Shown: piece after piece, positions 1 through 64,000 of the stretch
Layout of the letters: each line of letters starts with the position of its first letter
Position numbering within the stretch: the stretch's first letter is position 1
NCBI GenBank assembly: GCA_029256085.1
Contig: JAQSYP010000001.1
Span: 248,001-312,000, forward strand
Source: Caryophanales bacterium
GTDB lineage: Bacteria; Bacillota; Bacilli; CAJFEE01
Direction of reading: 5' to 3'
DNA length: 64,000 nt
Program-made: the position numbers and the translations under genes
The notes under the pieces: generated by a model
The model's database searches: none
The model's input: only the letters and a program-made list of their open reading frames with translations
What the model was told of the DNA's origin: nothing

Positions 1-425
1 TACAAAAACTTCTTAACCGAGAAGTTAAACTACGTAGTGGTGGATCAATATTTATAGATGAAACTGAGACATTAACTGTTATAGACGTTAATTCTGGATC
101 GTATATAAGTAATAATGCGGGTGAAAAGGGGTTATTAGATGTCAATGTTGAAGCTGCATACGAAATTGCACACCAGTTAACCCTTAGAAATATAGGTGGA
201 ATCGTAATCATAGATTTTATTAATCTAGATAATGCTAGTAATAAAGAAAAATTACTTAGTGTAGTTGAAACAGCATTTAGTAATGATAAAAATAAGGTAA
301 ATATTCAAGGCTTTACTAAACTTAATCTACTTGAGCTAACACGTGAAAGATCAGGTAAAAGTTTAAGTCAGAAAAAAACTGAAATTTGTTACAAATGTAA
401 TGGGGCAGGAAGGGTACAAAAATAA
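1..425 (+). CDS. rng: Ribonuclease G/E family endoribonuclease, C-terminal part
   Basis: This is the 3' end of a gene that begins before the window; the stop codon is at 423-425. RNase E/G enzymes make single-strand endonucleolytic cuts in rRNA precursors and mRNA in the cytoplasm. Visible family marks are the two metal-binding aspartate motifs (TVIDVNSGS near the start and IVIIDFINLD further on), the conserved LLELTRERSG stretch, and the terminal CYKCNGAG zinc-link motif. The N-terminal S1 domain lies outside the window. In several Bacillaceae rng sits directly upstream of rplU, as here. B. subtilis 168 lacks this enzyme and uses RNase Y instead. The family call is firm; G versus E naming is a convention. 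Confidence 0.9.
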   Translation, partial: QKLLNREVKLRSGGSIFIDETETLTVIDVNSGSYISNNAGEKGLLDVNVEAAYEIAHQLTLRNIGGIVIIDFINLDNASNKEKLLSVVETAFSNDKNKVNIQGFTKLNLLELTRERSGKSLSQKKTEICYKCNGAGRVQK

Positions 426-442
426 GCAAGACTAAGTTTTAA

Positions 443-471
443 TTGACTGTAGAGTTATATTATGGTAAGAT
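443..471 (+). promoter_or_regulatory. SigA-type promoter for rplU-prp-rpmA
   Basis: A -35 TTGACT (443-448), a 17-bp spacer and a -10 TAAGAT (466-471) lie just after the rng stop. Transcription would start near 478, at the beginning of the structured L21 leader. The fit to the SigA consensus is good; the start site is inferred. Confidence 0.7.
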
Positions 472-477
472 TTTTCT

Positions 478-565
478 GTTGTTTGTAGCACCCGCTACTA
501 CAACCGCTCATTTAAGGTTTTAAACGTGGATAACACGTACCTTCATATGGCGAGTCTTAGGAAAA
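478..565 (+). ncRNA. Ribosomal protein L21 leader (autoregulatory 5' UTR)
   Basis: The untranslated region before rplU folds into helices matching the Bacillus L21-leader position and style. TTGTAG (483-488) pairs with CTACAA (498-503). AAGGT (514-518) pairs with ACCTT (539-543), enclosing ACGTG (524-528) paired with CACGT (534-538). Such leaders are thought to bind L21 or its operon partner and repress the operon when free protein accumulates. The helices are read directly; the identification is from position and motif rather than a covariance search. Confidence 0.7.
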
Positions 566-581
566 TAGAGGAGGTGCAAGT

Positions 582-890
582 ATGTACGCTGTTATTGAAA
601 CTGGTGGAAAGCAAATCAAAGTTGAACAAGGACAAGTTATCTTCGTTGAAAAGTTAGACGTAAACGAAGGCGACACTGTTACATTTGACAAAGTATTATT
701 AGTTGGTGGAGAAGATGTTAAAGTTGGAAGCCCAACTGTTGCTGGTGCAACTGTAACTGCTAAGGTTGAAAAGCAAGGCCGTGCTAAGAAAATTATCGTT
801 TTCAAGTACAAGGCTAAGAAAAACAACCGTAAAAAGCAAGGTCATCGTCAACCATACACTAAGTTAGTTATTGAAACTATTAACGCTTAA
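582..890 (+). CDS. rplU: 50S ribosomal protein L21
   Basis: This encodes a 102-residue protein of the usual L21 length. It opens with the typical [11 protein letters not shown] and contains the lysine-rich [17 protein letters not shown] segment near the C-terminus that contacts 23S rRNA and protein L20. It is the first gene of a three-gene unit with prp and rpmA. The ATG is preceded by GAGGAGGTG at 569-575, a strong ribosome binding site. Expression is expected to be controlled by the L21 leader upstream. The prp start lies only 2 nt past the stop, so the two genes are probably translationally coupled. Confidence 0.97.
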
Positions 891-892
891 TT

Positions 893-1231
893 ATGATTAA
901 TGTTCAGATTAAACGGAATAGTCAAAACAACATTATTTCTTTTACTGTAGATGGACATGCAAATTATAAACAAAAAGGCGAAGATATTATCTGTGCTGGA
1001 GTTTCTACAGTAACGTTTGGGACTGTTAATGCATTGTATTCATTAGTAACTAAAGAAATAATTGTTGAGAAATCTAATGATGGTGGATTTCTTTCATGTG
1101 AGTTACCTGAAAATCTTACTGAGCAACAGCTCCATGATTCTCAAGTACTGCTTGAAGGAATGAAAATTATGATTAGTCAATTCGAATTATCGTACGGAAA
1201 TAAATATATTTTACTAAATGATCGTGTATAG
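893..1231 (+). CDS. prp: Ribosomal-processing cysteine protease Prp (YsxB)
   Basis: This 112-residue protein belongs to the Prp family (formerly DUF464). In Firmicutes Prp removes the N-terminal extension of L27 so that the protein can function at the peptidyl transferase centre. The catalytic pair is visible: His22 in the DGHAN motif and Cys34 in DIICAG, the same spacing as in the characterised S. aureus enzyme. The gene lies between rplU and its substrate gene rpmA, and the substrate has a matching cleavage site. The stop codon overlaps the rpmA ribosome binding site, which suggests coupled translation. Confidence 0.93.
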   Translation: MINVQIKRNSQNNIISFTVDGHANYKQKGEDIICAGVSTVTFGTVNALYSLVTKEIIVEKSNDGGFLSCELPENLTEQQLHDSQVLLEGMKIMISQFELSYGNKYILLNDRV

Positions 1232-1243
1232 GAGGTGGATTTA

Positions 1244-1537
1244 ATGTTCTTACAATTAGATATTCAGTTTTTCGCTTCTAAAAAGGGAGTAGGTTCAACT
1301 AGAAACGGTCGTGACTCTATCGCTAAGCGTTTAGGTGCTAAGCGTGCTGATGGACAATTCGTAACTGGTGGTTCTATCCTTTACCGTCAACGTGGAACTA
1401 AGATTTATCCAGGTGAAAACGTTGGTCGTGGTGGAGACGATACACTTTACGCTAAAGTTGATGGTGTAGTTCGTTTCGAGCGTTACGGAAGAGATAACAA
1501 AAAGGTAAGCGTATACCCTGTAGTTCAGGAAGCGTAA
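1244..1537 (+). CDS. rpmA: 50S ribosomal protein L27 with cleavable N-terminal extension
   Basis: L27 of 97 residues. The ATG at 1244 is chosen over an in-frame GTG at 1235 because AGGAGG (1230-1235) ends 8 nt before 1244, while the GTG lies inside that ribosome binding site. The first ten residues ([10 protein letters not shown]) precede the conserved ASKKG; in Firmicutes Prp cuts after the FF pair. The rest is canonical L27 ([30 protein letters not shown]). It is the last gene of the L21-Prp-L27 unit and is followed by a clear terminator. Confidence 0.96.
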
Positions 1538-1550
1538 TATATACTTTTGA

Positions 1551-1583
1551 AGCTCTAGTCATAAATAAGACTAGAGCTTTTAT
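1551..1583 (+). terminator. Rho-independent terminator after rpmA
   Basis: AGCTCTAGTC (1551-1560) pairs perfectly with GACTAGAGCT (1569-1578) around an 8-nt loop and is followed by TTTATTG. Confidence 0.9.
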
Positions 1584-1660
1584 TGTTTATGGCATATAAT
1601 TAGACATGCTGTTATATAATAATAATTTTTAATACCATAAACAATTCTTGAGGTATGTAT

Positions 1661-2942
1661 ATGTTCAAAGACATTATGTTAAACACGTTGGTTATATTAA
1701 CACCAGTCTTACTTTTTCAAGTGTTTTTTCCGTCTACACAATATGTTAAAGGTACTAAACAACGAGTTTTTTGGGGAATTATTTGTAGTGCCATGATAAT
1801 TATTTGTATGAATTTCCCGCTTTTTAGCAATGACATTATGTGGGATCTTAGATATGTGCCATTAATTTTTTCGTTTTTCTATGGTGGGTTTTTAAGTGGT
1901 ATTTTGACTTATATACCTTTTATAATTTACAGAGCAACTTTTGATTTAGATATTCCTTTTATTATAGCCTCTGTAACTATGACGACTATTTTTCTAGTAT
2001 TAATGTACATAAGAAACAAAATAGATTCTTTAAATACTTATCACAAAATTTACTTAGCAACCGCACTTAATGTAACTTTCAATACTATTGGATTTTTATT
2101 ATCAAACTATTACTTAATAGTTACAACAGATGAATCAGGTGTAATTTTTGATAAGTTATTATTTGTTTATCTTATTTCGACTGTAATTAGCAGTATTATT
2201 ATTGTATTAATAATTCCAATGATTGAAAATTATAATGTAAATCAGATTCTAAAAGAAGAATCTTATAAAGCAGAAAAACTTAGTGTCGTGAGTGAAATGG
2301 CTGCATCAATTGCTCATGAAATAAGAAACCCTTTGACTGTAGTAAGGGGATTCATACAGTTATCACTCGAGAAGTCTAATGACCAAGATAAATTATATAT
2401 GAATACTGCGATTGAGGAACTTGATAGAGCGGAGCTAATAATTAGTGAATATTTAAGTTACGCAAGACCAAGTATGCCAGTTAAGGAAGAAATCGATGTA
2501 TCAAACGAAGTAGCATCAGTAGTTGAATTAATAAAATCATTTGCTAATATAAATAGTGTTGAACTTACATACAGTGCTGAAAAAAATTTAAGAACACTTG
2601 CTGACAAACTACACTTACGTCAGATTCTTATTAACTTAGTTAAAAATTCTATTGAAGCATGCTCAAATAAAAATTCAAAAGTAATTGTTACTCTTACATA
2701 TTCTCAAGGTTTTATATGTGTTGAAGTAATTGATAATGGAAAAGGTATGACAGAAGAGCAGTTATCAGGTTTAGGGAATCCTTACTTTACTACTAAGGAA
2801 ACAGGAACAGGATTAGGATTAACAGTTACATTTGACTTAATTAAAAATATGAATGGTACTCTAAAATATGAGAGCGAATTTGGACAAGGTACTAAGGCAA
2901 TTATAAAAATACCTGGATATAAGTATTATAAAAGGAGTAAAA

Positions 2943-2950
<8 letters not shown>
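1661..2950 (+). CDS. KinB-like membrane sensor histidine kinase
   Basis: This 429-residue protein has a multi-span hydrophobic N-terminal half (roughly residues 6-195) and a cytoplasmic kinase core. The phospho-acceptor is His219 in SIAHEIRNPLT, and the ATP-binding motifs follow: N-box LVKNSIEA, DNGKGM, and the G-box GTGLGL. The overall plan and length match B. subtilis sporulation kinase KinB, which starts the Spo0F-Spo0B-Spo0A phosphorelay. It overlaps spo0B by 8 bp, so the two are probably co-translated, which suggests a phosphorelay role. The ATG at 1661 is preferred to 1655 because TGAGG at 1649-1653 is too close to the latter. The ligand is unknown, and KinB orthology is inferred. Confidence 0.85.
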
Positions 2951-4765
<1,815 letters not shown>

Positions 4766-4790
4766 GCTACGAAATTTCGTAGCTTTTTTA
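4766..4790 (+). terminator. Rho-independent terminator after obg
   Basis: GCTACGA and TCGTAGC form an 18-bp palindrome with AATT at its centre (4766-4783), followed by TTTTTTATTTTTT. It begins at the base after the obg stop. Confidence 0.9.
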
Positions 4791-4900
4791 TTTTTTAAAA
4801 GATTGTTGGGTATTAGTTTAGAAATATATGCATATATTGTGTTGAATAAACATGGCCATAAAGGTCTTGCCTATAAAGTTTTCAAAAGGAGGGAATTTTT

Positions 4901-6283
4901 TTGAAAATTCATATCGTTCAGAAGGGCGATACACTGTATAAAATCGCCAAACAATATGGAGTAGATTTTCAAGAACTAAAAAATGCAAATGCACAACTTA
5001 GTAATCCAGAAATGATTTATCCAGGAATGAAAATTAAAGTTCCATCACAAGGTGTCGCAGTAAAAACAGAGACATTTAACGGTAAGGAATCCCCAACTCA
5101 AATGCTGCAGTCATTAATTACAGGTGCACCAAAGGAAAGTCCAGTACTACCTGCACAAGAATTTGCTGCTCCTTTTAAGGGAAAAGAGGTTCCAATTGCA
5201 CCACTACAGCAGGTTCAGCCAGTTCCTCAGGTAAAAGAGCAACCAATGCCAACGCCTGTACCTACTCCTGTTAAGGAGCAACCTATAGATATTAACAATT
5301 TCTATACGTTTAATGTTGCAATGGAGCCACCTAAACCAGTTAAAGAAAAGCCTGTAGCTCCTATCGTAAAGGAGAAACCAATGGATAAACCACTCTTATT
5401 TAGCCCTGTGGCAAAAGAGGAATTAAAACCACCGCCAGTAGTTGAAAAACCTGTTGAACAACCAATAGTTGCTCAGCAACTTGTTGATGACTGTGTACCA
5501 ATTCAGGAGCCTTATTGTTATCCACCAAACTATGTTTCACCTGAACAATGTGTTCCTTATCAACAAGCTAATTGGTGTCCGCCATATGGTGGGCAGTTAC
5601 CAATGGCACCCCCAGGACAATGGGCGGGACCGGTTGGACAGATGTTTCCTCCACAACAACAGTATCCGTTTATGCCGAACCCAGCTTCACAAGTTCAGGG
5701 AGTAACAGATACATTACCAACAGGAATGCCACCACAGGAAGAAACTCAACCACCAGTTGGTTTTCAAGCGGGTCAATTACCACCACAATATATGCAAGGT
5801 ATGCAGCCAAATATGATGCCACCACAATATATGCAAGGAATGCCACCAATGATGCCGCCACAATACATGCAAGGAATGCCACCAAATATGATGCCAACGC
5901 AGCAAATGCAAGGTGTTCCGCCAAATATGATGCCACCACAAGGGTTCGATACATCTGTGCAGGCTCCACCACAAAGTCAAGGTGGACCACAAGGAATGCA
6001 ACCATATATGCAAGCACCACCACAAATGAATGGAATGGGGCCAGGAATGCAGATGCCACCATATCCAATGCCAGGTACAAATGTACAAAATTTAAATGTA
6101 CCTTGGCAAATGCCTGGAAATCAACCAGTTGTTCCAGGGAAGGATGATTGTGGATGTGGTGAAATCCAAGGTGTAGCAGTACCACCTGGAATGCCAAATC
6201 CTGCATTTCGACCGGACTTTCCATATAATCCGCAATTTCCGGCTGATCCAAACGATTTTCAACCACCGAACGGAGATAGATAA
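4901..6283 (+). CDS. safA: SafA-type spore coat morphogenetic protein (LysM, Pro/Met/Gln-rich)
   Basis: The 460-residue product starts with one LysM domain (residues about 1-48, MKIHIVQKGDTLYKIAKQYG) that would bind spore cortex peptidoglycan. The rest is low complexity and rich in Pro, Gln, Met and Val, with KEQP/KEKP-type motifs and a block of 13-residue repeats near residues 294-344. This is the plan of SafA (ExsA in the B. cereus group), which organises the inner coat beneath the outer coat and exosporium. The start is TTG, 8 nt after AGGAGG (4887-4892). Long ORFs in other frames across the repeats are composition artefacts. The gene is monocistronic, with terminators on both sides. Confidence 0.85.
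   Translation: MKIHIVQKGDTLYKIAKQYGVDFQELKNANAQLSNPEMIYPGMKIKVPSQGVAVKTETFNGKESPTQMLQSLITGAPKESPVLPAQEFAAPFKGKEVPIAPLQQVQPVPQVKEQPMPTPVPTPVKEQPIDINNFYTFNVAMEPPKPVKEKPVAPIVKEKPMDKPLLFSPVAKEELKPPPVVEKPVEQPIVAQQLVDDCVPIQEPYCYPPNYVSPEQCVPYQQANWCPPYGGQLPMAPPGQWAGPVGQMFPPQQQYPFMPNPASQVQGVTDTLPTGMPPQEETQPPVGFQAGQLPPQYMQGMQPNMMPPQYMQGMPPMMPPQYMQGMPPNMMPTQQMQGVPPNMMPPQGFDTSVQAPPQSQGGPQGMQPYMQAPPQMNGMGPGMQMPPYPMPGTNVQNLNVPWQMPGNQPVVPGKDDCGCGEIQGVAVPPGMPNPAFRPDFPYNPQFPADPNDFQPPNGDR
5780..5932 (+). repeat. In-frame 39/36-bp tandem repeats inside safA
   Basis: Four consecutive units at 5780-5818, 5819-5854, 5855-5893 and 5894-5932 encode variants of PPQYMQGMPPNMM. The second unit lacks one codon and the fourth is the most diverged. 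Such arrays change copy number readily by slippage or recombination, so repeat number may differ between strains. Confidence 0.9.
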
Positions 6284-6290
6284 ATTTTAG

Positions 6291-6321
6291 AAAGAGGCGA
6301 GTATTCATTCGCCTCTTTTTG
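6291..6321 (+). terminator. Rho-independent terminator after safA
   Basis: AAAGAGGCGA (6291-6300) pairs with TCGCCTCTTT (6309-6318), with the T run beginning inside the 3' arm. Confidence 0.9.
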
Positions 6322-6713
6322 CTACTCATTAAAGACTCGTTAATCGATAAACTGTTCAAAAACTGTTCGTATATTTTTGACATGATTGACAAGTTGCAGA
6401 TAAAATCCCAAAAGTGGAAGATAAATCACTCAAAGTGGAAGATAAATCGACTCAACTGGAAGATATATCACTGAAAGTGGAAGACAAAAAACTTCTTCTT
6501 AAAATTCAAGCGCTCCTTTCAGATGAGAAAAAGTATATTTTTTTCGCAGTTTTTCCATCTTGCGATAAGAAATTACTCAAAGTGGACTAAGCAACCTCCG
6601 AGTTTACTAAGATTGACTTACCAATTTTGATGCATTTTCTATTTATTTACATATCGTTAAAATAATTGTGATAAAATAGGGAAATATTAACAATATATAG
6701 GGAGTTGAATGAT
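6322..6713. other. Intergenic region with 21-bp repeats upstream of nadE
   Basis: Apart from the 21-bp repeat array at 6391-6495, this gap holds CATCTTGCGATAA at about 6566-6578, which recurs at about 24394-24406 just after a palindromic repeat, and an isolated extra piece of the 21-bp unit near 6579-6590. A promoter for nadE probably lies in 6650-6680 (GATAAAAT near 6670 could be the -10). No confident RNA gene is visible. Confidence 0.6.
6391..6495 (+). repeat. 21-bp tandem repeat array, copy 1 (five units)
   Basis: Five contiguous 21-bp units occupy 6391-6411, 6412-6432, 6433-6453, 6454-6474 and 6475-6495. The core is AAGTGGAAGATAAATC plus five variable bases. Related units recur at 38758-38820 and, more diverged, at 56602-56724. 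In one frame the units read as a K-V-E-D-K-S-L type heptad, but no ribosome binding site precedes it. Confidence 0.85.
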
Positions 6714-7454
6714 ATGGAAGATAAAATTGACAAATTAGTTAAATGGCTACAACAACAAGTACAAGAGGCTAATGTAAATGGACTAGTTGTTGGAGTTAGC
6801 GGTGGGATTGACTCAGCAGTAGTTGCTTATCTTGCTAAAAGAGCATTCCCTAATGATTGTATAGGTGTAATAATGCCGTGCAAAAGTAACCCTAAAGATC
6901 AAGAAGATGCAATGAGAGTTATTAACAGTTGTAATTTAAAGTCTATAACAATAGATTTAACTGAGACACACAATGTATTATTTTCAAACATTGAGAATAG
7001 ATTATCAGAGATCAATGAATGGAATGAGAATAATGGTAAACTTGGCGATGCAAACACAAGAGCAAGACTAAGAATGACAACTCTTTATGCTGTCGGAAAC
7101 AATTATAACTATTTAGTGTGTGGAACCGATAATGCTGCAGAATGGCATACTGGATACTTTACTAAATACGGTGATGGTGGGGTTGACCTTGTCCCTCTAG
7201 TTAACTTTACAAAGGGTGAAGTTAGGCAATTAGCAAGAGTACTTGGTGTTCCGACTGAGATAATTGAAAAAGCACCTTCAGCTGGTCTTTGGGAAGGACA
7301 AACTGATGAAACTGAGATGGGTACTACATACGATATAATTGATAAATTCTTAAAGGGTGAAGAAATTCCTGAAAAAGATAAAGTAATTATTGATCGTATG
7401 CATACTAGAAGCGAGCATAAACGTAGACTTGCTGCAGCGCCGCCAAAATTTTAA
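6714..7454 (+). CDS. nadE: NAD(+) synthetase, short form
   Basis: NadE makes NAD by ATP-dependent amidation of nicotinate adenine dinucleotide in the cytoplasm. The PP-loop motif SGGIDS is at residues 29-34. Other family motifs are GDANTRARLR, CGTDNAAEWHTGYFTKYGDGGVD (read in part) and PSAGLWEGQTDE. There is no glutaminase domain, so free ammonia would be the nitrogen donor. At 246 residues it is shorter than the usual 272-residue Bacillus NadE and resembles the form seen in clostridia and archaea. The ATG at 6714 is preferred to an upstream in-frame TTG because GGGAG at 6700-6704 fits it. It stands alone between terminators. Confidence 0.9.
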   Translation: MEDKIDKLVKWLQQQVQEANVNGLVVGVSGGIDSAVVAYLAKRAFPNDCIGVIMPCKSNPKDQEDAMRVINSCNLKSITIDLTETHNVLFSNIENRLSEINEWNENNGKLGDANTRARLRMTTLYAVGNNYNYLVCGTDNAAEWHTGYFTKYGDGGVDLVPLVNFTKGEVRQLARVLGVPTEIIEKAPSAGLWEGQTDETEMGTTYDIIDKFLKGEEIPEKDKVIIDRMHTRSEHKRRLAAAPPKF

Positions 7455-7465
7455 AAACAACTAGA

Positions 7466-7497
7466 AAACCACTTCTTATATGAGGAGTGGTTTAATT
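7466..7497 (+). terminator. Probable terminator after nadE
   Basis: AAACCACTTCTTA (7466-7478) pairs with TGAGGAGTGGTTT (7481-7493), including G-T pairs, and a short T-rich tail follows. The tail is weak, so the call is moderate. Confidence 0.6.
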
Positions 7498-7516
7498 TGT
7501 GTAAAGGGAGATTCTT

Positions 7517-8065
7517 ATGAGACTAATATGGATTGTTATTATTTTTTCAACGGTATTAATGTCATTTCCTTCTATTGGATTTGCTTGCTCATGTGCTGAA
7601 ATTCCAAGCGTAGAACAAGAACTTGAAAGTTCAAAAGATGTGTTTATGGGTCAGGTAATTGATATTAAAGAAGTTAGAGATATAAGAGGTTATATTTCTA
7701 AATCAGTACTTTTTAAAGTTAATCAAGTATGGAAAGGTCAGAAACAATCACAAGTAGTTGTAGCTACAGGAACTGGTAGTGGGGACTGTGGATTTAATTT
7801 TGTAAAAGGGCAGGAGTATATTGTTTATGCAAATGAATCAGATATGTATGGAAAAAGACAATTAACTACAATAGTTTGTGATAGAACAAATAGATTATCA
7901 GATGCAAAGGAAGATTTGAAAAAACTTGGTCAAGGAACACAGACACTAGAAGAGGTAGATTTAGCTAAGGATTATAATAGAAACTTTAATTACATATGGT
8001 TCTTAATACCGATTATTTTTATTATTGTCGTTATTGGCGCCACTTTTAGAAGTAAAAGGACTTAA
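7517..8065 (+). CDS. Secreted or membrane-anchored TIMP/NTR-like protein
   Basis: This 182-residue protein has a signal peptide (residues about 1-23) that would leave a mature N-terminus beginning with the CSC of FACSCAEIPSV. That Cys-x-Cys start, a single OB-like beta domain and further cysteines (GSGDCGF and IVCDRT) match bacterial members of the tissue-inhibitor-of-metalloproteinase (netrin-like) family. A hydrophobic segment near residues 155-175 ends in RSKR, so the domain would be displayed outside and anchored in the membrane. No metalloprotease gene lies nearby. The function is unknown, and inhibition of a protease is only inferred from the eukaryotic relatives. It appears to be a single-gene unit. 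Confidence 0.7.
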   Translation: MRLIWIVIIFSTVLMSFPSIGFACSCAEIPSVEQELESSKDVFMGQVIDIKEVRDIRGYISKSVLFKVNQVWKGQKQSQVVVATGTGSGDCGFNFVKGQEYIVYANESDMYGKRQLTTIVCDRTNRLSDAKEDLKKLGQGTQTLEEVDLAKDYNRNFNYIWFLIPIIFIIVVIGATFRSKRT

Positions 8066-8081
8066 GATATGGGGAATAAAG

Positions 8082-8109
8082 GCTCGGGAAATGATTTTCC
8101 CGAGCTTTT
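8082..8109. terminator. Terminator between convergent genes
   Basis: GCTCGGGAAA (8082-8091) pairs perfectly with TTTCCCGAGC (8096-8105) around TGAT, with TTTTGTTTT following on the + strand. On the - strand a weaker T-rich tail follows, so it may serve both genes. Confidence 0.85.
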
Positions 8110-8123
8110 GTTTTGGCTATTAG

Positions 8124-8450
8124 TTATTTTTTGCTTACCTTTACAGCTGTTCCTGTCGCTACACACATTAAAAGAGAACCTTTTGCCCCAACTGCTTCAT
8201 GGTCAAAACTAACTCCAATAATAGCATTTGCTCCCATTTGATTTGCAGCAGCCTTTAGGTCTTCAATTGCCAATTTACGTGAGTTTTCCATTTTTTCTTC
8301 GTATGCTTTACTACGCCCACCGACAAAATCCCGTACACCAGCCATAATATCTCTAACTACATTAGTTGCAATAATCGCTTCTTCACTTACTACGCCAAGA
8401 TATTCTTCAATTACATAACCTTCTAAATTAGGAGTTGTAGATAATAACAT
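8124..8450 (-). CDS. YbjQ/UPF0145 family protein
   Basis: This 108-residue protein has the complete YbjQ signature: an N-terminal TTPNLEGY, EEAIIATNVVRDIMAG and a C-terminal NQMGANAIIGVSFD. The family is widespread and is predicted to form a small pentameric alpha/beta fold. It is sometimes labelled heavy-metal binding, but its function is not established. On the - strand AAAGGTGG precedes the ATG at a suitable distance. It is convergent with the TIMP-like gene and divergent from ruvA, and it appears to be transcribed alone. Confidence 0.88.
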   Translation of the reverse strand: MLLSTTPNLEGYVIEEYLGVVSEEAIIATNVVRDIMAGVRDFVGGRSKAYEEKMENSRKLAIEDLKAAANQMGANAIIGVSFDHEAVGAKGSLLMCVATGTAVKVSKK

Positions 8451-8566
8451 TTAATTTCCACCTTTATATTTTTATTTCCTGAAAACTAGTACAATATTAT
8501 TATACATTATTTTATGTGAATTATTTTTGTGATAGAATATATAGAGCTTTTTAAGGAGGAAATATA

Positions 8567-9169
8567 TTGTTTGATTTTTTAAATGGAAGAATAGTTGAAG
8601 TTAGGCCAGATTGTGTTGTGCTTGAATTAAACAATATTGGTTATCAAATTCTTACTCCAAACCCATATAAGTTTACGGAAAATAGTAACGAAAAAATTTA
8701 TACATATTATCATGTTAGACCAGAACAAATTTCTCTGTTTGGTTTTAAAACTAAATTAGAAAGAGATATGTTTATAAAATTATTAAGTGTAAGTGGGATA
8801 GGTCCAAAAGGTGCTCTTGCAATTTTAGCTGCGGGCGAAATTTCCCTAATAGTACAAGCTATTGAAGAAGAGAATGACACATACTTAACAAAATTTCCAG
8901 GGATTGGTAGAAAAACTGCAAGACAAATTATATTAGATCTGAAGGGTAAGTTTGCGGATTTAGCAATTGATATAAATTCAAGTTTATTTAATCAAGATTT
9001 AAGGACTATTGCTGATAAAAATCAAGAGTTAGAAGATGCATTAGAGGCACTAAGAGTTTTAGGTTACGCTGAAAAGGAAATAAAGAAAATAGAAAAGACG
9101 TTAGAGAAGGAATCTCTGACAACAGAGGTATATATAAAAAGAGCACTACAATTATTACTAGGAAAGTAA
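8567..9169 (+). CDS. ruvA: Holliday junction branch migration protein RuvA
   Basis: RuvA (200 residues) binds four-way junctions as a tetramer and recruits the RuvB motor. The N-terminal OB fold (residues 1-62) is followed by tandem helix-hairpin-helix motifs (SVSGIGPKGAL and KFPGIGRKTARQI), an acidic linker, and the C-terminal domain that contacts RuvB (ALRVLGYAEKEI). The start is TTG, preceded by AAGGAGGA at 8553-8560. It opens the ruvA-ruvB-DUF2905-queA-tgt-yajC operon. B. subtilis has bofC upstream of ruvA; it is absent here. Confidence 0.96.
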   Translation: MFDFLNGRIVEVRPDCVVLELNNIGYQILTPNPYKFTENSNEKIYTYYHVRPEQISLFGFKTKLERDMFIKLLSVSGIGPKGALAILAAGEISLIVQAIEEENDTYLTKFPGIGRKTARQIILDLKGKFADLAIDINSSLFNQDLRTIADKNQELEDALEALRVLGYAEKEIKKIEKTLEKESLTTEVYIKRALQLLLGK

Positions 9170-9184
9170 AAGGGAGGGTTTAAA

Positions 9185-10186
9185 TTGGACGAGAGAATGG
9201 TTTCATCTGAATTTCAGTTTGATGACATTACAATTGAACAGTCAGTACGCCCTCAATCCTTTGATTCGTATATTGGTCAAGAAGTAGTTAAAAGAAACCT
9301 TAGTATATTTATTGAAGCAGCTAAACTTAGAAGTGAAACGCTAGACCACGTTTTATTATATGGACCACCTGGTCTAGGAAAAACAACTTTAGCAACAATA
9401 ATTTCTAAAGAATTAGAAGTTAATATTAAGCACTCTTCTGGGCCAGCGATAGAGAGAGCAGGTGATTTAGCTGCAATCTTATCATCATTAGAGCCAGGTG
9501 ATGTATTATTTATTGATGAGATTCATAGACTTCCTAGGGCTGTTGAAGAAATTCTCTACTCTGCAATGGAAGACTTTTGTATAGATGTTGTAATTGGTAA
9601 AGGACCATCTGCAAGGAATGTTAGGGTCGATTTACCTCCATTTACATTAGTTGGTGCAACAACGAGAGCTGGTTTACTTAGCGCACCATTACGAGATAGA
9701 TTTGGTGTTTTATCAAGGTTGGAATACTATTCATTAGAAGAGTTGTCAATGATTGTAAAAAGATCAGCTAAAGTTTTTGAAATAGATGTAGATGATAAAG
9801 CTGCTAATGAAATTAGTAGACGTTCACGAGGTACACCGCGAATTGCGAATAGACTATTAAAACGAGTACGAGATTTTGTTCAAGTACAAGGTAAAACTAT
9901 AATAACTTTTAATGATGCTAAGAACGCAATGGAATTACTACAAGTTGATCCACTAGGACTCGACCAAATAGACCATAAAATTATATTAAATATGATTGAT
10001 AGCTTCAGAGGTGGACCAGTTGGAATTGAAACTATTTCAGCTACTGTAGGTGAAGAAGTTCAAACAATTGAAGAAGTTTATGAGCCTTATTTAATTCAAA
10101 TTGGTTTTATACAAAGAACACCTAGAGGTCGAATGTTAACTCCACTTGCATATAAACATTTTAATAGAGAGGTACCTATTAAATGA
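9185..10186 (+). CDS. ruvB: Holliday junction ATP-dependent helicase RuvB
   Basis: RuvB (333 residues) is the hexameric AAA+ motor that drives branch migration with RuvA. Visible motifs are Walker [10 protein letters not shown], Walker B DEIHRL, sensor I GATTRAG, the arginine-finger stretch APLRDRFG, and the C-terminal winged helix ending in [15 protein letters not shown]. The start is TTG, 5 nt after AGGGAGGG is read through TTTAAA. It lies 15 bp from ruvA and overlaps the next gene by 4 bp. Confidence 0.97.
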
Positions 10187-10386
10187 ACGAGATAGGGAAA
10201 CTTATAATTATTGCAGGGATAGTTTTAATAGTGCTAGGAATAATTATGACTTATTTAGGAAAATTACCTGGAGATATTGTATTTAAAAAAGGCAATACAA
10301 CTTTTTATTTTCCAATTGTTACGTCAATACTTGTGAGTATAATCTTTTCAGCCATAATGTATCTATTCGGAAAATTTTTTAGATGA
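10183..10386 (+). CDS. DUF2905 small membrane protein
   Basis: This 67-residue protein has two hydrophobic helices (about residues 5-26 and 44-64) separated by a short loop with [18 protein letters not shown], the hallmark of DUF2905. The ATG overlaps the ruvB stop (ATGA), so it is translationally coupled to ruvB. Its place between ruvB and queA is common in Bacillales. No function is known for the family. Confidence 0.85.
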
Positions 10387-10399
10387 TGAGGAAGTAATA

Positions 10400-11431
10400 A
10401 TGAATGTAAATGATTTTGATTTTGATTTACCTGAGGAACTAATAGCGCAAGTCCCATTAAAGGATCGTACTAGTTCACGACTCTTGGTATTAAATAAAAC
10501 TACACAAACACTTGAGCATAGGAAATTTGCGGATATCTTAGAGTATTTTGAAAGTGGAGATACTTTAGTATTAAATAATACAAAGGTATTGCCTGCAAGG
10601 TTATTCGGCGTTAAAGATGATACTAATGCCAAAATAGAGTTTTTACTATTGAAACAAATAGAAAATGATATATGGGAAATTCTAGTTAAGCCAGCTAAAA
10701 GAGTTAAGTTAGGCACCAAAGTAATTTTTGGAGATGGAATTTTAACTGCAACTTGTGTAGGGCTTGGTGAGGAAGGTTCAAGAAAAGTTAAGTTTGATTA
10801 TGAAGGAATTTTCTATGAAGTTTTAGATAAGTTAGGTGAGATGCCACTCCCACCATACATAAGAGAAAAACTGGATGAAAAAGACCGATATCAAACTGTG
10901 TATGCTAAAGTTGAAGGATCAGCTGCTGCCCCGACGGCAGGGTTACACTTTACTGAAGATTTACTTTCAAAAATTGCTGAAAAAGGTATAAATATTGCAT
11001 ATATTACATTGCATGTAGGGTTAGGGACCTTTAGACCAGTTAGTGCTGACACAATTGAGGAACACGAAATGCATTCCGAATTTTATGAGATTGATCAAGA
11101 AACTGCTGATTTGTTAAATGAGACAAAAAATAGAGGTAATCGTATCATAACTGTTGGAACTACAAGTACGAGAACGCTCGAGACTGTTGCCCAAAAATAT
11201 GATGGTTCTTTTAAAGCTGAAAACGGGTGGACAAATATTTTTATATACCCTGGATACGAGTTTAAAGCAATTAATTGCTTGATAACTAATTTTCATTTAC
11301 CTAAATCAACTCTTATTATGTTAATTAGTGCCTTATCTAATAAAGAGTTAATTATGAAGGCGTATGAAGAGGCAATTCAAGAAAAATATAGATTTTTTAG
11401 CTTTGGGGATGCAATGTTCATCACAGAGTAA
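10400..11431 (+). CDS. queA: S-adenosylmethionine:tRNA ribosyltransferase-isomerase QueA
   Basis: QueA transfers and isomerises the ribosyl part of SAM onto 7-aminomethyl-7-deazaguanine in tRNA, giving epoxyqueuosine. The 343-residue length is normal. Family motifs include [11 protein letters not shown], RDxSRLL-like [23 protein letters not shown], GxMPLPPYI-like [12 protein letters not shown], and the strongly conserved [10 protein letters not shown]. It is followed 20 bp later by tgt, which performs the preceding base exchange. GAGGAAG is the ribosome binding site. Confidence 0.97.
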
Positions 11432-11448
11432 CAAATAAATGGAGGTAA

Positions 11449-12591
<1,143 letters not shown>

Positions 12592-12608
12592 AATATAGGA
12601 GGAACATA

Positions 12609-12884
12609 ATGAGTCAGCAAGATATCTTTAATTTCGTACCGTTTATTATTATGCTTTTAGTTTTTTACTTTTTCTTAATCCGTCCTCAACAAAAGAGACA
12701 ACGTGAAACACTTTTAATGCATTCTTCACTGCAAAAAGGAGATAAGATAGTTACAATTGGTGGTCTTCACGGAACAATCGATTCTGTAGATGAAGATACA
12801 ATTATTATCAAAACTCCTGGTGGAACACATTTAACATTTGATAAAAGCGCAGTTAGAGAAGTAACAGTTAAGAAGGAAGTTTAA
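12609..12884 (+). CDS. yajC: Preprotein translocase accessory subunit YajC
   Basis: This 91-residue single-span membrane protein associates with SecDF. The N-terminal transmembrane helix (residues about 10-26, PFIIMLLVFYFFLIRP) is followed by the family motif RPQQKRQRE and a small cytoplasmic domain with GDKIVTIGGLHGTI. It is preceded by AGGAGG and is the last gene of the ruvAB-queA-tgt operon, closed by a strong terminator. Its partner secDF lies about 3.3 kb downstream. Confidence 0.95.
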   Translation: MSQQDIFNFVPFIIMLLVFYFFLIRPQQKRQRETLLMHSSLQKGDKIVTIGGLHGTIDSVDEDTIIIKTPGGTHLTFDKSAVREVTVKKEV

Positions 12885-12889
12885 TATAA

Positions 12890-12925
12890 AAACCTGTACT
12901 AAAATTTTTTAGTACAGGTTTTTTC
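12890..12925 (+). terminator. Rho-independent terminator after yajC
   Basis: AAACCTGTACT (12890-12900) pairs with AGTACAGGTTT (12911-12921); the stem can extend through the A- and T-rich loop, and TTTT follows. Confidence 0.9.
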
Positions 12926-12992
12926 AATTATTCAATCTTGGCAAAGCCAATTTGAAAGTATTCTTGGTGTATCTGCGGGTTACAGTCACTCT

Positions 12993-13018
12993 AAAACTCA
13001 ACATATGCCGAGTTTTTT
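12993..13018 (-). terminator. Probable terminator of yrzE
   Basis: AAAACTC (12993-12999) and GAGTTTT (13010-13016) flank a 10-nt loop directly downstream of the - strand yrzE stop. The stem is short and AT-rich, so confidence is modest. Confidence 0.5.
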
Positions 13019-13391
13019 ATTTATTCTTCATATTTACTCCTAGTATGCCGCCTACCGCACTAATTGCAAGATATCCTATATGTGTAAACCATTGCTGCAT
13101 CGAAAACATTTGGTCATATCCTAAATACTGAATTAAGAAAACAATAAGTGAGAATACAAGTGCAGATAATCCCCCTACAATTAGACCTTTTTCTTTGGCC
13201 TTCCCACCTGAAACAAGACCACCGAACATAATGATAAGAAACGATGTAATTGTAAACACAAAATCCATTGAAGTTTCTTGTAAACTTGTTACTTTAAGTA
13301 GCATTGAAAAAAACGCTCCAAAAAGCATGATTAAGATAAAATTCGTCAATACTCCATAAAGAACACTATTGGAAATTTTCCTAGTATCCAA
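13017..13391 (-). CDS. yrzE: TIGR04086 family membrane protein (YrzE-like)
   Basis: This 124-residue protein has four predicted membrane helices and little else. The sequence around FGGLVSGGKAKEKGLIVGG is typical of the TIGR04086/YrzE family, which is found next to yajC and spoVB in Bacillus. It is transcribed opposite to its neighbours. GGGGGGC on the - strand lies just upstream of the start. Function is unknown. The gene symbol is given from position and family. Confidence 0.8.
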   Translation of the reverse strand: MDTRKISNSVLYGVLTNFILIMLFGAFFSMLLKVTSLQETSMDFVFTITSFLIIMFGGLVSGGKAKEKGLIVGGLSALVFSLIVFLIQYLGYDQMFSMQQWFTHIGYLAISAVGGILGVNMKNK

Positions 13392-13481
13392 TGTTAAGCC
13401 CCCCCTTTGTCCTACTATTATCTAATATAAAATATTCAGACAAGTTTACGTTTAGAATAAAATTTTTAAGGAGCAACATAA

Positions 13482-14123
13482 ATGATTATTGGAACTATCA
13501 TTTTTAGAACTATTCTATTTTACATTTTGATACTTATCATCTTCAGAGTAATGGGTAAAAGAGAAATTGCGGAATTGAATATTCTAGATCTAGTAGTATA
13601 TATGATGATTGCAGAGTTAGTGGTTGTAAGTATTGAACAATATGATAATAAAATAATATATTCGATTGTCCCGGTATTAGCGCTTACAGTTATTCAAGTA
13701 ATTTCTGCAATATTATCTTTAAAAAGCAAAAAATTTAGAGATATAGTTGAAGGGTATCCAACAATAATAATTGAAAATGGGAAAATAAAAGAAAAAGAGA
13801 TGAGGAAGATTAGATACAATTTGGATGATTTATTATTACAGTTACGTGCAAAAGATGTTATGGATATATGCGATGTTAAATTTGCAATTCTAGAACCATC
13901 TGGTGATCTTTCAATTGTAAAGAATGAAAATACTAAAAATCAAAAGTCCTTGTCAATTCCCTTAATAATGGATGGGGAAATAGTTGACATAGGACTTAAA
14001 AAATTAAATAAAAATCAAGAATGGCTAGAAAGTAAACTTAAAGAAAAAGGATTTGCTACAATTGATGATGTATTTTATTGTAGTGTAACTGATGGATGTT
14101 TCTATATTGATGGATATGAGTAA
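13482..14123 (+). CDS. yrbG: DUF421 (YetF-like) membrane protein
   Basis: This 213-residue protein has three membrane helices in the first 80 residues, including the family motif FRVMGKREIAELNILDLVVY, followed by a soluble alpha/beta domain with GYPTIIIENGKI and the later EKGFATIDDVFYCSVT. DUF421 proteins in Bacillus include YetF and YrbG, and related proteins are involved in germination or envelope functions, but the biochemical role is not known. It is convergent with spoVB: the two stop codons are directly adjacent with no terminator between them. Confidence 0.85.
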   Translation: MIIGTIIFRTILFYILILIIFRVMGKREIAELNILDLVVYMMIAELVVVSIEQYDNKIIYSIVPVLALTVIQVISAILSLKSKKFRDIVEGYPTIIIENGKIKEKEMRKIRYNLDDLLLQLRAKDVMDICDVKFAILEPSGDLSIVKNENTKNQKSLSIPLIMDGEIVDIGLKKLNKNQEWLESKLKEKGFATIDDVFYCSVTDGCFYIDGYE

Positions 14124-15674
14124 TTATCTAAAAAGTAGTTTTAAGATAGGTATTCTACTAAGTTCATTTCTTTTAACTAAATTAAAGATCATTAATAATA
14201 ATGAATAGAATACTAGTGTGAAAATTACTCCAGATATTAAATTCAGATGTAAACTTCCAAAGTTTACTTTGTTATAGAAAAACTGGCCAACATAACCACC
14301 TAGAAGCATTGCTACTATCATTTTTATATAGTCCGTTGCTTTTATTGTAAATGAAATGTGTTTGAGTACTGTTGTAAAGTGAAGTAGAGTTGTTAAAACG
14401 ACACCTACAGAAATTGCTAGAGCTACACCAGTTATTTGTAGAGACGGTAACGTGGCTAATAAGACTATTAATATTGATTTTACAACAGCGCCTATAAGTG
14501 TATTAACCATTCCAGCTTTTGCGCAATCTAGAGCTTGTAATGCAGCCTGAAGTGGTCCTTGAAAGTAATAAAATAGAAAAAACGGTGCCATAAGTTGTAG
14601 CATTCCAGATGCTTTATCTGATTTAAACATAACCTGAAGAAGAGGCTCAGCGAATACATAAATTATAATAACGGCTGCACCACCACTTACTAATGAAAGA
14701 CGGATCGATTGCTGTAACCGGTGTTCAACTAAAGCGAATTGTTTCATAACTAAAGCTTCACTAATTGCAGGTACAAGCGAAACTGAGAGTGAATATGTGA
14801 TAAAAGAAGGCAGAAATAATAACGGAAGTACGTATCCACTTATAAGTCCATACTGACTAGTAGCTGCACCAACAGATAAGCCTGCTATTAATAAACTTTG
14901 AGAAACTAATATTGGTTCAAAAAATAATGAAATTGATCCAATTAATCTACTACCAGTTGTAGGAAGTGCTACACTTAGTAACTCATTTAGTGCACTTTTG
15001 CTACCCCTTAATGATTTGAAAAAGTTTCTTCTAAGTCTGAAAGTCTTTTTTATTTTGAACATACTTAAAATATAGATTAAAGATGCTAATTCACCGAATA
15101 CAGCTGAAATCATTGCACCAGCAGCTGCATATTCAATACCGTAAGGCATAAATACATTTGTACAGTATGCAACTAGTAAGATTCTAACAGCTTGTTCTAT
15201 TACCGAAGAATATGCAGCAGGTCTCATATTTTGTTTTCCCTGAAAATATCCTCTAAGAACACTAGAGATTGCTATAATTGGAACAACTGGGAGGATCGCA
15301 ACTAACGGATAGTATGTCCTTGGGTCTGCTAATAAATATTTTGACAAGTATGGAGCTACAACTATTAAAATTGCGCTTAAAACTACACTTAAAAATCCAG
15401 TTATTGATAACGAAACTACTAGAATTTGTTTAACCTTCCGTCTATCACCGACAGCCTCAGCCTCAGCCACAGACTTTGAAATTGCAATGGGAAGTCCAAT
15501 CTGTGTAAGTGTAATCACTAGTAAGAACGTTGGAACTGCCATCATATATAGGCCTACGCCTTCTTCACCCATAACCCTTGCAATAACTATCCTATTAATA
15601 AATCCAAGAATTCTAGTAATCAAACCAGCTATAATTAAAATAAAAGTCCCTTGTAAAAAAGTTTGCTTTGTCAT
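14124..15674 (-). CDS. spoVB: Stage V sporulation protein B (MOP-superfamily flippase)
   Basis: This is a 516-residue polytopic membrane protein with about 14 hydrophobic helices and a MATE/MOP-type N-terminal repeat (GTFILIIAGLITRILGFINR, IVIARVMGEEGVGLYMM). SpoVB is needed for spore cortex synthesis and is thought to flip lipid-linked peptidoglycan precursor in the mother cell. Location beside yrbG, comN and secDF matches B. subtilis. The gene abuts the convergent yrbG gene stop-to-stop. The start ATG is at 15672-15674 on the - strand. The wider family includes Wzx-like exporters, but the context supports SpoVB. Confidence 0.92.
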   Translation of the reverse strand: MTKQTFLQGTFILIIAGLITRILGFINRIVIARVMGEEGVGLYMMAVPTFLLVITLTQIGLPIAISKSVAEAEAVGDRRKVKQILVVSLSITGFLSVVLSAILIVVAPYLSKYLLADPRTYYPLVAILPVVPIIAISSVLRGYFQGKQNMRPAAYSSVIEQAVRILLVAYCTNVFMPYGIEYAAAGAMISAVFGELASLIYILSMFKIKKTFRLRRNFFKSLRGSKSALNELLSVALPTTGSRLIGSISLFFEPILVSQSLLIAGLSVGAATSQYGLISGYVLPLLFLPSFITYSLSVSLVPAISEALVMKQFALVEHRLQQSIRLSLVSGGAAVIIIYVFAEPLLQVMFKSDKASGMLQLMAPFFLFYYFQGPLQAALQALDCAKAGMVNTLIGAVVKSILIVLLATLPSLQITGVALAISVGVVLTTLLHFTTVLKHISFTIKATDYIKMIVAMLLGGYVGQFFYNKVNFGSLHLNLISGVIFTLVFYSLLLMIFNLVKRNELSRIPILKLLFR

Positions 15675-15827
15675 TATTTAGATACCATCCTTCTCAAACT
15701 CCTATAGATGTACTACAATAAATTTATATGCAAGGTTGTCTATAAGAAATGACAAGCTATTTATTTTAATGGCTCTGTTTAAATTTAAGGTTGCTTTTCA
15801 CACTAAATAGAAAAAGGGGGCTTTGCT

Positions 15828-16079
15828 ATGTCACAAGTAGAAATAATCAATAGTTTTAAGGAACAATTAGAAATTCCACTTGAAATTAAGAAGGATGATA
15901 TATCATCTCAAGGATATGATACTGTTAACGTTGATGAGATTTGGGAATTACTACTAAAAAAGATAAAAAAAAATAAATATGAGGAAATTCACTTACACAT
16001 TTTGGTTGACGAAATATTTGCAATTAAAGCAAATGATTATATGTCGTTTATAACTATGAAGGCGTGGTCTGGGAAGTGA
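15828..16079 (+). CDS. comN: Post-transcriptional regulator ComN
   Basis: This 83-residue soluble protein matches the small ComN (YrzD) family in size and in position between spoVB and secDF. In B. subtilis ComN acts on comE mRNA and affects its localisation and translation for competence. Visible features are a helical N-terminus, the conserved GYDTVNVDEIWELLLKK stretch, and a C-terminus rich in hydrophobic residues (LVDEIFAIKANDYMSFIT). AAAAGGGGG precedes the ATG. Residue identities are read directly; function is by family. Confidence 0.82.
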   Translation: MSQVEIINSFKEQLEIPLEIKKDDISSQGYDTVNVDEIWELLLKKIKKNKYEEIHLHILVDEIFAIKANDYMSFITMKAWSGK

Positions 16080-16195
16080 TTATATGTCAACATTAAGTAT
16101 TTTTCTACTTAATAATTGACCTTTAAAATAACCATAAATATAATGATAAAGATGTATATATAGTTTTTTACATAATCAAAGGAGGCAAAATACGC

Positions 16196-18424
16196 ATGGG
16201 CAGAAAATGGCGTATCCTCGTGTTTTTTATGCTTGTAATGCTTTTTGGAGGCATAATTGGATCTACAACACAAGGAATAACAAATAATATTAAGTTAGGA
16301 CTCGACTTGCAAGGTGGTTTTGAAATTCTTTATAAAGTCAAACCAGCTAAAGAAGGCGAAAAGATAACAAAAGAAACGTTAAAAAATACAGTAAGAGCTT
16401 TGGACAAGCGTATAAATGTTTTAGGAGTAAGTGAGCCGAGGATATTTATAGAGGGTAAGGATAGAATACGCGTTCAATTAGCAGGTGTTAAAGACCAAAA
16501 GAAAGCACGTGAGATTTTATCTACTGAAGCAAAACTAACATTTAGGGATGTTAACGATAATGTATTAATGGATGGATCTGATTTAAATGAAAATGGAGCG
16601 CAACAGGCATTTGATGAACAAAATCGACCAAATGTTGCCCTGACATTAAAAGACGCAAAGAAGTTTAAAGATGTAACTACAAAAATTCTTTCTATGAAAC
16701 CAAATAACCTATTAGTTATATGGTTAGATTTTGAAGAAGGAAAAGATTCTTATAAAATTGAAGCACTTAAGCCTAATCCCAAATTCCTTTCAGCTGCAAC
16801 TGTTGATCAAGTTTTTACTCAAACAGATGTAACTATTACAGGTGGTAGCTTCACAGTTGAAAGTGCAAAAGAGTTGTCAGACCTTTTAAATGCGGGGTCA
16901 TTACCAGTAGATTTAGATGAAATTTATTCAACTTCAATTGGTGCACAGTTTGGTGATGATGCTCTTAAAGAAACAATCCTAGCTGGTATAATAACTGTTG
17001 CCTTAATATTCATATTTATGTTAGTTTTTTATCGTTTGCCTGGTGTTATTGCAATAATATCTTTAAGTGTTTATATATATGTTGTTCTGCAAGTTTTCGA
17101 CTGGATGAATGGTGTAATGACCTTACCAGGAATTGCAGCATTAATTCTTGGAATTGGAATGGCCGTTGATGCCAACATCATCACATATGAACGCATAAAG
17201 GATGAGCTAAAGTTAGGCAAATCAGTTTCTTCAGCATTTAGAGCTGGAAACAAGCGTTCATTTACAACTATTCTTGATGCTAACTTAACAACGTTACTTG
17301 CAGCAGCTGTTTTATTCTACTTTGGTACAAGCTCTGTAAAAGGGTTTGCGACGATGTTGTTATTAAGTAATACTGCTGTGTTTTTAACAAATGTAATTCT
17401 ATCAAGACTATTATTATCACTTTTAGTTCACAGTAAGGCACTAAATGGTAAACTTAGTTGGTTTAGTGTAAAGCAAAGTGAAGTTTTGAGTATTAGCGAA
17501 AAGAACCCACGTGTACCTACGATGTTTGATAAAATTGACTTTGTTGCAATATCAAAATATTTCGTTTGGTTTGCGATTTGTACAGCAATAATTGGTGTTG
17601 TTGTACTCTCAGTTTTCAAACTGAATTTAGGAATAGATTTTGCAAGTGGTTCTAGATACGAGGTTGTTTCAAATAAAGAAGTAACCGTAGAAGAAATTAA
17701 AAAGGACTTTGCTGAGTTTAATAAAGAACCTAAAGAAGTAGTTTTGGCAGAAGATAATAAATTTGCTACAGTCACATTTAAAGGTGCTTTTTCCAAGGAA
17801 GAAGTAATTGAGACAAAGGAATACTTTAAGAAAAAATATGGAGAAGAGCCTAATGTTAGTACGGTATCTCCTGAGGTTGGTAAAGAGTTAGCTAGGAATG
17901 CGTTAATTTCCGTAATAATTGCATCAATTGGGATTATCATCTATGTTGCTTTTAGATTTGAACTATTATTTGGTATAGCTGCAGTCGTAGCATTATTTCA
18001 TGATGCATTTTTAGTAATAACTGCTTTTAGTATTTTCAGAATTGAAGTAGATATAACTTTTATCGCAGCAATTTTAACTATAATCGGTTACTCAGTAAAT
18101 GACACAATAGTAACTTTCGACCGAATTAGGGAAAACCTTGAAAGTACTAAGAAAGTTAAAGGTTATGATGACCTGAAACATATTGTAAATGAAAGTATTC
18201 GTCAAACTTTAATTAGATCATTAAATACTGTATTAACGGTTGTTATTGCAGCACTAGCACTTTACTTTATTGGAAGTGTTGCAATAAATAATTTCTCTCT
18301 AGCTCTATTAATTGGATTAATTAGTGGTACTTATTCGTCGATCTTCATTGCCTCTAGACTATGGTTATCGATGAAAACAAAACAATTAATAAAATTGCAA
18401 AATAAACCAGTAACTCCAGAATAA
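16196..18424 (+). CDS. secDF: Fused protein translocase subunit SecDF
   Basis: SecD and SecF are fused in one 742-residue chain, the usual Bacillus form. SecDF uses the proton motive force to help pull proteins through SecYEG. The SecD half starts with a signal-anchor helix, followed by GLDLQGGFEILYKV, a large external domain (about residues 40-255) and six helices with GIGMAVDANIITYERIKDE. The SecF half begins near residue 445, with NLGIDFASGSRYEV and a second six-helix block with TIIGYSVNDTIVTFDRIREN. Both conserved membrane aspartates are present. AGGAGG at about 16180-16185 sits before the ATG. A terminator follows. Confidence 0.97.
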   Translation: MGRKWRILVFFMLVMLFGGIIGSTTQGITNNIKLGLDLQGGFEILYKVKPAKEGEKITKETLKNTVRALDKRINVLGVSEPRIFIEGKDRIRVQLAGVKDQKKAREILSTEAKLTFRDVNDNVLMDGSDLNENGAQQAFDEQNRPNVALTLKDAKKFKDVTTKILSMKPNNLLVIWLDFEEGKDSYKIEALKPNPKFLSAATVDQVFTQTDVTITGGSFTVESAKELSDLLNAGSLPVDLDEIYSTSIGAQFGDDALKETILAGIITVALIFIFMLVFYRLPGVIAIISLSVYIYVVLQVFDWMNGVMTLPGIAALILGIGMAVDANIITYERIKDELKLGKSVSSAFRAGNKRSFTTILDANLTTLLAAAVLFYFGTSSVKGFATMLLLSNTAVFLTNVILSRLLLSLLVHSKALNGKLSWFSVKQSEVLSISEKNPRVPTMFDKIDFVAISKYFVWFAICTAIIGVVVLSVFKLNLGIDFASGSRYEVVSNKEVTVEEIKKDFAEFNKEPKEVVLAEDNKFATVTFKGAFSKEEVIETKEYFKKKYGEEPNVSTVSPEVGKELARNALISVIIASIGIIIYVAFRFELLFGIAAVVALFHDAFLVITAFSIFRIEVDITFIAAILTIIGYSVNDTIVTFDRIRENLESTKKVKGYDDLKHIVNESIRQTLIRSLNTVLTVVIAALALYFIGSVAINNFSLALLIGLISGTYSSIFIASRLWLSMKTKQLIKLQNKPVTPE

Positions 18425-18441
18425 TAATATATACTATTTTT

Positions 18442-18471
18442 AATCACGGCTAATTTGGCCGTGATTTTTTT
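18442..18471 (+). terminator. Rho-independent terminator after secDF
   Basis: ATCACGGC (18443-18450) pairs with GCCGTGAT (18458-18465) and is followed by a run of T. Confidence 0.9.
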
Positions 18472-18574
18472 CTTTAATGTATTTAAATACTTAGTTATAA
18501 TAGATTGGTTAGAGTATTAATAAAATATACTTTTTATATAGAGAAGGTTTGAGGGAAGTTTAGGAGATGATTTT

Positions 18575-20875
18575 TTGATTAGGTCACGAACAAGATGGAA
18601 AAGTAAAGAATTTAATGAAGACTTATATTTAGCAATAAAAAATAATATAAAAATTAATGATTTACTAGCAAAAGTATTAGCAACTAGAGATTTTAGTAGT
18701 GTAGAGGCTATTCATAAATTTATATATGAGAAAAACAGTAGTTATCATGATCCATTCCTTTTCAAGCAGATGGAAAAAGCAGTTAGTAGAATTAAAGATA
18801 GTATTAATAATGGGGAAAAAATTAGAATATATGGAGATTATGATGCAGATGGAGTAACAAGTACAACAATATTAATTAAAGCAATGTTGGAACTTGGTGC
18901 TGATGTTGATTACTATATCCCTAATAGATTTACAGAAGGATATGGTCCTAACAAAGAAGCTTTTAAGAAAGCACACGAAGAAGGGATCAATTTAATCGTA
19001 ACAGTTGATAATGGGATTTCGGGAATTGAAGAAATCGATTTTGCTAATAGTCTTGGCATAGATGTTATAATTACAGATCATCATGAGGTTAAGAGTGTAG
19101 TTCCAAATGCATATGCAATAATTCATCCTAACCTACAAGGTGAAACATATCCATTTAAAGAACTAGCTGGCGCAGGAGTGGCACTTAAACTTGCGCATGC
19201 TCTTTGTGGATATTTAAATGACGAGTGGGTAGTCTTGTCAGCAATTGGTACGATTGCGGATCTAGTACCTTTAAAAGGTGAAAATCGTATTATTGCAATT
19301 AATGGGATTAAATATTTAAAACAAACTAGCAATCTCGGGTTACGTGCCATTCTTAAAAAGGCAAATATACCACTTGAATCAGTAAGTGAGGAATCAATAG
19401 GCTTTGGTATTTCCCCAAGAATAAATGCTGTTGGCAGATTAGGGGATGCTCAGCCAGCTGTAAAACTACTATTAGAGCAAGAAGAATATATAATAGATGA
19501 ATTAGTAACTTTTATTGAAGCTAAAAATAGAGAACGTCAGAAATTAGTGCTTAGTATTTTTGAAGAAGCCGTAATTGAAGCAGAAAAACAAATAGAATCT
19601 TGTAACAGTAAAGTTTTAGTTATTGCGAAGGAAAACTGGAATGTAGGAGTTATAGGTATAGTAGCTTCTAAACTAGTTGATAAATACTATAGACCAACAA
19701 TAGTACTCGGAATTAATGAGGATGGCTCGATAGCAAAAGGTTCAGGACGAAGTATAGTAGGTTTTGATTTATTTAAAAACTTATCAAAATGTGAAGATAT
19801 ATTGTCCCATTATGGTGGACATCCTATGGCAGCTGGAATGACATTAAATTCATGTGATGTCGAGGAATTTAGATATAGATTAAATAAAATGGCAGAAGAT
19901 CAACTATGTGAGGAAGATTTTAAACCTATAACATTGATAGATGTTGAGCTTGAACTATCAGAAATAAACACAAATTCTATATCAGAAATGGCATTACTTG
20001 CGCCGTTCGGTATGACAAATTCTAAACCAAAATTCCAAATAAAAAATGTTAAAGTTTCTAGTGTTAAGGCAATTGGTGCTGATGGTTCACATTTAAAGTT
20101 AACTGTTAATGATGGTACAAACTCACTTGACTGTATTGGGTTTGGATTTGGGAAACTAGCAGAAAATATTTCTTTAAACTCAAGTATTTCTTTAGTAGGG
20201 GAACTAGGAATTAATGAATGGAATAATAGCATAAAACCACAGGTTTTCATTTGTGATATTTGTATAAATGAGTGGCAATTATTTGATTTTAGAAATAATA
20301 GTCATTGGAAAAAGAAGATACCTAGTAATTCAAATACTTTGTTAATTGTTGAATCGGAAAATAAAAAATCACTTCTATCAAAAGAATTTAGTGAGATAAA
20401 TATCAGAACAATTTATGAAATAGAAAGCTATAGTACTCAGAATATTGTTATTGTAGATCTACCAAATAAAACAAATGCGATTGAAGAAATCTTTAGTAAA
20501 GTAGATTTTGAAAACCTCTATATAATTTTTGAAAATAACGAGGATGCTTTTTTTGAGACATTACCAACACGAGACCACTTTAAATGGTATTATACTTTTT
20601 TAAAACAAAATAATAACTTTATAGTAGAAAAACATGGACATGTTATATCAAAGAATATGGGATGGTCTACTAATACATTAAAGTTTATGACTAGGGTGTT
20701 TTTTGAACTAGAATTTGTTACAATAAACGATGGAAATGTATTATTAGTATCTTCTCCACCAAAAAAAGATTTAAATGAATCTACAACGTATAAAACAAGA
20801 TTAGAGAAGAATGATCTTGAGCAAAAGTTATTGTATTCTAGTAGCCATGAATTAAAAAGGTGGCTTTTGAAATAA
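18575..20875 (+). CDS. recJ: Single-stranded-DNA-specific exonuclease RecJ
   Basis: RecJ (766 residues) degrades single-stranded DNA 5' to 3' in recombinational and mismatch repair. DHH-domain motifs are RIYGDYDADGVTST and ITDHHEV; the DHHA1 part has GIVASKL and HYGGHPMAAGMTL. An OB domain and a longer C-terminal extension typical of Bacillus RecJ follow. The start is TTG, 7 nt after AGGAGA (18562-18567). B. subtilis has yrvC and yrvD between secDF and recJ; neither is present here. It leads the recJ-apt group, and apt starts 35 bp later. Confidence 0.96.
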   Translation: MIRSRTRWKSKEFNEDLYLAIKNNIKINDLLAKVLATRDFSSVEAIHKFIYEKNSSYHDPFLFKQMEKAVSRIKDSINNGEKIRIYGDYDADGVTSTTILIKAMLELGADVDYYIPNRFTEGYGPNKEAFKKAHEEGINLIVTVDNGISGIEEIDFANSLGIDVIITDHHEVKSVVPNAYAIIHPNLQGETYPFKELAGAGVALKLAHALCGYLNDEWVVLSAIGTIADLVPLKGENRIIAINGIKYLKQTSNLGLRAILKKANIPLESVSEESIGFGISPRINAVGRLGDAQPAVKLLLEQEEYIIDELVTFIEAKNRERQKLVLSIFEEAVIEAEKQIESCNSKVLVIAKENWNVGVIGIVASKLVDKYYRPTIVLGINEDGSIAKGSGRSIVGFDLFKNLSKCEDILSHYGGHPMAAGMTLNSCDVEEFRYRLNKMAEDQLCEEDFKPITLIDVELELSEINTNSISEMALLAPFGMTNSKPKFQIKNVKVSSVKAIGADGSHLKLTVNDGTNSLDCIGFGFGKLAENISLNSSISLVGELGINEWNNSIKPQVFICDICINEWQLFDFRNNSHWKKKIPSNSNTLLIVESENKKSLLSKEFSEINIRTIYEIESYSTQNIVIVDLPNKTNAIEEIFSKVDFENLYIIFENNEDAFFETLPTRDHFKWYYTFLKQNNNFIVEKHGHVISKNMGWSTNTLKFMTRVFFELEFVTINDGNVLLVSSPPKKDLNESTTYKTRLEKNDLEQKLLYSSSHELKRWLLK

Positions 20876-20910
20876 TATATTACCCACTAAGAATCATAGG
20901 AGGAACATAA

Positions 20911-21423
20911 ATGGATTTTAAACAGCATATCACTCTTGTCCAGGATTTTCCAAAGGAAGGTATTCTCTTTAAGGATATAACAACACTTTTAGATAAGGGC
21001 GATATTTATAGAGCAGCAACAGATGAATTTATTAAATATGCTAAGGATAAAGAAGTTGATGTGATTGTAGGTCCAGAATCTAGAGGGTTTATTATTGGAT
21101 GTCCAGTTGCATATGGTCTTGGAATAGGATTCGTTCCAGTTCGAAAGCCTGGGAAACTACCTAGAGAGGTAATTAAAGTTGAGTATGGGTTAGAGTATGG
21201 TACAGATGTTTTATGTATGCATGCTGATGCAATTAAGCCAGGTCAGAAAGTACTGATAACTGATGATTTGCTTGCTACGGGTGGCACGATCGAAGCAACA
21301 GTAAAGCTAGTTGAGCAACTTGGTGGTATTGTAGTAGGAACTGCATTTTTAATCGAGTTAACTGCTTTAGAGGGTAGAAAAAAACTAGAAGGATATGATA
21401 TATTTACTCTAATGCAATATTAA
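20911..21423 (+). CDS. apt: Adenine phosphoribosyltransferase
   Basis: Apt salvages adenine to AMP using PRPP. It has the normal 170 residues. The PRPP-binding motif is seen as [14 protein letters not shown], with the upstream [18 protein letters not shown] and the flexible-loop segment [20 protein letters not shown] lies 8 nt before the ATG. The recJ-apt-relA order is conserved in Bacillus and couples purine salvage with (p)ppGpp metabolism. A terminator separates it from relA. Confidence 0.97.
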
Positions 21424-21434
21424 TTTAATTTTCT

Positions 21435-21465
21435 AAAAACACTCAATTAAATTTGAGTGTTTTTA
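21435..21465 (+). terminator. Rho-independent terminator after apt
   Basis: AAAAACACTCAA (21435-21446) pairs with TTGAGTGTTTTT (21453-21464). Confidence 0.88.
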
Positions 21466-21578
21466 TATTAGTGTCTAACTTTACAAGTATTTGATTTTTA
21501 GTGATAATATATATCAATAAAGTTTAATTATAATAACTATAATAGTTTTTGTAATTTTTTAATAGAGAGGGTGAAAAC

Positions 21579-23762
21579 ATGGCTAATGATCATGTTCTGA
21601 CAGCTGAGGAAGTAATAACTAGTGCAAGTTCATACATGACAAAAGATGATATTAGATTCATCGAAAGAGCATATCAGCTAGCTAAGGACGCCCATAAGGA
21701 ACAGTTTAGAAAAAGCGGTGAACCATATATCGTTCATCCAACACAAGTAGCCGGTATCCTTGTTGATTTAAATATGGACCCTGCAACTGTAGCAGCGGGT
21801 TTTTTACACGATGTTGTTGAGGATACTAATATAGATTTAGAAAGCTTAGGCAAGAATTTTAACGAAGAAGTTGCAATGCTAGTAGATGGGGTAACAAAGC
21901 TAGGTAAAATTAAATTCAAGTCAATCGAAGAACAGCAGGCGGAAAATCACCGAAAAATGTTCGTTGCGATGGCTAAGGATATTAGGGTAATTCTCATAAA
22001 ACTCGCTGACAGACTGCATAATATGAGAACATTAAAACATTTACCACCTGAGAAACAAAGAAGAATCTCTAATGAAACTCTAGAAATTTTTGCTCCCTTA
22101 GCGCACCGCTTAGGGATTAACAGGATTAAATGGGAGTTAGAAGATACTGCACTAAGATATTTAAACCCACAGCATTACTATCGCATCGTTAACCTTATGA
22201 AGAAAAAACGCAACGAGCGTGAAGAATATCTTAACTCAGTTATGAAAGATATTAGGGAAAAATTAGATGAATTAAATATTGAATGCAATATATCTGGTCG
22301 TCCCAAACACATATATAGTATTTATAGAAAAATGACTGTTCAATCTAAGGAATTTAACGAAATATATGATTTGATGGCAGTACGAGTACTAGTTGACAGC
22401 ATTAAAGATTGCTATGCAGTATTAGGCATTATCCATACACATTGGAAACCAATGCCCGGCCGATTTAAAGATTATATTGCGATGCCTAAAGCAAATATGT
22501 ATCAATCCCTTCATACCACGGTTATCGGGAATACTGGGGAAACGCTTGAAGTTCAGATAAGAACAAGTGATATGCATGAGATAGCTGAGTTCGGTATCGC
22601 TGCACATTGGGCGTATAAAGAAGGAAAAAAGGTCGAAGATGTTAGTGCACATTTATCTTGGACGAATCAAATTTTGGAATGGCAAAAGGAATCATATGAT
22701 ACAGAAGATTTCTTAGAATCTTTGAAGATAGATCTTTTCTCAGATACTGTATTTATCTTTTCTCCTAAAGGAGATGTTTACGAATTACCACGCGGTTCAG
22801 TGCCGATTGATTTTGCATACCGTGTTCACTCAGAAATTGGTAATAAGACAATTGGATCTAAAATCAATGGCAAGCTTGTCCCGTTAGATTACACTCTAAA
22901 AACTGGTGACATTATAGAAATAATGACATCAAAACATTCTTATGGACCTAGCCAAGATTGGTTAAAAATTGCTCAAACATCTCAAGCGAAAAATAAAATT
23001 AGACAATTTTTCAAAAAGCAAAATAGAGAGCAAAATGTTGAAAAAGGTAGGGAACTAATTGAGAAAGAAGTTCGAGCTCTCGGAATTGATCTTAAAGAGG
23101 CATTTAGTCAAGAGAATTTAAAGCGAGCATTAGAAAGATTCCATATTCCTACTACAGAAGATATGTATGCTGCTGTTGGGTATGGTGGCCTTACGCCAAT
23201 TCAAGTAACAACGAGACTTACTGAGAAGATAAGAAAGCAGCAAAAGGAGCAAGAAGCTCTATCTAATATAAGTAAAGCAAGCGAAACTAAATCTCAAAGT
23301 AAAAGAAAAAAAGATGCAGGTGTTAAGGTTGAAGGCATTGATACAATGCTAGTTAGACTATCAAAGTGTTGTACTCCTGTGCCTGGAGATGAAATTGTCG
23401 GTTTTATTACGAGAGGTAGAGGTGTGTCGGTTCATAGATTAGATTGTCCGAATGTTCAAAATGAAGACTCTAATGAAAGAATCTTAAATGTCGAATGGAA
23501 TAATGAAGCTAACGAATCACGTGAATATAACGTTGATATAGAGATTTCAGCTTTTGACAGACAAGGCGTTTTAAACGAAGTACTTCATGCGGTTAGTGAG
23601 ACTAAAACTAACATAACTGCGGTTTCAGGTAGAACTGATAAGTCTAAGTTAGCAACTATTAATATGACAATATCAATAAGTAATCTCCAACATCTTAAAA
23701 GAGTAGTTGATCGCATTAAGCAAATTCGAGATATTACTGCTGTAAGAAGAATTATGCAATAA
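21579..23762 (+). CDS. relA: Bifunctional (p)ppGpp synthetase/hydrolase Rel
   Basis: The 727-residue long RSH protein carries an HD hydrolase domain (LHDVVEDT, RLHNMRTL), a synthetase domain (GRPKHIYSIYRKM, YQSLHTTVIG, EFGIAAHWAYKEG), a TGS domain (about 388-450), a zinc-finger/CC region (SKCCTPVPGDEIVGF) and a C-terminal ACT domain. HD metal ligands are intact, so both activities are expected, as in B. subtilis Rel. It senses uncharged tRNA on the ribosome. The ATG follows GAGAGGGTG. It has its own upstream terminator, so it likely has its own promoter, and dtd follows 12 bp later. Confidence 0.98.
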   Translation: MANDHVLTAEEVITSASSYMTKDDIRFIERAYQLAKDAHKEQFRKSGEPYIVHPTQVAGILVDLNMDPATVAAGFLHDVVEDTNIDLESLGKNFNEEVAMLVDGVTKLGKIKFKSIEEQQAENHRKMFVAMAKDIRVILIKLADRLHNMRTLKHLPPEKQRRISNETLEIFAPLAHRLGINRIKWELEDTALRYLNPQHYYRIVNLMKKKRNEREEYLNSVMKDIREKLDELNIECNISGRPKHIYSIYRKMTVQSKEFNEIYDLMAVRVLVDSIKDCYAVLGIIHTHWKPMPGRFKDYIAMPKANMYQSLHTTVIGNTGETLEVQIRTSDMHEIAEFGIAAHWAYKEGKKVEDVSAHLSWTNQILEWQKESYDTEDFLESLKIDLFSDTVFIFSPKGDVYELPRGSVPIDFAYRVHSEIGNKTIGSKINGKLVPLDYTLKTGDIIEIMTSKHSYGPSQDWLKIAQTSQAKNKIRQFFKKQNREQNVEKGRELIEKEVRALGIDLKEAFSQENLKRALERFHIPTTEDMYAAVGYGGLTPIQVTTRLTEKIRKQQKEQEALSNISKASETKSQSKRKKDAGVKVEGIDTMLVRLSKCCTPVPGDEIVGFITRGRGVSVHRLDCPNVQNEDSNERILNVEWNNEANESREYNVDIEISAFDRQGVLNEVLHAVSETKTNITAVSGRTDKSKLATINMTISISNLQHLKRVVDRIKQIRDITAVRRIMQ

Positions 23763-23774
23763 CGGGGTGTAAGT

Positions 23775-24227
23775 ATGAAGGTCGTAATTCAACGCGTATC
23801 AGCTGCAGAAGTCAGTGTAGATAGTGAAATAGTCGGCAAAATAAACAATGGACTTCTACTATTAGTAGGGATAACCCATAGTGATGATGAAGCAGTGATT
23901 AAAACTATAGCCGATAAAATAGTTAACCTAAGAATATTTGAAGATGATGCTGAAAAAATGAACCTAAGTTTACTCGATGTTAAAGGGGAAATTTTATCAG
24001 TCTCACAATTCACACTGTATGCAGATTGTAAAAAGGGTAGAAGACCTGCATTTACTGATGCGGCTAGACCTGAATACGCGACTGAGCTGTATAATAAATT
24101 TAATGACATTTTAAAATCATACGATATTAAAGTGGAAACTGGGATGTTTGGAGCAATGATGGATGTAAAGCTTACGAACAAGGGCCCAGTTACAATCATA
24201 TTAGATAGTAATGAATTAATAAAATAG
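23775..24227 (+). CDS. dtd: D-aminoacyl-tRNA deacylase
   Basis: Dtd (150 residues) removes D-amino acids, and glycine from mis-charged tRNA-Ala. Both cross-subunit catalytic motifs are present: SQFTLYAD (the SQFTL motif) and NKGPVTI (the NxGPVT motif). It follows relA by 12 bp with GGGGTG as ribosome binding site, the same coupling as in B. subtilis. Its stop codon is inside the 5' arm of the terminator that ends the relA-dtd unit. Confidence 0.97.
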
Positions 24228-24252
24228 CGAGTGCTTAGGCACTCGTTATTTT
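24223..24252 (+). terminator. Rho-independent terminator after dtd
   Basis: AATAGCGAGTGC (24223-24234, overlapping the dtd stop) pairs with GCACTCGTTATT (24239-24250) around TTAG, ending in TTTT. Confidence 0.9.
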
Positions 24253-24283
24253 AAAAGTAAAGAAAGTATTAATATACACTCGC

Positions 24284-24393
24284 AAAAAACTGCTCACTTT
24301 CCGCGGGCACGGCCTCAGGCTATTTTTGCACGTTTCACTTGCAAAAATGGATTTTCGGCTCGTGCTGTTCCCGCTGGAGTCGAGCAGTTTTTT
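24284..24393. repeat. Dispersed palindromic element, copy A
   Basis: Perfect 12-bp ends AAAAAACTGCTC (24284-24295) and GAGCAGTTTTTT (24382-24393) enclose a conserved core with CTTTCCGCGGGCACGGCC and GGCTCGTGCTGTTCCCGC. A central hairpin runs TTTTTGCACGT...ACTTGCAAAAA with one mismatch. Copies B (34343-34450, reverse orientation) and C (56839-56944) share the core. It has no coding capacity and lies between dtd and the metal ATPase gene. The rest of the 24253-24550 gap holds only the ATPase promoter region. Confidence 0.9.
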
Positions 24394-24469
24394 CATCTTG
24401 CGATAACTCTACTATTAAAAGGACCTGGCAAAACCGAGTTCGTTTTAGTCATCAATTCTGCAAAAACAT

Positions 24470-24510
24470 TCAAATGAACGTTTGACTATTATGTGCATTC
24501 AACATAAAAT
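24470..24510 (+). promoter_or_regulatory. Promoter and possible metal-repressor operator for the Zn/Cd ATPase
   Basis: A -35 TTGACT (24482-24487), a 17-bp spacer and a -10 TAAAAT (24505-24510) form a good SigA promoter. An inverted repeat TTCAAATGAACGTTTGAC (24469-24486, half sites TCAAA and TTTGA) overlaps the -35. This is the style of operator bound by ArsR/SmtB-type sensors such as CadC or CzrA. The inverted repeat is directly visible; the regulator is inferred and is not encoded in the window. Confidence 0.6.
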
Positions 24511-24550
24511 AAAAAATATAATATAGAGCTTTATGTGGGAGGGCATCTTT

Positions 24551-26653
24551 GTGGAGAATATAGCAAGTACGTTTAGAGTACAAGGATTTTCATGAGCTAG
24601 TTGTGCAAAAAAGTTCGAAGAGAACGTTAAACACCTGGATGGTGTATTAGATGCGAAAGTAAATTTTGGAGCTTCAAAGATAACTGTTTACGGAGAAGTA
24701 ACGGTTAAGCAGTTGGAAAAAGCAGGGTCATTTGAAAACTTAAAAATAATTCCAGAAAAAGGTCATGAGCAGTTTAAAAGAGAGCCATTTATAAAATCAA
24801 ATTTAAATTTAATTTTTTCCTTCATTTTTCTGTTATTAGGTTACTTTATGAAAATGGAATATAATGAAGAACATTTATTAACAATTACACCGTTCCTACT
24901 TTCAATTTTAATTGGTGGTTCTAAATTATTCAAAACTGGATTTTCCAATCTTTTGAGATTAGAATTCGATATGAAAACCTTAATGACAATTGCCATCCTT
25001 GGTGCTGCGGCAATTGGTGAGTGGGGTGAAGGTGCAACAGTAGTTATTTTATTTGCAATAAGTGAGTCACTTGAAAAGTTTTCAATGGAAAAGGCAAGAG
25101 CGTCAATTAAAGGTTTAATAGAACTTACTCCGAAGACAGCAATTATAAAAACGTCAACCGGTGAAAAAGATGTTGATATAACCGAAATACAATTAGGAGA
25201 TGTAATTTTAGTACGCCCTGGCCAGAAGATTGCGATGGATGGAAAGGTAATCAGTGGATATTCTACTGTAAATCAAAGCTCAATAACAGGTGAATCAATC
25301 CCAGTAGAAAAAAATATTGATGACAATGTATTTGCTGGTACTTTGAATGAAGAAGGTGTCTTAGAAATTGAAGTTACAAGAGAATCAAGTGACTCGACGA
25401 TTTCTAAAATAATTCATTTAGTTGAAGAAGCCCAAGCAGAAAAAGCACCAACGCAATCATTTGTAGATAAGTTTGCAAAATACTATACTCCACTAATTAT
25501 TGCTATTTCCTTTCTAGTAATTACAATTCCACCATTATTTTTAGGTGGTGAATGGATGGTTTCGATCTATCAAGGTTTATCTGTACTAGTAGTTGGTTGC
25601 CCGTGTGCATTAGTAATATCAACACCTATTTCAATAGTAACTGCTATAGGAAATGCTGCTAGGAATGGAGTTTTAATTAAAGGTGGAATTCATCTTGAAG
25701 AAGCAGGTAAGATAGATGCAATTGCTTTTGATAAAACAGGTACTTTAACAGAAGGTAAACCAACAGTTACAGATATTGAATTTTTATCTAAAAAAGGTGA
25801 CAGCCTTGGAATTTTAGGTGCTTTAGAAAAGTTGTCAATGCATCCACTTGCGAAAGCAGTTGTAGAAAAACTAGATTCTGAGAATCTGAATTTCTATGCG
25901 GTAGAAAATTTTAGTTCAATTACTGGTAAAGGAGTTAACGGAGAAATTAATGGGATCAAGTATTATGCTGGAAGTCCTTCATTATTTTCTGAGTTAAATC
26001 CGAATTTGCTACAATCAAACATTACTATAATAAACAAATATGAGCAGCAAGGTAAGTCCGTAATAATTTTAGGAACAGACAAAGAAATACTCGTAATTGT
26101 AGCATTAATTGATAGGATAAGATCAACATCAAACTCGGCGCTATCAATGTTATCAAGTATTGGTATCAATGACACACATATGTTAACTGGAGATAATATC
26201 CCAACAGCTAATAAGATTGCCTCGGAAATAGGTATTTCTAATGTAAAGGCGCAATTACTTCCTCAACAAAAACTAGATTATATTAATACATTGAAAAAAA
26301 CAAAGAAAGTTGCAATGGTTGGAGATGGAGTAAACGATGCACCAGCATTAGCGACTGCTAACTTAGGTATTGCTATGGGTGGAGCTGGAACTGACACAGC
26401 ATTAGAAACAGCATCGATTGTACTAATTGGTGATGATCTTACTAAATTACCATTCACAATAAAGTTAAGTAAAAAAACGTTAAGTATTATTAAGCAAAAT
26501 ATTACTTTTTCTTTGTTAATAAAACTATTTGCACTTATTTTAGTATTACCTGGGTGGTTAACACTTTGGATAGCTATTTTTGCTGATATGGGTGCGACTT
26601 TAATTGTTACTCTTAATAGTTTAAGACTGTTAGGTGTTAAGCCTGAGAAATAA
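24551..26653 (+). CDS. cadA: Zn/Cd/Co-exporting P1B-type ATPase, in-frame TGA at codon 15
   Basis: The frame from GTG 24551 (GGGAGGG at 24537-24543, 7-nt spacing) to 26653 gives 700 codons, the usual CadA length. Codons 1-70 form a heavy-metal-associated domain, but where homologues have GFSCASC this frame has GFS-TGA-ASCA: codon 15 (24593-24595) is a stop in place of the first Cys of the CxxC. After it the reading frame is intact: TGESIPVEK, membrane CPC motif [10 protein letters not shown], phosphorylation site [11 protein letters not shown] motif (MHPLAKA) and [10 protein letters not shown]. If TGA is a true stop, translation could restart only at a poorly placed TTG (24713) or later, losing the metal-binding domain. 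Alternatives are a nonsense mutation, a sequencing error or selenocysteine. The ATPase identity is firm; the N-terminus is not. Confidence 0.85.
24593..24628 (+). other. In-frame TGA with a short downstream hairpin (possible recoding site)
   Basis: TGA is at 24593-24595. GTTC (24613-24616) and GAAC (24622-24625) form a 4-bp stem with a 5-nt loop GAAGA starting 21 nt after the TGA. A G at the first loop position, a stem of at least 4 bp and this spacing meet the loose consensus of bacterial SECIS elements. The stem is minimal, and the same codons (K-F-E-E-N-V) would occur in ordinary homologues, so it may be chance. Confidence 0.3.
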
Positions 26654-26666
26654 GTTTGCTAGAATC

Positions 26667-26716
26667 AAGACAATCTTTAATTACACTCGCCAGGTGTACT
26701 TATCGATTGTCTTTTT
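26667..26716 (+). terminator. Terminator after the metal ATPase
   Basis: AAGACAATC (26667-26675) pairs with GATTGTCTT (26705-26713), with an inner TACAC/GTGTA pairing, then TTT. Confidence 0.75.
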
Positions 26717-26734
26717 CTATTATTCAAGAGAATA

Positions 26735-26766
26735 AAAAAACGAGCTAAGAATATAGCTCGTTTTTT
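26735..26766. terminator. Bidirectional terminator between convergent genes
   Basis: AAAAAACGAGCT (26735-26746) pairs perfectly with AGCTCGTTTTTT (26755-26766), giving T runs on both strands. It lies just downstream of the - strand amidase gene. Confidence 0.9.
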
Positions 26767-26789
26767 AGTCAGCAGTACAATATAAAAGT

Positions 26790-28583
26790 TTACTTTTTAA
26801 AAAATTTATTTAGGCCATCCACTATTCCACTTGTAATATTGTCCTGATAACCATCAGTGGAAATCAAAATTTCGTCTCTTGTATTACTAATAAAACCTAA
26901 TTCTAGTAAACTACTAGGTCTTTTATTATCTCTAATAACTTGAAAATTACCAAAAAGTACTCCACGATTTCTTTGTCCCGTTTTAGTTATTAATTCATTT
27001 TGAATAAGGCTAGATAAGTTATAATCTTTAGATTTGTTATAATAATAAGTTGAAATTCCTGAAGCATTACCCGAAGCCGAATCATAGTGTAAACTTAGGA
27101 AAGCATCAGCAGCTTCATTGTTAGAAATTAGAGTCCTATTTTTTAGACTAACGTATGAATCTGAATTTCTTGTCATTATTACCTTGGCACCTAGCTGTTC
27201 AAGCTTTTGTTTCAAAATTATAGCAGTATTTATAGTAATAGATTTTTCTAAAGTCCTATTTGGTCCAATTGCTCCACTATCAGACCCACCATGACCAGGA
27301 TCGATTACTATCTTTTTATCTTTCACATATGAGGTTACATTTGGGTTTTGTATCACAGGATCAATTGCTTGATCTAAAGATACCAACCAACCTGCAACAT
27401 AACCAAATTGGTTATGTGCTATTTCAATTTTGTACCAATTATTAATTTCCTCAATTAGTTTAAATTTTTGATTTATTGAAGCGACGATTAAGACATTCCC
27501 CTCAATTCCAGCAACATCTCTTATATTTGTAGATTCATAAAGTATATTTATGAATTTCTCTTCATTTGGGGATGTAACAGGGATCTTTTCAATGTACCAG
27601 CACGCCACAAACGCTTTATCTAGTTTGTTCCATTCAATTTGGCACCAATTATTCTCACTATTAACAACCTTAATTTCAGCACCACTATTTAATGAGCCTA
27701 TTACATTTCCGTTACCTAACCCATTATCACGTATATTCAGATTATTGACAGAAACCTTCGCCATATATGGTACAAATTTAGGCGTAGATTCAGTTGGCGG
27801 TTGTTCTGCTGGCTTTTGTGGTTCAGTAGTATTCGGAGTAGTCTCTTTAACAACTTCAATATACTTTGCAGAAGAATATCCTTTGAACTCATTAAAAGTT
27901 ACTTCATACCAATCTTTATTGTATTGTTTAACAATATTAACCTTATCATTTTGGGTTAATGTGTAAACGATATTACTTATCGTACTTGGACTTTTTCTAA
28001 TAAATAATGAAGTGGCATTCACTCTACCGATCTTGTTTACTAAAACAGGAGTTGAAATAACATTTTGTTTTTTAATAGTAATATACTCTTTTTTTACATA
28101 ACCTGTCTTTTTGTTTACAGCAACTTTTTGCCAATCTTTATTACTTCCTATAACTTCAACCTCAGTGTTTTTCTTTAAATTATCGATAATTTTATAGTTT
28201 GTGCCAGGTCCTTTACGTAGTCGCAGTGAGTTTACATTTACAACTCCTTTTGCATCTGTAGCTGGAGTAACACTTTTTGGGGTATTATTCTGTGTTGCTT
28301 TTAACGGTGTAACATATTTTTTTGATATCCAACCAGTTGGACCTTTATCTAAAGTTGCTTTAATCCAATCTTTATTATTTTGAAGTATTGTTAATTTAGT
28401 TCCTTTATTAACTTTTTTTATTATTTTAAATGTTAGACCTGGTCCAGTCCTGAAATTAACATTATTATCATTAACCATTCCATTCAAATGGCTATTTGCA
28501 TATGTATTCGTAGTGGTATTTAGTAATGTAGCTACTACTAGCGTAAATATAGTCAGAAAAGAAATAAATCTGTTTAAATGCAT
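26790..28583 (-). CDS. N-acetylmuramoyl-L-alanine amidase with five SH3b domains
   Basis: This 597-residue secreted enzyme cleaves the amide bond between muramic acid and the stem peptide. A signal peptide (residues about 1-30) is followed by five bacterial SH3 domains at about 33-94, 108-168, 182-245, 271-335 and 345-405, each with an xLxIRxxP-like start, which would bind the wall. The C-terminal Amidase_3 domain (about 420-597) retains zinc ligands in IDPGHGGSDSG and LSLHYDSASG and the catalytic Glu in SLLELGFISN. It occupies the position of B. subtilis yrvJ, downstream of dtd and divergent from the yrzK/hisS region. The substrate and growth phase are unknown. Confidence 0.9.
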   Translation of the reverse strand: MHLNRFISFLTIFTLVVATLLNTTTNTYANSHLNGMVNDNNVNFRTGPGLTFKIIKKVNKGTKLTILQNNKDWIKATLDKGPTGWISKKYVTPLKATQNNTPKSVTPATDAKGVVNVNSLRLRKGPGTNYKIIDNLKKNTEVEVIGSNKDWQKVAVNKKTGYVKKEYITIKKQNVISTPVLVNKIGRVNATSLFIRKSPSTISNIVYTLTQNDKVNIVKQYNKDWYEVTFNEFKGYSSAKYIEVVKETTPNTTEPQKPAEQPPTESTPKFVPYMAKVSVNNLNIRDNGLGNGNVIGSLNSGAEIKVVNSENNWCQIEWNKLDKAFVACWYIEKIPVTSPNEEKFINILYESTNIRDVAGIEGNVLIVASINQKFKLIEEINNWYKIEIAHNQFGYVAGWLVSLDQAIDPVIQNPNVTSYVKDKKIVIDPGHGGSDSGAIGPNRTLEKSITINTAIILKQKLEQLGAKVIMTRNSDSYVSLKNRTLISNNEAADAFLSLHYDSASGNASGISTYYYNKSKDYNLSSLIQNELITKTGQRNRGVLFGNFQVIRDNKRPSSLLELGFISNTRDEILISTDGYQDNITSGIVDGLNKFFKK

Positions 28584-28716
28584 AGTTGTAAACCTCCGTA
28601 GATAAAATCTCCTAAAATATTATATAATTCGACATTAAAATATTAAATACCTTTTTATTTTAAAAATATTTTTTTGGGTAACAATATTTTTAGAAAGAAT
28701 GAAAGGGTGAATCAAC

Positions 28717-28893
28717 TTGAGATCAAGTGGAAATAATGCTTATAATTTAGAAGGTAAAGATATTTTCGGTGTCAACTTTCATGATTTTATAAAAAGTGAG
28801 GCAGCGGTTAAACAAAACATGGAGTTAGCATCAGAATTTGGTATTTCATTAGGGGAAGTAAAAAAATTAAGAAAGTATCTTGAAAATCGCTAA
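28717..28893 (+). CDS. yrzK: Small conserved protein at the yrzK position
   Basis: An uninterrupted 58-codon frame starts at TTG 28717, preceded by AAAGGGTGA (28702-28710) at good spacing, and ends at TAA 28891-28893. The product begins MRSSGNNAYNLEGKDIFG and ends in a basic helix GEVKKLRKYLENR. Size and place, between the amidase gene and the hisS T-box, match B. subtilis yrzK, a short protein of unknown function. The reading frame and ribosome binding site are seen; the name rests on position and size. Confidence 0.65.
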   Translation: MRSSGNNAYNLEGKDIFGVNFHDFIKSEAAVKQNMELASEFGISLGEVKKLRKYLENR

Positions 28894-28899
28894 GATATC

Positions 28900-28928
28900 T
28901 TGACATTTGACAAGAATATACGTAACAT
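28900..28928 (+). promoter_or_regulatory. Probable promoter of the hisS T-box leader
   Basis: TTGACA (28900-28905), a 17-bp spacer and TAACAT (28923-28928) lie just past the yrzK-like stop. The -10 is weak and alternative -10 sequences lie downstream (TAATAC near 28944). Confidence 0.45.
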
Positions 28929-28959
28929 CATTTACAAAGTACATAATACCGTTAAGGAA

Positions 28960-29194
28960 GAATAGTAATTAAGTTAAACATGTAAAGAGAGAGTGTGTCG
29001 TGGCTGGAAGCACACTTACATTGTGATTAATGAAAGAACACTTCCTAGGTTTCTCTCTGAAAGATAAACTTTTTAGTAGGAGTAGAACGTCGTCGGCGTT
29101 AACGAGTAAAGATAAAGCACAAATATGCTTTAATTAGGGTGGTACCACGGAGATATTTCGTCCCTACGTATGTAGGGATGGGGTATCTTTTTTT
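28960..29194 (+). ncRNA. T-box riboswitch, histidine specific, before hisS-aspS
   Basis: The leader holds the canonical T-box sequence TTAGGGTGGTACCACGG (29134-29150). Stem I is closed by AGAGAGAG (28986-28993) with TTCTCTCT (29051-29058). A CAC histidine codon at 29039-29041 sits where the specifier loop is expected, before the 3' arm of stem I. The terminator is formed by AGATATTTCGTCCCTAC (29151-29167) with the segment ending at 29188, followed by a T run. Uncharged tRNA-His would stabilise the antiterminator and allow hisS-aspS expression. The specifier assignment is by position. Confidence 0.93.
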
Positions 29195-29252
29195 ATTTTT
29201 ATAAATAACTATGTTAATTATTTTAAAACAAGGTTTCATGGAGGTATTTTAG

Positions 29253-30536
29253 ATGTCGAATTTAATAAATCGACCAAGAGGAACAAATGACGTTCTTCCA
29301 GGTGAATCAGAACTTTGGCAATACATTGAAAATAAAGCAAGAGAAATATGTTCTTCTTTTAACTATAAAGAAATAAGAACACCAATCTTTGAACATACTG
29401 AATTATTTCAGAGAGGTGTTGGAGATACAACAGATATTGTACAAAAAGAAATGTACAGCTTTACTACTCGAGGAGAAAAGAGTGTTACGTTACGTCCTGA
29501 GGGAACAGCATCTGTATGTCGAGCATATGTAGAAAATAAATTATTTGGCCTACCAAGTCAGCCCGTTAAACTTTACTATATTGGCCCAATGTTTAGATAC
29601 GAACGACCTCAAGCAGGGAGAATGCGTCAATTCGTACAGTTTGGAGTTGAGGTGTTAGGTTCAAACGATCCAGCAGTTGATGTTGAGATTATGGTATTAG
29701 CAATGGAATTCTATAGAAAACTTGGCTTGAAAAATTTAAAACTAGTAATTAATAGTCTAGGTGATGTTGAAAGTAGACAAGCTTATAGAACAGCACTAGT
29801 ACAACATTTCAGTCCGGAAATTTCAAATTTCTGTGAGGATTGTCAGTCAAGATTAGAAACTAATCCTCTTAGAATACTAGATTGTAAAAAAGACCATAAC
29901 CATCCATTAATTAAATCAGCTCCTAGGATTAATCAATTTTACTCCGACGAGGCAAGAATTTACTTTGAAAAAGTCTTACTTTATTTAGATGAGCTTAAAG
30001 AATCATATGTAATCGACACTACTCTAGTAAGAGGCTTGGACTATTATAATCATACAGCTTTTGAAATTATGTTAGATGGTGAAGGATTTGGTTCAATTAC
30101 AACCCTTTGTGGTGGCGGTAGATATAATGACTTAGTTGAAGATTTAGGTGGCCCAACGACACCTGGAATAGGATTTGCAATGAGTATAGAAAGATTACTA
30201 CTTGGTTTGCAGGCTCAAAATATAAACTTACCTATTTCAAACAAACTAGATTGCTACTTAATTCCAATAGGTGATAAAGCTAAAATAGCTTCTACTCGTA
30301 TCTTATTAAAATTGAGACAAGCAGGTATTAGGGCAGATTTAGATTATTTAAATCGTAAGATGAAAACTCAGTTTAAGGAAGCTGAACGAAATAATGCAAA
30401 GTTTGTCGCAATTATTGGAGATGAAGAAGTAGATAAGAATACTGTTCAACTTAAGGAACTAGAAACGAGTAGTCAAGAGGAAGTTAGATACGATGATTTA
30501 GTACTTTATATTAAAGATAGAATTAAACACCTATAG
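29253..30536 (+). CDS. hisS: Histidyl-tRNA synthetase
   Basis: This class II synthetase of 427 residues attaches histidine to tRNA-His. Motif 1, motif 2 ([15 protein letters not shown]), the HisA loop ([14 protein letters not shown]) and motif 3 ([13 protein letters not shown]) are intact, and an anticodon-binding domain follows (about residues 330-427). It is the first gene after the T-box and is followed by aspS 14 bp later. GGAGG precedes the ATG. The N-terminus [14 protein letters not shown] is typical. Confidence 0.98.
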
Positions 30537-30550
30537 GAGGAGAGACGAAA

Positions 30551-32338
30551 ATGAGTGAACTAAAAAGGTTTCCGTGTGGCGATCTACGCGAAATCAATGT
30601 CGGGGAAACAGTACGGTTAAATGGTTGGGTTAATAAACGTCGTGATTTGGGCGGATTAATATTTATAGATCTAAGAGATAGATCTGGATTAGTTCAGATT
30701 GTTTTCGATCCAGCAACTTCTGAGGATAGCTTAAAAATAGCAGAAGATATTAGAAACGAATTTGTTTTAGAAGTTACAGGTAATGTTGTTTTACGTAATG
30801 CCAATACAATTAATAGTAATATATCTACAGGGTCTATCGAGATAAAGGTTAATAATGTAATTATACTTAATAAGGCAAAAACTGCCCCTTTTTCAATACA
30901 TGATTCTTCAGAAATTAATGAAGAAGTAAGGTTAAAGTATAGATATTTAGACTTGCGTCGTCCAGTAATGCAAGAAACAATGAAAATGCGACATAGTGTA
31001 ACGAAGAATATTAGAAATTTCTTAGATGAGTTTGGATGCTTTGAAATAGAAACGCCCATCTTAACTAAGAGTACTCCAGAAGGTGCTCGCGATTATTTGG
31101 TACCAAGTCGTGTTCATGACGGTAAATTTTATGCTTTACCACAAAGTCCACAAATTTTTAAACAACTTTTAATGGTATCTGGATACGAAAAATATTACCA
31201 AATTGCGCGTTGTTTTAGAGATGAAGACTTGCGTGCAGATCGTCAACCAGAGTTTACTCAAGTAGACATTGAAACCTCTTTTATGTCTCAAGATGAAATC
31301 TTGGAAATGATGGAGAATATGATGGTTAAGGTGATGAAAGAAGCTAAAGGCCTTGATATTCAAACACCTTTTCCACGATTAACATATTCTGATGCTATTG
31401 GTCGTTTTGGTTCAGACAAGCCTGATACTCGTTTCGGTTTAGAATTAATAAATTTATCTGAATTTGCTGCAACTTGTGGTTTTCAAGTTTTCAAAAGTGC
31501 TGTTGAATCGGGCGGTTTGGTGAATGCTATTAACGTGAAAGGTTCTGCTGAAAAATTTTCACGTAAAGACATTGACGGCCTAACCGAGTTTGTTAAAACA
31601 TACAAAGCAAAAGGGTTAGCATGGATGAAGGTTGAAGATGATGGACTTAAAGGTCCAATCGCAAAGTTTTTTGAAGGTGAATCTTCAAGTGAGTTAATTA
31701 GTTTAACAAATGCTGAAGTTGGAGATCTGTTGCTTTTTGTAGCTGATAAAAAAGAAATAGCTCAAAATAGCTTAGGTAATCTGCGTAACAAACTAGGGAA
31801 AGAATTATCATTAATTGATGAGTCTAAGTTTAATTTCCTTTGGATTGTGGAGTGGCCATTACTAGAATATGATGAAGAGCAAGGTAGATACTTTGCAGCT
31901 CACCATCCATTTACGATGCCATACCGCGAAGATATTCAAAAGCTTGAAGTAGATCCATCAAGTGTAAGGGCTCAAGCTTACGATCTAGTGTTAAATGGTT
32001 ATGAACTTGGTGGAGGGTCACTGCGTATTTATGAAAAGTCCGTACAAGAAATGATGTTTAGTGCTCTTGGACTTAAAAATGACGATGTTCAAAAAGAGTT
32101 TGGTTTCTTACTAGATGCATTTGAATACGGCACACCACCACATGGAGGTATCGCTTTAGGCTTAGATAGACTTGTAATGTTATTAGCAGGAAGAACGAAT
32201 CTTCGTGATACGATTGCATTCCCTAAAACAGCAAGTGCAACATGTCTTTTAACTGATGCTCCAAACGTAGTTTCTGATGCTCAGTTAGAGGAACTAAAAT
32301 TACAAATAAAGCAAGTAGAAAAATGTTGTAAAGATTGA
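30551..32338 (+). CDS. aspS: Aspartyl-tRNA synthetase
   Basis: The 595-residue bacterial-type AspRS has an N-terminal OB anticodon domain ([20 protein letters not shown]), class II motifs 1-3 (motif 2 [17 protein letters not shown], motif 3 [15 protein letters not shown]) and the inserted GAD domain characteristic of bacterial AspRS. It shares the His-specific T-box transcript with hisS. Whether this form is discriminating (Asp only) or also charges tRNA-Asn cannot be settled by eye; B. subtilis AspRS is discriminating. GGAGGAG precedes the ATG. 6S RNA follows downstream under its own promoter. Confidence 0.98.
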
Positions 32339-32372
32339 CATAATTTAGAGTAAAAATCATGCTTATGGATTC

Positions 32373-32401
32373 TTGAATTTACGTTTTTGTTATGTTATTA
32401 T
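32373..32401 (+). promoter_or_regulatory. Promoter of 6S RNA
   Basis: TTGAAT (32373-32378), a 17-bp spacer and TATTAT (32396-32401) predict a start near 32408, matching the expected 5' end of the 6S RNA. Confidence 0.75.
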
Positions 32402-32407
32402 AACATC

Positions 32408-32604
32408 ACAGAACAAAATGTCCTGAGATGTTCGTAAATATCCTTAAGTTATGACCTAACATATAAGATACGGGAATTTGAGTTTCAAGCGGCGTAAATG
32501 CCTCATCTATACGATAAGAGGACTTACAAAAACTTGAACAGAGTACCCACCTGCGAGAGGCAGGTTCATAACATAGGACTAACGGCACCATTGGGACACT
32601 GAAA
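32408..32604 (+). ncRNA. bsrA: 6S RNA (SsrS/BsrA type)
   Basis: About 195 nt between aspS and tcdA match the place and layout of Bacillus 6S-1 RNA, which binds SigA-RNA polymerase by mimicking an open promoter. The closing stem pairs TGTCC (32419-32423) with GGGACA (32593-32598). Between them lie the long imperfect hairpin arms and central bubble, and the 3' segment reads CGGCACCATTGGGACAC, as in other 6S RNAs. A good promoter and a terminator bracket it. Identification is from structure, neighbours and end motifs. An apparent ORF on the opposite strand (32406-32591) is a shadow. Confidence 0.88.
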
Positions 32605-32619
32605 TAATATTATTTTCGA

Positions 32620-32646
32620 CCTTGTGTACTTTACACAAGGTTTTTT
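32620..32646 (+). terminator. Rho-independent terminator after 6S RNA
   Basis: CCTTGTGTA (32620-32628) pairs with TACACAAGG (32632-32640) and is followed by six T. Confidence 0.9.
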
Positions 32647-32649
32647 AGT

Positions 32650-32752
32650 TATAATGAAAGTATAAACTTCTGCGCAGTTCATACTTTCCTAACGCATAAG
32701 TGCAACTACGGCTCTGCCGTTGCCCTTAAGGCTCGGCAATCGCCGAGTTTTC
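32650..32752 (+). other. Structured non-coding element with three hairpins
   Basis: Immediately after TATAAT (32650-32655), GAAAGTATAAACT (32656-32668) pairs with AGTTCATACTTTC (32676-32688) around TCTGCGC. A second hairpin uses GCAA...CGGC/GCCGTTGC within 32702-32723, and a third, CTCGGC (32732-32737) with GCCGAG (32742-32747), is followed by TTTTCTTT like a terminator. No -35 at the right spacing is seen. It could be a small RNA, a tcdA leader or a dispersed repeat. The structure is read from the sequence; the role is unknown. Confidence 0.5.
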
Positions 32753-32841
32753 TTTATTTTTCTAAAAGTGTTGCTATAATATCTAGTAGAGTATTAAATT
32801 TTAATAAATACTATTCATACATAATTATTGGAGCTGAAGAA

Positions 32842-33621
32842 ATGTTACATCAATTTTCAAGAAATGAACTAGCCTTTGGTAAGGAAGGCACTATCAAATT
32901 ATCAGAATCAACGGTCGCAGTATTAGGTATCGGTGGTGTAGGTTCCTTTGCAGCAGAATCTTTGGCGCGATCTGGAGTTGGTAAGCTAATTTTAATTGAT
33001 AAAGATGTTGTAGATATTACAAATGTGAATAGACAAGTAATTGCATTACTTTCTACAGTCGGTCAATCAAAGGCAGAACTAATGAAGCAAAGGATACTCG
33101 ATATTAATCCTAAGTGTGAAGTTATTGCCATGCAGATGTTTTATACAGAAGAAACATATGAATTGTTATTCGAGCACAAGCTTGATTTTGTTGTCGATGC
33201 TTCAGATACTATTACATATAAAATACATCTAATTAAGGAATGTCTAAATAGAAATATCCCAATAATTTCATCTATGGGAGCAGCTAACAAATTAGATCCT
33301 ACTCGTTTTAAAATTGCTGATATTTCTAAAACGTCACATGATCCGATTGCAAAAGTCATAAGAACTAAACTTAGAAAAGAAGGAATCAAAAAGGGTGTTC
33401 CAGTTGTTTACTCTGATGAAAGTCCAATTGTTACTAGAGATGAAATTAGAGAAGAAATCGTAAGTAATCCTGATTCGCCGATTAGAAAAGCAAAGATGCC
33501 ACCATCTTCTAATGCTTTTGTACCATCAGTTGCTGGCTTAATCATGACAAGTTATGTTGTACGCAATATTATTAAAGATGTTAAGGTTAATCGCGTTGAT
33601 AAAGATAATGTTAAAATCTAA
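32842..33621 (+). CDS. tcdA: tRNA threonylcarbamoyladenosine dehydratase TcdA
   Basis: TcdA is an E1/ThiF-like enzyme that uses ATP to dehydrate t6A37 to the cyclic ct6A form in ANN-decoding tRNAs. The 259-residue protein has the adenylation motif LGIGGVGSFAAESLARSGVG, the DKDVVDITNVNRQ segment that recognises ATP, and DASDTITYK. The position after aspS and 6S RNA corresponds to B. subtilis yrvM. The stop lies at the first base of its terminator. The catalytic cysteine for sulfur carrier work is not expected in this branch. Confidence 0.93.
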   Translation: MLHQFSRNELAFGKEGTIKLSESTVAVLGIGGVGSFAAESLARSGVGKLILIDKDVVDITNVNRQVIALLSTVGQSKAELMKQRILDINPKCEVIAMQMFYTEETYELLFEHKLDFVVDASDTITYKIHLIKECLNRNIPIISSMGAANKLDPTRFKIADISKTSHDPIAKVIRTKLRKEGIKKGVPVVYSDESPIVTRDEIREEIVSNPDSPIRKAKMPPSSNAFVPSVAGLIMTSYVVRNIIKDVKVNRVDKDNVKI

Positions 33622-33652
33622 AAAGGGGAAGAATTTTCTTCCCCTTTTTATT
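33621..33652. terminator. Terminator between convergent tcdA and the unknown gene
   Basis: AAAAGGGGAAGAA (33621-33633) pairs perfectly with TTCTTCCCCTTTT (33637-33649). It is T-rich at both ends and can serve both strands. Confidence 0.9.
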
Positions 33653-34037
33653 ATTTTATAATACAAAGAGTGAATGTATTTTCATGAACTATTATCCACA
33701 CTTTATTATCATTTTTAATAAAAACATATTTTTTGTTACCCTCATTTTCATCAATTAAATCTTTCCAACCATGTTCATTAATTTTTTCTTTATAATTACT
33801 TAGTTTACCAGTAGAGGCTCTGTTGGTTAATCCTTTAATAAGATATTTTTCTGCTTTTTTAATATTCTTATTTGATATTGTGACATTAGTTAATTTTGCC
33901 TCTAAAGGAACTGGGAAATCTTTTTGTATATTCGAAAATTTATATTGATTTTGTTGAGTATCCAACTGGTCATAGAAAATAAAAATTAAAACAAATATAA
34001 ATAAAGAAATAATGGACATATATATTTTTTTGTTCAT
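33651..34037 (-). CDS. Unknown small membrane-anchored or secreted protein
   Basis: I do not recognise this 128-residue protein. It has a lysine-rich start and one hydrophobic helix (residues about 6-22), then an outside-facing hydrophilic, asparagine- and lysine-rich domain. No cysteine follows the helix at a lipobox position, so it is either a type II membrane protein or a secreted protein. GGAGAG upstream of the ATG on the - strand is a plausible ribosome binding site. It lies alone between tcdA and rarA, where B. subtilis has no such gene. It could be a lineage-specific insertion. Confidence 0.65.
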   Translation of the reverse strand: MNKKIYMSIISLFIFVLIFIFYDQLDTQQNQYKFSNIQKDFPVPLEAKLTNVTISNKNIKKAEKYLIKGLTNRASTGKLSNYKEKINEHGWKDLIDENEGNKKYVFIKNDNKVWIIVHENTFTLCIIK

Positions 34038-34145
34038 AAAACACTCTCCATCTCAACACTTTAGATATATTCAGTCTAAGATGTTAACTATTCAAATTAT
34101 AATCTCATTTAATATATAATACTAATTGCAATTACACCAATAATG

Positions 34146-34184
34146 AGAAAAAGGAAGATTTCCCATAGAAATCTTCCTTTTTCT
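34146..34184. terminator. Perfect 17-bp hairpin, bidirectional terminator-like
   Basis: AGAAAAAGGAAGATTTC (34146-34162) and its exact complement (34168-34184) flank a 5-nt loop. T-rich arms end both strands. It is 385 bp beyond the rarA stop and 109 bp before the start of the unknown gene, so it may end a rarA read-through transcript. No obvious parent transcript is seen. Confidence 0.6.
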
Positions 34185-34342
34185 TTATTAATTAGAATTT
34201 GAGAACTGGGCAAAACACTGAAGAAAAATCAGATAAAACAAACACCAACATTCCAATCAGTATTCTGAAATACTTTTTGCACTTTAAAAATAAATATGTA
34301 GATGTTGGTTAAGCAAATTAATCAACAGCTATATAATATTAG

Positions 34343-34450
34343 TCTAGGTGCTCGACTCCTGCGGGAATAGCACGAGCCGAAAATCCATTTTTGCAAGTGG
34401 GACTTGCAAAAATTAGTTGAGGCCGTGCCCGCGGAAAGCGAGCGCCTAGA
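34343..34450. repeat. Dispersed palindromic element, copy B (inverted orientation)
   Basis: This copy has ends TCTAGGTGCTCG (34343-34354) and CGAGCGCCTAGA (34439-34450, one mismatch) and, in reverse, the same core as copies A and C. The terminal sequences beyond the CTCG differ from A and C yet remain complementary. The inner hairpin TTTTTGCAAGT/ACTTGCAAAAA is perfect. Confidence 0.9.
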
Positions 34451-34569
34451 GCGAAATTAAATAGATTAATTACAGGATACTTTTTCAGTGAACTCGTTTT
34501 GCCACTTAGTCTCGAGGTTTTTTCTTCGAGTGATTAATACTTACTACAAAGTGAATTATTAACGCATTT

Positions 34570-35850
34570 TTATTTGTTATCCATTATTTCATTTATTTTA
34601 TTGTAAATTGATGCAAGTGTTTGCTCGTATTTACTCGTTTGTTTAGGGTGATAATATTTCGTCCCAGCAAGCCCACTTGGTAAGTAAACTTGAGGTATCC
34701 AACCACCTTCAAAGTCATGTGGATACTTATAACCTATACCACGACCTAATGAATCAGCACCTTTATAGTTAGCGGCTTTTAAATATAGTGGAATATCTCC
34801 ATATGTTTTAGAATGTAAATCAGCTATTGCAGCATCTAATGCTGAGTATGCAGAGTTTGATTTAGGAGATAGTGCTAATTCTACTACAATTGATGCTAAA
34901 GGAATTCTTGCTTCTGGAAAACCCACTCGTTCAGCAGCATCTATTGCAGCCAATGTTCTTGGGCCAAGCCCGGGATTGGCAAGTCCAATATCCTCATATG
35001 CAATAACTGTCATTCTTCTTGCAATACTTTGGAGATCACCAGCTTCTATAAGTCTTGCTAGATAATGTAATGCTGCGTTTACATCACTTCCACGAATTGA
35101 TTTTTGAAAGGCGGATAAAACGTTATAATGAGACTCTTCCTTATCATGCGAGAAGTTCTTTTTCTGGATACACTCTACTACTATCTCTGGTGTGATTATT
35201 ATTTTGTGGTTTTCATTAGGCGCAGTAGATAAGACTGCAAGTTCTAAGCCATTTAGTGCAGATCTTATATCTCCCCCTGAAACAGAGGCTAAGTGTAATA
35301 ATGCATCATCAGAAATTTCAACATCAAATTCCCCTAAACCATTATTTTCATCTTTTAGAGCCTTTTTTAAAGCAGTAGTAATCTCTTCAGGAGATAATGA
35401 AAATAATTCGAAAATATGACATCTGCTTCTAATTGCAGGATTTATTGAATGAAATGGGTTAGAAGTTGTACATCCTATAAGTATTAATAAGCCATTTTCA
35501 AGATATGGAAGTAATAAATCTTGTTTATCTTTATTTAGTCTATGGACTTCATCCAAGATCAATATTAAGTTTCCTCCACACATTTTTGCCTCTTCTACAA
35601 CAATTTCTATATCTTTTTTGTTGTTTATTACGGCATTTAACATTCTGTGGGGCATTTTTAAAGTACCTGCAATAGCTGTTGCTATTGAAGTTTTACCAAC
35701 TCCAGGTGGTCCATACAGAATCATTGATGATAAATAATTTGATGTAACCATTCTATTTAATTGTTTTCCTTGTCCTAGTAAATGCTCTTGACCAATTATG
35801 TCACATATGTTTTTTGGTCGCATTCGGAACGCAAGTGGTTTTTTGGCCAT
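34570..35850 (-). CDS. rarA: Replication-associated recombination ATPase RarA (MgsA)
   Basis: This 426-residue AAA+ ATPase acts at stalled replication forks. Walker A is GPPGVGKTS, Walker B LILDEVHRLN, sensor I IGCTTSNPFHSINPAI, and the C-terminal tetramerisation domain contains DLQSIARRMTVIAYEDIGLA and LYLKAANYKGADSLGRG. In B. subtilis the same position holds yrvN, divergent from cymR. The - strand start has AGGAG upstream. The 113-bp gap to cymR holds promoter-like AT-rich sequence for both genes. Confidence 0.95.
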   Translation of the reverse strand: MAKKPLAFRMRPKNICDIIGQEHLLGQGKQLNRMVTSNYLSSMILYGPPGVGKTSIATAIAGTLKMPHRMLNAVINNKKDIEIVVEEAKMCGGNLILILDEVHRLNKDKQDLLLPYLENGLLILIGCTTSNPFHSINPAIRSRCHIFELFSLSPEEITTALKKALKDENNGLGEFDVEISDDALLHLASVSGGDIRSALNGLELAVLSTAPNENHKIIITPEIVVECIQKKNFSHDKEESHYNVLSAFQKSIRGSDVNAALHYLARLIEAGDLQSIARRMTVIAYEDIGLANPGLGPRTLAAIDAAERVGFPEARIPLASIVVELALSPKSNSAYSALDAAIADLHSKTYGDIPLYLKAANYKGADSLGRGIGYKYPHDFEGGWIPQVYLPSGLAGTKYYHPKQTSKYEQTLASIYNKINEIMDNK

Positions 35851-35963
35851 TTGTATACTCCTAATTGGATAAAATTTAAATATTTTGTGATATAATTTAG
35901 GGTATTGTATAATTCTTTGAAAGTAAAGTTTTAAAAAATTACAAGGTACGTAGAGGTGAAAAA

Positions 35964-36377
35964 ATGAAAATTTCTACGAAGGGACAGTATGGTCTCTCAA
36001 TATTAATAGAATTGGCAAAACATTATGGTAAAGGTCCTATTTCATTAAAGGCAATTGCAAATGCTAAACAGCTTTCAGAGGCATACTTAGAACAGATAAT
36101 CTCACCTATTAGAAACAATGGACTTGTAAAAAGTATTAGAGGCCCACATGGTGGATACATATTAGCGAAACCAGCATCAGAAATTACAGCATTTGAAATG
36201 ATTACATTACTTGAAGGACCAATTCAAATTGTTGAGAATGACAATGATCCAGACTTAGGTAAAAGAGAGTTATGGAATAGAATGCAAAGTGCTGTAACTA
36301 AAGTACTTGAAGAAACTACATTAGAGGATATTGCTAAATACTCAAATGAGGATAATTCATATATGTTTTATATTTAG
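35964..36377 (+). CDS. cymR: Rrf2-family cysteine metabolism repressor CymR
   Basis: The 137-residue Rrf2 regulator has an N-terminal winged helix (MKISTKGQYGLSILIELAK, SLKAIANAKQLSEAYLEQI, GLVKSIRGPHGGYILAKP). No Fe-S cysteines are present, as expected for CymR, which represses cysteine and methionine uptake and trans-sulfuration genes in complex with CysK. It is followed 14 bp later by iscS, the arrangement conserved in Bacillus. Its usual targets yrrT-mtnN-mccAB are reduced in this window, where only mtnN and yrhC are found. AGAGGTG precedes the ATG. Confidence 0.93.
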   Translation: MKISTKGQYGLSILIELAKHYGKGPISLKAIANAKQLSEAYLEQIISPIRNNGLVKSIRGPHGGYILAKPASEITAFEMITLLEGPIQIVENDNDPDLGKRELWNRMQSAVTKVLEETTLEDIAKYSNEDNSYMFYI

Positions 36378-36391
36378 ATAAGGAGGCAGTT

Positions 36392-38662
<2,271 letters not shown>

Positions 38663-38664
<2 letters not shown>

Positions 38665-38693
38665 TCCAATGTTAAGTGCATTGGGCTTTTTTT
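38663..38693 (+). terminator. Rho-independent terminator after mnmA
   Basis: AGTCCAATG (38663-38671) pairs with CATTGGGCT (38679-38687, one G-T pair) and is followed by TTTTTT. Confidence 0.88.
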
Positions 38694-38757
38694 AAAGTTA
38701 AATAAAGTTTAAAATCTAGACAAGCTTATTTACGTATATTTTTCTCCGTAATTCGAC

Positions 38758-38820
38758 AAATGGAAGATAAAATTCAAAAAGTGGAAGATAAATCACCCAA
38801 ACTGGAAGATAAAAATTCTT
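38758..38820 (+). repeat. 21-bp tandem repeat array, copy 2 (three units)
   Basis: Units at 38758-38778, 38779-38799 and 38800-38820 have the core (AAA/AAG/AAC)TGGAAGATAAA, the same as the array at 6391-6495. It lies in the 38694-38971 gap between mnmA and the TPR gene; the rest of that gap shows nothing beyond a likely promoter. Confidence 0.85.
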
Positions 38821-38971
38821 TTCATAACGAAATACATGGATTTCGCTAGTAGAAACGAGCATAAAAGAATGATTTATATACAAAAAGTTAGAAAATCCTT
38901 TACTTTAAAAATTAAATTTATCCAAAGGAACGTAATAGGGAAAGTATTAAGAGCATAGTTAGGAGATATTT

Positions 38972-39619
38972 ATGATTAATTATCATGAAGAGGCACTTAA
39001 GTTTATTCAAACGAAGGATATTGAACAGGCACTAGCTGTTTACGATAACGCACTAAAACAAAACCCTAATGATCCATTAATTTATACAAATATTGCCCAA
39101 TTAGTTTTATCAACAGGAGAAATAGATAAAGCAATTGAGTTATATGAAAAGGCAATTCAACTCGATGAAAAATGTGCAGCAGCATACTATGGATTAGGAA
39201 ATGTATATTATGGTATAAAAGATTTTGCCGAGGCTGTAGGTTTATATCAAAAAGCAATAAGCAACGGTTTAAATGACAGTGATGTTCATTTTATGCTCGG
39301 TATGAGTTTTGTGAATGTAAAGCAAGACAGATTTGCATTAATTTATTTACTTCGTGCAACAGAGTTAAATAATTCTGATTCAGAAGCACTTTTTCAATAC
39401 GGCATGTGTTTAGCACGACTTGGAAATTTTGTCGAGGCGATAAAAGTATTCAAAAATACCCTGAACTTAGATGGGAATAATGCTGACGTATATTATAACT
39501 TAGGTGTCGCGTTCTATAATCAAGGTAATTTAGAAGATTCTAAGCATTGTCTTGAGAATGCTATAAACCTTAACCCGAATCATAAATATGCTATAAAAGC
39601 ACTTGAAATCTTAAATTAG
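38972..39619 (+). CDS. yrrB: Tetratricopeptide-repeat protein (YrrB-like)
   Basis: This 215-residue protein is made almost entirely of about six 34-residue TPR units. Clear examples are DPLIYTNIAQLVLSTGEIDK, CAAAYYGLGNVYYGIKDFAE and ADVYYNLGVAFYNQGNLED. There is no signal peptide, so it should be cytoplasmic. TPR superhelices bind other proteins; the partner is unknown. Placement between mnmA and recD2 matches B. subtilis yrrB. TAGGAGA precedes the ATG, and recD2 follows 18 bp later. Confidence 0.88.
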   Translation: MINYHEEALKFIQTKDIEQALAVYDNALKQNPNDPLIYTNIAQLVLSTGEIDKAIELYEKAIQLDEKCAAAYYGLGNVYYGIKDFAEAVGLYQKAISNGLNDSDVHFMLGMSFVNVKQDRFALIYLLRATELNNSDSEALFQYGMCLARLGNFVEAIKVFKNTLNLDGNNADVYYNLGVAFYNQGNLEDSKHCLENAINLNPNHKYAIKALEILN

Positions 39620-39637
39620 AAAGTGGGGGTAGAATCG

Positions 39638-41974
39638 ATGGGTGAAGATAGTAAAAGTTTTGTTCGAGGTACTTGTGTTTCTACTCTGTTTCATAACCCG
39701 GATAATTTATATTCAGTAATAAAATTAAAAATAATTGATACGAATGAATCAATTGATAGTGATGAAATTATGGTCGTTGGTTATATTTCACAGTTACAAA
39801 GAGAAGAAGACGTAACAGTATATGGAAAAAAAATTAACCATCCCAAATATGGTCAGCAATATCAAATTAGTTCGTATACTAAAGAAATGCCAAAAAGTAC
39901 AGAAGGATTAATTCAATATTTCTCATCAGATATTTTTAAAGGGATAGGCAAAAAAACCGCTGAAAAATTAGTTGCTGTACTAGGCGAAGACTGTATACCT
40001 AAAATTCTATCTAACCCTGACATATTAATTGATAAGGTTAGTTTAAAGGAAGATAAAAGAGACATAATCGTACAAGCTCTTGAAGAGAACCAAGGAATGG
40101 AGCAGCTTTTAATTTTTTTAAGCTCTTTCGGTATATCTATCTCGTTAGCTATGAAAATATATCAAAAATATAAAGAGTTAACACGAGAAATTGTTCAAGA
40201 AAATCCATATAGACTTATGTTAGATATAGAAGGTATTGGTTTTCAAAAGGCAGATGAAATTGCTAGGAACTTTAACTTTGATAGCTCTCATCCTATGAGA
40301 ATTCAAGCTGCAATTTTATACGTGTTAAACCAACTAACTTTTAATGATGGACATGTGTTTGTTGATAGTCTAGAGTTATTCGATAACACATTAAAATTGA
40401 TTGGGTACCATACTGATGATGAAATTCTTATAGAGCAATTAAAGAACCTCACATCAGACAATAAAGTGATTATAAAAGATAGTAGAATATACCTCGCATC
40501 CGCATACTACTCTGAACTTGGAATAGCTAGGAATATTGAACGATTACAAAATGATAAGCCTGAAGTCTTTCCAGAAGCAGAAATTCTAAAATTAATAGGA
40601 AGCTATGAAGAAAGTAATGGGATATATTTTTCGGAACAGCAGCAGGAAGCTATAAGAATGCCTCTTAATAATCCTGTTAGTATCATTACTGGGGGCCCAG
40701 GAACAGGTAAAACTACCGTTGTAAGAGGGCTAATTAACGCATTCATACAATTACATGGAATAAAGGTTTCTAGTAAGGGGACAATTCAAGATAAGGATGC
40801 CATTTTACTTGCAGCACCAACTGGGAGAGCTGCTAAGAGATTAAGTGATTCAACTGAGTTACCAGCAACTACTATTCATAAATTGTTAGGTTGGACACGA
40901 GAAGGTAATTTTACATTCGGTGATGAAAATAGACTTGAGGGCAAACTATTAATAGTAGATGAATTTTCGATGGTTGATATATTTTTAGCGAATCAACTAT
41001 TGAAGAGTGTTCCACAGAACATGCAAGTTGTGTTTGTAGGGGATGAGGACCAGCTTCCTTCTGTAGGACCTGGACAGGTTTTAAAGGATCTATTAAAGTC
41101 TATGAAAATACCAGCGGTTAAGCTAAAGCAAATCTATCGTCAGAATGAAGGTTCTACTATAATTGATCTTGCTTACGCAATAAACAGTGGAGAAGTTAAT
41201 AATAGACTTTTAAACAAGTCAGAGGACTTTGCTTTTGTTAAATGTCACACTACACAAATTTTGGATGGTGTTATAAAAGTTTGTGAAAATGCTATTAGAA
41301 AAGGTTATACGCAGCGGGAAATTCAAGTCCTCGCTCCAATGTATAAAGGTCCAGCTGGAATTGATGAACTTAACTTAGCATTACAAAAATTATTTAACCC
41401 TAAAAGAGACAAAGTTAGAGAGTTAGCATTTGGTGATAAAGTCTATAGAACAGGTGATAAGGTATTACAGTTAGTTAATCAGCCGGAAAATAATATTTTT
41501 AACGGAGATATTGGAGAGGTTGTTGGTGTCTTTTACGCTAAAGAGACGCAAGAAAATCAAGATCAATTAATCGTATCATTTGATGGCAATGAGGTTACTA
41601 TTCCTAAGAGTGACTTAATTCAGTTAACACATGCGTATTGCTGCTCGATACATAAATCGCAAGGCAGTGAATACCCCCTAGTAGTTTTGCCTTTATCAAG
41701 AGGATACTCGAGAATGCTTCGTAGAAACTTACTTTACACCGCGGTCACTAGGAGTAAAGACTATTTGATACTATGTGGAGAAGAAGATGCATTTTATATA
41801 GGTGTAAACCGAAAAGACGATAGTTTAAGAAAGACTTCTTTAAGTGAATTATTAAATAATGAGATTAAAGTTGAAAGACCGTTGTATTTAACGGAAGCTT
41901 ATATAAATTCACCATTAGTTGAACAAGATGAGCTTGACAGAATCAATGGAATATCTCCGTATGATTTTGTTTAA
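39638..41974 (+). CDS. recD2: RecD2-type 5'-3' DNA helicase
   Basis: RecD2 helps DNA repair without RecBC. The 778-residue product has an N-terminal region with helix-hairpin-helix repeats (GIGKKTAEKLV, DIEGIGFQKADEIA) and superfamily 1B helicase motifs: Walker A GGPGTGKTTV, motif II VDEFSMVD, motif III FVGDEDQLPSVGPG, motif IV-VI HAYCCSIHKSQGSEYPLVVLP (read in part) and YTAVTRSK. The ATG at 39638 is favoured over an in-frame GTG at 39623, because GGGGGT at 39625-39630 sits 7 nt before the ATG. Confidence 0.95.
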   Translation: MGEDSKSFVRGTCVSTLFHNPDNLYSVIKLKIIDTNESIDSDEIMVVGYISQLQREEDVTVYGKKINHPKYGQQYQISSYTKEMPKSTEGLIQYFSSDIFKGIGKKTAEKLVAVLGEDCIPKILSNPDILIDKVSLKEDKRDIIVQALEENQGMEQLLIFLSSFGISISLAMKIYQKYKELTREIVQENPYRLMLDIEGIGFQKADEIARNFNFDSSHPMRIQAAILYVLNQLTFNDGHVFVDSLELFDNTLKLIGYHTDDEILIEQLKNLTSDNKVIIKDSRIYLASAYYSELGIARNIERLQNDKPEVFPEAEILKLIGSYEESNGIYFSEQQQEAIRMPLNNPVSIITGGPGTGKTTVVRGLINAFIQLHGIKVSSKGTIQDKDAILLAAPTGRAAKRLSDSTELPATTIHKLLGWTREGNFTFGDENRLEGKLLIVDEFSMVDIFLANQLLKSVPQNMQVVFVGDEDQLPSVGPGQVLKDLLKSMKIPAVKLKQIYRQNEGSTIIDLAYAINSGEVNNRLLNKSEDFAFVKCHTTQILDGVIKVCENAIRKGYTQREIQVLAPMYKGPAGIDELNLALQKLFNPKRDKVRELAFGDKVYRTGDKVLQLVNQPENNIFNGDIGEVVGVFYAKETQENQDQLIVSFDGNEVTIPKSDLIQLTHAYCCSIHKSQGSEYPLVVLPLSRGYSRMLRRNLLYTAVTRSKDYLILCGEEDAFYIGVNRKDDSLRKTSLSELLNNEIKVERPLYLTEAYINSPLVEQDELDRINGISPYDFV

Positions 41975-42036
41975 GTAGTATATTTATAAAATTTAATGGC
42001 AATTATAATTATAGCTTTGTTTCTAGGAGTGAAATT

Positions 42037-42225
42037 ATGTATTGTCCAAATTGTAAAAGTAAAGATATTGGTAAAATAGGTGTAAATCAATTTTATTGTT
42101 GGAATTGTTATATAGAGCTTTCAGTGACTAAAGGGATAATAAATACACATCAAGTTGAAGAAGATGGTTCATTAAGCTCATTAGATGATTTATTTCCTGA
42201 AGAAGAAAGAAAACAAATAATGTAA
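42037..42225 (+). CDS. Small zinc-ribbon protein
   Basis: This 62-residue protein has two CxxC pairs (CPNC at residues 3-6 and CWNC at 21-24), enough for one zinc ribbon, then an acidic tail with DGSLSSLDDLFPEEER. It probably binds zinc and perhaps nucleic acid or a protein; the role is unknown. Similar short proteins lie between recD2 and the AI-2E exporter in other Bacillus genomes. TAGGAGTG precedes the ATG. A terminator-like hairpin follows directly. Confidence 0.8.
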   Translation: MYCPNCKSKDIGKIGVNQFYCWNCYIELSVTKGIINTHQVEEDGSLSSLDDLFPEEERKQIM

Positions 42226-42227
42226 TG

Positions 42228-42257
42228 AAACTTGGGTTTTATACCAAGTTTTATTTT
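42228..42257 (+). terminator. Probable terminator after the zinc-ribbon gene
   Basis: AAACTTGG (42228-42235) pairs with CCAAGTTT (42244-42251), followed by TATTTTTT. Confidence 0.75.
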
Positions 42258-42270
42258 TTAAGGATGACTT

Positions 42271-43332
42271 ATGGACTATAAAGGATTACGTTGGTTAATA
42301 AGAATATTAGTCTTTCTACTGTTAGTAACTAGTTTATATATTTTAATGAAGCTTAAGCCATTTTGGTCACCAATTCTTGATATAACACAGATGTTATTAA
42401 TCCCAACGATACTCGCTTTTTTTCTGGCGTATTTATTACACCCTATTGTTGAATTTATTGTAAAAAAAGGATTGAATAGAAATCTATCTATCTTGTTAAT
42501 ATATACAATCGTTTTATTGCTTACTGGGTTTGGTATTTATAAAGGGGTTCCATTAATTGTTGAGCAGGTTAAAGATTTAAGTGATCAAATACCATCGCTT
42601 ATAAAAAATTATAAGGAAATATCAACAAGCATCCATGATAAAACACAAAAATATCCACTAGGAATTCATTCTAAAATTGAATCAGGGTTTGACAATTTAG
42701 AAGGAAAACTAAATAGGCTCGGTGATAGAACCTTTAACTTTATGGGGTCCTTTATAAGACACACCTTTGAACTATTAATGGTCCCTTTTATCTCATACTA
42801 CATGTTAAAAGACTATAAAAAGGGTCTAAATAAATTTTGGCTTTTTGTACCTGAAAGATGGCGAAAGGTAGGCCAAGGTTTTATTGAAGATGCGGATAAT
42901 TCAATTGGTGGTTACATTAGAGGACAATTTTTTGTAGCAATAAGTATGGCGATAGTCACAACAATTGCACTTTGGGTATTAAAGGTCGATTATGCAATTG
43001 TGTTTGGAATAATTAATGGTATTACAAATATAATTCCTTACTTCGGGCCAATACTTGGTGCAATTCCTGTGATTGTATATGCTGCTTCAATTTCTTTTAA
43101 ATATGCATTAACAATTGGTGTTATCTTGACTATAATTCAATTACTTGAGAGTAATATACTTAATCCAATTATTGTCGGAAGAAGTATTTCCATGCATCCA
43201 GTAACAATAATGTTTTTATTAATAATTGGTGGAGAATTTGCTGGTATATTTGGAATGATTTTTATTATTCCGTTCTTTGCTCTATTAAAAATTCTAATTA
43301 AGTACTTTAGAATGGGTGCTACACTTCGTTGA
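42271..43332 (+). CDS. yrrI: AI-2E family membrane transporter (YrrI-like)
   Basis: This 353-residue membrane protein has about seven or eight helices, arranged as three N-terminal helices, a central soluble segment (about residues 90-150) and a C-terminal five-helix block. The family motif NIIPYFGPILGAIP is present near residue 255. The family was named for autoinducer-2 export in E. coli but includes Na+/H+ antiporters, so the substrate here is open. The -35 of the alaS leader promoter overlaps its TGA stop codon. Confidence 0.88.
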   Translation: MDYKGLRWLIRILVFLLLVTSLYILMKLKPFWSPILDITQMLLIPTILAFFLAYLLHPIVEFIVKKGLNRNLSILLIYTIVLLLTGFGIYKGVPLIVEQVKDLSDQIPSLIKNYKEISTSIHDKTQKYPLGIHSKIESGFDNLEGKLNRLGDRTFNFMGSFIRHTFELLMVPFISYYMLKDYKKGLNKFWLFVPERWRKVGQGFIEDADNSIGGYIRGQFFVAISMAIVTTIALWVLKVDYAIVFGIINGITNIIPYFGPILGAIPVIVYAASISFKYALTIGVILTIIQLLESNILNPIIVGRSISMHPVTIMFLLIIGGEFAGIFGMIFIIPFFALLKILIKYFRMGATLR

Positions 43333-43358
43333 CAAAATCCTAGGATTTCTAATATAAT
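43329..43358 (+). promoter_or_regulatory. SigA promoter of the alaS T-box
   Basis: Consensus TTGACA (43329-43334) and TATAAT (43353-43358) with an 18-bp spacer. The -35 overlaps the stop codon of the upstream gene. Confidence 0.85.
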
Positions 43359-43365
43359 TAGACAT

Positions 43366-43602
43366 TATTAATATTAAATCAAAGATAGACCGAGTACGAT
43401 ACAGCCCATTTTAAGAGAGAGATTTCCTTGGCTGGAAGAAATCTTAATGAAGGGTATTGGAATGCTAGTCTTGAGAGCAGATAAAAGCCTGCCGTTTTTG
43501 TTGCGTTAAAACAATTAGAGGTGATGAACTTTTTTAGTTCATAATCAGGGTGGTATCGCGAGTCCTTCGTCCCTGCTAGGGAGAAGGGCTCTTTTTTATG
43601 CA
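43366..43602 (+). ncRNA. T-box riboswitch, alanine specific, before alaS
   Basis: The antiterminator core AATCAGGGTGGTATCGCG (43543-43560) and the terminator (GAGTCCTTCGTCCCT from 43560 pairing with AGGGAGAAGGGCTC to about 43591, then TTTTTT) are typical. The distal stem I pairs AGATTT with AAATCT around 43421-43445. A GCT alanine codon at 43464-43466 lies on the 3' side of stem I in the specifier position. Uncharged tRNA-Ala would allow read-through into alaS. Confidence 0.93.
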
Positions 43603-43636
43603 AAAAAATACTTCATTTAAATATTAGGAGGATAAT

Positions 43637-46279
43637 ATGAAACAGATGACTGCAAGTGAAATTAGACGTATGTGGTTAGACTTTTTTAAGGAAAAAGGCC
43701 ACAATATTCAACCAAGTGCTCCTTTAGTACCAATTGATGATCCGACACTTCTATGGATTAATAGCGGTGTTGCTACATTGAAAAAATATTTTGATGGACG
43801 TGAGATTCCTTCAAACCCGCGTATTGTTAATGCACAAAAATCAATTAGAACAAATGATATTGAAAACGTAGGTAAAACTGCTCGACACCATACATTTTTT
43901 GAAATGTTAGGGAACTTTTCTATCGGTGATTATTTTAGAAAAGAAGCAATTGAATGGGGATGGGAGTTACTTACATCACCAAAATGGTTTGGTTTTGACA
44001 AAGAAAAACTATATATAACTGTTTATCCTGAAGACAAGGATACATATAACATCTGGTTAAATTTAGGAGTAGATCCCTCACACATTATCTTACTAGAGTA
44101 TAATTTCTGGGAAATTGGTGAAGGTCCATGTGGTCCATGTACGGAGATATTCTATGATAGAGGAACAAAATATGACCCTGAGAATGTTGGAGTAAAGTTA
44201 ATTCAGGAAGATATTGAGAATGACCGTTATATCGAAATTTGGAACATTGTTTTATCTCAATACAATTCTAAAGAAGGTCTTGAGCGTAGTGAATATCCAG
44301 AATTACCAAGTAGAAATATAGATACTGGTATGGGCTTAGAAAGAATGGCGTGTGTCATTCAAGGTGTTGACACAAATTTTGATAGTGATTTATTTATGCC
44401 TATCATCAATGCAACTGAGTCTATTTCTGGGAAAAAATATGGTGAAGACCTGGAAACTACAACAGCTTTTAAGGTAATCGCTGATCACATAAGAACAGTT
44501 GCATTTGCAATTGGTGACGGAGCTTTACCTTCAAATGAAGGAAGAGGTTACGTATTACGAAGATTATTGCGTAGAGCAGTAAGATACGCAAAGAAATTAA
44601 ACATTCAAAAACCTTTTATGTCTGAATTAGTACCTGTTGTTGGTGAAGTTATGTCTGACTACTATCCAGAAGTAAAAGAGAAAAAGGAATTCATTCAAAA
44701 TGTAATAAATAGTGAAGAAATCCGTTTCTTAGAAACATTAAATGATGGTCTTAGTATTCTATCTTCTGTAATTGCAGATGAGAAGGCAAATGGAAGTGAC
44801 ACGATTAAAGGTGAAGTAGTATTCAAACTATATGATACTTATGGCTTCCCAGTTGAGTTAACGGAAGAATATGCAGAAGACGAAAACATGAAGGTAGATC
44901 ATGAAGGCTTTAAGGCTGAAATGGAAAAGCAACGTGAGAGAGCACGTTCTGCAAGAGCAGAAGTAGATTCTATGCAAGTACAAAATGAATTCCTTATGAA
45001 TTTCAAAAATGAGAGTGAATTTGTTGGCTATGAATCATATGAAGAAATTACGAAAGTTATTGCATTATTAGTTAACGGAACAAGCACAACTAAGGTATCA
45101 GAAGGTGAAGATGCTCAAATAATACTTGAGAAAACACCTTTTTATGCAGAGAGTGGTGGTCAAATTGCAGATGGTGGTTTTATTTCTAATAACAATTTTA
45201 ATGCAATAATAACAGATGTCCAAAAAGCACCGAATGGCCAAAATATACACTCAATTAAGATTATAAACGGCTCAATTAATATAAATGATGAAGTTAAATG
45301 TGAGATAGACAAAGTAAAGCGTAACAATATAATAAAAAACCATACAGCTACTCATATTTTACATCAAGCTTTAAAAGATATATTAGGAGTACATGTAAAT
45401 CAAGCAGGATCACTTGTCACAAGTGATCGTATCAGATTTGACTTTACGCATTTTGGATCAGTAAGCCATGTTGAATTGGAAAAGATTGAAGAAATCGTCA
45501 ACCGACAAATCTGGGGAAGTAATGTAGTTGATATTAAAAATATGACTATAGACGAAGCAAAATCAATTGGTGCCATGGCTCTTTTCGGTGAAAAATATGG
45601 TGACGTTGTAAGGGTAGTTAAAGTTGGAGATTATAGTACAGAACTTTGTGGTGGTTGCCATGTTGATAATTCGGCAACAATAGGTATATTCAAAATTTTA
45701 TCAGAGTCTGGAATTGGAGCAGGAACTAGACGTATTGAAGCTGTTACTGGTGAAAATGCATATAAGTTTATGAATGACCAACTTCAATTATTAAAAGAGA
45801 CATCAATTCAGTTAAAGTCAAACATTAAAGATGTTCCTAATAAGGTTGAACAACTTATTTTAGAAAATAAGAATCTTTTAAAGGATAATGAATCCCTTAC
45901 TACGAAATTAAGTAATATGGAAGTTGCAAACCTTATTAATACAAAAATGGAAACAAATGGTGTATCATTTATATCAGCTAAAGTTCCTTACGTTGAGATG
46001 AATCATTTACGTTCAATGGTAGACGATTTGAAAAAACAAATAAAATCTGGAATAATTGTTCTTGGTTGTGTTACTACTAATAAGGTGAATTTAACGGTTG
46101 GAGTGACTGAAGATTTAATTAAATCTGGTTATCATGCAGGAAACTTAATTAAAGAATTAGCAGCTAAATGCGGCGGTGGCGGCGGTGGCCGTCCTGATAT
46201 GGCACAAGCTGGCGGAAAGAATCCAGATGGTCTTCAAGATGCACTTAACTACGTAAGTGAATACTTAAATAGCAAATAA
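43637..46279 (+). CDS. alaS: Alanyl-tRNA synthetase
   Basis: The full-length 880-residue AlaRS has the class II catalytic core ([28 protein letters not shown]), tRNA recognition domain, editing domain ([11 protein letters not shown] with the zinc-site pair HTATH and CGGCH) and the C-Ala domain ending in [18 protein letters not shown]. It is controlled by the Ala T-box. AGGAGG precedes the ATG. ireB follows 25 bp later, the conserved Bacillus order. Confidence 0.98.
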
Positions 46280-46304
46280 TGATTTTCGTTTTAAGAGGTG
46301 GATT

Positions 46305-46571
46305 ATGGATTCATTTGATCAAACAATGAAATTTTCAGTACCGCAAGAGGAAGCCAAAGTAGATGTAAATGAAGTTTTAATTACAGTATATAATTCTCTT
46401 AAAGAAAAGGGTTATAATCCAATTAATCAAATAGTTGGTTACCTATTATCTGGAGATCCCGCGTATATACCTCGACACAATGATGCTCGTAATCTAATTC
46501 GTAAATTAGAAAGAGACGAATTTATAGAGGAGCTTGTTAAGGCATATATTGAACAACATAAGAAGGGGTAA
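46305..46571 (+). CDS. ireB: IreB-family regulatory phosphoprotein (YrzL)
   Basis: This 88-residue protein matches IreB, a substrate of the PASTA kinase IreK/PrkC, whose N-terminal threonine in DQTMKF is the likely phosphorylation site. The body has the conserved [25 protein letters not shown] (read in part) and ends in a basic helix. In B. subtilis it is yrzL. The ATG is preceded by AGAGGTGG, and ruvX follows 2 bp after the stop, indicating coupling. The role in cell-wall stress signalling is by analogy with Enterococcus. Confidence 0.93.
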
Positions 46572-46573
46572 AT

Positions 46574-46990
46574 ATGCGCATATTATGTTTAGATGTTGGT
46601 TCAAAGACTATTGGTGTTGCTCTTAGTGATGCCTTAGGATGGACAGCCCAAGGTATAGAGACAATCTATTACGAAAATGGCGAATATACAGACACATTCA
46701 ATCGAATTAACGAGCTTGTTAAAAGTAATGAAGTTAATGAAGTAGTAGTTGGTTTACCTAAGAATATGAACGGTTCGATAGGTGAGCGTGGTGAATTTTG
46801 CCAGCAATTTGCTGCTAATTTAGCAGATACTATTAACATTAAAGTAATTCTATGGGATGAGAGACTTTCAACTGTAGCAGCTGAAAAGGCATTGATTGAA
46901 GCTGATCTTTCTCGTAAAAAGCGAAAAAAAGTTATTGATAAGATGGCGGCAGTATATATCCTTCAAGGATACTTAAATTCCAAAACTTAA
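46574..46990 (+). CDS. ruvX: Holliday-junction resolvase-like RuvX / pre-16S rRNA nuclease
   Basis: This 138-residue RNase H-fold protein of the YqgF/YrrK family contains the conserved [28 protein letters not shown], and [16 protein letters not shown] motifs, with acidic residues in place for metal catalysis. The family has been assigned roles in 16S rRNA 5' end processing and in Holliday junction resolution; the former is better supported. It sits between ireB and yrzB with small gaps (2 and 12 bp). Confidence 0.94.
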
Positions 46991-47002
46991 GGAGAGAAAT
47001 TT

Positions 47003-47296
47003 ATGGAAAACGGTGAAAAACACATTACATTAGTAGACGAAAACGGTAATGAAACTTTATGTGAGATTTTATTTACATTTGATAGCGAAGAATTTAAAAA
47101 ATCTTATGTAGTATATTATCCAGTTGGTTCAGAAGATGAAGAAGGTGAAATTGAAATTCATGCTTCAAGCTTCACTCCTGCTGAAGATGGTACAGATGGT
47201 GAATTACAACCAATTGAAACTGACGAAGAGTGGGATATGGTTGAGGAAATGATTAATACTTTCTTTGATGAAGAAGAAGAAGGCGAAGAAGAGTAA
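47003..47296 (+). CDS. yrzB: DUF1292 protein YrzB
   Basis: This acidic 97-residue protein of the DUF1292 family has the conserved [19 protein letters not shown] start and ends in an acidic run. It follows ruvX by 12 bp, with AAGGAGAG before the ATG. The alaS-ireB-ruvX-yrzB string is preserved across Bacillales. Function is unknown. A terminator-like structure lies 15 bp downstream. Confidence 0.92.
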
Positions 47297-47310
47297 GAGA
47301 AATATTTTAT

Positions 47311-47366
47311 AAGAGGCTGTTCCTAAAGTCATAAGTTATTGACCTTTGGAGCGGCTTTTCTATTTT
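47311..47366 (+). terminator. Terminator after yrzB
   Basis: AAGAGGCTGTTCCTAAAG (47311-47328) pairs with CTTTGGAGCGGCTTTT with G-U pairs, with an inner AAAGTCA/TGACCTTT helix, then TCTATTTTCTTTT. It closes the alaS-yrzB unit. Confidence 0.7.
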
Positions 47367-47411
47367 CTTTTCTCCAAACGCGATTCCATATATATTTGGG
47401 GGAGTTTTATA

Positions 47412-48197
47412 TTGAAAGAAATTATATTAAGTAAGTTGAATGAAATTGAAAGGGAAAATAATATCAAAATTATTTTGGCTGTAGAGTCAGGTAGTAGGGC
47501 ATGGGGCTTTCCTTCAACAGATAGTGACTATGATGTAAGATTTATATATACTCGTCCATATGATTGGTATTTGTCAATTGATAAGAAAAGGGATGTTCTT
47601 GAAAATCCAATTAATGATTTATTAGATATAAGTGGATGGGATATACAAAAAGCTTTAAGGCTTTTTGCAAAATCAAATCCCGCATTACTTGAATGGCTAC
47701 AATCACCAATTATATATAAAGAAAATTTCACATTGCCAAATGTTTTACGAGAGTTAAGTGGAGAATTCATGGTTAAAAAGGGATGTATCTATCATTATTT
47801 ACATATGGCTGACGGAAATTATAGAGATTATTTACAAGGTGAAACAGTAAAAATCAAGAAATATTTTTATGTTTTGAGGCCATTAATGGCATGTATGTGG
47901 GTAGAAAAGTATAGTACAGTTCCACCTGTTGAATTTCAGGAGTTACTAAAGCTTGATGGCCTAAACAAAAATCTGTTAAACCAAATTGATAAGTTACTAA
48001 TAAGAAAAATGGTTGGTGAGGAGATGAGTTTAGAAAAAAGCATCCCAGTAATTAATGAATTTATAGAAGAAAAGCTAGAGTACTACAAAAACTATGTTAA
48101 GACGATTGAAGAAAAAAATATTGTAGATTTTTCAAAATTAAATAATATTTTTCTTAGTACATTAAGGGAAGTATGGGGAAAACAAAATGAGTTGTAA
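47412..48197 (+). CDS. Nucleotidyltransferase of the YcgL family
   Basis: The 261-residue protein has a minimal nucleotidyltransferase domain: GSRAWGFPSTDSDYDVRF contains the GS motif and the two metal-binding aspartates of the DNA polymerase beta superfamily, followed by an all-helical region of the YcgL (DUF4269/RNA-repair related) type. The substrate is unknown; TTG 47412 is chosen because GGGGGAG (47398-47404) precedes it, while 47346 is inside the yrzB terminator. It interrupts the usual yrzB-mltG neighbourhood and looks like a gene insertion. No partner toxin, ligase or phosphatase gene lies beside it. Confidence 0.75.
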   Translation: MKEIILSKLNEIERENNIKIILAVESGSRAWGFPSTDSDYDVRFIYTRPYDWYLSIDKKRDVLENPINDLLDISGWDIQKALRLFAKSNPALLEWLQSPIIYKENFTLPNVLRELSGEFMVKKGCIYHYLHMADGNYRDYLQGETVKIKKYFYVLRPLMACMWVEKYSTVPPVEFQELLKLDGLNKNLLNQIDKLLIRKMVGEEMSLEKSIPVINEFIEEKLEYYKNYVKTIEEKNIVDFSKLNNIFLSTLREVWGKQNEL

Positions 48198-48309
48198 AGA
48201 TACAATTACATATTAAGTAGAGTTTTATTTCTTCTTATAGTATAATAATACGAGATTTGTTGATGAAATTCGACAATTATCTTGTTTTGAAATATAAGGA
48301 GAAAAACTT

Positions 48310-49362
48310 ATGGAGAAAAAAGCATCATCACTTCCAAAATTCATAATTAACTTGATAATAATTACTATAATTATTAGCTTATTTATAGTTTACATAAATT
48401 CAACTAAGCCCTTCAAACCTGGAAGTAAAGATGTTTTTCTAATTGAAATTCCGATGGGTACTTCAAGTTCACAAATTGCAAATATATTACAAGACAAGAA
48501 AGTTATAAAAAATGCAAATCTATTTAAGGTTTATCTGAAATTAAATAAAGAGAGCAATTTTCAAGCAGGAAACTATCAATTAAGCCCTGGGATGTCTGTC
48601 TCTCAGTTAGTTACAATTTTAAAAACTGGTAAAGTAGCAAAAGAAGCAAAATTTAAAATTTCTATACCTGAAGGAACGCAAATAGATCAAATATCAGAGA
48701 AAATTGCAAGGGCAACAGGATGGAATAAGGAAGATATTTTAACGCAGTTTAACGATAATAATTTTATCTATGGGCTAATATCAAAACATCCTGATTTACT
48801 GAGCAAAGACATATTGAATAGTCAAATTAGAACACCGTTAGAAGGATATTTGTTTCCATCAACTTACTTTTATTATGAAGATCCAAAAAATCTTGAAGAA
48901 ATTATAGAACCTATGCTTTCAAAGACAGAAAGCATAATGGTAAAGTACGAGGATAAAATAGAAGATAGCAATTATTCAGTTCATCAAATCTTAACGATGG
49001 CATCGTTAATAGAAGAAGAAGCAACTGTTAAAACCGATAGAGAAAAAATTTCAAGCGTATTTTATAATAGATTAGAAGTAAATATGCCTCTTCAAACAGA
49101 TCCAACAGTTCTGTATGCATTAGGGAGACATAAATCTCGCGTATACTATAAGGACTTAAAAGTGATTTCACCATACAATACTTACGTAGTAAAAGGTTTA
49201 CCTGTAGGTCCAATCGCAAATTCAGGCGAAATGTCGATAAAAGCTGCCCTTTTCCCAGCAACAACAGATTATTTCTATTTCTTAGCTACACCTGATGGAG
49301 AAGTTATGTTTACTAAGACACTAAAAGAGCATAATACACTAAAAGCAAAATATATAAAATAA
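48310..49362 (+). CDS. mltG: Endolytic murein transglycosylase MltG
   Basis: The 350-residue protein has an N-terminal transmembrane helix (residues about 10-28), then a LysM-like subdomain and the YceG catalytic domain with the glutamate in SLIEEEATVKTDREKISSVF and the substrate motif MPLQTDPTVLYALG. MltG cuts nascent glycan strands and helps set their length at the membrane. ATAAGGAG precedes the ATG. A compact terminator follows before trmR. Confidence 0.95.
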   Translation: MEKKASSLPKFIINLIIITIIISLFIVYINSTKPFKPGSKDVFLIEIPMGTSSSQIANILQDKKVIKNANLFKVYLKLNKESNFQAGNYQLSPGMSVSQLVTILKTGKVAKEAKFKISIPEGTQIDQISEKIARATGWNKEDILTQFNDNNFIYGLISKHPDLLSKDILNSQIRTPLEGYLFPSTYFYYEDPKNLEEIIEPMLSKTESIMVKYEDKIEDSNYSVHQILTMASLIEEEATVKTDREKISSVFYNRLEVNMPLQTDPTVLYALGRHKSRVYYKDLKVISPYNTYVVKGLPVGPIANSGEMSIKAALFPATTDYFYFLATPDGEVMFTKTLKEHNTLKAKYIK

Positions 49363-49368
49363 CTAATT

Positions 49369-49390
49369 CTCGGCTAAAGCCGAGTTTTTT
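49369..49390 (+). terminator. Rho-independent terminator after mltG
   Basis: CTCGGCT (49369-49375) pairs with AGCCGAG (49378-49384), followed by TTTTTT. Confidence 0.88.
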
Positions 49391-49412
49391 CTAATTAATT
49401 AAGGAGAATATT

Positions 49413-50057
49413 ATGTTAGATGAAAAAGTTTTATTGTATTTAGGTTCTCTAGAATATAAACAAGATCAAACTGCTATTCTTGAAATGGAGAAATTTGCAA
49501 AACAAACAGGAGTCCCTATAATGGAAAAGATGGGGTTTGACTTTGTTAGACAAATTTTGAAGTTAAGAAAGCCAAAAATGATACTTGAAATAGGCTCAGC
49601 AATAGGATATTCAGCAATAAGAATGGCTTTAGAGGCACCAAATAGTATGATATATACTATCGAAAAAGATATTGAGCGATATAATATTGCTGTAAATAAT
49701 ATCAAAAATTTCAAGCTTGAGAATCAAATAACGATTATAAATGCAGATGCACTCAATAAAAATCAGATAATTGAAGATGTGAATCAATTTGATTTAATAT
49801 TTATCGATGCTGCAAAAGGAAAAAATAAAGAGTTCTTTGAGTTGTACGAAGAAAAATTAGCACCTAATGGAATTATCATTACAGATAACGTACTATTTAA
49901 AGGTATTGTTGCTAGTCCTGAAAATGCGACTAAACGAATTAAGCCTATGATAAATAAAATAAGAGAATATAATGAATGGTTAAAAAATAATCCGAATTAT
50001 GATACTGCAATATATCCGATTGGTGATGGTGTAGCACTAAGTATTAGAAAGGGGTAA
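49413..50057 (+). CDS. trmR: tRNA 5-hydroxyuridine methyltransferase TrmR
   Basis: This 214-residue class I SAM-dependent O-methyltransferase has the SAM motif EIGSAIGYSAIRMA and the metal/acidic site FIDAAKGKNKEFF, with DNVLFKG later. In B. subtilis TrmR (YrrM) methylates 5-hydroxyuridine to 5-methoxyuridine at position 34 of tRNA. The two genes downstream are the hydroxylation factors, so the operon encodes the whole modification. AAGGAG precedes the ATG. GTG of trhP1 lies 4 bp after the stop. Confidence 0.93.
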   Translation: MLDEKVLLYLGSLEYKQDQTAILEMEKFAKQTGVPIMEKMGFDFVRQILKLRKPKMILEIGSAIGYSAIRMALEAPNSMIYTIEKDIERYNIAVNNIKNFKLENQITIINADALNKNQIIEDVNQFDLIFIDAAKGKNKEFFELYEEKLAPNGIIITDNVLFKGIVASPENATKRIKPMINKIREYNEWLKNNPNYDTAIYPIGDGVALSIRKG

Positions 50058-50061
50058 TTTC

Positions 50062-50991
50062 GTGGAAAAACCAGAGTTATTAGTAACACCGAAAAGTATA
50101 GACCATATATCAGAGCTAATTAGTGCAGGTGCTGATGCATTTGTGATAGGTAATAGAGAGTTTGGTATTAGATTACTTAATGCTTTCAGTATCGAAGAAA
50201 TTGGTCATGCAAATAAGGTCATTAAGGAAAATAATAAAAAGCTTTACATAGCAGTAAATGGTTTATATCATAACGAAGAAATTGACGCTTTAAGAGTGTA
50301 TATAACAAAATTAGGTGAAATTAATGTAGATGCATTAATCTTCGGCGATCCTGCGGTATTAATGATTGCAAAAGAAGTTGCTCCAAACCTTGCTTTGCAT
50401 TGGAGTACTGAAACTACAGGTACAAATTGGTTCACATGTAATTATTGGGGAGAAAAAGGATCTAAGCGAGCTGTTTTAGCTAAAGAGATAAATCTCGATG
50501 CAGTTCTTGAAATAAAAGAAAATGCAAAAGTTGAAATTGAAATTCAAATTCATGGAACGGTAAATATGTTCCAGAGTAAAAGAACACTTGTAAAAAATTA
50601 CTATGCTTATCAAGAAAAAGATGTTGAAAAAGAATTTGAACACAATAGTAAAAATCTATTTTTGGCAGATAGAGAACGCGGTTATAAATATCCGATTTTT
50701 GAAGATAAATCAGGAACACATATTATGAGTCCAAAAGATCTCTGTTTAGTAAATGAGTTAGAAGATATAATTGATTCTAAAATAGATTCATTAAAGTTTG
50801 ATGGATTACTAAAAAGTAAGGAATATATAACTCAAGTAACTAGCATTTATCGTGAAGCAATTGACTTATGTGTTAATGATAGGGAACATTATATTAAAGT
50901 AAAGGATGATCTGCTTAATAAGATACAAGAAATTCAACCAGCAGAGAGACCTTTGGACACAGGTTTTTATTTTAAAGAAACCGTGTATTAA
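50062..50991 (+). CDS. trhP1: Peptidase U32-like tRNA hydroxylation protein TrhP1
   Basis: This 309-residue member of the U32/YrrN family has the characteristic pattern LLVTPKSIDHISELISAGADAFVIG and MSPKDLCLVNELEDIID. With TrhP2 it is needed for prephenate-dependent 5-hydroxylation of U34 in tRNA. It starts with GTG, with AAAGGGG upstream. It lacks most of the Cys residues used by TrhP2 for an Fe-S cluster, the usual division in Bacillus. The order trmR-trhP1-trhP2-udk is conserved. Confidence 0.92.
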   Translation: MEKPELLVTPKSIDHISELISAGADAFVIGNREFGIRLLNAFSIEEIGHANKVIKENNKKLYIAVNGLYHNEEIDALRVYITKLGEINVDALIFGDPAVLMIAKEVAPNLALHWSTETTGTNWFTCNYWGEKGSKRAVLAKEINLDAVLEIKENAKVEIEIQIHGTVNMFQSKRTLVKNYYAYQEKDVEKEFEHNSKNLFLADRERGYKYPIFEDKSGTHIMSPKDLCLVNELEDIIDSKIDSLKFDGLLKSKEYITQVTSIYREAIDLCVNDREHYIKVKDDLLNKIQEIQPAERPLDTGFYFKETVY

Positions 50992-51005
50992 GTAAGGAGT
51001 GTAAA

Positions 51006-52292
51006 ATGTTTAGAAATAATATGAGTGAAATAATAGATGGTAAACGAGTTATTATAAAAAAACCTGAATTACTTGCACCTGCTGGAAGTCCAGAAAAACT
51101 CAAAATTGCTATCATGTATGGTGCTGACGCTGTATTCTTAGGTGGGCAAGAATTCGGACTTAGAAGTAGTGCTGATAATTTTACTATAGAACAAATGCGT
51201 GAAGCAGTAGAATTTGCAAATAATTATGGTGCAAAAGTATATGTTACAACAAATATTTATGCTCATAACGAAAACATGCACGGGTTAGAGGAGTATCTTT
51301 CAGAATTAAATGATACAGGTGTAACAGGCATTATAGTGGCTGACCCTTTGATTATTGAAACTTGTAAGAAGGCAGCACCAAAATTAGAAATTCATTTAAG
51401 TACACAACAATCTCTAACTAACTATAAGGCTGCCGAGTTCTGGAAAGAAGAAGGTCTTCACAGACTAGTTCTTGCACGAGAAACTGGTTACGAAGAAATG
51501 CTTGAAATTAAAGAAAAGGTTGATATAGAAATTGAAACTTTTATACACGGTGCAATGTGTATTGCGTATTCAGGTAGATGTACATTAAGTAATCATATGA
51601 CAGCTCGTGATTCTAATCGTGGAGGTTGCTGTCAGTCTTGTAGATGGGATTATGAATTAATTAAAATTGAGAAAAAAGATGGAGCAATTGAAGAAGTTCA
51701 ATTGGCGTCCGAAGCCGATGCACCTTTTGCAATGAGTCCTAAAGATTTAAACTTATTAGCTGGAATCCCGAAATTAATAGAGTTAGGAATTGACTCATTG
51801 AAAATAGAAGGAAGAATGAAGTCAATCCACTACGTAGCAACTGTAACTAGTGTTTATAGAAAGGTTATTGATGCTTATTGTGAAGATCCGGACAATTTCG
51901 TTCTTAAAGAAGAATGGATTGAAGAACTGGATAGATGCAAAAACCGTGATACAGCTTCTGCTTTTTTTGAAAATTTTCCAACACATCAAGAACAAATGTA
52001 TGGTGAAAATGGCGGCGACGGGAAAAGAACAAAGTTTGACTTTGCTGGCCTTGTACTAGGATATGACTCTGAAACTAAAATAGCTACTATCCAACAAAGG
52101 AATCATTTTAAACCTGGAGATACAATAGAGTTTTTTGGACCAAATATTAGCAGCTTTTCTCAGACTGTTGGGACAATTTGGGATGAAGATGGTAATGAGC
52201 TTGATGCTGCTAGACATCCTTTACAAATTGTTAAGACTAAAGTAAATAAAGAAGTCTTTCCTAATAACATGATGAGAAAGGAGTTAAAGTAA
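51006..52292 (+). CDS. trhP2: Peptidase U32-like tRNA hydroxylation protein TrhP2
   Basis: The 428-residue product has the U32 signature [21 protein letters not shown] (read in part), plus the cysteine cluster [13 protein letters not shown] that likely holds an Fe-S cluster, and a C-terminal domain typical of the longer member. It begins [21 protein letters not shown]. With TrhP1 it would make ho5U34 on tRNA, the substrate of TrmR. AAGGAGTG precedes the ATG. The gap to udk is 2 bp. Confidence 0.93.
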
Positions 52293-52294
52293 AG

Positions 52295-52933
52295 ATGGGG
52301 AAAAATAAACCCGTAGTAATTGGAATAACTGGTGGTTCTGGATCAGGCAAAACTACGGTTACTCAAGAAATATTTGATCAATTTCGTGATAAATCAATCC
52401 TTATAATAGAACAAGATTATTATTACAAAGATCAAAGTCACCTTCCATTTGAGGAGAGACTTAAGACTAATTATGATCACCCACTTGCCTTTGATACTGA
52501 TTTATTAATTACTCATGTAAGTAAATTATTAAATTATGAGCCTATAGAAAAACCAGTGTATGACTATACCCAGCATACTAGATCAAGCGAAACAATTCAT
52601 GTTGAACCAAAGGAAGTTATTATATTAGAGGGTATATTAGTCTTAGAAGATGAGAGACTAAGAAATCTAATGGATATTAAAATTTTTGTTGATACAGATT
52701 CAGATCTAAGAATACTAAGACGCTTAGTAAGGGATATAAACGAAAGAGAAAGATCATTAGAATCGGTTATAGATCAATACGTTAACGTTGTTAGGCCGAT
52801 GCATAATCAATTTATAGAACCTACGAAGCGATATGCTGATGTGATTTTACCCGAAGGTGGTCAAAATCATGTAGCAATAGATTTAATGGTGACAAAAATA
52901 CACATGATTCTACAAGAAAAAGCTATTTTATAA
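52295..52933 (+). CDS. udk: Uridine kinase
   Basis: Udk (212 residues) phosphorylates uridine and cytidine to UMP and CMP. Walker A is GGSGSGKTT; the substrate-binding [12 protein letters not shown]-type segment (here [11 protein letters not shown]) and the [13 protein letters not shown] lid are present. Its start is 2 bp after trhP2, so it is the last gene of that operon. AAAGGAG lies in the 3' end of trhP2. A terminator follows. Confidence 0.97.
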
Positions 52934-52992
52934 TTTTATAAATTAAGATATACTAAGCTTATTGTAAACTTTTAACTATATAGGTAAATTAG

Positions 52993-53020
52993 CCCCTCAT
53001 TATTATGAGGGAATTTTTTC
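52993..53020 (+). terminator. Rho-independent terminator after udk
   Basis: CCCTCAT (52994-53000) pairs with ATGAGGG (53005-53011) around TATT, then AATTTTTTC. Confidence 0.88.
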
Positions 53021-53097
53021 AATAATTAACTAACCAATACATAACTTAGCAGATCCTCATATGAGGAGTATGGATAAGGTAGAAGGAGTGACTAGTC

Positions 53098-53574
53098 ATG
53101 ACACAAGAAAAAACATTTCCAATGACAGAAGCGGGGAAGGAAAAGCTTGAACTTGAGCTTGAACAATTAAAAACGGTAAAACGTAAAGAAGTAGTAGAGA
53201 GAATAAAGATTGCTCGTAGTTTCGGTGATCTATCTGAGAACTCTGAATATGATGCAGCTAAAGATGAACAAGCATTTGTTGAAGGAAGAATAACAACTTT
53301 AGAAAATATGATTCGTTATGCTGTAATAATTGAAGAAGATAAAGAAAATTCATCAATCGTAAGCTTAGGAAAAAGAGTAACATTTGTAGAACTTCCTGAA
53401 GGAGACGAAGAAACTTACATTATTGTTGGAAGTGCTGAAGCAGATCCATTTGAAGGTAAAATTTCTAACGATTCACCAATTGCTAGAAGCTTAATGGGGA
53501 AAACAATTGGAGATAAGGTACAAGTTCAGACTCCTGGTGGAGATATGTTTGTAAAAATAACTGCTATAAATTAG
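53098..53574 (+). CDS. greA: Transcription elongation factor GreA
   Basis: GreA (158 residues) rescues backtracked RNA polymerase. The N-terminal coiled coil includes the acidic tip with [16 protein letters not shown], and the C-terminal FKBP-like domain has [24 protein letters not shown] precedes the ATG. A 14-bp palindrome TCCTCATATGAGGA (53054-53067) lies in the upstream leader. The terminator stem that follows overlaps the ribosome binding site of the PBP gene downstream. Confidence 0.97.
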
Positions 53575-53586
53575 TATAAAAAAAGT

Positions 53587-53620
53587 CACCTCGTCAAAAA
53601 TGATTGACGAGGTGTTTTAT
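53587..53620 (+). terminator. greA terminator whose 3' arm is the pbpI ribosome binding site
   Basis: CACCTCGTCAA (53587-53597) pairs with TTGACGAGGTG (53604-53614), followed by TTTTATTTT. The GAGGTG (53609-53614) is also the only ribosome binding site for the TTG at 53622. A read-through RNA would keep the site base-paired. Confidence 0.85.
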
Positions 53621-53621
53621 T

Positions 53622-55406
53622 TTGAAGAAAAGTAGAGGCATTGCATTTTTAATAATTTATTTTTCAATATTTTTATTTCTAATTGGGAGATTAGCACAAA
53701 TTCAATTATTTAATGCTGAGAAATTTTCTAAACATAATATAAACTTATTAGAGCAAAGTGTACGACAAAGAACTGAGGAACTCCTATTAAATGATGGAAG
53801 AGGAAAAATTCTAGATAAATCTGGTGACGTTCTTGTAGATACAACGAAACCAGTATTATACATGTTTCCAGAATTCAAAAACTTGAAGCAAGCAGAACGA
53901 AATAAACTCTATGAGATTATACCTGAACTAAATGAATATGTAGTACAGAATGAGATAAGTAAACACACAGTACCATTTTACTTTCCTTTAAATCTCGAAT
54001 TAACAGAGGATCAAGTAGAAAAAGTTAGAAATCTTAACTATTCAAGTATTATACCGTTATATAAGCAAGTAAGAAATGAAAATAGATTTGCACAACACTT
54101 ATTAGGAATCGTTAGAAAAAACACACAAGTAGTGGCATCCCGGTATAAAGATGAGGAAGAAAATAACTTGAAACCGTCTCTTACTAATGGTCAGGGAGGT
54201 ATTCAAGGTGCTTTTGATGAATTCTTGAAATCTGATGAAGAATCAAAGCTACTTTTTCATGTTGATAGACAAGGTAATCCTTTATTTGGATCAATGCTTA
54301 AATATACAGGTAATTCAAATCCATATTACCCACTGTCGGTAAAAACTACTATTGACAGTAAACTTCAGACGATGGCTGAAATAATAATGGATAAGCATAA
54401 GTTAAATTATGGTGCATTAGTATTAGTTGATATAGAAGACAATTCAATATCGGCTATGGTAAGTAGGCCAACTTTCGATGAAAAGAATCCGTATCTATCC
54501 GAGAAAAACTTTTTAAATCAAGCTGTAATTCCACAAAAAGTTGGATCAGTTTTTAAGATTGTTACATTAGCAGCAGCTTATGAGTATAACCTGATTAAGG
54601 ATACAGATGTTTTTAATTGTAATACAAGAATTGATGGGAGACCTGAAACTGATCGACCACTTGGAATGCTTAATATAAACCAAAGTTTTTCGAGGAGTTG
54701 TAATAACACATTTGCTATTCTTGCAAAGAAACTTATTGAATTAAACGAGAATTATTTTGAAGATACATTAAAGGCACTAGGTGGGTACGATAAGATTGGA
54801 TGGAATAATCAAGTGTTCCACAATGCAAATTTTGCACAAATACCAAATGAAGGTGCAACAAAAGTTTGGGGTCAAGATAAACGTGAAAAGAAAGTACCGC
54901 TTGCAATCGCACAAACTGCAATTGGGCAAAATAATGTAAAGATATCACCATTTGCTGTAGCAAATATTATGTCAACGATTGCTCGAGGCGGAGACAGTTA
55001 TTCTGTTAAACTTGTAGATAAGATTCTATATAAAAATGGAACTGATTTTTTTGATTTTAAGAAACAAGGATTATACGATGACAAACTATCAGGAAATACA
55101 TTAATTCGATTACAGAATAATCTTCGTGAAGTCGTTACAGATCCTAAAGGAACAGGTAAATTATTTAGTGGACTACCTTATGAAGTGGCAGGAAAAACAG
55201 GTACTGCACAAGTAGAGTCATCACTAGATGATAAAGAAGTTGAAACTCTTAACAAGTGGTTTGCAGGGTATTTTCCATTTAAAAATCCAAAGTATGCTCT
55301 CGTTGTAGTTCAATTAAACACAGAAAACCAAAATATTAGTAAGGCAAACGCAGTATATATAGATGTTGTAAAAGCAATATATGATTTAGAAAATAAGTCA
55401 AACTAA
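53622..55406 (+). CDS. pbpI: Class B penicillin-binding protein (PbpI/YrrR type)
   Basis: This transpeptidase of about 594 residues has an N-terminal anchor helix (residues 6-24), a dimerisation domain and a catalytic domain with SxxK (GSVFKIVT), SxN (SRSCNNTF) and KTG (AGKTGTAQ) motifs. It crosslinks peptidoglycan on the outer face of the membrane. It takes the position of B. subtilis yrrR (pbpI, PBP4b) after greA. TTG at 53622 is preferred over the 53604 TTG, which is inside the greA terminator stem. If transcription reads through from greA, the ribosome binding site is sequestered, so a promoter inside or an opening event is needed. Confidence 0.92.
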   Translation: MKKSRGIAFLIIYFSIFLFLIGRLAQIQLFNAEKFSKHNINLLEQSVRQRTEELLLNDGRGKILDKSGDVLVDTTKPVLYMFPEFKNLKQAERNKLYEIIPELNEYVVQNEISKHTVPFYFPLNLELTEDQVEKVRNLNYSSIIPLYKQVRNENRFAQHLLGIVRKNTQVVASRYKDEEENNLKPSLTNGQGGIQGAFDEFLKSDEESKLLFHVDRQGNPLFGSMLKYTGNSNPYYPLSVKTTIDSKLQTMAEIIMDKHKLNYGALVLVDIEDNSISAMVSRPTFDEKNPYLSEKNFLNQAVIPQKVGSVFKIVTLAAAYEYNLIKDTDVFNCNTRIDGRPETDRPLGMLNINQSFSRSCNNTFAILAKKLIELNENYFEDTLKALGGYDKIGWNNQVFHNANFAQIPNEGATKVWGQDKREKKVPLAIAQTAIGQNNVKISPFAVANIMSTIARGGDSYSVKLVDKILYKNGTDFFDFKKQGLYDDKLSGNTLIRLQNNLREVVTDPKGTGKLFSGLPYEVAGKTGTAQVESSLDDKEVETLNKWFAGYFPFKNPKYALVVVQLNTENQNISKANAVYIDVVKAIYDLENKSN

Positions 55407-55471
55407 TAACGTTAAGTTAAAATGTATGTTACAATATTCATGTAAAATTTTGTCGAAATGAGGTTTTTTGT

Positions 55472-56167
55472 TTGAAGATAGCAATCATTGGAGCAATGGA
55501 AGAAGAAGTTCAAATTTTAAGAGAACAGATTACTAACCGTGAAACAATTACAATAGCAAACTCAGAATTTACACTTGGACAACTTGAAGGTAAAGAAGTA
55601 GTTTTACTTAAATCAGGCATTGGAAAAGTAAATGCTGCAATAGGTACCACTATTCTATTAGAAAAATTTAATCCGGATTTAATTATTAATACAGGTTCAG
55701 CTGGTGGATATGATCCTGATTTAAATGTGGGTGATTTAGTAATTTCATCAGAAGTTAGACACCATGACGTAGATGTCACTGCGTTTGGTTATGAATATGG
55801 ACAAGTTCCTGGTTTACCTGCTGCATTTGTTGGGGATGAGAAATTTGCAGATTTAACAGTAGATGTTGCTAGAAAAGTATTAGAGCAACAAGTTAAAAAG
55901 GGATTAATAGTTACAGGCGATAGTTTTATGAATGACCCTGTAAGAGTTGAATTTGTACGTGGGAAATTTGAAAATTTAATAGCGGTAGAGATGGAAGCAG
56001 CTTCTATTGCACAAGTTTGTCATCAATTCGATAAACCGTTTGTCGTAATTCGTTCATTATCAGATATTGCTGGCAAAGAATCTGATGTTTCATTTGAAGC
56101 ATTTATACATACTGCAGCACAGCACTCTACAAAATTAATATTAGAAGTTCTTAAAGAGCTAAAGTAG
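55472..56167 (+). CDS. mtnN: 5'-methylthioadenosine/S-adenosylhomocysteine nucleosidase
   Basis: MtnN (231 residues) removes adenine from MTA and SAH, recycling products of methylation and polyamine synthesis. Family motifs are [16 protein letters not shown], the catalytic [10 protein letters not shown] and [17 protein letters not shown] with the base Asp. It starts at TTG 55472, with AATGAGG upstream. In B. subtilis it lies in yrrT-mtnN-mccA-mccB-yrhC; here only yrhC follows, after an 82-bp gap. Confidence 0.96.
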
Positions 56168-56249
56168 ACTTTTTCCTTTATTTTACTAACCTATTTTAAA
56201 TTAAAATATGTTACTCTTATGGAGATGATTTTAATTGGAGGGGTTAGTA

Positions 56250-56504
56250 TTGGATTCCGTAAAGAAGGACTTAAGAAATAAGATTAGCGACTATTCACAG
56301 TTTGCTAAGATACTATTAATGATAAGTGTTTTCTTTAGCTTAGGAATCGCTTTTCAAGGTACAGAAAAATCCCTTAATCAGTTGTTTACAATGATGGGTG
56401 TTACATTAGCTTTTCTACTAGGTTCAACCATTATATTTAGTAGAGTAAAAAAGCTTCAAAAGATCTTAAACGAAGAATTAGAAGAAGACAATCTATCTGC
56501 ATAA
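56250..56504 (+). CDS. yrhC: YrhC-like small membrane protein
   Basis: The 84-residue product has two hydrophobic helices (about residues 18-36 and 46-66) and a charged C-terminus, the layout of the YrhC family. TTG at 56250 is chosen because GGAGGGG (56236-56243) precedes it; TTG 56235 lies too close to any site. In B. subtilis yrhC ends the CymR-controlled yrrT-mtnN-mccAB-yrhC operon. Here mccA, mccB and yrrT are missing, but the two flanking genes remain. The function is unknown. Confidence 0.8.
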   Translation: MDSVKKDLRNKISDYSQFAKILLMISVFFSLGIAFQGTEKSLNQLFTMMGVTLAFLLGSTIIFSRVKKLQKILNEELEEDNLSA

Positions 56505-56512
56505 ATTATCTC

Positions 56513-56556
56513 AAACTGTAGACGAACTCAGCAATCGAGTTTGTCTACAGTTTTTT
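56513..56556 (+). terminator. Rho-independent terminator after yrhC
   Basis: AAACTGTAGAC, with the following CGAACTC (56513-56529), pairs with GAGTTTGTCTACAGTTT and is followed by TTT. Confidence 0.85.
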
Positions 56557-56601
56557 GAAGTTTAAGAAAGTGTTGTTTTATAATTTGGATTAAATATTGC
56601 G

Positions 56602-56724
56602 AAAAGTTAAGGATATATTTTAAAAGTTAATAATAAATCGTTAAAAGTTAAGGATATATTTTAAAAGTTAATGATAAATCGTTAAAAGTTAAGGATATAT
56701 TTTAAAAGTTAATGATAAAAGGTC
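56602..56724 (+). repeat. 20/21-bp tandem repeats in a 41-bp superunit, copy 3
   Basis: AAAAGTTAAGGATATATTTT (20 bp) alternates with AAAAGTTAATGATAAATCGTT-like units (21 bp) three times: 56602-56642, 56643-56683 and 56684-56724. The pattern resembles the AAAGTGGAAGATAAATC repeats at 6391 and 38758 but with GG replaced by TA. It follows the yrhC terminator. Confidence 0.8.
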
Positions 56725-56770
56725 AAAAGGCACCGAGACGAAATCAAGATGCCTATTGTGAACAGTCTGG

Positions 56771-56804
56771 GACAATCTATCTGCAATAGATTGTCTTTTT
56801 TTTT
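56771..56804 (+). terminator. Orphan terminator-like hairpin
   Basis: GACAATCTAT (56771-56780) pairs with ATAGATTGTC (56786-56795), followed by nine T. No gene ends nearby apart from the yrhC unit with its own terminator, so an RNA covering the repeats at 56602-56724 is possible. Confidence 0.6.
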
Positions 56805-56838
56805 ATAGTAAAGTATAAATTTTTATAAGTATACTTGC

Positions 56839-56944
56839 AAAACTGCTCGCTTTCCGCGGGCACGGCCTCAGGCTATTTTTGCTAGTTTTACTAGCAAAAA
56901 TGGATTTTCGGCTCGTGCTGTTCCCGCTGGAGTCGAGCAGTTTT
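56839..56944. repeat. Dispersed palindromic element, copy C
   Basis: The ends are AAAACTGCTC (56839-56848) and GAGCAGTTTT (56935-56944). The core is nearly identical to copy A. The inner hairpin reads TTTTTGCTAGT/ACTAGCAAAAA, a compensated change from the AAGT/ACTT of copy B. Confidence 0.9.
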
Positions 56945-57185
56945 CCGCAGCGTTTGAAGCTAATTATTTTTTAAAAGGATTTGGCTTTAGTCAAGTTTTT
57001 TTAAATAGATGATGCAGTATGTGGTATCAAAAATGGTTTTGTTATTTCTATCAATCATTTTTAATTTTCTATCAACCACTTTTTCGGGAAACTGACGATT
57101 CTATCATCAATATTGTCAAAACCACACTTTATCCCCACTACATAAAACTGATACTGATGCTTACAGGGCACCGTTTTCTTTAAGT

Positions 57186-57221
57186 TGTCATATTTGAAAT
57201 ACTTATTTATTAAATATGACA
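57186..57221. promoter_or_regulatory. 10-bp inverted repeat of unknown role
   Basis: TGTCATATTT (57186-57195) and AAATATGACA (57212-57221) are perfect inverted complements separated by 16 bp, about 60 bp upstream of the rbs promoter. Confidence 0.4.
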
Positions 57222-57279
57222 TACAATTTACTAAAAAGTTTGCGTGATAAGTAAGAAGAAATTGGAAAATATATAGTTA

Positions 57280-57308
57280 TTGACAAATAGTAAGTAATAT
57301 TTTATTTT
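57280..57308 (+). promoter_or_regulatory. Promoter of the rbs operon
   Basis: TTGACA (57280-57285), a 17-bp spacer and TATTTT (57303-57308) precede the operators. Start expected near 57315. Confidence 0.7.
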
Positions 57309-57322
57309 AAGTATATCTTATT

Positions 57323-57347
57323 GAAACCGATTTCAGAAACCGATTTC
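57323..57347 (+). promoter_or_regulatory. Two tandem RbsR/LacI-family operator boxes
   Basis: GAAACCGATTTC occurs twice (57323-57334 and 57336-57347), one base apart. It is an imperfect palindrome of the kind bound by LacI/GalR-family repressors, and it lies just downstream of the predicted start site, where bound RbsR would block transcription. The same class of site is also used by CcpA. Confidence 0.75.
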
Positions 57348-57376
57348 AGAAAAATAACTATAGTAGGTCGATTCTT

Positions 57377-58384
57377 ATGAAACTAACGATAAAAGATATA
57401 GCAAGAATTGCAAACGTTTCTCCAACTACTGTTTCAAGAGTAATGAACGGTAAAACTGAATATGTAACTCAAGAAACACAGGAGAGAGTTCTTAAAGTAA
57501 TTGAAGAGACTAATTATCAGCCAAATCAAATTGCGAGGAGCTTAGTAACAAGAGAGACACGAACTATCGGGCTTGTTTTACCGGATATTAGAAATCCATT
57601 TTTTACCGAACTGTCTAGAGGCATTGAGGATTATGCAAATCAACTAGGTTATTTTGTTATTTTGTGTAATACAGACCATAAATCAGAGAAAGAAATTCAA
57701 TACATTTCATTATTAAAAGATAAATATATAGATGGGTTAATTGTTGTAAGTTCGTTAGAAAATCCAATTTCACATATTAAAAAAATAACTACCGAGAACA
57801 CACCAATAGTTTTAATCGACCATAAAGCAAATGATGAAGAAATTAATTGTGTTTATTTCAATAACTATCAAGGTGGCTATTTAGCTACAAAGCATCTAAT
57901 AGACTTAGGTCATAAAAATATCGGATGTATTACTGGTCCTCTTCATGTTCAATCAGCAGTAGAAAGATTTAATGGATATAAAGATGCACTTAGAGACAAT
58001 AACATAAGTTTCAAAGACGAGTTTATATTTCAAGGTAATTATAGGTATGAGGATGGAATCGAGAGTGCAAAATACTATAAATCAATTGGAGTTACAAGTA
58101 TTTTTGCATCTAACGATCTTATGGCTTTAGGAGCTAATCAAAAGTTAGCTGAATTAGGAGTGAAAATCCCTGAAGATATATCGATTGTGGGTCTCGATAA
58201 TATTACTCCAATTGGAATAAGCGATTCATTTTTAACGACAATTAATCAGCCATTTTATGAGATGGGAAAAACTGCGTGTTCATTGCTATTAGACCAATTA
58301 AAGGGTCTTATACAAACCAATAAGAATATACAATTTGATGCAACGTTAGTACTTGGAAAAAGTACAGCCCATCCGAAAAAATGA
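57377..58384 (+). CDS. rbsR: LacI-family ribose operon repressor RbsR
   Basis: This 335-residue protein has an N-terminal helix-turn-helix (LTIKDIARIANVSPTTVSRVMNG) and a periplasmic-binding-protein-like effector domain (DGLIVVSSLENP, FASNDLMALGANQKL). It is expected to repress the operon that it heads, binding the two boxes at 57323-57347. The stop lies 13 bp before the rbsK start. The ATG is at 57377, with a weak upstream AGTAGGT site. Confidence 0.93.
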   Translation: MKLTIKDIARIANVSPTTVSRVMNGKTEYVTQETQERVLKVIEETNYQPNQIARSLVTRETRTIGLVLPDIRNPFFTELSRGIEDYANQLGYFVILCNTDHKSEKEIQYISLLKDKYIDGLIVVSSLENPISHIKKITTENTPIVLIDHKANDEEINCVYFNNYQGGYLATKHLIDLGHKNIGCITGPLHVQSAVERFNGYKDALRDNNISFKDEFIFQGNYRYEDGIESAKYYKSIGVTSIFASNDLMALGANQKLAELGVKIPEDISIVGLDNITPIGISDSFLTTINQPFYEMGKTACSLLLDQLKGLIQTNKNIQFDATLVLGKSTAHPKK

Positions 58385-58397
58385 TGGAGGTTTTAAC

Positions 58398-59285
58398 TTG
58401 AAAAATATCACTGTTATCGGAAGTATAAATGTAGATTTAGTAGCGGTATCTGATAAACGTCCAAAGGCTGGAGAAACAGTAATTGGAAAAGCATTTCACA
58501 CTATTGCTGGTGGGAAGGGAGCTAATCAAGCTGTTGCATCTGCTAGACTTGGAGCAAATGTGACAATGCTAGGAGTTGTTGGTAATGACACATATGGTAC
58601 TTTTTCATTAGATAATTTAAAAGAAAACAATATAAACATTGATTCTGTTGGAGTAACAAATGAAACTACGACTGGAGTAGCTCAAATAGTTATAGCTGAA
58701 AATGACAACAGCATTATTGTTATACCCGGTGCAAATGATAAATGTGATGTTAATTATGCTAAACAAAATGAAAAGAAGATACTAGCTTCGGATTTAGTAA
58801 TTTTACAACTTGAGATACCATTAGAAACAGTTTTGTTTATAGCCGGCTTATGCAAGAAAAATAATATTCCTGTTTTACTTAATCCTGCACCTGCTTGTGT
58901 TATACCAGAAAAATTAATAGATGATGTTACTTTTATTACACCAAATGAACATGAGTTTGAATTAATATTTGGTCAAGATTCTAATAAAGATACTTTATTA
59001 AAGAGGTATCCTAACAAGTTACTAATTACAGAGGGTTCTAACGGTGTAATATTTCATAATGGTAGTGAAATTGTAAGGGTTCCTGCTAATAAAGTTAATG
59101 TTGTTGATACTACTGGTGCTGGAGACACGTTTAATGGTGCATTCGGTGCAGCATATATAAATGGTAAGGAAATTGATGAAGCAATTAAATATGCAAATTT
59201 AGCTGCAGGTATTTCGGTTACGAAGTTAGGGGCACAAGGTGGTATGCCAACACAGCAAGAATTAGACAGATGGGAGCAATTTTAA
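58398..59285 (+). CDS. rbsK: Ribokinase
   Basis: RbsK (295 residues) phosphorylates ribose to ribose-5-phosphate. PfkB-family motifs are GSINVDLV, GGKGANQAVASARLG, and the ATP/catalytic signature DTTGAGDTFNGAFGAAY. The start is TTG 58398, preceded by TGGAGG (58385-58390); an earlier ATG lies inside rbsR and lacks a site. The stop TAA overlaps the rbsD ATG by one base. Confidence 0.96.
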   Translation: MKNITVIGSINVDLVAVSDKRPKAGETVIGKAFHTIAGGKGANQAVASARLGANVTMLGVVGNDTYGTFSLDNLKENNINIDSVGVTNETTTGVAQIVIAENDNSIIVIPGANDKCDVNYAKQNEKKILASDLVILQLEIPLETVLFIAGLCKKNNIPVLLNPAPACVIPEKLIDDVTFITPNEHEFELIFGQDSNKDTLLKRYPNKLLITEGSNGVIFHNGSEIVRVPANKVNVVDTTGAGDTFNGAFGAAYINGKEIDEAIKYANLAAGISVTKLGAQGGMPTQQELDRWEQF

Positions 59286-59680
59286 TGAAAAAGCAAGGGA
59301 TTATTAACTCTCACATTTCACAAGTATTAAGTACTTTTGGACATACAGATACAATTACAATAGCTGATTGCGGTCTTCCGATTTACGATGAAGCAAAGCG
59401 AATTGATCTTTCTTTGAAGCTTGGTGTACCCAGCTTTCTAGATGTTCTTGATAGTATTAGAGACGACGTTGTCGTAGAGGAAATAACAATTGCAAATGAG
59501 ATTAAAGATAATAATCATGATATTCATCATGCAATAATAGTGCGTTTCGCATCAGTTAAAATTAATTATGTGTCTCACGAAGAGTTTAAAAAATTAACAA
59601 TCAAATCCAAAGCTGTTGTGAGAACAGGCGAGGCAACACCATATGCCAATATAATCCTACACGCAGGCGTATTATTCTAA
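59285..59680 (+). CDS. rbsD: D-ribose pyranase
   Basis: RbsD (131 residues) interconverts the pyranose and furanose forms of ribose. Conserved features are KKQGIINSHISQVLSTFGHTD with the catalytic His, ADCGLPIYDEAKRIDLSL, and the C-terminal RTGEATPYANIIL. The ATG at 59285 overlaps the rbsK stop (TAATG). An in-frame ATG earlier is inside rbsK and is not used. The gap to rbsA is 52 bp, holding a site GGAGG. Confidence 0.95.
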   Translation: MKKQGIINSHISQVLSTFGHTDTITIADCGLPIYDEAKRIDLSLKLGVPSFLDVLDSIRDDVVVEEITIANEIKDNNHDIHHAIIVRFASVKINYVSHEEFKKLTIKSKAVVRTGEATPYANIILHAGVLF

Positions 59681-59732
59681 AAGTTTTCAAATTCAAAAAG
59701 ACAATAATAGCCTATTGCGGAGGTAAATAACT

Positions 59733-61217
59733 ATGAAAATAGAAATGAAGAGTATCAGCAAGTCATTTTATGGAGTACAAGTTTTAAAAAAAGTAGACTT
59801 TACATTAGAAAATGCAGAAATACATGCATTAATGGGAGAAAATGGTGCTGGTAAGTCGACATTATTAAAAATATTAACAGGTGTTTATAAGAGAGATGAG
59901 GGAACAATCCTTGTTGACGGTGTAGAGAAGGTTTATAACCACCCAATCGAGGCAGAGAAAGATGGTATTGTATTTATTCATCAAGAGTTAAATATCCTAC
60001 CAAACCTAACTGTATTAGAAAACTTATTTCTTGGGAAAGAAATTAAAAACTCTTTAGGGGTAATTAACAAAAAGAAAATGGAAGAAAAGGCGAAAACGGC
60101 CTTGAAAACTCTAAATGTTAATTTCCCACTAGACATGCTTGCTGGTGAATTATCGGTTGGTAAACAACAAATGATAGAAATAGCAAAAGCATTATTAGTG
60201 GATGCTAAATTAATTATAATGGATGAACCTACAGCGGCATTAACAGAGCAAGAAACTAGTTTACTCTTTAATGTTATAAGAGATTTACAGGCAAAGGGAG
60301 TAAGTTTTATCTATATATCCCATCGTATGGAAGAAATTTTTGAAGTTTGTGATGTCATCTCAATCTTACGGGATGGTGTCCACGTTATGAATAAAAAAAT
60401 TTCTGAAACAGATTTTGATGAAGTTGTTCGGAGTATGGTAGGTAGAGAAATTGGGGATAGATTTCCTAAACTTACAAACACTCCCGAAGAAAATTCACGT
60501 CTTGAAGTTGAGAACCTTACTAAAAAGGGACTCTTTGAAAATGTATCATTTTATGTGAAAAAGGGAGAAATACTAGGTGTTTCTGGATTGATGGGTGCAG
60601 GAAGAACAGAATTAGCGCATGCAATATTCGGCAGTTTAAAGTATGATTCTGGCACAACGAAAATAAATGGTGAAAAGGTTAAAATAAAATCTCCAATAGA
60701 TGCAAAAAATCACGGGATTGCCTTCATCACAGAAGATAGAAAATCTGAAGGCTTAATTCTAGATTTCTCAATAGAGGATAACATACTACTAGCGGATGCA
60801 AATCATCTATCTAAGTTTGGTGTACTTAAACAGTCTAATATCGAGAAGAGAGTTAACGAATTAATTAAGAAAATAAACATAAAGACAAATACTTCTAAGC
60901 AACCAGTAAAATCACTTAGTGGAGGAAATCAACAAAAAGTTGTATTTGCAAAATGGCTTCAAACTAAGCCAGACATTTTAATTCTCGACGAGCCTACACG
61001 TGGTGTAGATGTTGGAGCAAAAAAAGAAATTTATAACATTATTATTGATCTTGCATCACAAGGTGTTAGCGTTATTTTAATTTCATCTGACTTGCCAGAA
61101 GTTATTAGCTTAAGCAATAGAGTTATGGTTATGCATGAGGGGAAAATAGGCGGTATTTTACAAAAAGAGGATGCAACCCAAGAGAATATTATGAAAATAG
61201 CAACTGGGGGAAATTAA
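59733..61217 (+). CDS. rbsA: Ribose ABC transporter, duplicated ATP-binding subunit RbsA
   Basis: This 494-residue protein has two ABC domains. The first has Walker [10 protein letters not shown], signature [15 protein letters not shown] and Walker [11 protein letters not shown]. The second has a degenerate P-loop (GLMGAGRTE), signature [15 protein letters not shown] and [15 protein letters not shown]. It powers ribose import together with RbsC and RbsB. AGGAGGT-like GGAGGT precedes the ATG. rbsC begins 1 bp after the stop. Confidence 0.97.
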
Positions 61218-61218
61218 T

Positions 61219-62148
61219 ATGAAAGCTTTAGATATCCGTAAACACGGTTCGCTAATAGGTTTACTAATATTAACAATTATTATTACATCAATGAATCCAA
61301 ATTTCTTAAGTACTACGAATCTTCTTAACGTCTTATTGCAAGTTTCTGTAAACGCATTAATTTCCTTTGGTATGTTATTTGTAATTCTAACTGGAGGGAT
61401 AGACTTATCAGTTGGTGCGATATTAGCACTATCTTCGGCAATCACTGCTGATTTAATTGTGCAAGGATACCCACCATTTGTAGCAATGGGAGCAGGATTA
61501 CTTTGTGGTGCAATTTTTGGTGTAGTTAACGGTTTAGTTATTACAAAGGGTAAAATTCAACCATTTATTGCAACGTTAGCAACTATGACGATTTTCCGAG
61601 GACTTACATTAGTTTATACAAATGGTAATCCGATAAGTGGATTATCACCTGAAGAAACTGTTTTCAGTTTTGTTGGTAAGGGTGATATTCTTTCAATTCC
61701 TGTACCAGTAATAATATTTTTAATTGTGTTTACAATACTAATGTTCGTTTTAGGCAAAACAACATTTGGAAGATACACATACGCAATAGGCGGAAACGAA
61801 GATGCTACTAAGTTAGCAGGGATAAATGTAGATCGAGTTAAAATAATGATTTACACATTATCAGGGCTACTAGCAGCACTAGCTGGTATTATCTTAACCT
61901 CAAGATTAGATTCTGCACAATCGACAGCAGGAGTAGGTTATGAGTTAGATGCAATTGCAGCAGTAGTATTGGGTGGAACTAGTTTAGCAGGTGGCCGGGG
62001 TAGAATTACAGGTACTCTTATCGGTATCTTAATCCTTGGAGTAATAAATAATGGTTTAAATATGTTAGATGTTTCATCTTTCTATCAGAATGTTGTAAAA
62101 GGTTCAGTTATCTTACTAGCGATACTATTGGATCGTAAAGATAAATAA
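61219..62148 (+). CDS. rbsC: Ribose ABC transporter permease RbsC
   Basis: This 309-residue membrane permease has about eight to ten helices. The EAA-like cytoplasmic loop is GRYTYAIGGNEDATKLAGINVDRVK (read in part), and the AAVVLGGTSLAGGRGRITGT segment is typical of the ribose/xylose group. The start is 1 bp after rbsA. It would form a dimeric pore energised by RbsA. Confidence 0.96.
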   Translation: MKALDIRKHGSLIGLLILTIIITSMNPNFLSTTNLLNVLLQVSVNALISFGMLFVILTGGIDLSVGAILALSSAITADLIVQGYPPFVAMGAGLLCGAIFGVVNGLVITKGKIQPFIATLATMTIFRGLTLVYTNGNPISGLSPEETVFSFVGKGDILSIPVPVIIFLIVFTILMFVLGKTTFGRYTYAIGGNEDATKLAGINVDRVKIMIYTLSGLLAALAGIILTSRLDSAQSTAGVGYELDAIAAVVLGGTSLAGGRGRITGTLIGILILGVINNGLNMLDVSSFYQNVVKGSVILLAILLDRKDK

Positions 62149-62237
62149 AACCTAAACAATAAATTATTTTAGTAGAAATATCTATCATAATTAAATAAAT
62201 TTTTAAGAAAAAACTATACTTAATGGGGGACAAAGAA

Positions 62238-63155
62238 ATGAAGAAATTACTTACTATTTTTGCAGCATTAACATTAATTTTTTCTCTAGCAGCTTGTAAC
62301 AACAATGCTACCGAAGACAAAAAGACAGAAGACAAAGGTAAAGAAGCAACAAAGAAAATCGGAGTATCTCTTTCAACTTTAAACAATCCATTTTTCGTTA
62401 CACTTAAGGGCGGAATTGAAGATCAGGCTAAGAGTCATGGTTATGAGGTTGTTACAGCAGATGCAGCAGACGATGCTTCTAAGCAATTAAACGATGTTCA
62501 AGATTTCATCTCTAAAAAGGTTGATTTAATCATAATCAATCCTGTTGACTCTGACTCAGTAAAATCTGCTGTAGAAGCTGCGAATAAAGCTAATATTCCT
62601 GTAATGACTGTTGACCGTTCAGCTAACGGCGGCGAAGTAGTTACACACATTGCTTCTGATAATGTAGCTGGTGGTGAAATGGCTGGACAATTCCTACTAG
62701 AGCAAGTTGGCGATAATGCTAAAGTTGTTGAATTAGAAGGGGTTCCAGGTGCATCTGCAACACGTGACCGTGGTGAAGGTTTCCATAAGGTAGTAGACGG
62801 TAAGGCAGATGTTGTTGCAAAACAAACGGCTAACTTTAATCGTCAACAAGGGTTAGATGTTATGACAAATATCATTAACTCTGGTAAAGATTTTAAAGGT
62901 GTTTTTGCACATAATGATGAAATGGCTTTAGGTGCTGTTCAAGCTTTAAAAGCTGCTGGAAAATCTGATGTAGTAGTTGTAGGATTTGATGCTACTGATG
63001 ATGCAGTGAAAGCGGTTAAAGATGGTGAAATGAAAGCTACTGTTGCCCAAAAACCAGCTGAGATTGGTAAAATGGCAATAGATGCAGCGAAAGATTTCTT
63101 TGATGGAAAAACTTTAGAGAAGATGGTTAAAGTTCCATTAGAATTAGTTAAATAA
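62238..63155 (+). CDS. rbsB: Ribose-binding lipoprotein RbsB
   Basis: The ribose-binding protein of 305 residues has a lipoprotein signal with lipobox LAAC (about residue 20), followed by a low-complexity linker (NNNATEDKKTEDKGKE) and the two-lobed sugar-binding fold (GVSLSTLNNPFFVTLKGG, DRSANGGEVVTHIASDNVAGG). It captures ribose outside the membrane for RbsAC. ATG 62238 is preferred over 62223 because GGGGGA sits 7 nt before it. Codon use here is noticeably richer in GC than in many neighbours, as expected for an abundant protein. Confidence 0.96.
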   Translation: MKKLLTIFAALTLIFSLAACNNNATEDKKTEDKGKEATKKIGVSLSTLNNPFFVTLKGGIEDQAKSHGYEVVTADAADDASKQLNDVQDFISKKVDLIIINPVDSDSVKSAVEAANKANIPVMTVDRSANGGEVVTHIASDNVAGGEMAGQFLLEQVGDNAKVVELEGVPGASATRDRGEGFHKVVDGKADVVAKQTANFNRQQGLDVMTNIINSGKDFKGVFAHNDEMALGAVQALKAAGKSDVVVVGFDATDDAVKAVKDGEMKATVAQKPAEIGKMAIDAAKDFFDGKTLEKMVKVPLELVK

Positions 63156-63178
63156 TTATGTTTTAATAAATACGTTCA

Positions 63179-63223
63179 AAAATGACGACAAACGCACTGC
63201 GGTGTACTTGTCGTCATTTTTTT
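63179..63223 (+). terminator. Rho-independent terminator after rbsB
   Basis: AAATGACGACAA (63180-63191) pairs with TTGTCGTCATTT (63208-63219), with an inner GCAC/GGTG pairing and a long T run. Confidence 0.92.
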
Positions 63224-63356
63224 GTTAGTTGTAAACCACTAGCCTAGTGTGGTGGTTCTAAAAAGATTGAGACTTTAAAACGGTCTAATGAAGACTTTGA
63301 ATGCAAATTAAAGTATAATAGATAGAAAATCTATATAACTACAAGCATGGTGACAT

Positions 63357-64000
63357 ATGAGAAAAAAGATTATTAAAACAACAGAACGGTTAACAATATC
63401 ACAAATAATCGTGTTATTTTATTTCTTTGCTGCGATTATATCGACAATTTTATTAACACTTCCTATTACGTTAAAAGATGGAGTTGAATTAAGCTTTATA
63501 GATGCTTTATTCACTGCAATAAGTGCAATAAGTGTTACAGGGCTATCAACTATAAATCTTAGTGAAACTTTAAGTGTACCAGGAACATTTATTTTTGCCT
63601 TTATTCTACAATTTGGCGGAATTGGTGTCATGGCTTTAGGTACGTTCTTTTGGTTATTAGTTGGAAAAAAGATAGGATTTAGAGAGAGACGCTTAATAAT
63701 GATTGATCAGAACGCGACTTCGCTTTCTGGCGTTGTTGACACTGTTAAGAATATATTAATAGCATTCATTGTTATAGAGCTAATAGGTACTATATTACTC
63801 GGTATTCATTTTATTAATTACTTTCCAACATGGCAGGAAGCATTTTTACAAGGCTTTTTCGCTTCGGTGAGTGCAGCCACAAATGCAGGATATGATATTA
63901 CCGGTAAATCCTTGTTGCCATTTGCAACAGATTATTATGTACAGTTAATTAATATTACTTTACTTGTTTTGGGAGCAATTGGTTATCCTGTATTAATTGA
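63357..64000 (+). CDS. TrkH/KtrB-type potassium uptake subunit, N-terminal part
   Basis: The gene runs off the window end. The 214 visible residues form the start of a TrkH/Ktr-like channel subunit: hydrophobic helices, the first pore-loop filter SVTGL near residue 60, FGGIGVMALGTFFWLL, and a second filter-like SAATNAGYD near 180. Such proteins conduct K+ and pair with a cytoplasmic KtrA/C regulator not seen here. KtrB or KtrD cannot be separated from this fragment. The ATG at 63357 has only a weak GGTGA upstream. Confidence 0.85.
   Translation, partial: MRKKIIKTTERLTISQIIVLFYFFAAIISTILLTLPITLKDGVELSFIDALFTAISAISVTGLSTINLSETLSVPGTFIFAFILQFGGIGVMALGTFFWLLVGKKIGFRERRLIMIDQNATSLSGVVDTVKNILIAFIVIELIGTILLGIHFINYFPTWQEAFLQGFFASVSAATNAGYDITGKSLLPFATDYYVQLINITLLVLGAIGYPVLI

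Follow-up and report, generated by a model that had tools for sequence, protein, structure and literature searches.

The window considered here, a stretch of 64,000 nucleotides from a Caryophanales bacterium (assembly GCA_029256085.1, contig JAQSYP010000001.1, positions 248,001 to 312,000), harbours three copies of a palindromic element, each located behind open reading frames (ORFs). Copy A lies behind ORF 23775-24227, copy B behind the minus-strand ORF 34570-35850, and copy C behind ORFs 55472-56167 and 56235-56504. From their appearance, we take the products of 23775-24227, 34570-35850 and 55472-56167 to be similar to Dtd, RarA and an MTA/SAH nucleosidase, respectively. The copies (locus entries L031, L032 and L033 for A, B and C) and the hairpins around them are as follows.

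24227 to 24252, plus strand: predicted terminator of ORF 23775-24227, upstream of copy A (terminator prediction, L031); its T-run starts 50 bp before the core
24284 to 24393, plus strand: copy A (GGCT variant), made up of outer arms, core and an inner hairpin with a single stem mismatch (sequence and DNA fold)
24417 to 24447, plus strand: terminator-like second hairpin (AAAAGGACCTGGC..) that follows copy A; it is a divergent version of the shared AAGGACTTGGCAAAGCCAAGTTTATTTT (sequence reading)
34343 to 34451, minus strand: copy B, with outer arms TCTAGGCGCTCG (5') and CGAGCACCTAGA (3'), ACTA variant; no upstream terminator found (sequence and DNA fold)
56769 to 56804, plus strand: predicted terminator upstream of copy C (terminator prediction, L033); its T-run starts 52 bp before the core
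56839 to 56944, plus strand: copy C, with AAACTGCTCG arms, GGCT variant and TAGT/ACTA inner stem (sequence and DNA fold)
56973 to 57003, plus strand: terminator-like second hairpin (AAAAGGATTTGGC..) behind copy C (sequence reading)

The three copies have in common CTTTCCGCGGGCACGGCCTC...GGCTCGTGC...CCCGC, with identities of 95% between A and C over 106 nt, and of 89% (A/B) and 88% (B/C) over 95 nt. A preliminary description of this DNA had reported a palindromic element with a shared core at three places, with inner hairpins that differ and still pair (AAGT/ACTT in B, TAGT/ACTA in C, and a single mismatch in A), and this observation is confirmed. Copies A, B and C are real long hairpins: folded as single-stranded DNA, they reach -30.9, -31.7 and -33.4 kcal/mol (z of -6.4, -7.4 and -8.0), and for each of them none of 200 shuffles was as stable as the real copy.

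Other repeats are present in the same window. A second repeat family (GGAAAGTATAAACTTCTGCGCAGTTCATACTTTCC ... GGCTCGGCAATCGCCGAG) occupies positions 32656-32751, directly behind the 6S RNA (32417-32601), and recurs near several hairpin copies. Two distant places (6388-6488 and 38734-38813) hold 21-nt direct repeats around AAAGTGGAAGATAAATC, and three copies of a 41-nt-spaced repeat (GTTAAGGATATATTTTAAAAGTTAATGATAAATCG) are found at 56589-56729, just upstream of copy C. The 36/39-nt in-frame-looking repeats at 5741-5929 (CCACCACAATATATGCAAGG...) probably belong to a repetitive protein.

The three copies belong to a much larger set. A search of the genome with the core, as the preliminary description had recommended, gave 70 places instead of three: the 20-nt core start CTTTCCGCGGGCACGGCCTC was sought with up to three mismatches in the 2.63-Mb genome of 17 contigs, and the reversed-pattern control gave none. 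This is the full count; two narrower scans of the same genome covered just 40 and 21 of 84 initial candidates. All 70 places were extracted to read the layout of the unit. The 5' half is formed by an outer arm, GCTCG, CTTTCCGCGGGCACGGCCTCA, either ACTA or GGCT joined to ATTTTTGCAAGT, and the loop; the 3' half then runs through ACTTGCAAAAATGGATTTTC, GGCTCGTGC, TGTT, CCCGCTGG, and AGTCGAGC or a mini-palindrome, to the other outer arm. Four copies without a recognised 3' half (L023, L038, L074 and L079) were left out before counting. Among the other 66, a mini-palindrome (GGAAATGTATACATTTCC, CGAAATGCATGCATTTCG or a variant) is present at the 3' seam in 20, and ACT stands beside GCTCG in 40; the outer arms fall into classes. 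Exact hairpin starts of the form GCTYRCTTTCC occur at 95 places (control, 2), and 37 of these run into inner modules other than the core. The family comprises about a hundred nested hairpin elements just behind genes, and the core is one interchangeable layer within a hairpin superfamily.

Placement was read against a rough gene map of ORFs of at least 80 amino acids. In 56 of the 70 copies the ORF located 5' of the element is directed towards it, and the surrounding gene pairs are (+,+) in 35 cases, (+,-) in 21, (-,-) in 12 and divergent (-,+) in two. In 36 of the 70 copies a terminator is predicted on the strand of the element within 150 bp upstream, its T-run starting at a median of 54 bp before CTTTCC (quartiles 46.5-58). 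The opposite strand of the identical stretches gave 16 of 70, and random 145-nt pieces of the window gave 13 of 400, a mostly coding background, which makes the difference from ordinary gene ends look larger than it is. The upstream terminators are not the same in different copies, and behind many class-1 copies stands a second terminator, AAGGACTTGGCAAAGCCAAGTTTATTTT, which they share. Neighbouring hairpin starts less than 1 kb apart form 10 convergent pairs, two same-strand pairs and no divergent pair.

Arm and centre are mutually independent. The class-2 arm TGTTGATTTGCGCTTTCGG (up to three mismatches) was found at 26 places in the genome (control, 0), several of which enclose the core and others quite different hairpins, and the core is also missing from L157 and L158, which have the class-1 arm ACACTCGCAGAAACTGC. 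The same kind of exchange is seen further inside: the apex GAGCCTGTAGTCTCGC is present in 12 elements, and the stem block below it varies from one to another and pairs within each (AAACC/GGTTT in L172, GGAACC/GGGTTCC in L174, AAGTCA/TGACTT in L191, ACGATCT/AGATCGT in L139), with a pairing score of 7.0 within elements versus 3.7 between them (110 comparisons). Mini-palindromes are present or absent at fixed seams. The sequence GAAANGYATRCNTTTC occurs at 38 places (control, 0), all 38 of them perfect palindromes of four types; a listed hairpin start is no more than 160 bp away from 31 of them, and for two others (L146 and L153) the neighbouring hairpin was identified by its arms. The remaining five are four hairpins that appear truncated by eye, and L207, a perfect palindrome in which the mini-palindrome closes the outer arm with no core between. 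L179 and L190 have flanks in common, and differ by GTCC versus GCGAAACGCATGCGTTTC and AGTCT versus GGAAAAGTATACTTTTCC; L189 keeps an intact outer stem without the inner module; and in L026, L029 and L030 the 3' half of the centre has been converted into the complement of the 5' half.

The substitutions in the stems were examined in an alignment of 45 of the 70 copies, which left out the four without a 3' half, the 20 whose 3' seam holds a mini-palindrome, and L066, in which the inner part is deleted. In this alignment 94.5% of the cells are paired, and 55 cells are changed on both sides, where shuffles give 14.6 and slid controls no more than 17. Such a pattern is usually taken as selection on the fold, but a split by stem alters the picture. 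Two-sided cells, one-sided mismatches and one-sided GU cells number 1, 13 and 7 in the core stem (16 pairs), 5, 22 and 4 in the inner stem (12 pairs), and 49, 59 and 1 in the outer arms (10 pairs). The two-sided signal lies nearly all in the outer arms, tracks the arm classes and has almost no GU intermediates, which argues for exchange of both arms as a block. An independent test agrees with block exchange: the complementarity score of the outer arms is 5.8 when both come from one copy, 3.3 when they come from copies of different arm class (2676 comparisons) and 3.6 when shuffled. However, only 23 of 66 copies pair better than the 95th percentile of shuffles. The proposal that outer arms differ and yet remain complementary is upheld by the within-copy score, save that the outer stem of copy B has one mismatch. 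In a fold-selected RNA, two-sided changes should outnumber one-sided ones in the conserved stems; the core and inner stems together (28 pairs) have 6 two-sided cells versus 35 one-sided mismatch and 11 one-sided GU cells. The preliminary description had offered two causes for changes on both sides of a stem, selection on the fold or a mobile, palindrome-dependent mechanism. The first, by compensatory point changes, is not supported by these core-stem counts, which come close to the situation it had named as adverse to a fold-based function, in which unpaired substitutions are as frequent as paired ones; the second fits best.

Palindromic repeats of this style span several families of Bacilli. 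An 18-nt core start (up to one mismatch) was found in 29 of 398 genomes of the class, at 68 places in the genome studied here and at up to 26 in others. The only genome of the same family among those searched (G001) has no copy, and BLAST at 1e-4 matched none of 40 relatives. A 24-mer that includes the inner stem of the present elements returned two named species, Caryophanon latum and Evansella clarkii, in a search that may omit the genome of origin. A phage search gave no match; two IMG/VR contigs with the core 18-mer were set aside, as no hairpin was seen in them by eye. Two Kurthia plasmids match; the one that was read closely has the hairpin within an insertion sequence (IS) of the IS1182 family with ends AAGAGGCTGGGACA, flanked by an internal terminator on one side and the transposase gene on the other. 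The same layout is found in Staphylococcus epidermidis, S. aureus ISSau3, S. arlettae and Peribacillus, whose hairpin has outer arms GTTGATTT...AATCAAC that resemble class 2. One Staphylococcus-type query matched 48 Staphylococcus plasmid records, and hairpin and transposase matches lie 112 bp apart in each of the eight records with listed transposase coordinates. Block order, as read by eye, and orientation of the present elements are those of the IS1182 left-end hairpins, with BLAST support of 90% over 40 nt and of 78% over 64 nt (Staphylococcus-type query). The Staphylococcus hairpins thus appear to be related to the core, judging by the order of short blocks and the 64-nt match rather than by a full alignment. 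In Priestia, an element of about 338 bp with ends GAGGCTGGGACA/TGTCCCAGCCTC contains the hairpin; three copies were aligned, and their likeness is confined to the stretch between the terminal inverted repeats (TIRs) and stops at these ends. From its sequence, this element is an IS1182-type MITE that carries the hairpin. IS1182 elements examined from Enterococcus, Ligilactobacillus and Paenibacillus are without it, so the hairpin is inessential to the IS1182 family.

The genome under study retains one IS1182 remnant, L130. It has the same ends and a terminator, and its hairpin shares an apex with 11 other elements of this genome. L130 is also the only one of its loci with an IS1182 transposase match; this is a short fragment (query residues 2-36), and no intact copy of the transposase was found in the genome. 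Exact GAGGCTGGGACA ends occur three times. Around the solo copies, an inverted word of at least 13 nt flanks 1 of 70 (control, 7 of 700); in other genomes this test covered 18 of 29 loci, the hairpin in the rest not having been located by the script. The IS1182 left ends L128, L163, L164 and L130 each have an internal terminator, and these differ in sequence; the L130 terminator and the one preceding hairpin copy L027 share 97% identity over 38 nt. The Peribacillus elements (L169 and L171, about 1432-1671) have an inverted pair, AGACTGTAGACAAA / TTTGCCTACAGTCT, 210-212 nt apart, which flanks the hairpin and is MITE-like inside the left end of the IS.

The explanation that we favour, and to which we would give about an even chance, is that these elements are non-autonomous, palindrome-based mobile DNA. 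In this view a hairpin cassette, of a type likewise carried by IS1182-family ISs and their MITEs, has multiplied in the genome on its own, with its solo copies placed behind the terminators of genes; its copying would need the palindrome as DNA, and whole hairpins would insert into, or replace, other hairpins, as with the target stem-loops of IS1272. Past activity would have been supplied by an IS1182-type transposase that is no longer intact in the genome; the step from IS-borne cassette to solo copies is one that we infer. On this explanation, what preserves the pairing would be the gain and loss of modules as entire hairpins rather than selection on RNA that restores individual pairs, and the entry of hairpins into hairpins would explain the independence of arm and centre, the perfect mini-palindromes at fixed seams and the clean losses. 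Several results count against it: the solo copies are without flanking TIRs, the genome has just a transposase fragment and three exact GAGGCTGGGACA ends, the outer arms pair beyond the 95th percentile of shuffles in no more than 23 of 66 copies, and three of the IS1182 elements examined are without the hairpin. IS1272, a member of the IS1182 family, is reported in the available portion of PMC5678879 to transpose into target inverted repeats, which it replaces, and to produce no target duplications. A more specific version, which we advance tentatively and with considerable doubt, is that the hairpin itself is the unit of movement, that structure-dependent stem-loop replacement builds concentric palindromes behind terminators, and that IS1182-type transposases were the past engine and IS1182 elements the intergeneric vehicles.

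A process without any transposase may produce much of the same pattern: segmental duplication and gene conversion would spread the palindromes, and replication template-switching within hairpins would copy arm onto arm, which accounts for perfect palindromes and block-wise compensation. The centres of L026, L029 and L030, with a 3' half that is a perfect complement of the 5' half, are of this kind, as are the block-wise two-sided changes with a single GU cell in the outer arms and the invariably perfect mini-palindromes; the clean inner losses in L189, L066 and L132 resemble hairpin deletions. Taken alone, however, such a process leaves unexplained both the approximately 100 dispersed copies behind unrelated terminators and the same cassette design in IS1182 elements of other genera. 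We regard a transposase-free origin as rather unlikely; some contribution from template-switching and gene conversion is probable, and these two processes might even account for everything.

Less probable again is a structured RNA at mRNA 3' ends, serving stability or attenuation, with its fold under selection. The strong folds, the oriented placement behind genes, and the excess of paired and two-sided cells over shuffles would all suit such an RNA, but one-sided changes prevail in the core stems (46 against 6), the same arms enclose entirely different inner modules, and 36 of 70 copies lie past a predicted terminator, where little mRNA is expected. An Rfam search of the window gave four matches, none of them on copies A, B or C. 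An RNA role behind genes is possible, and the substitution pattern does not show such a role. Mobilisation as REP/BIME elements by a RAYT (Y1 transposase) is very improbable despite the many extragenic palindromes, because the RAYT that the preliminary description had suggested looking for is absent as judged by PF01797 (Y1_Tnp), with no match in this draft genome and a control search positive in 5 of 14 known genomes, and because the element is about 108 nt long versus the 20-40 bp REP unit given in the available text of PMC3733652. Integron attC sites were set aside since the copies are scattered, outside cassette arrays.

If the mobile-cassette explanation is true, the nested modules together with the IS1182 link would tie the question of how extragenic palindromes spread without a RAYT to that of what the structure-targeting IS1182 transposases do in nature. 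The exchange of palindrome blocks calls for caution, for it can yield two-sided stem changes that covariation tests would call RNA selection. The literature searched offered no mechanism for palindromic repeats of this type in Bacilli.

With regard to known systems, it had been suggested that the element resembles Bacillaceae repeats and might already be described; relatives do exist in other Bacilli, but no paper was found with the core strings, and no description of the family in the literature on Bacillus palindromic repeats or on IS1182 with palindromes, MITEs or hairpins. Bhal-1 of Bacillus halodurans, an intergenic stem-loop repeat family of 74 bp and 36 copies in the available text of PMC2267715, is similar in kind and, compared by description, a possible relative. 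REP/BIME elements and their RAYT are likewise extragenic, palindromic and numerous, whereas the present family is longer, has nested modules and is without a Y1 transposase. Stem-loop replacement by IS1272 would explain the exchange of whole hairpins; in the available portion of PMC5678879, the demonstration concerns a complete IS in S. aureus and not elements made of a hairpin alone. Unlike the IS1182 ISs and MITEs, the window copies have neither a transposase nor recognisable terminal inverted repeats: the classical MITE has TIRs around each copy, as in the Priestia relative, and the IS1182 element proper has an intact DDE transposase beside the hairpin. Several of these elements (the Kurthia IS, the ISSau3/ISSep1 type, those of S. 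arlettae and Peribacillus, and the Priestia MITE) nonetheless carry a hairpin of like architecture, CTTTCC..CGGG..apex..CCCGCAGGAGTC, which in them stands behind an internal terminator and in the same orientation as in the present family.
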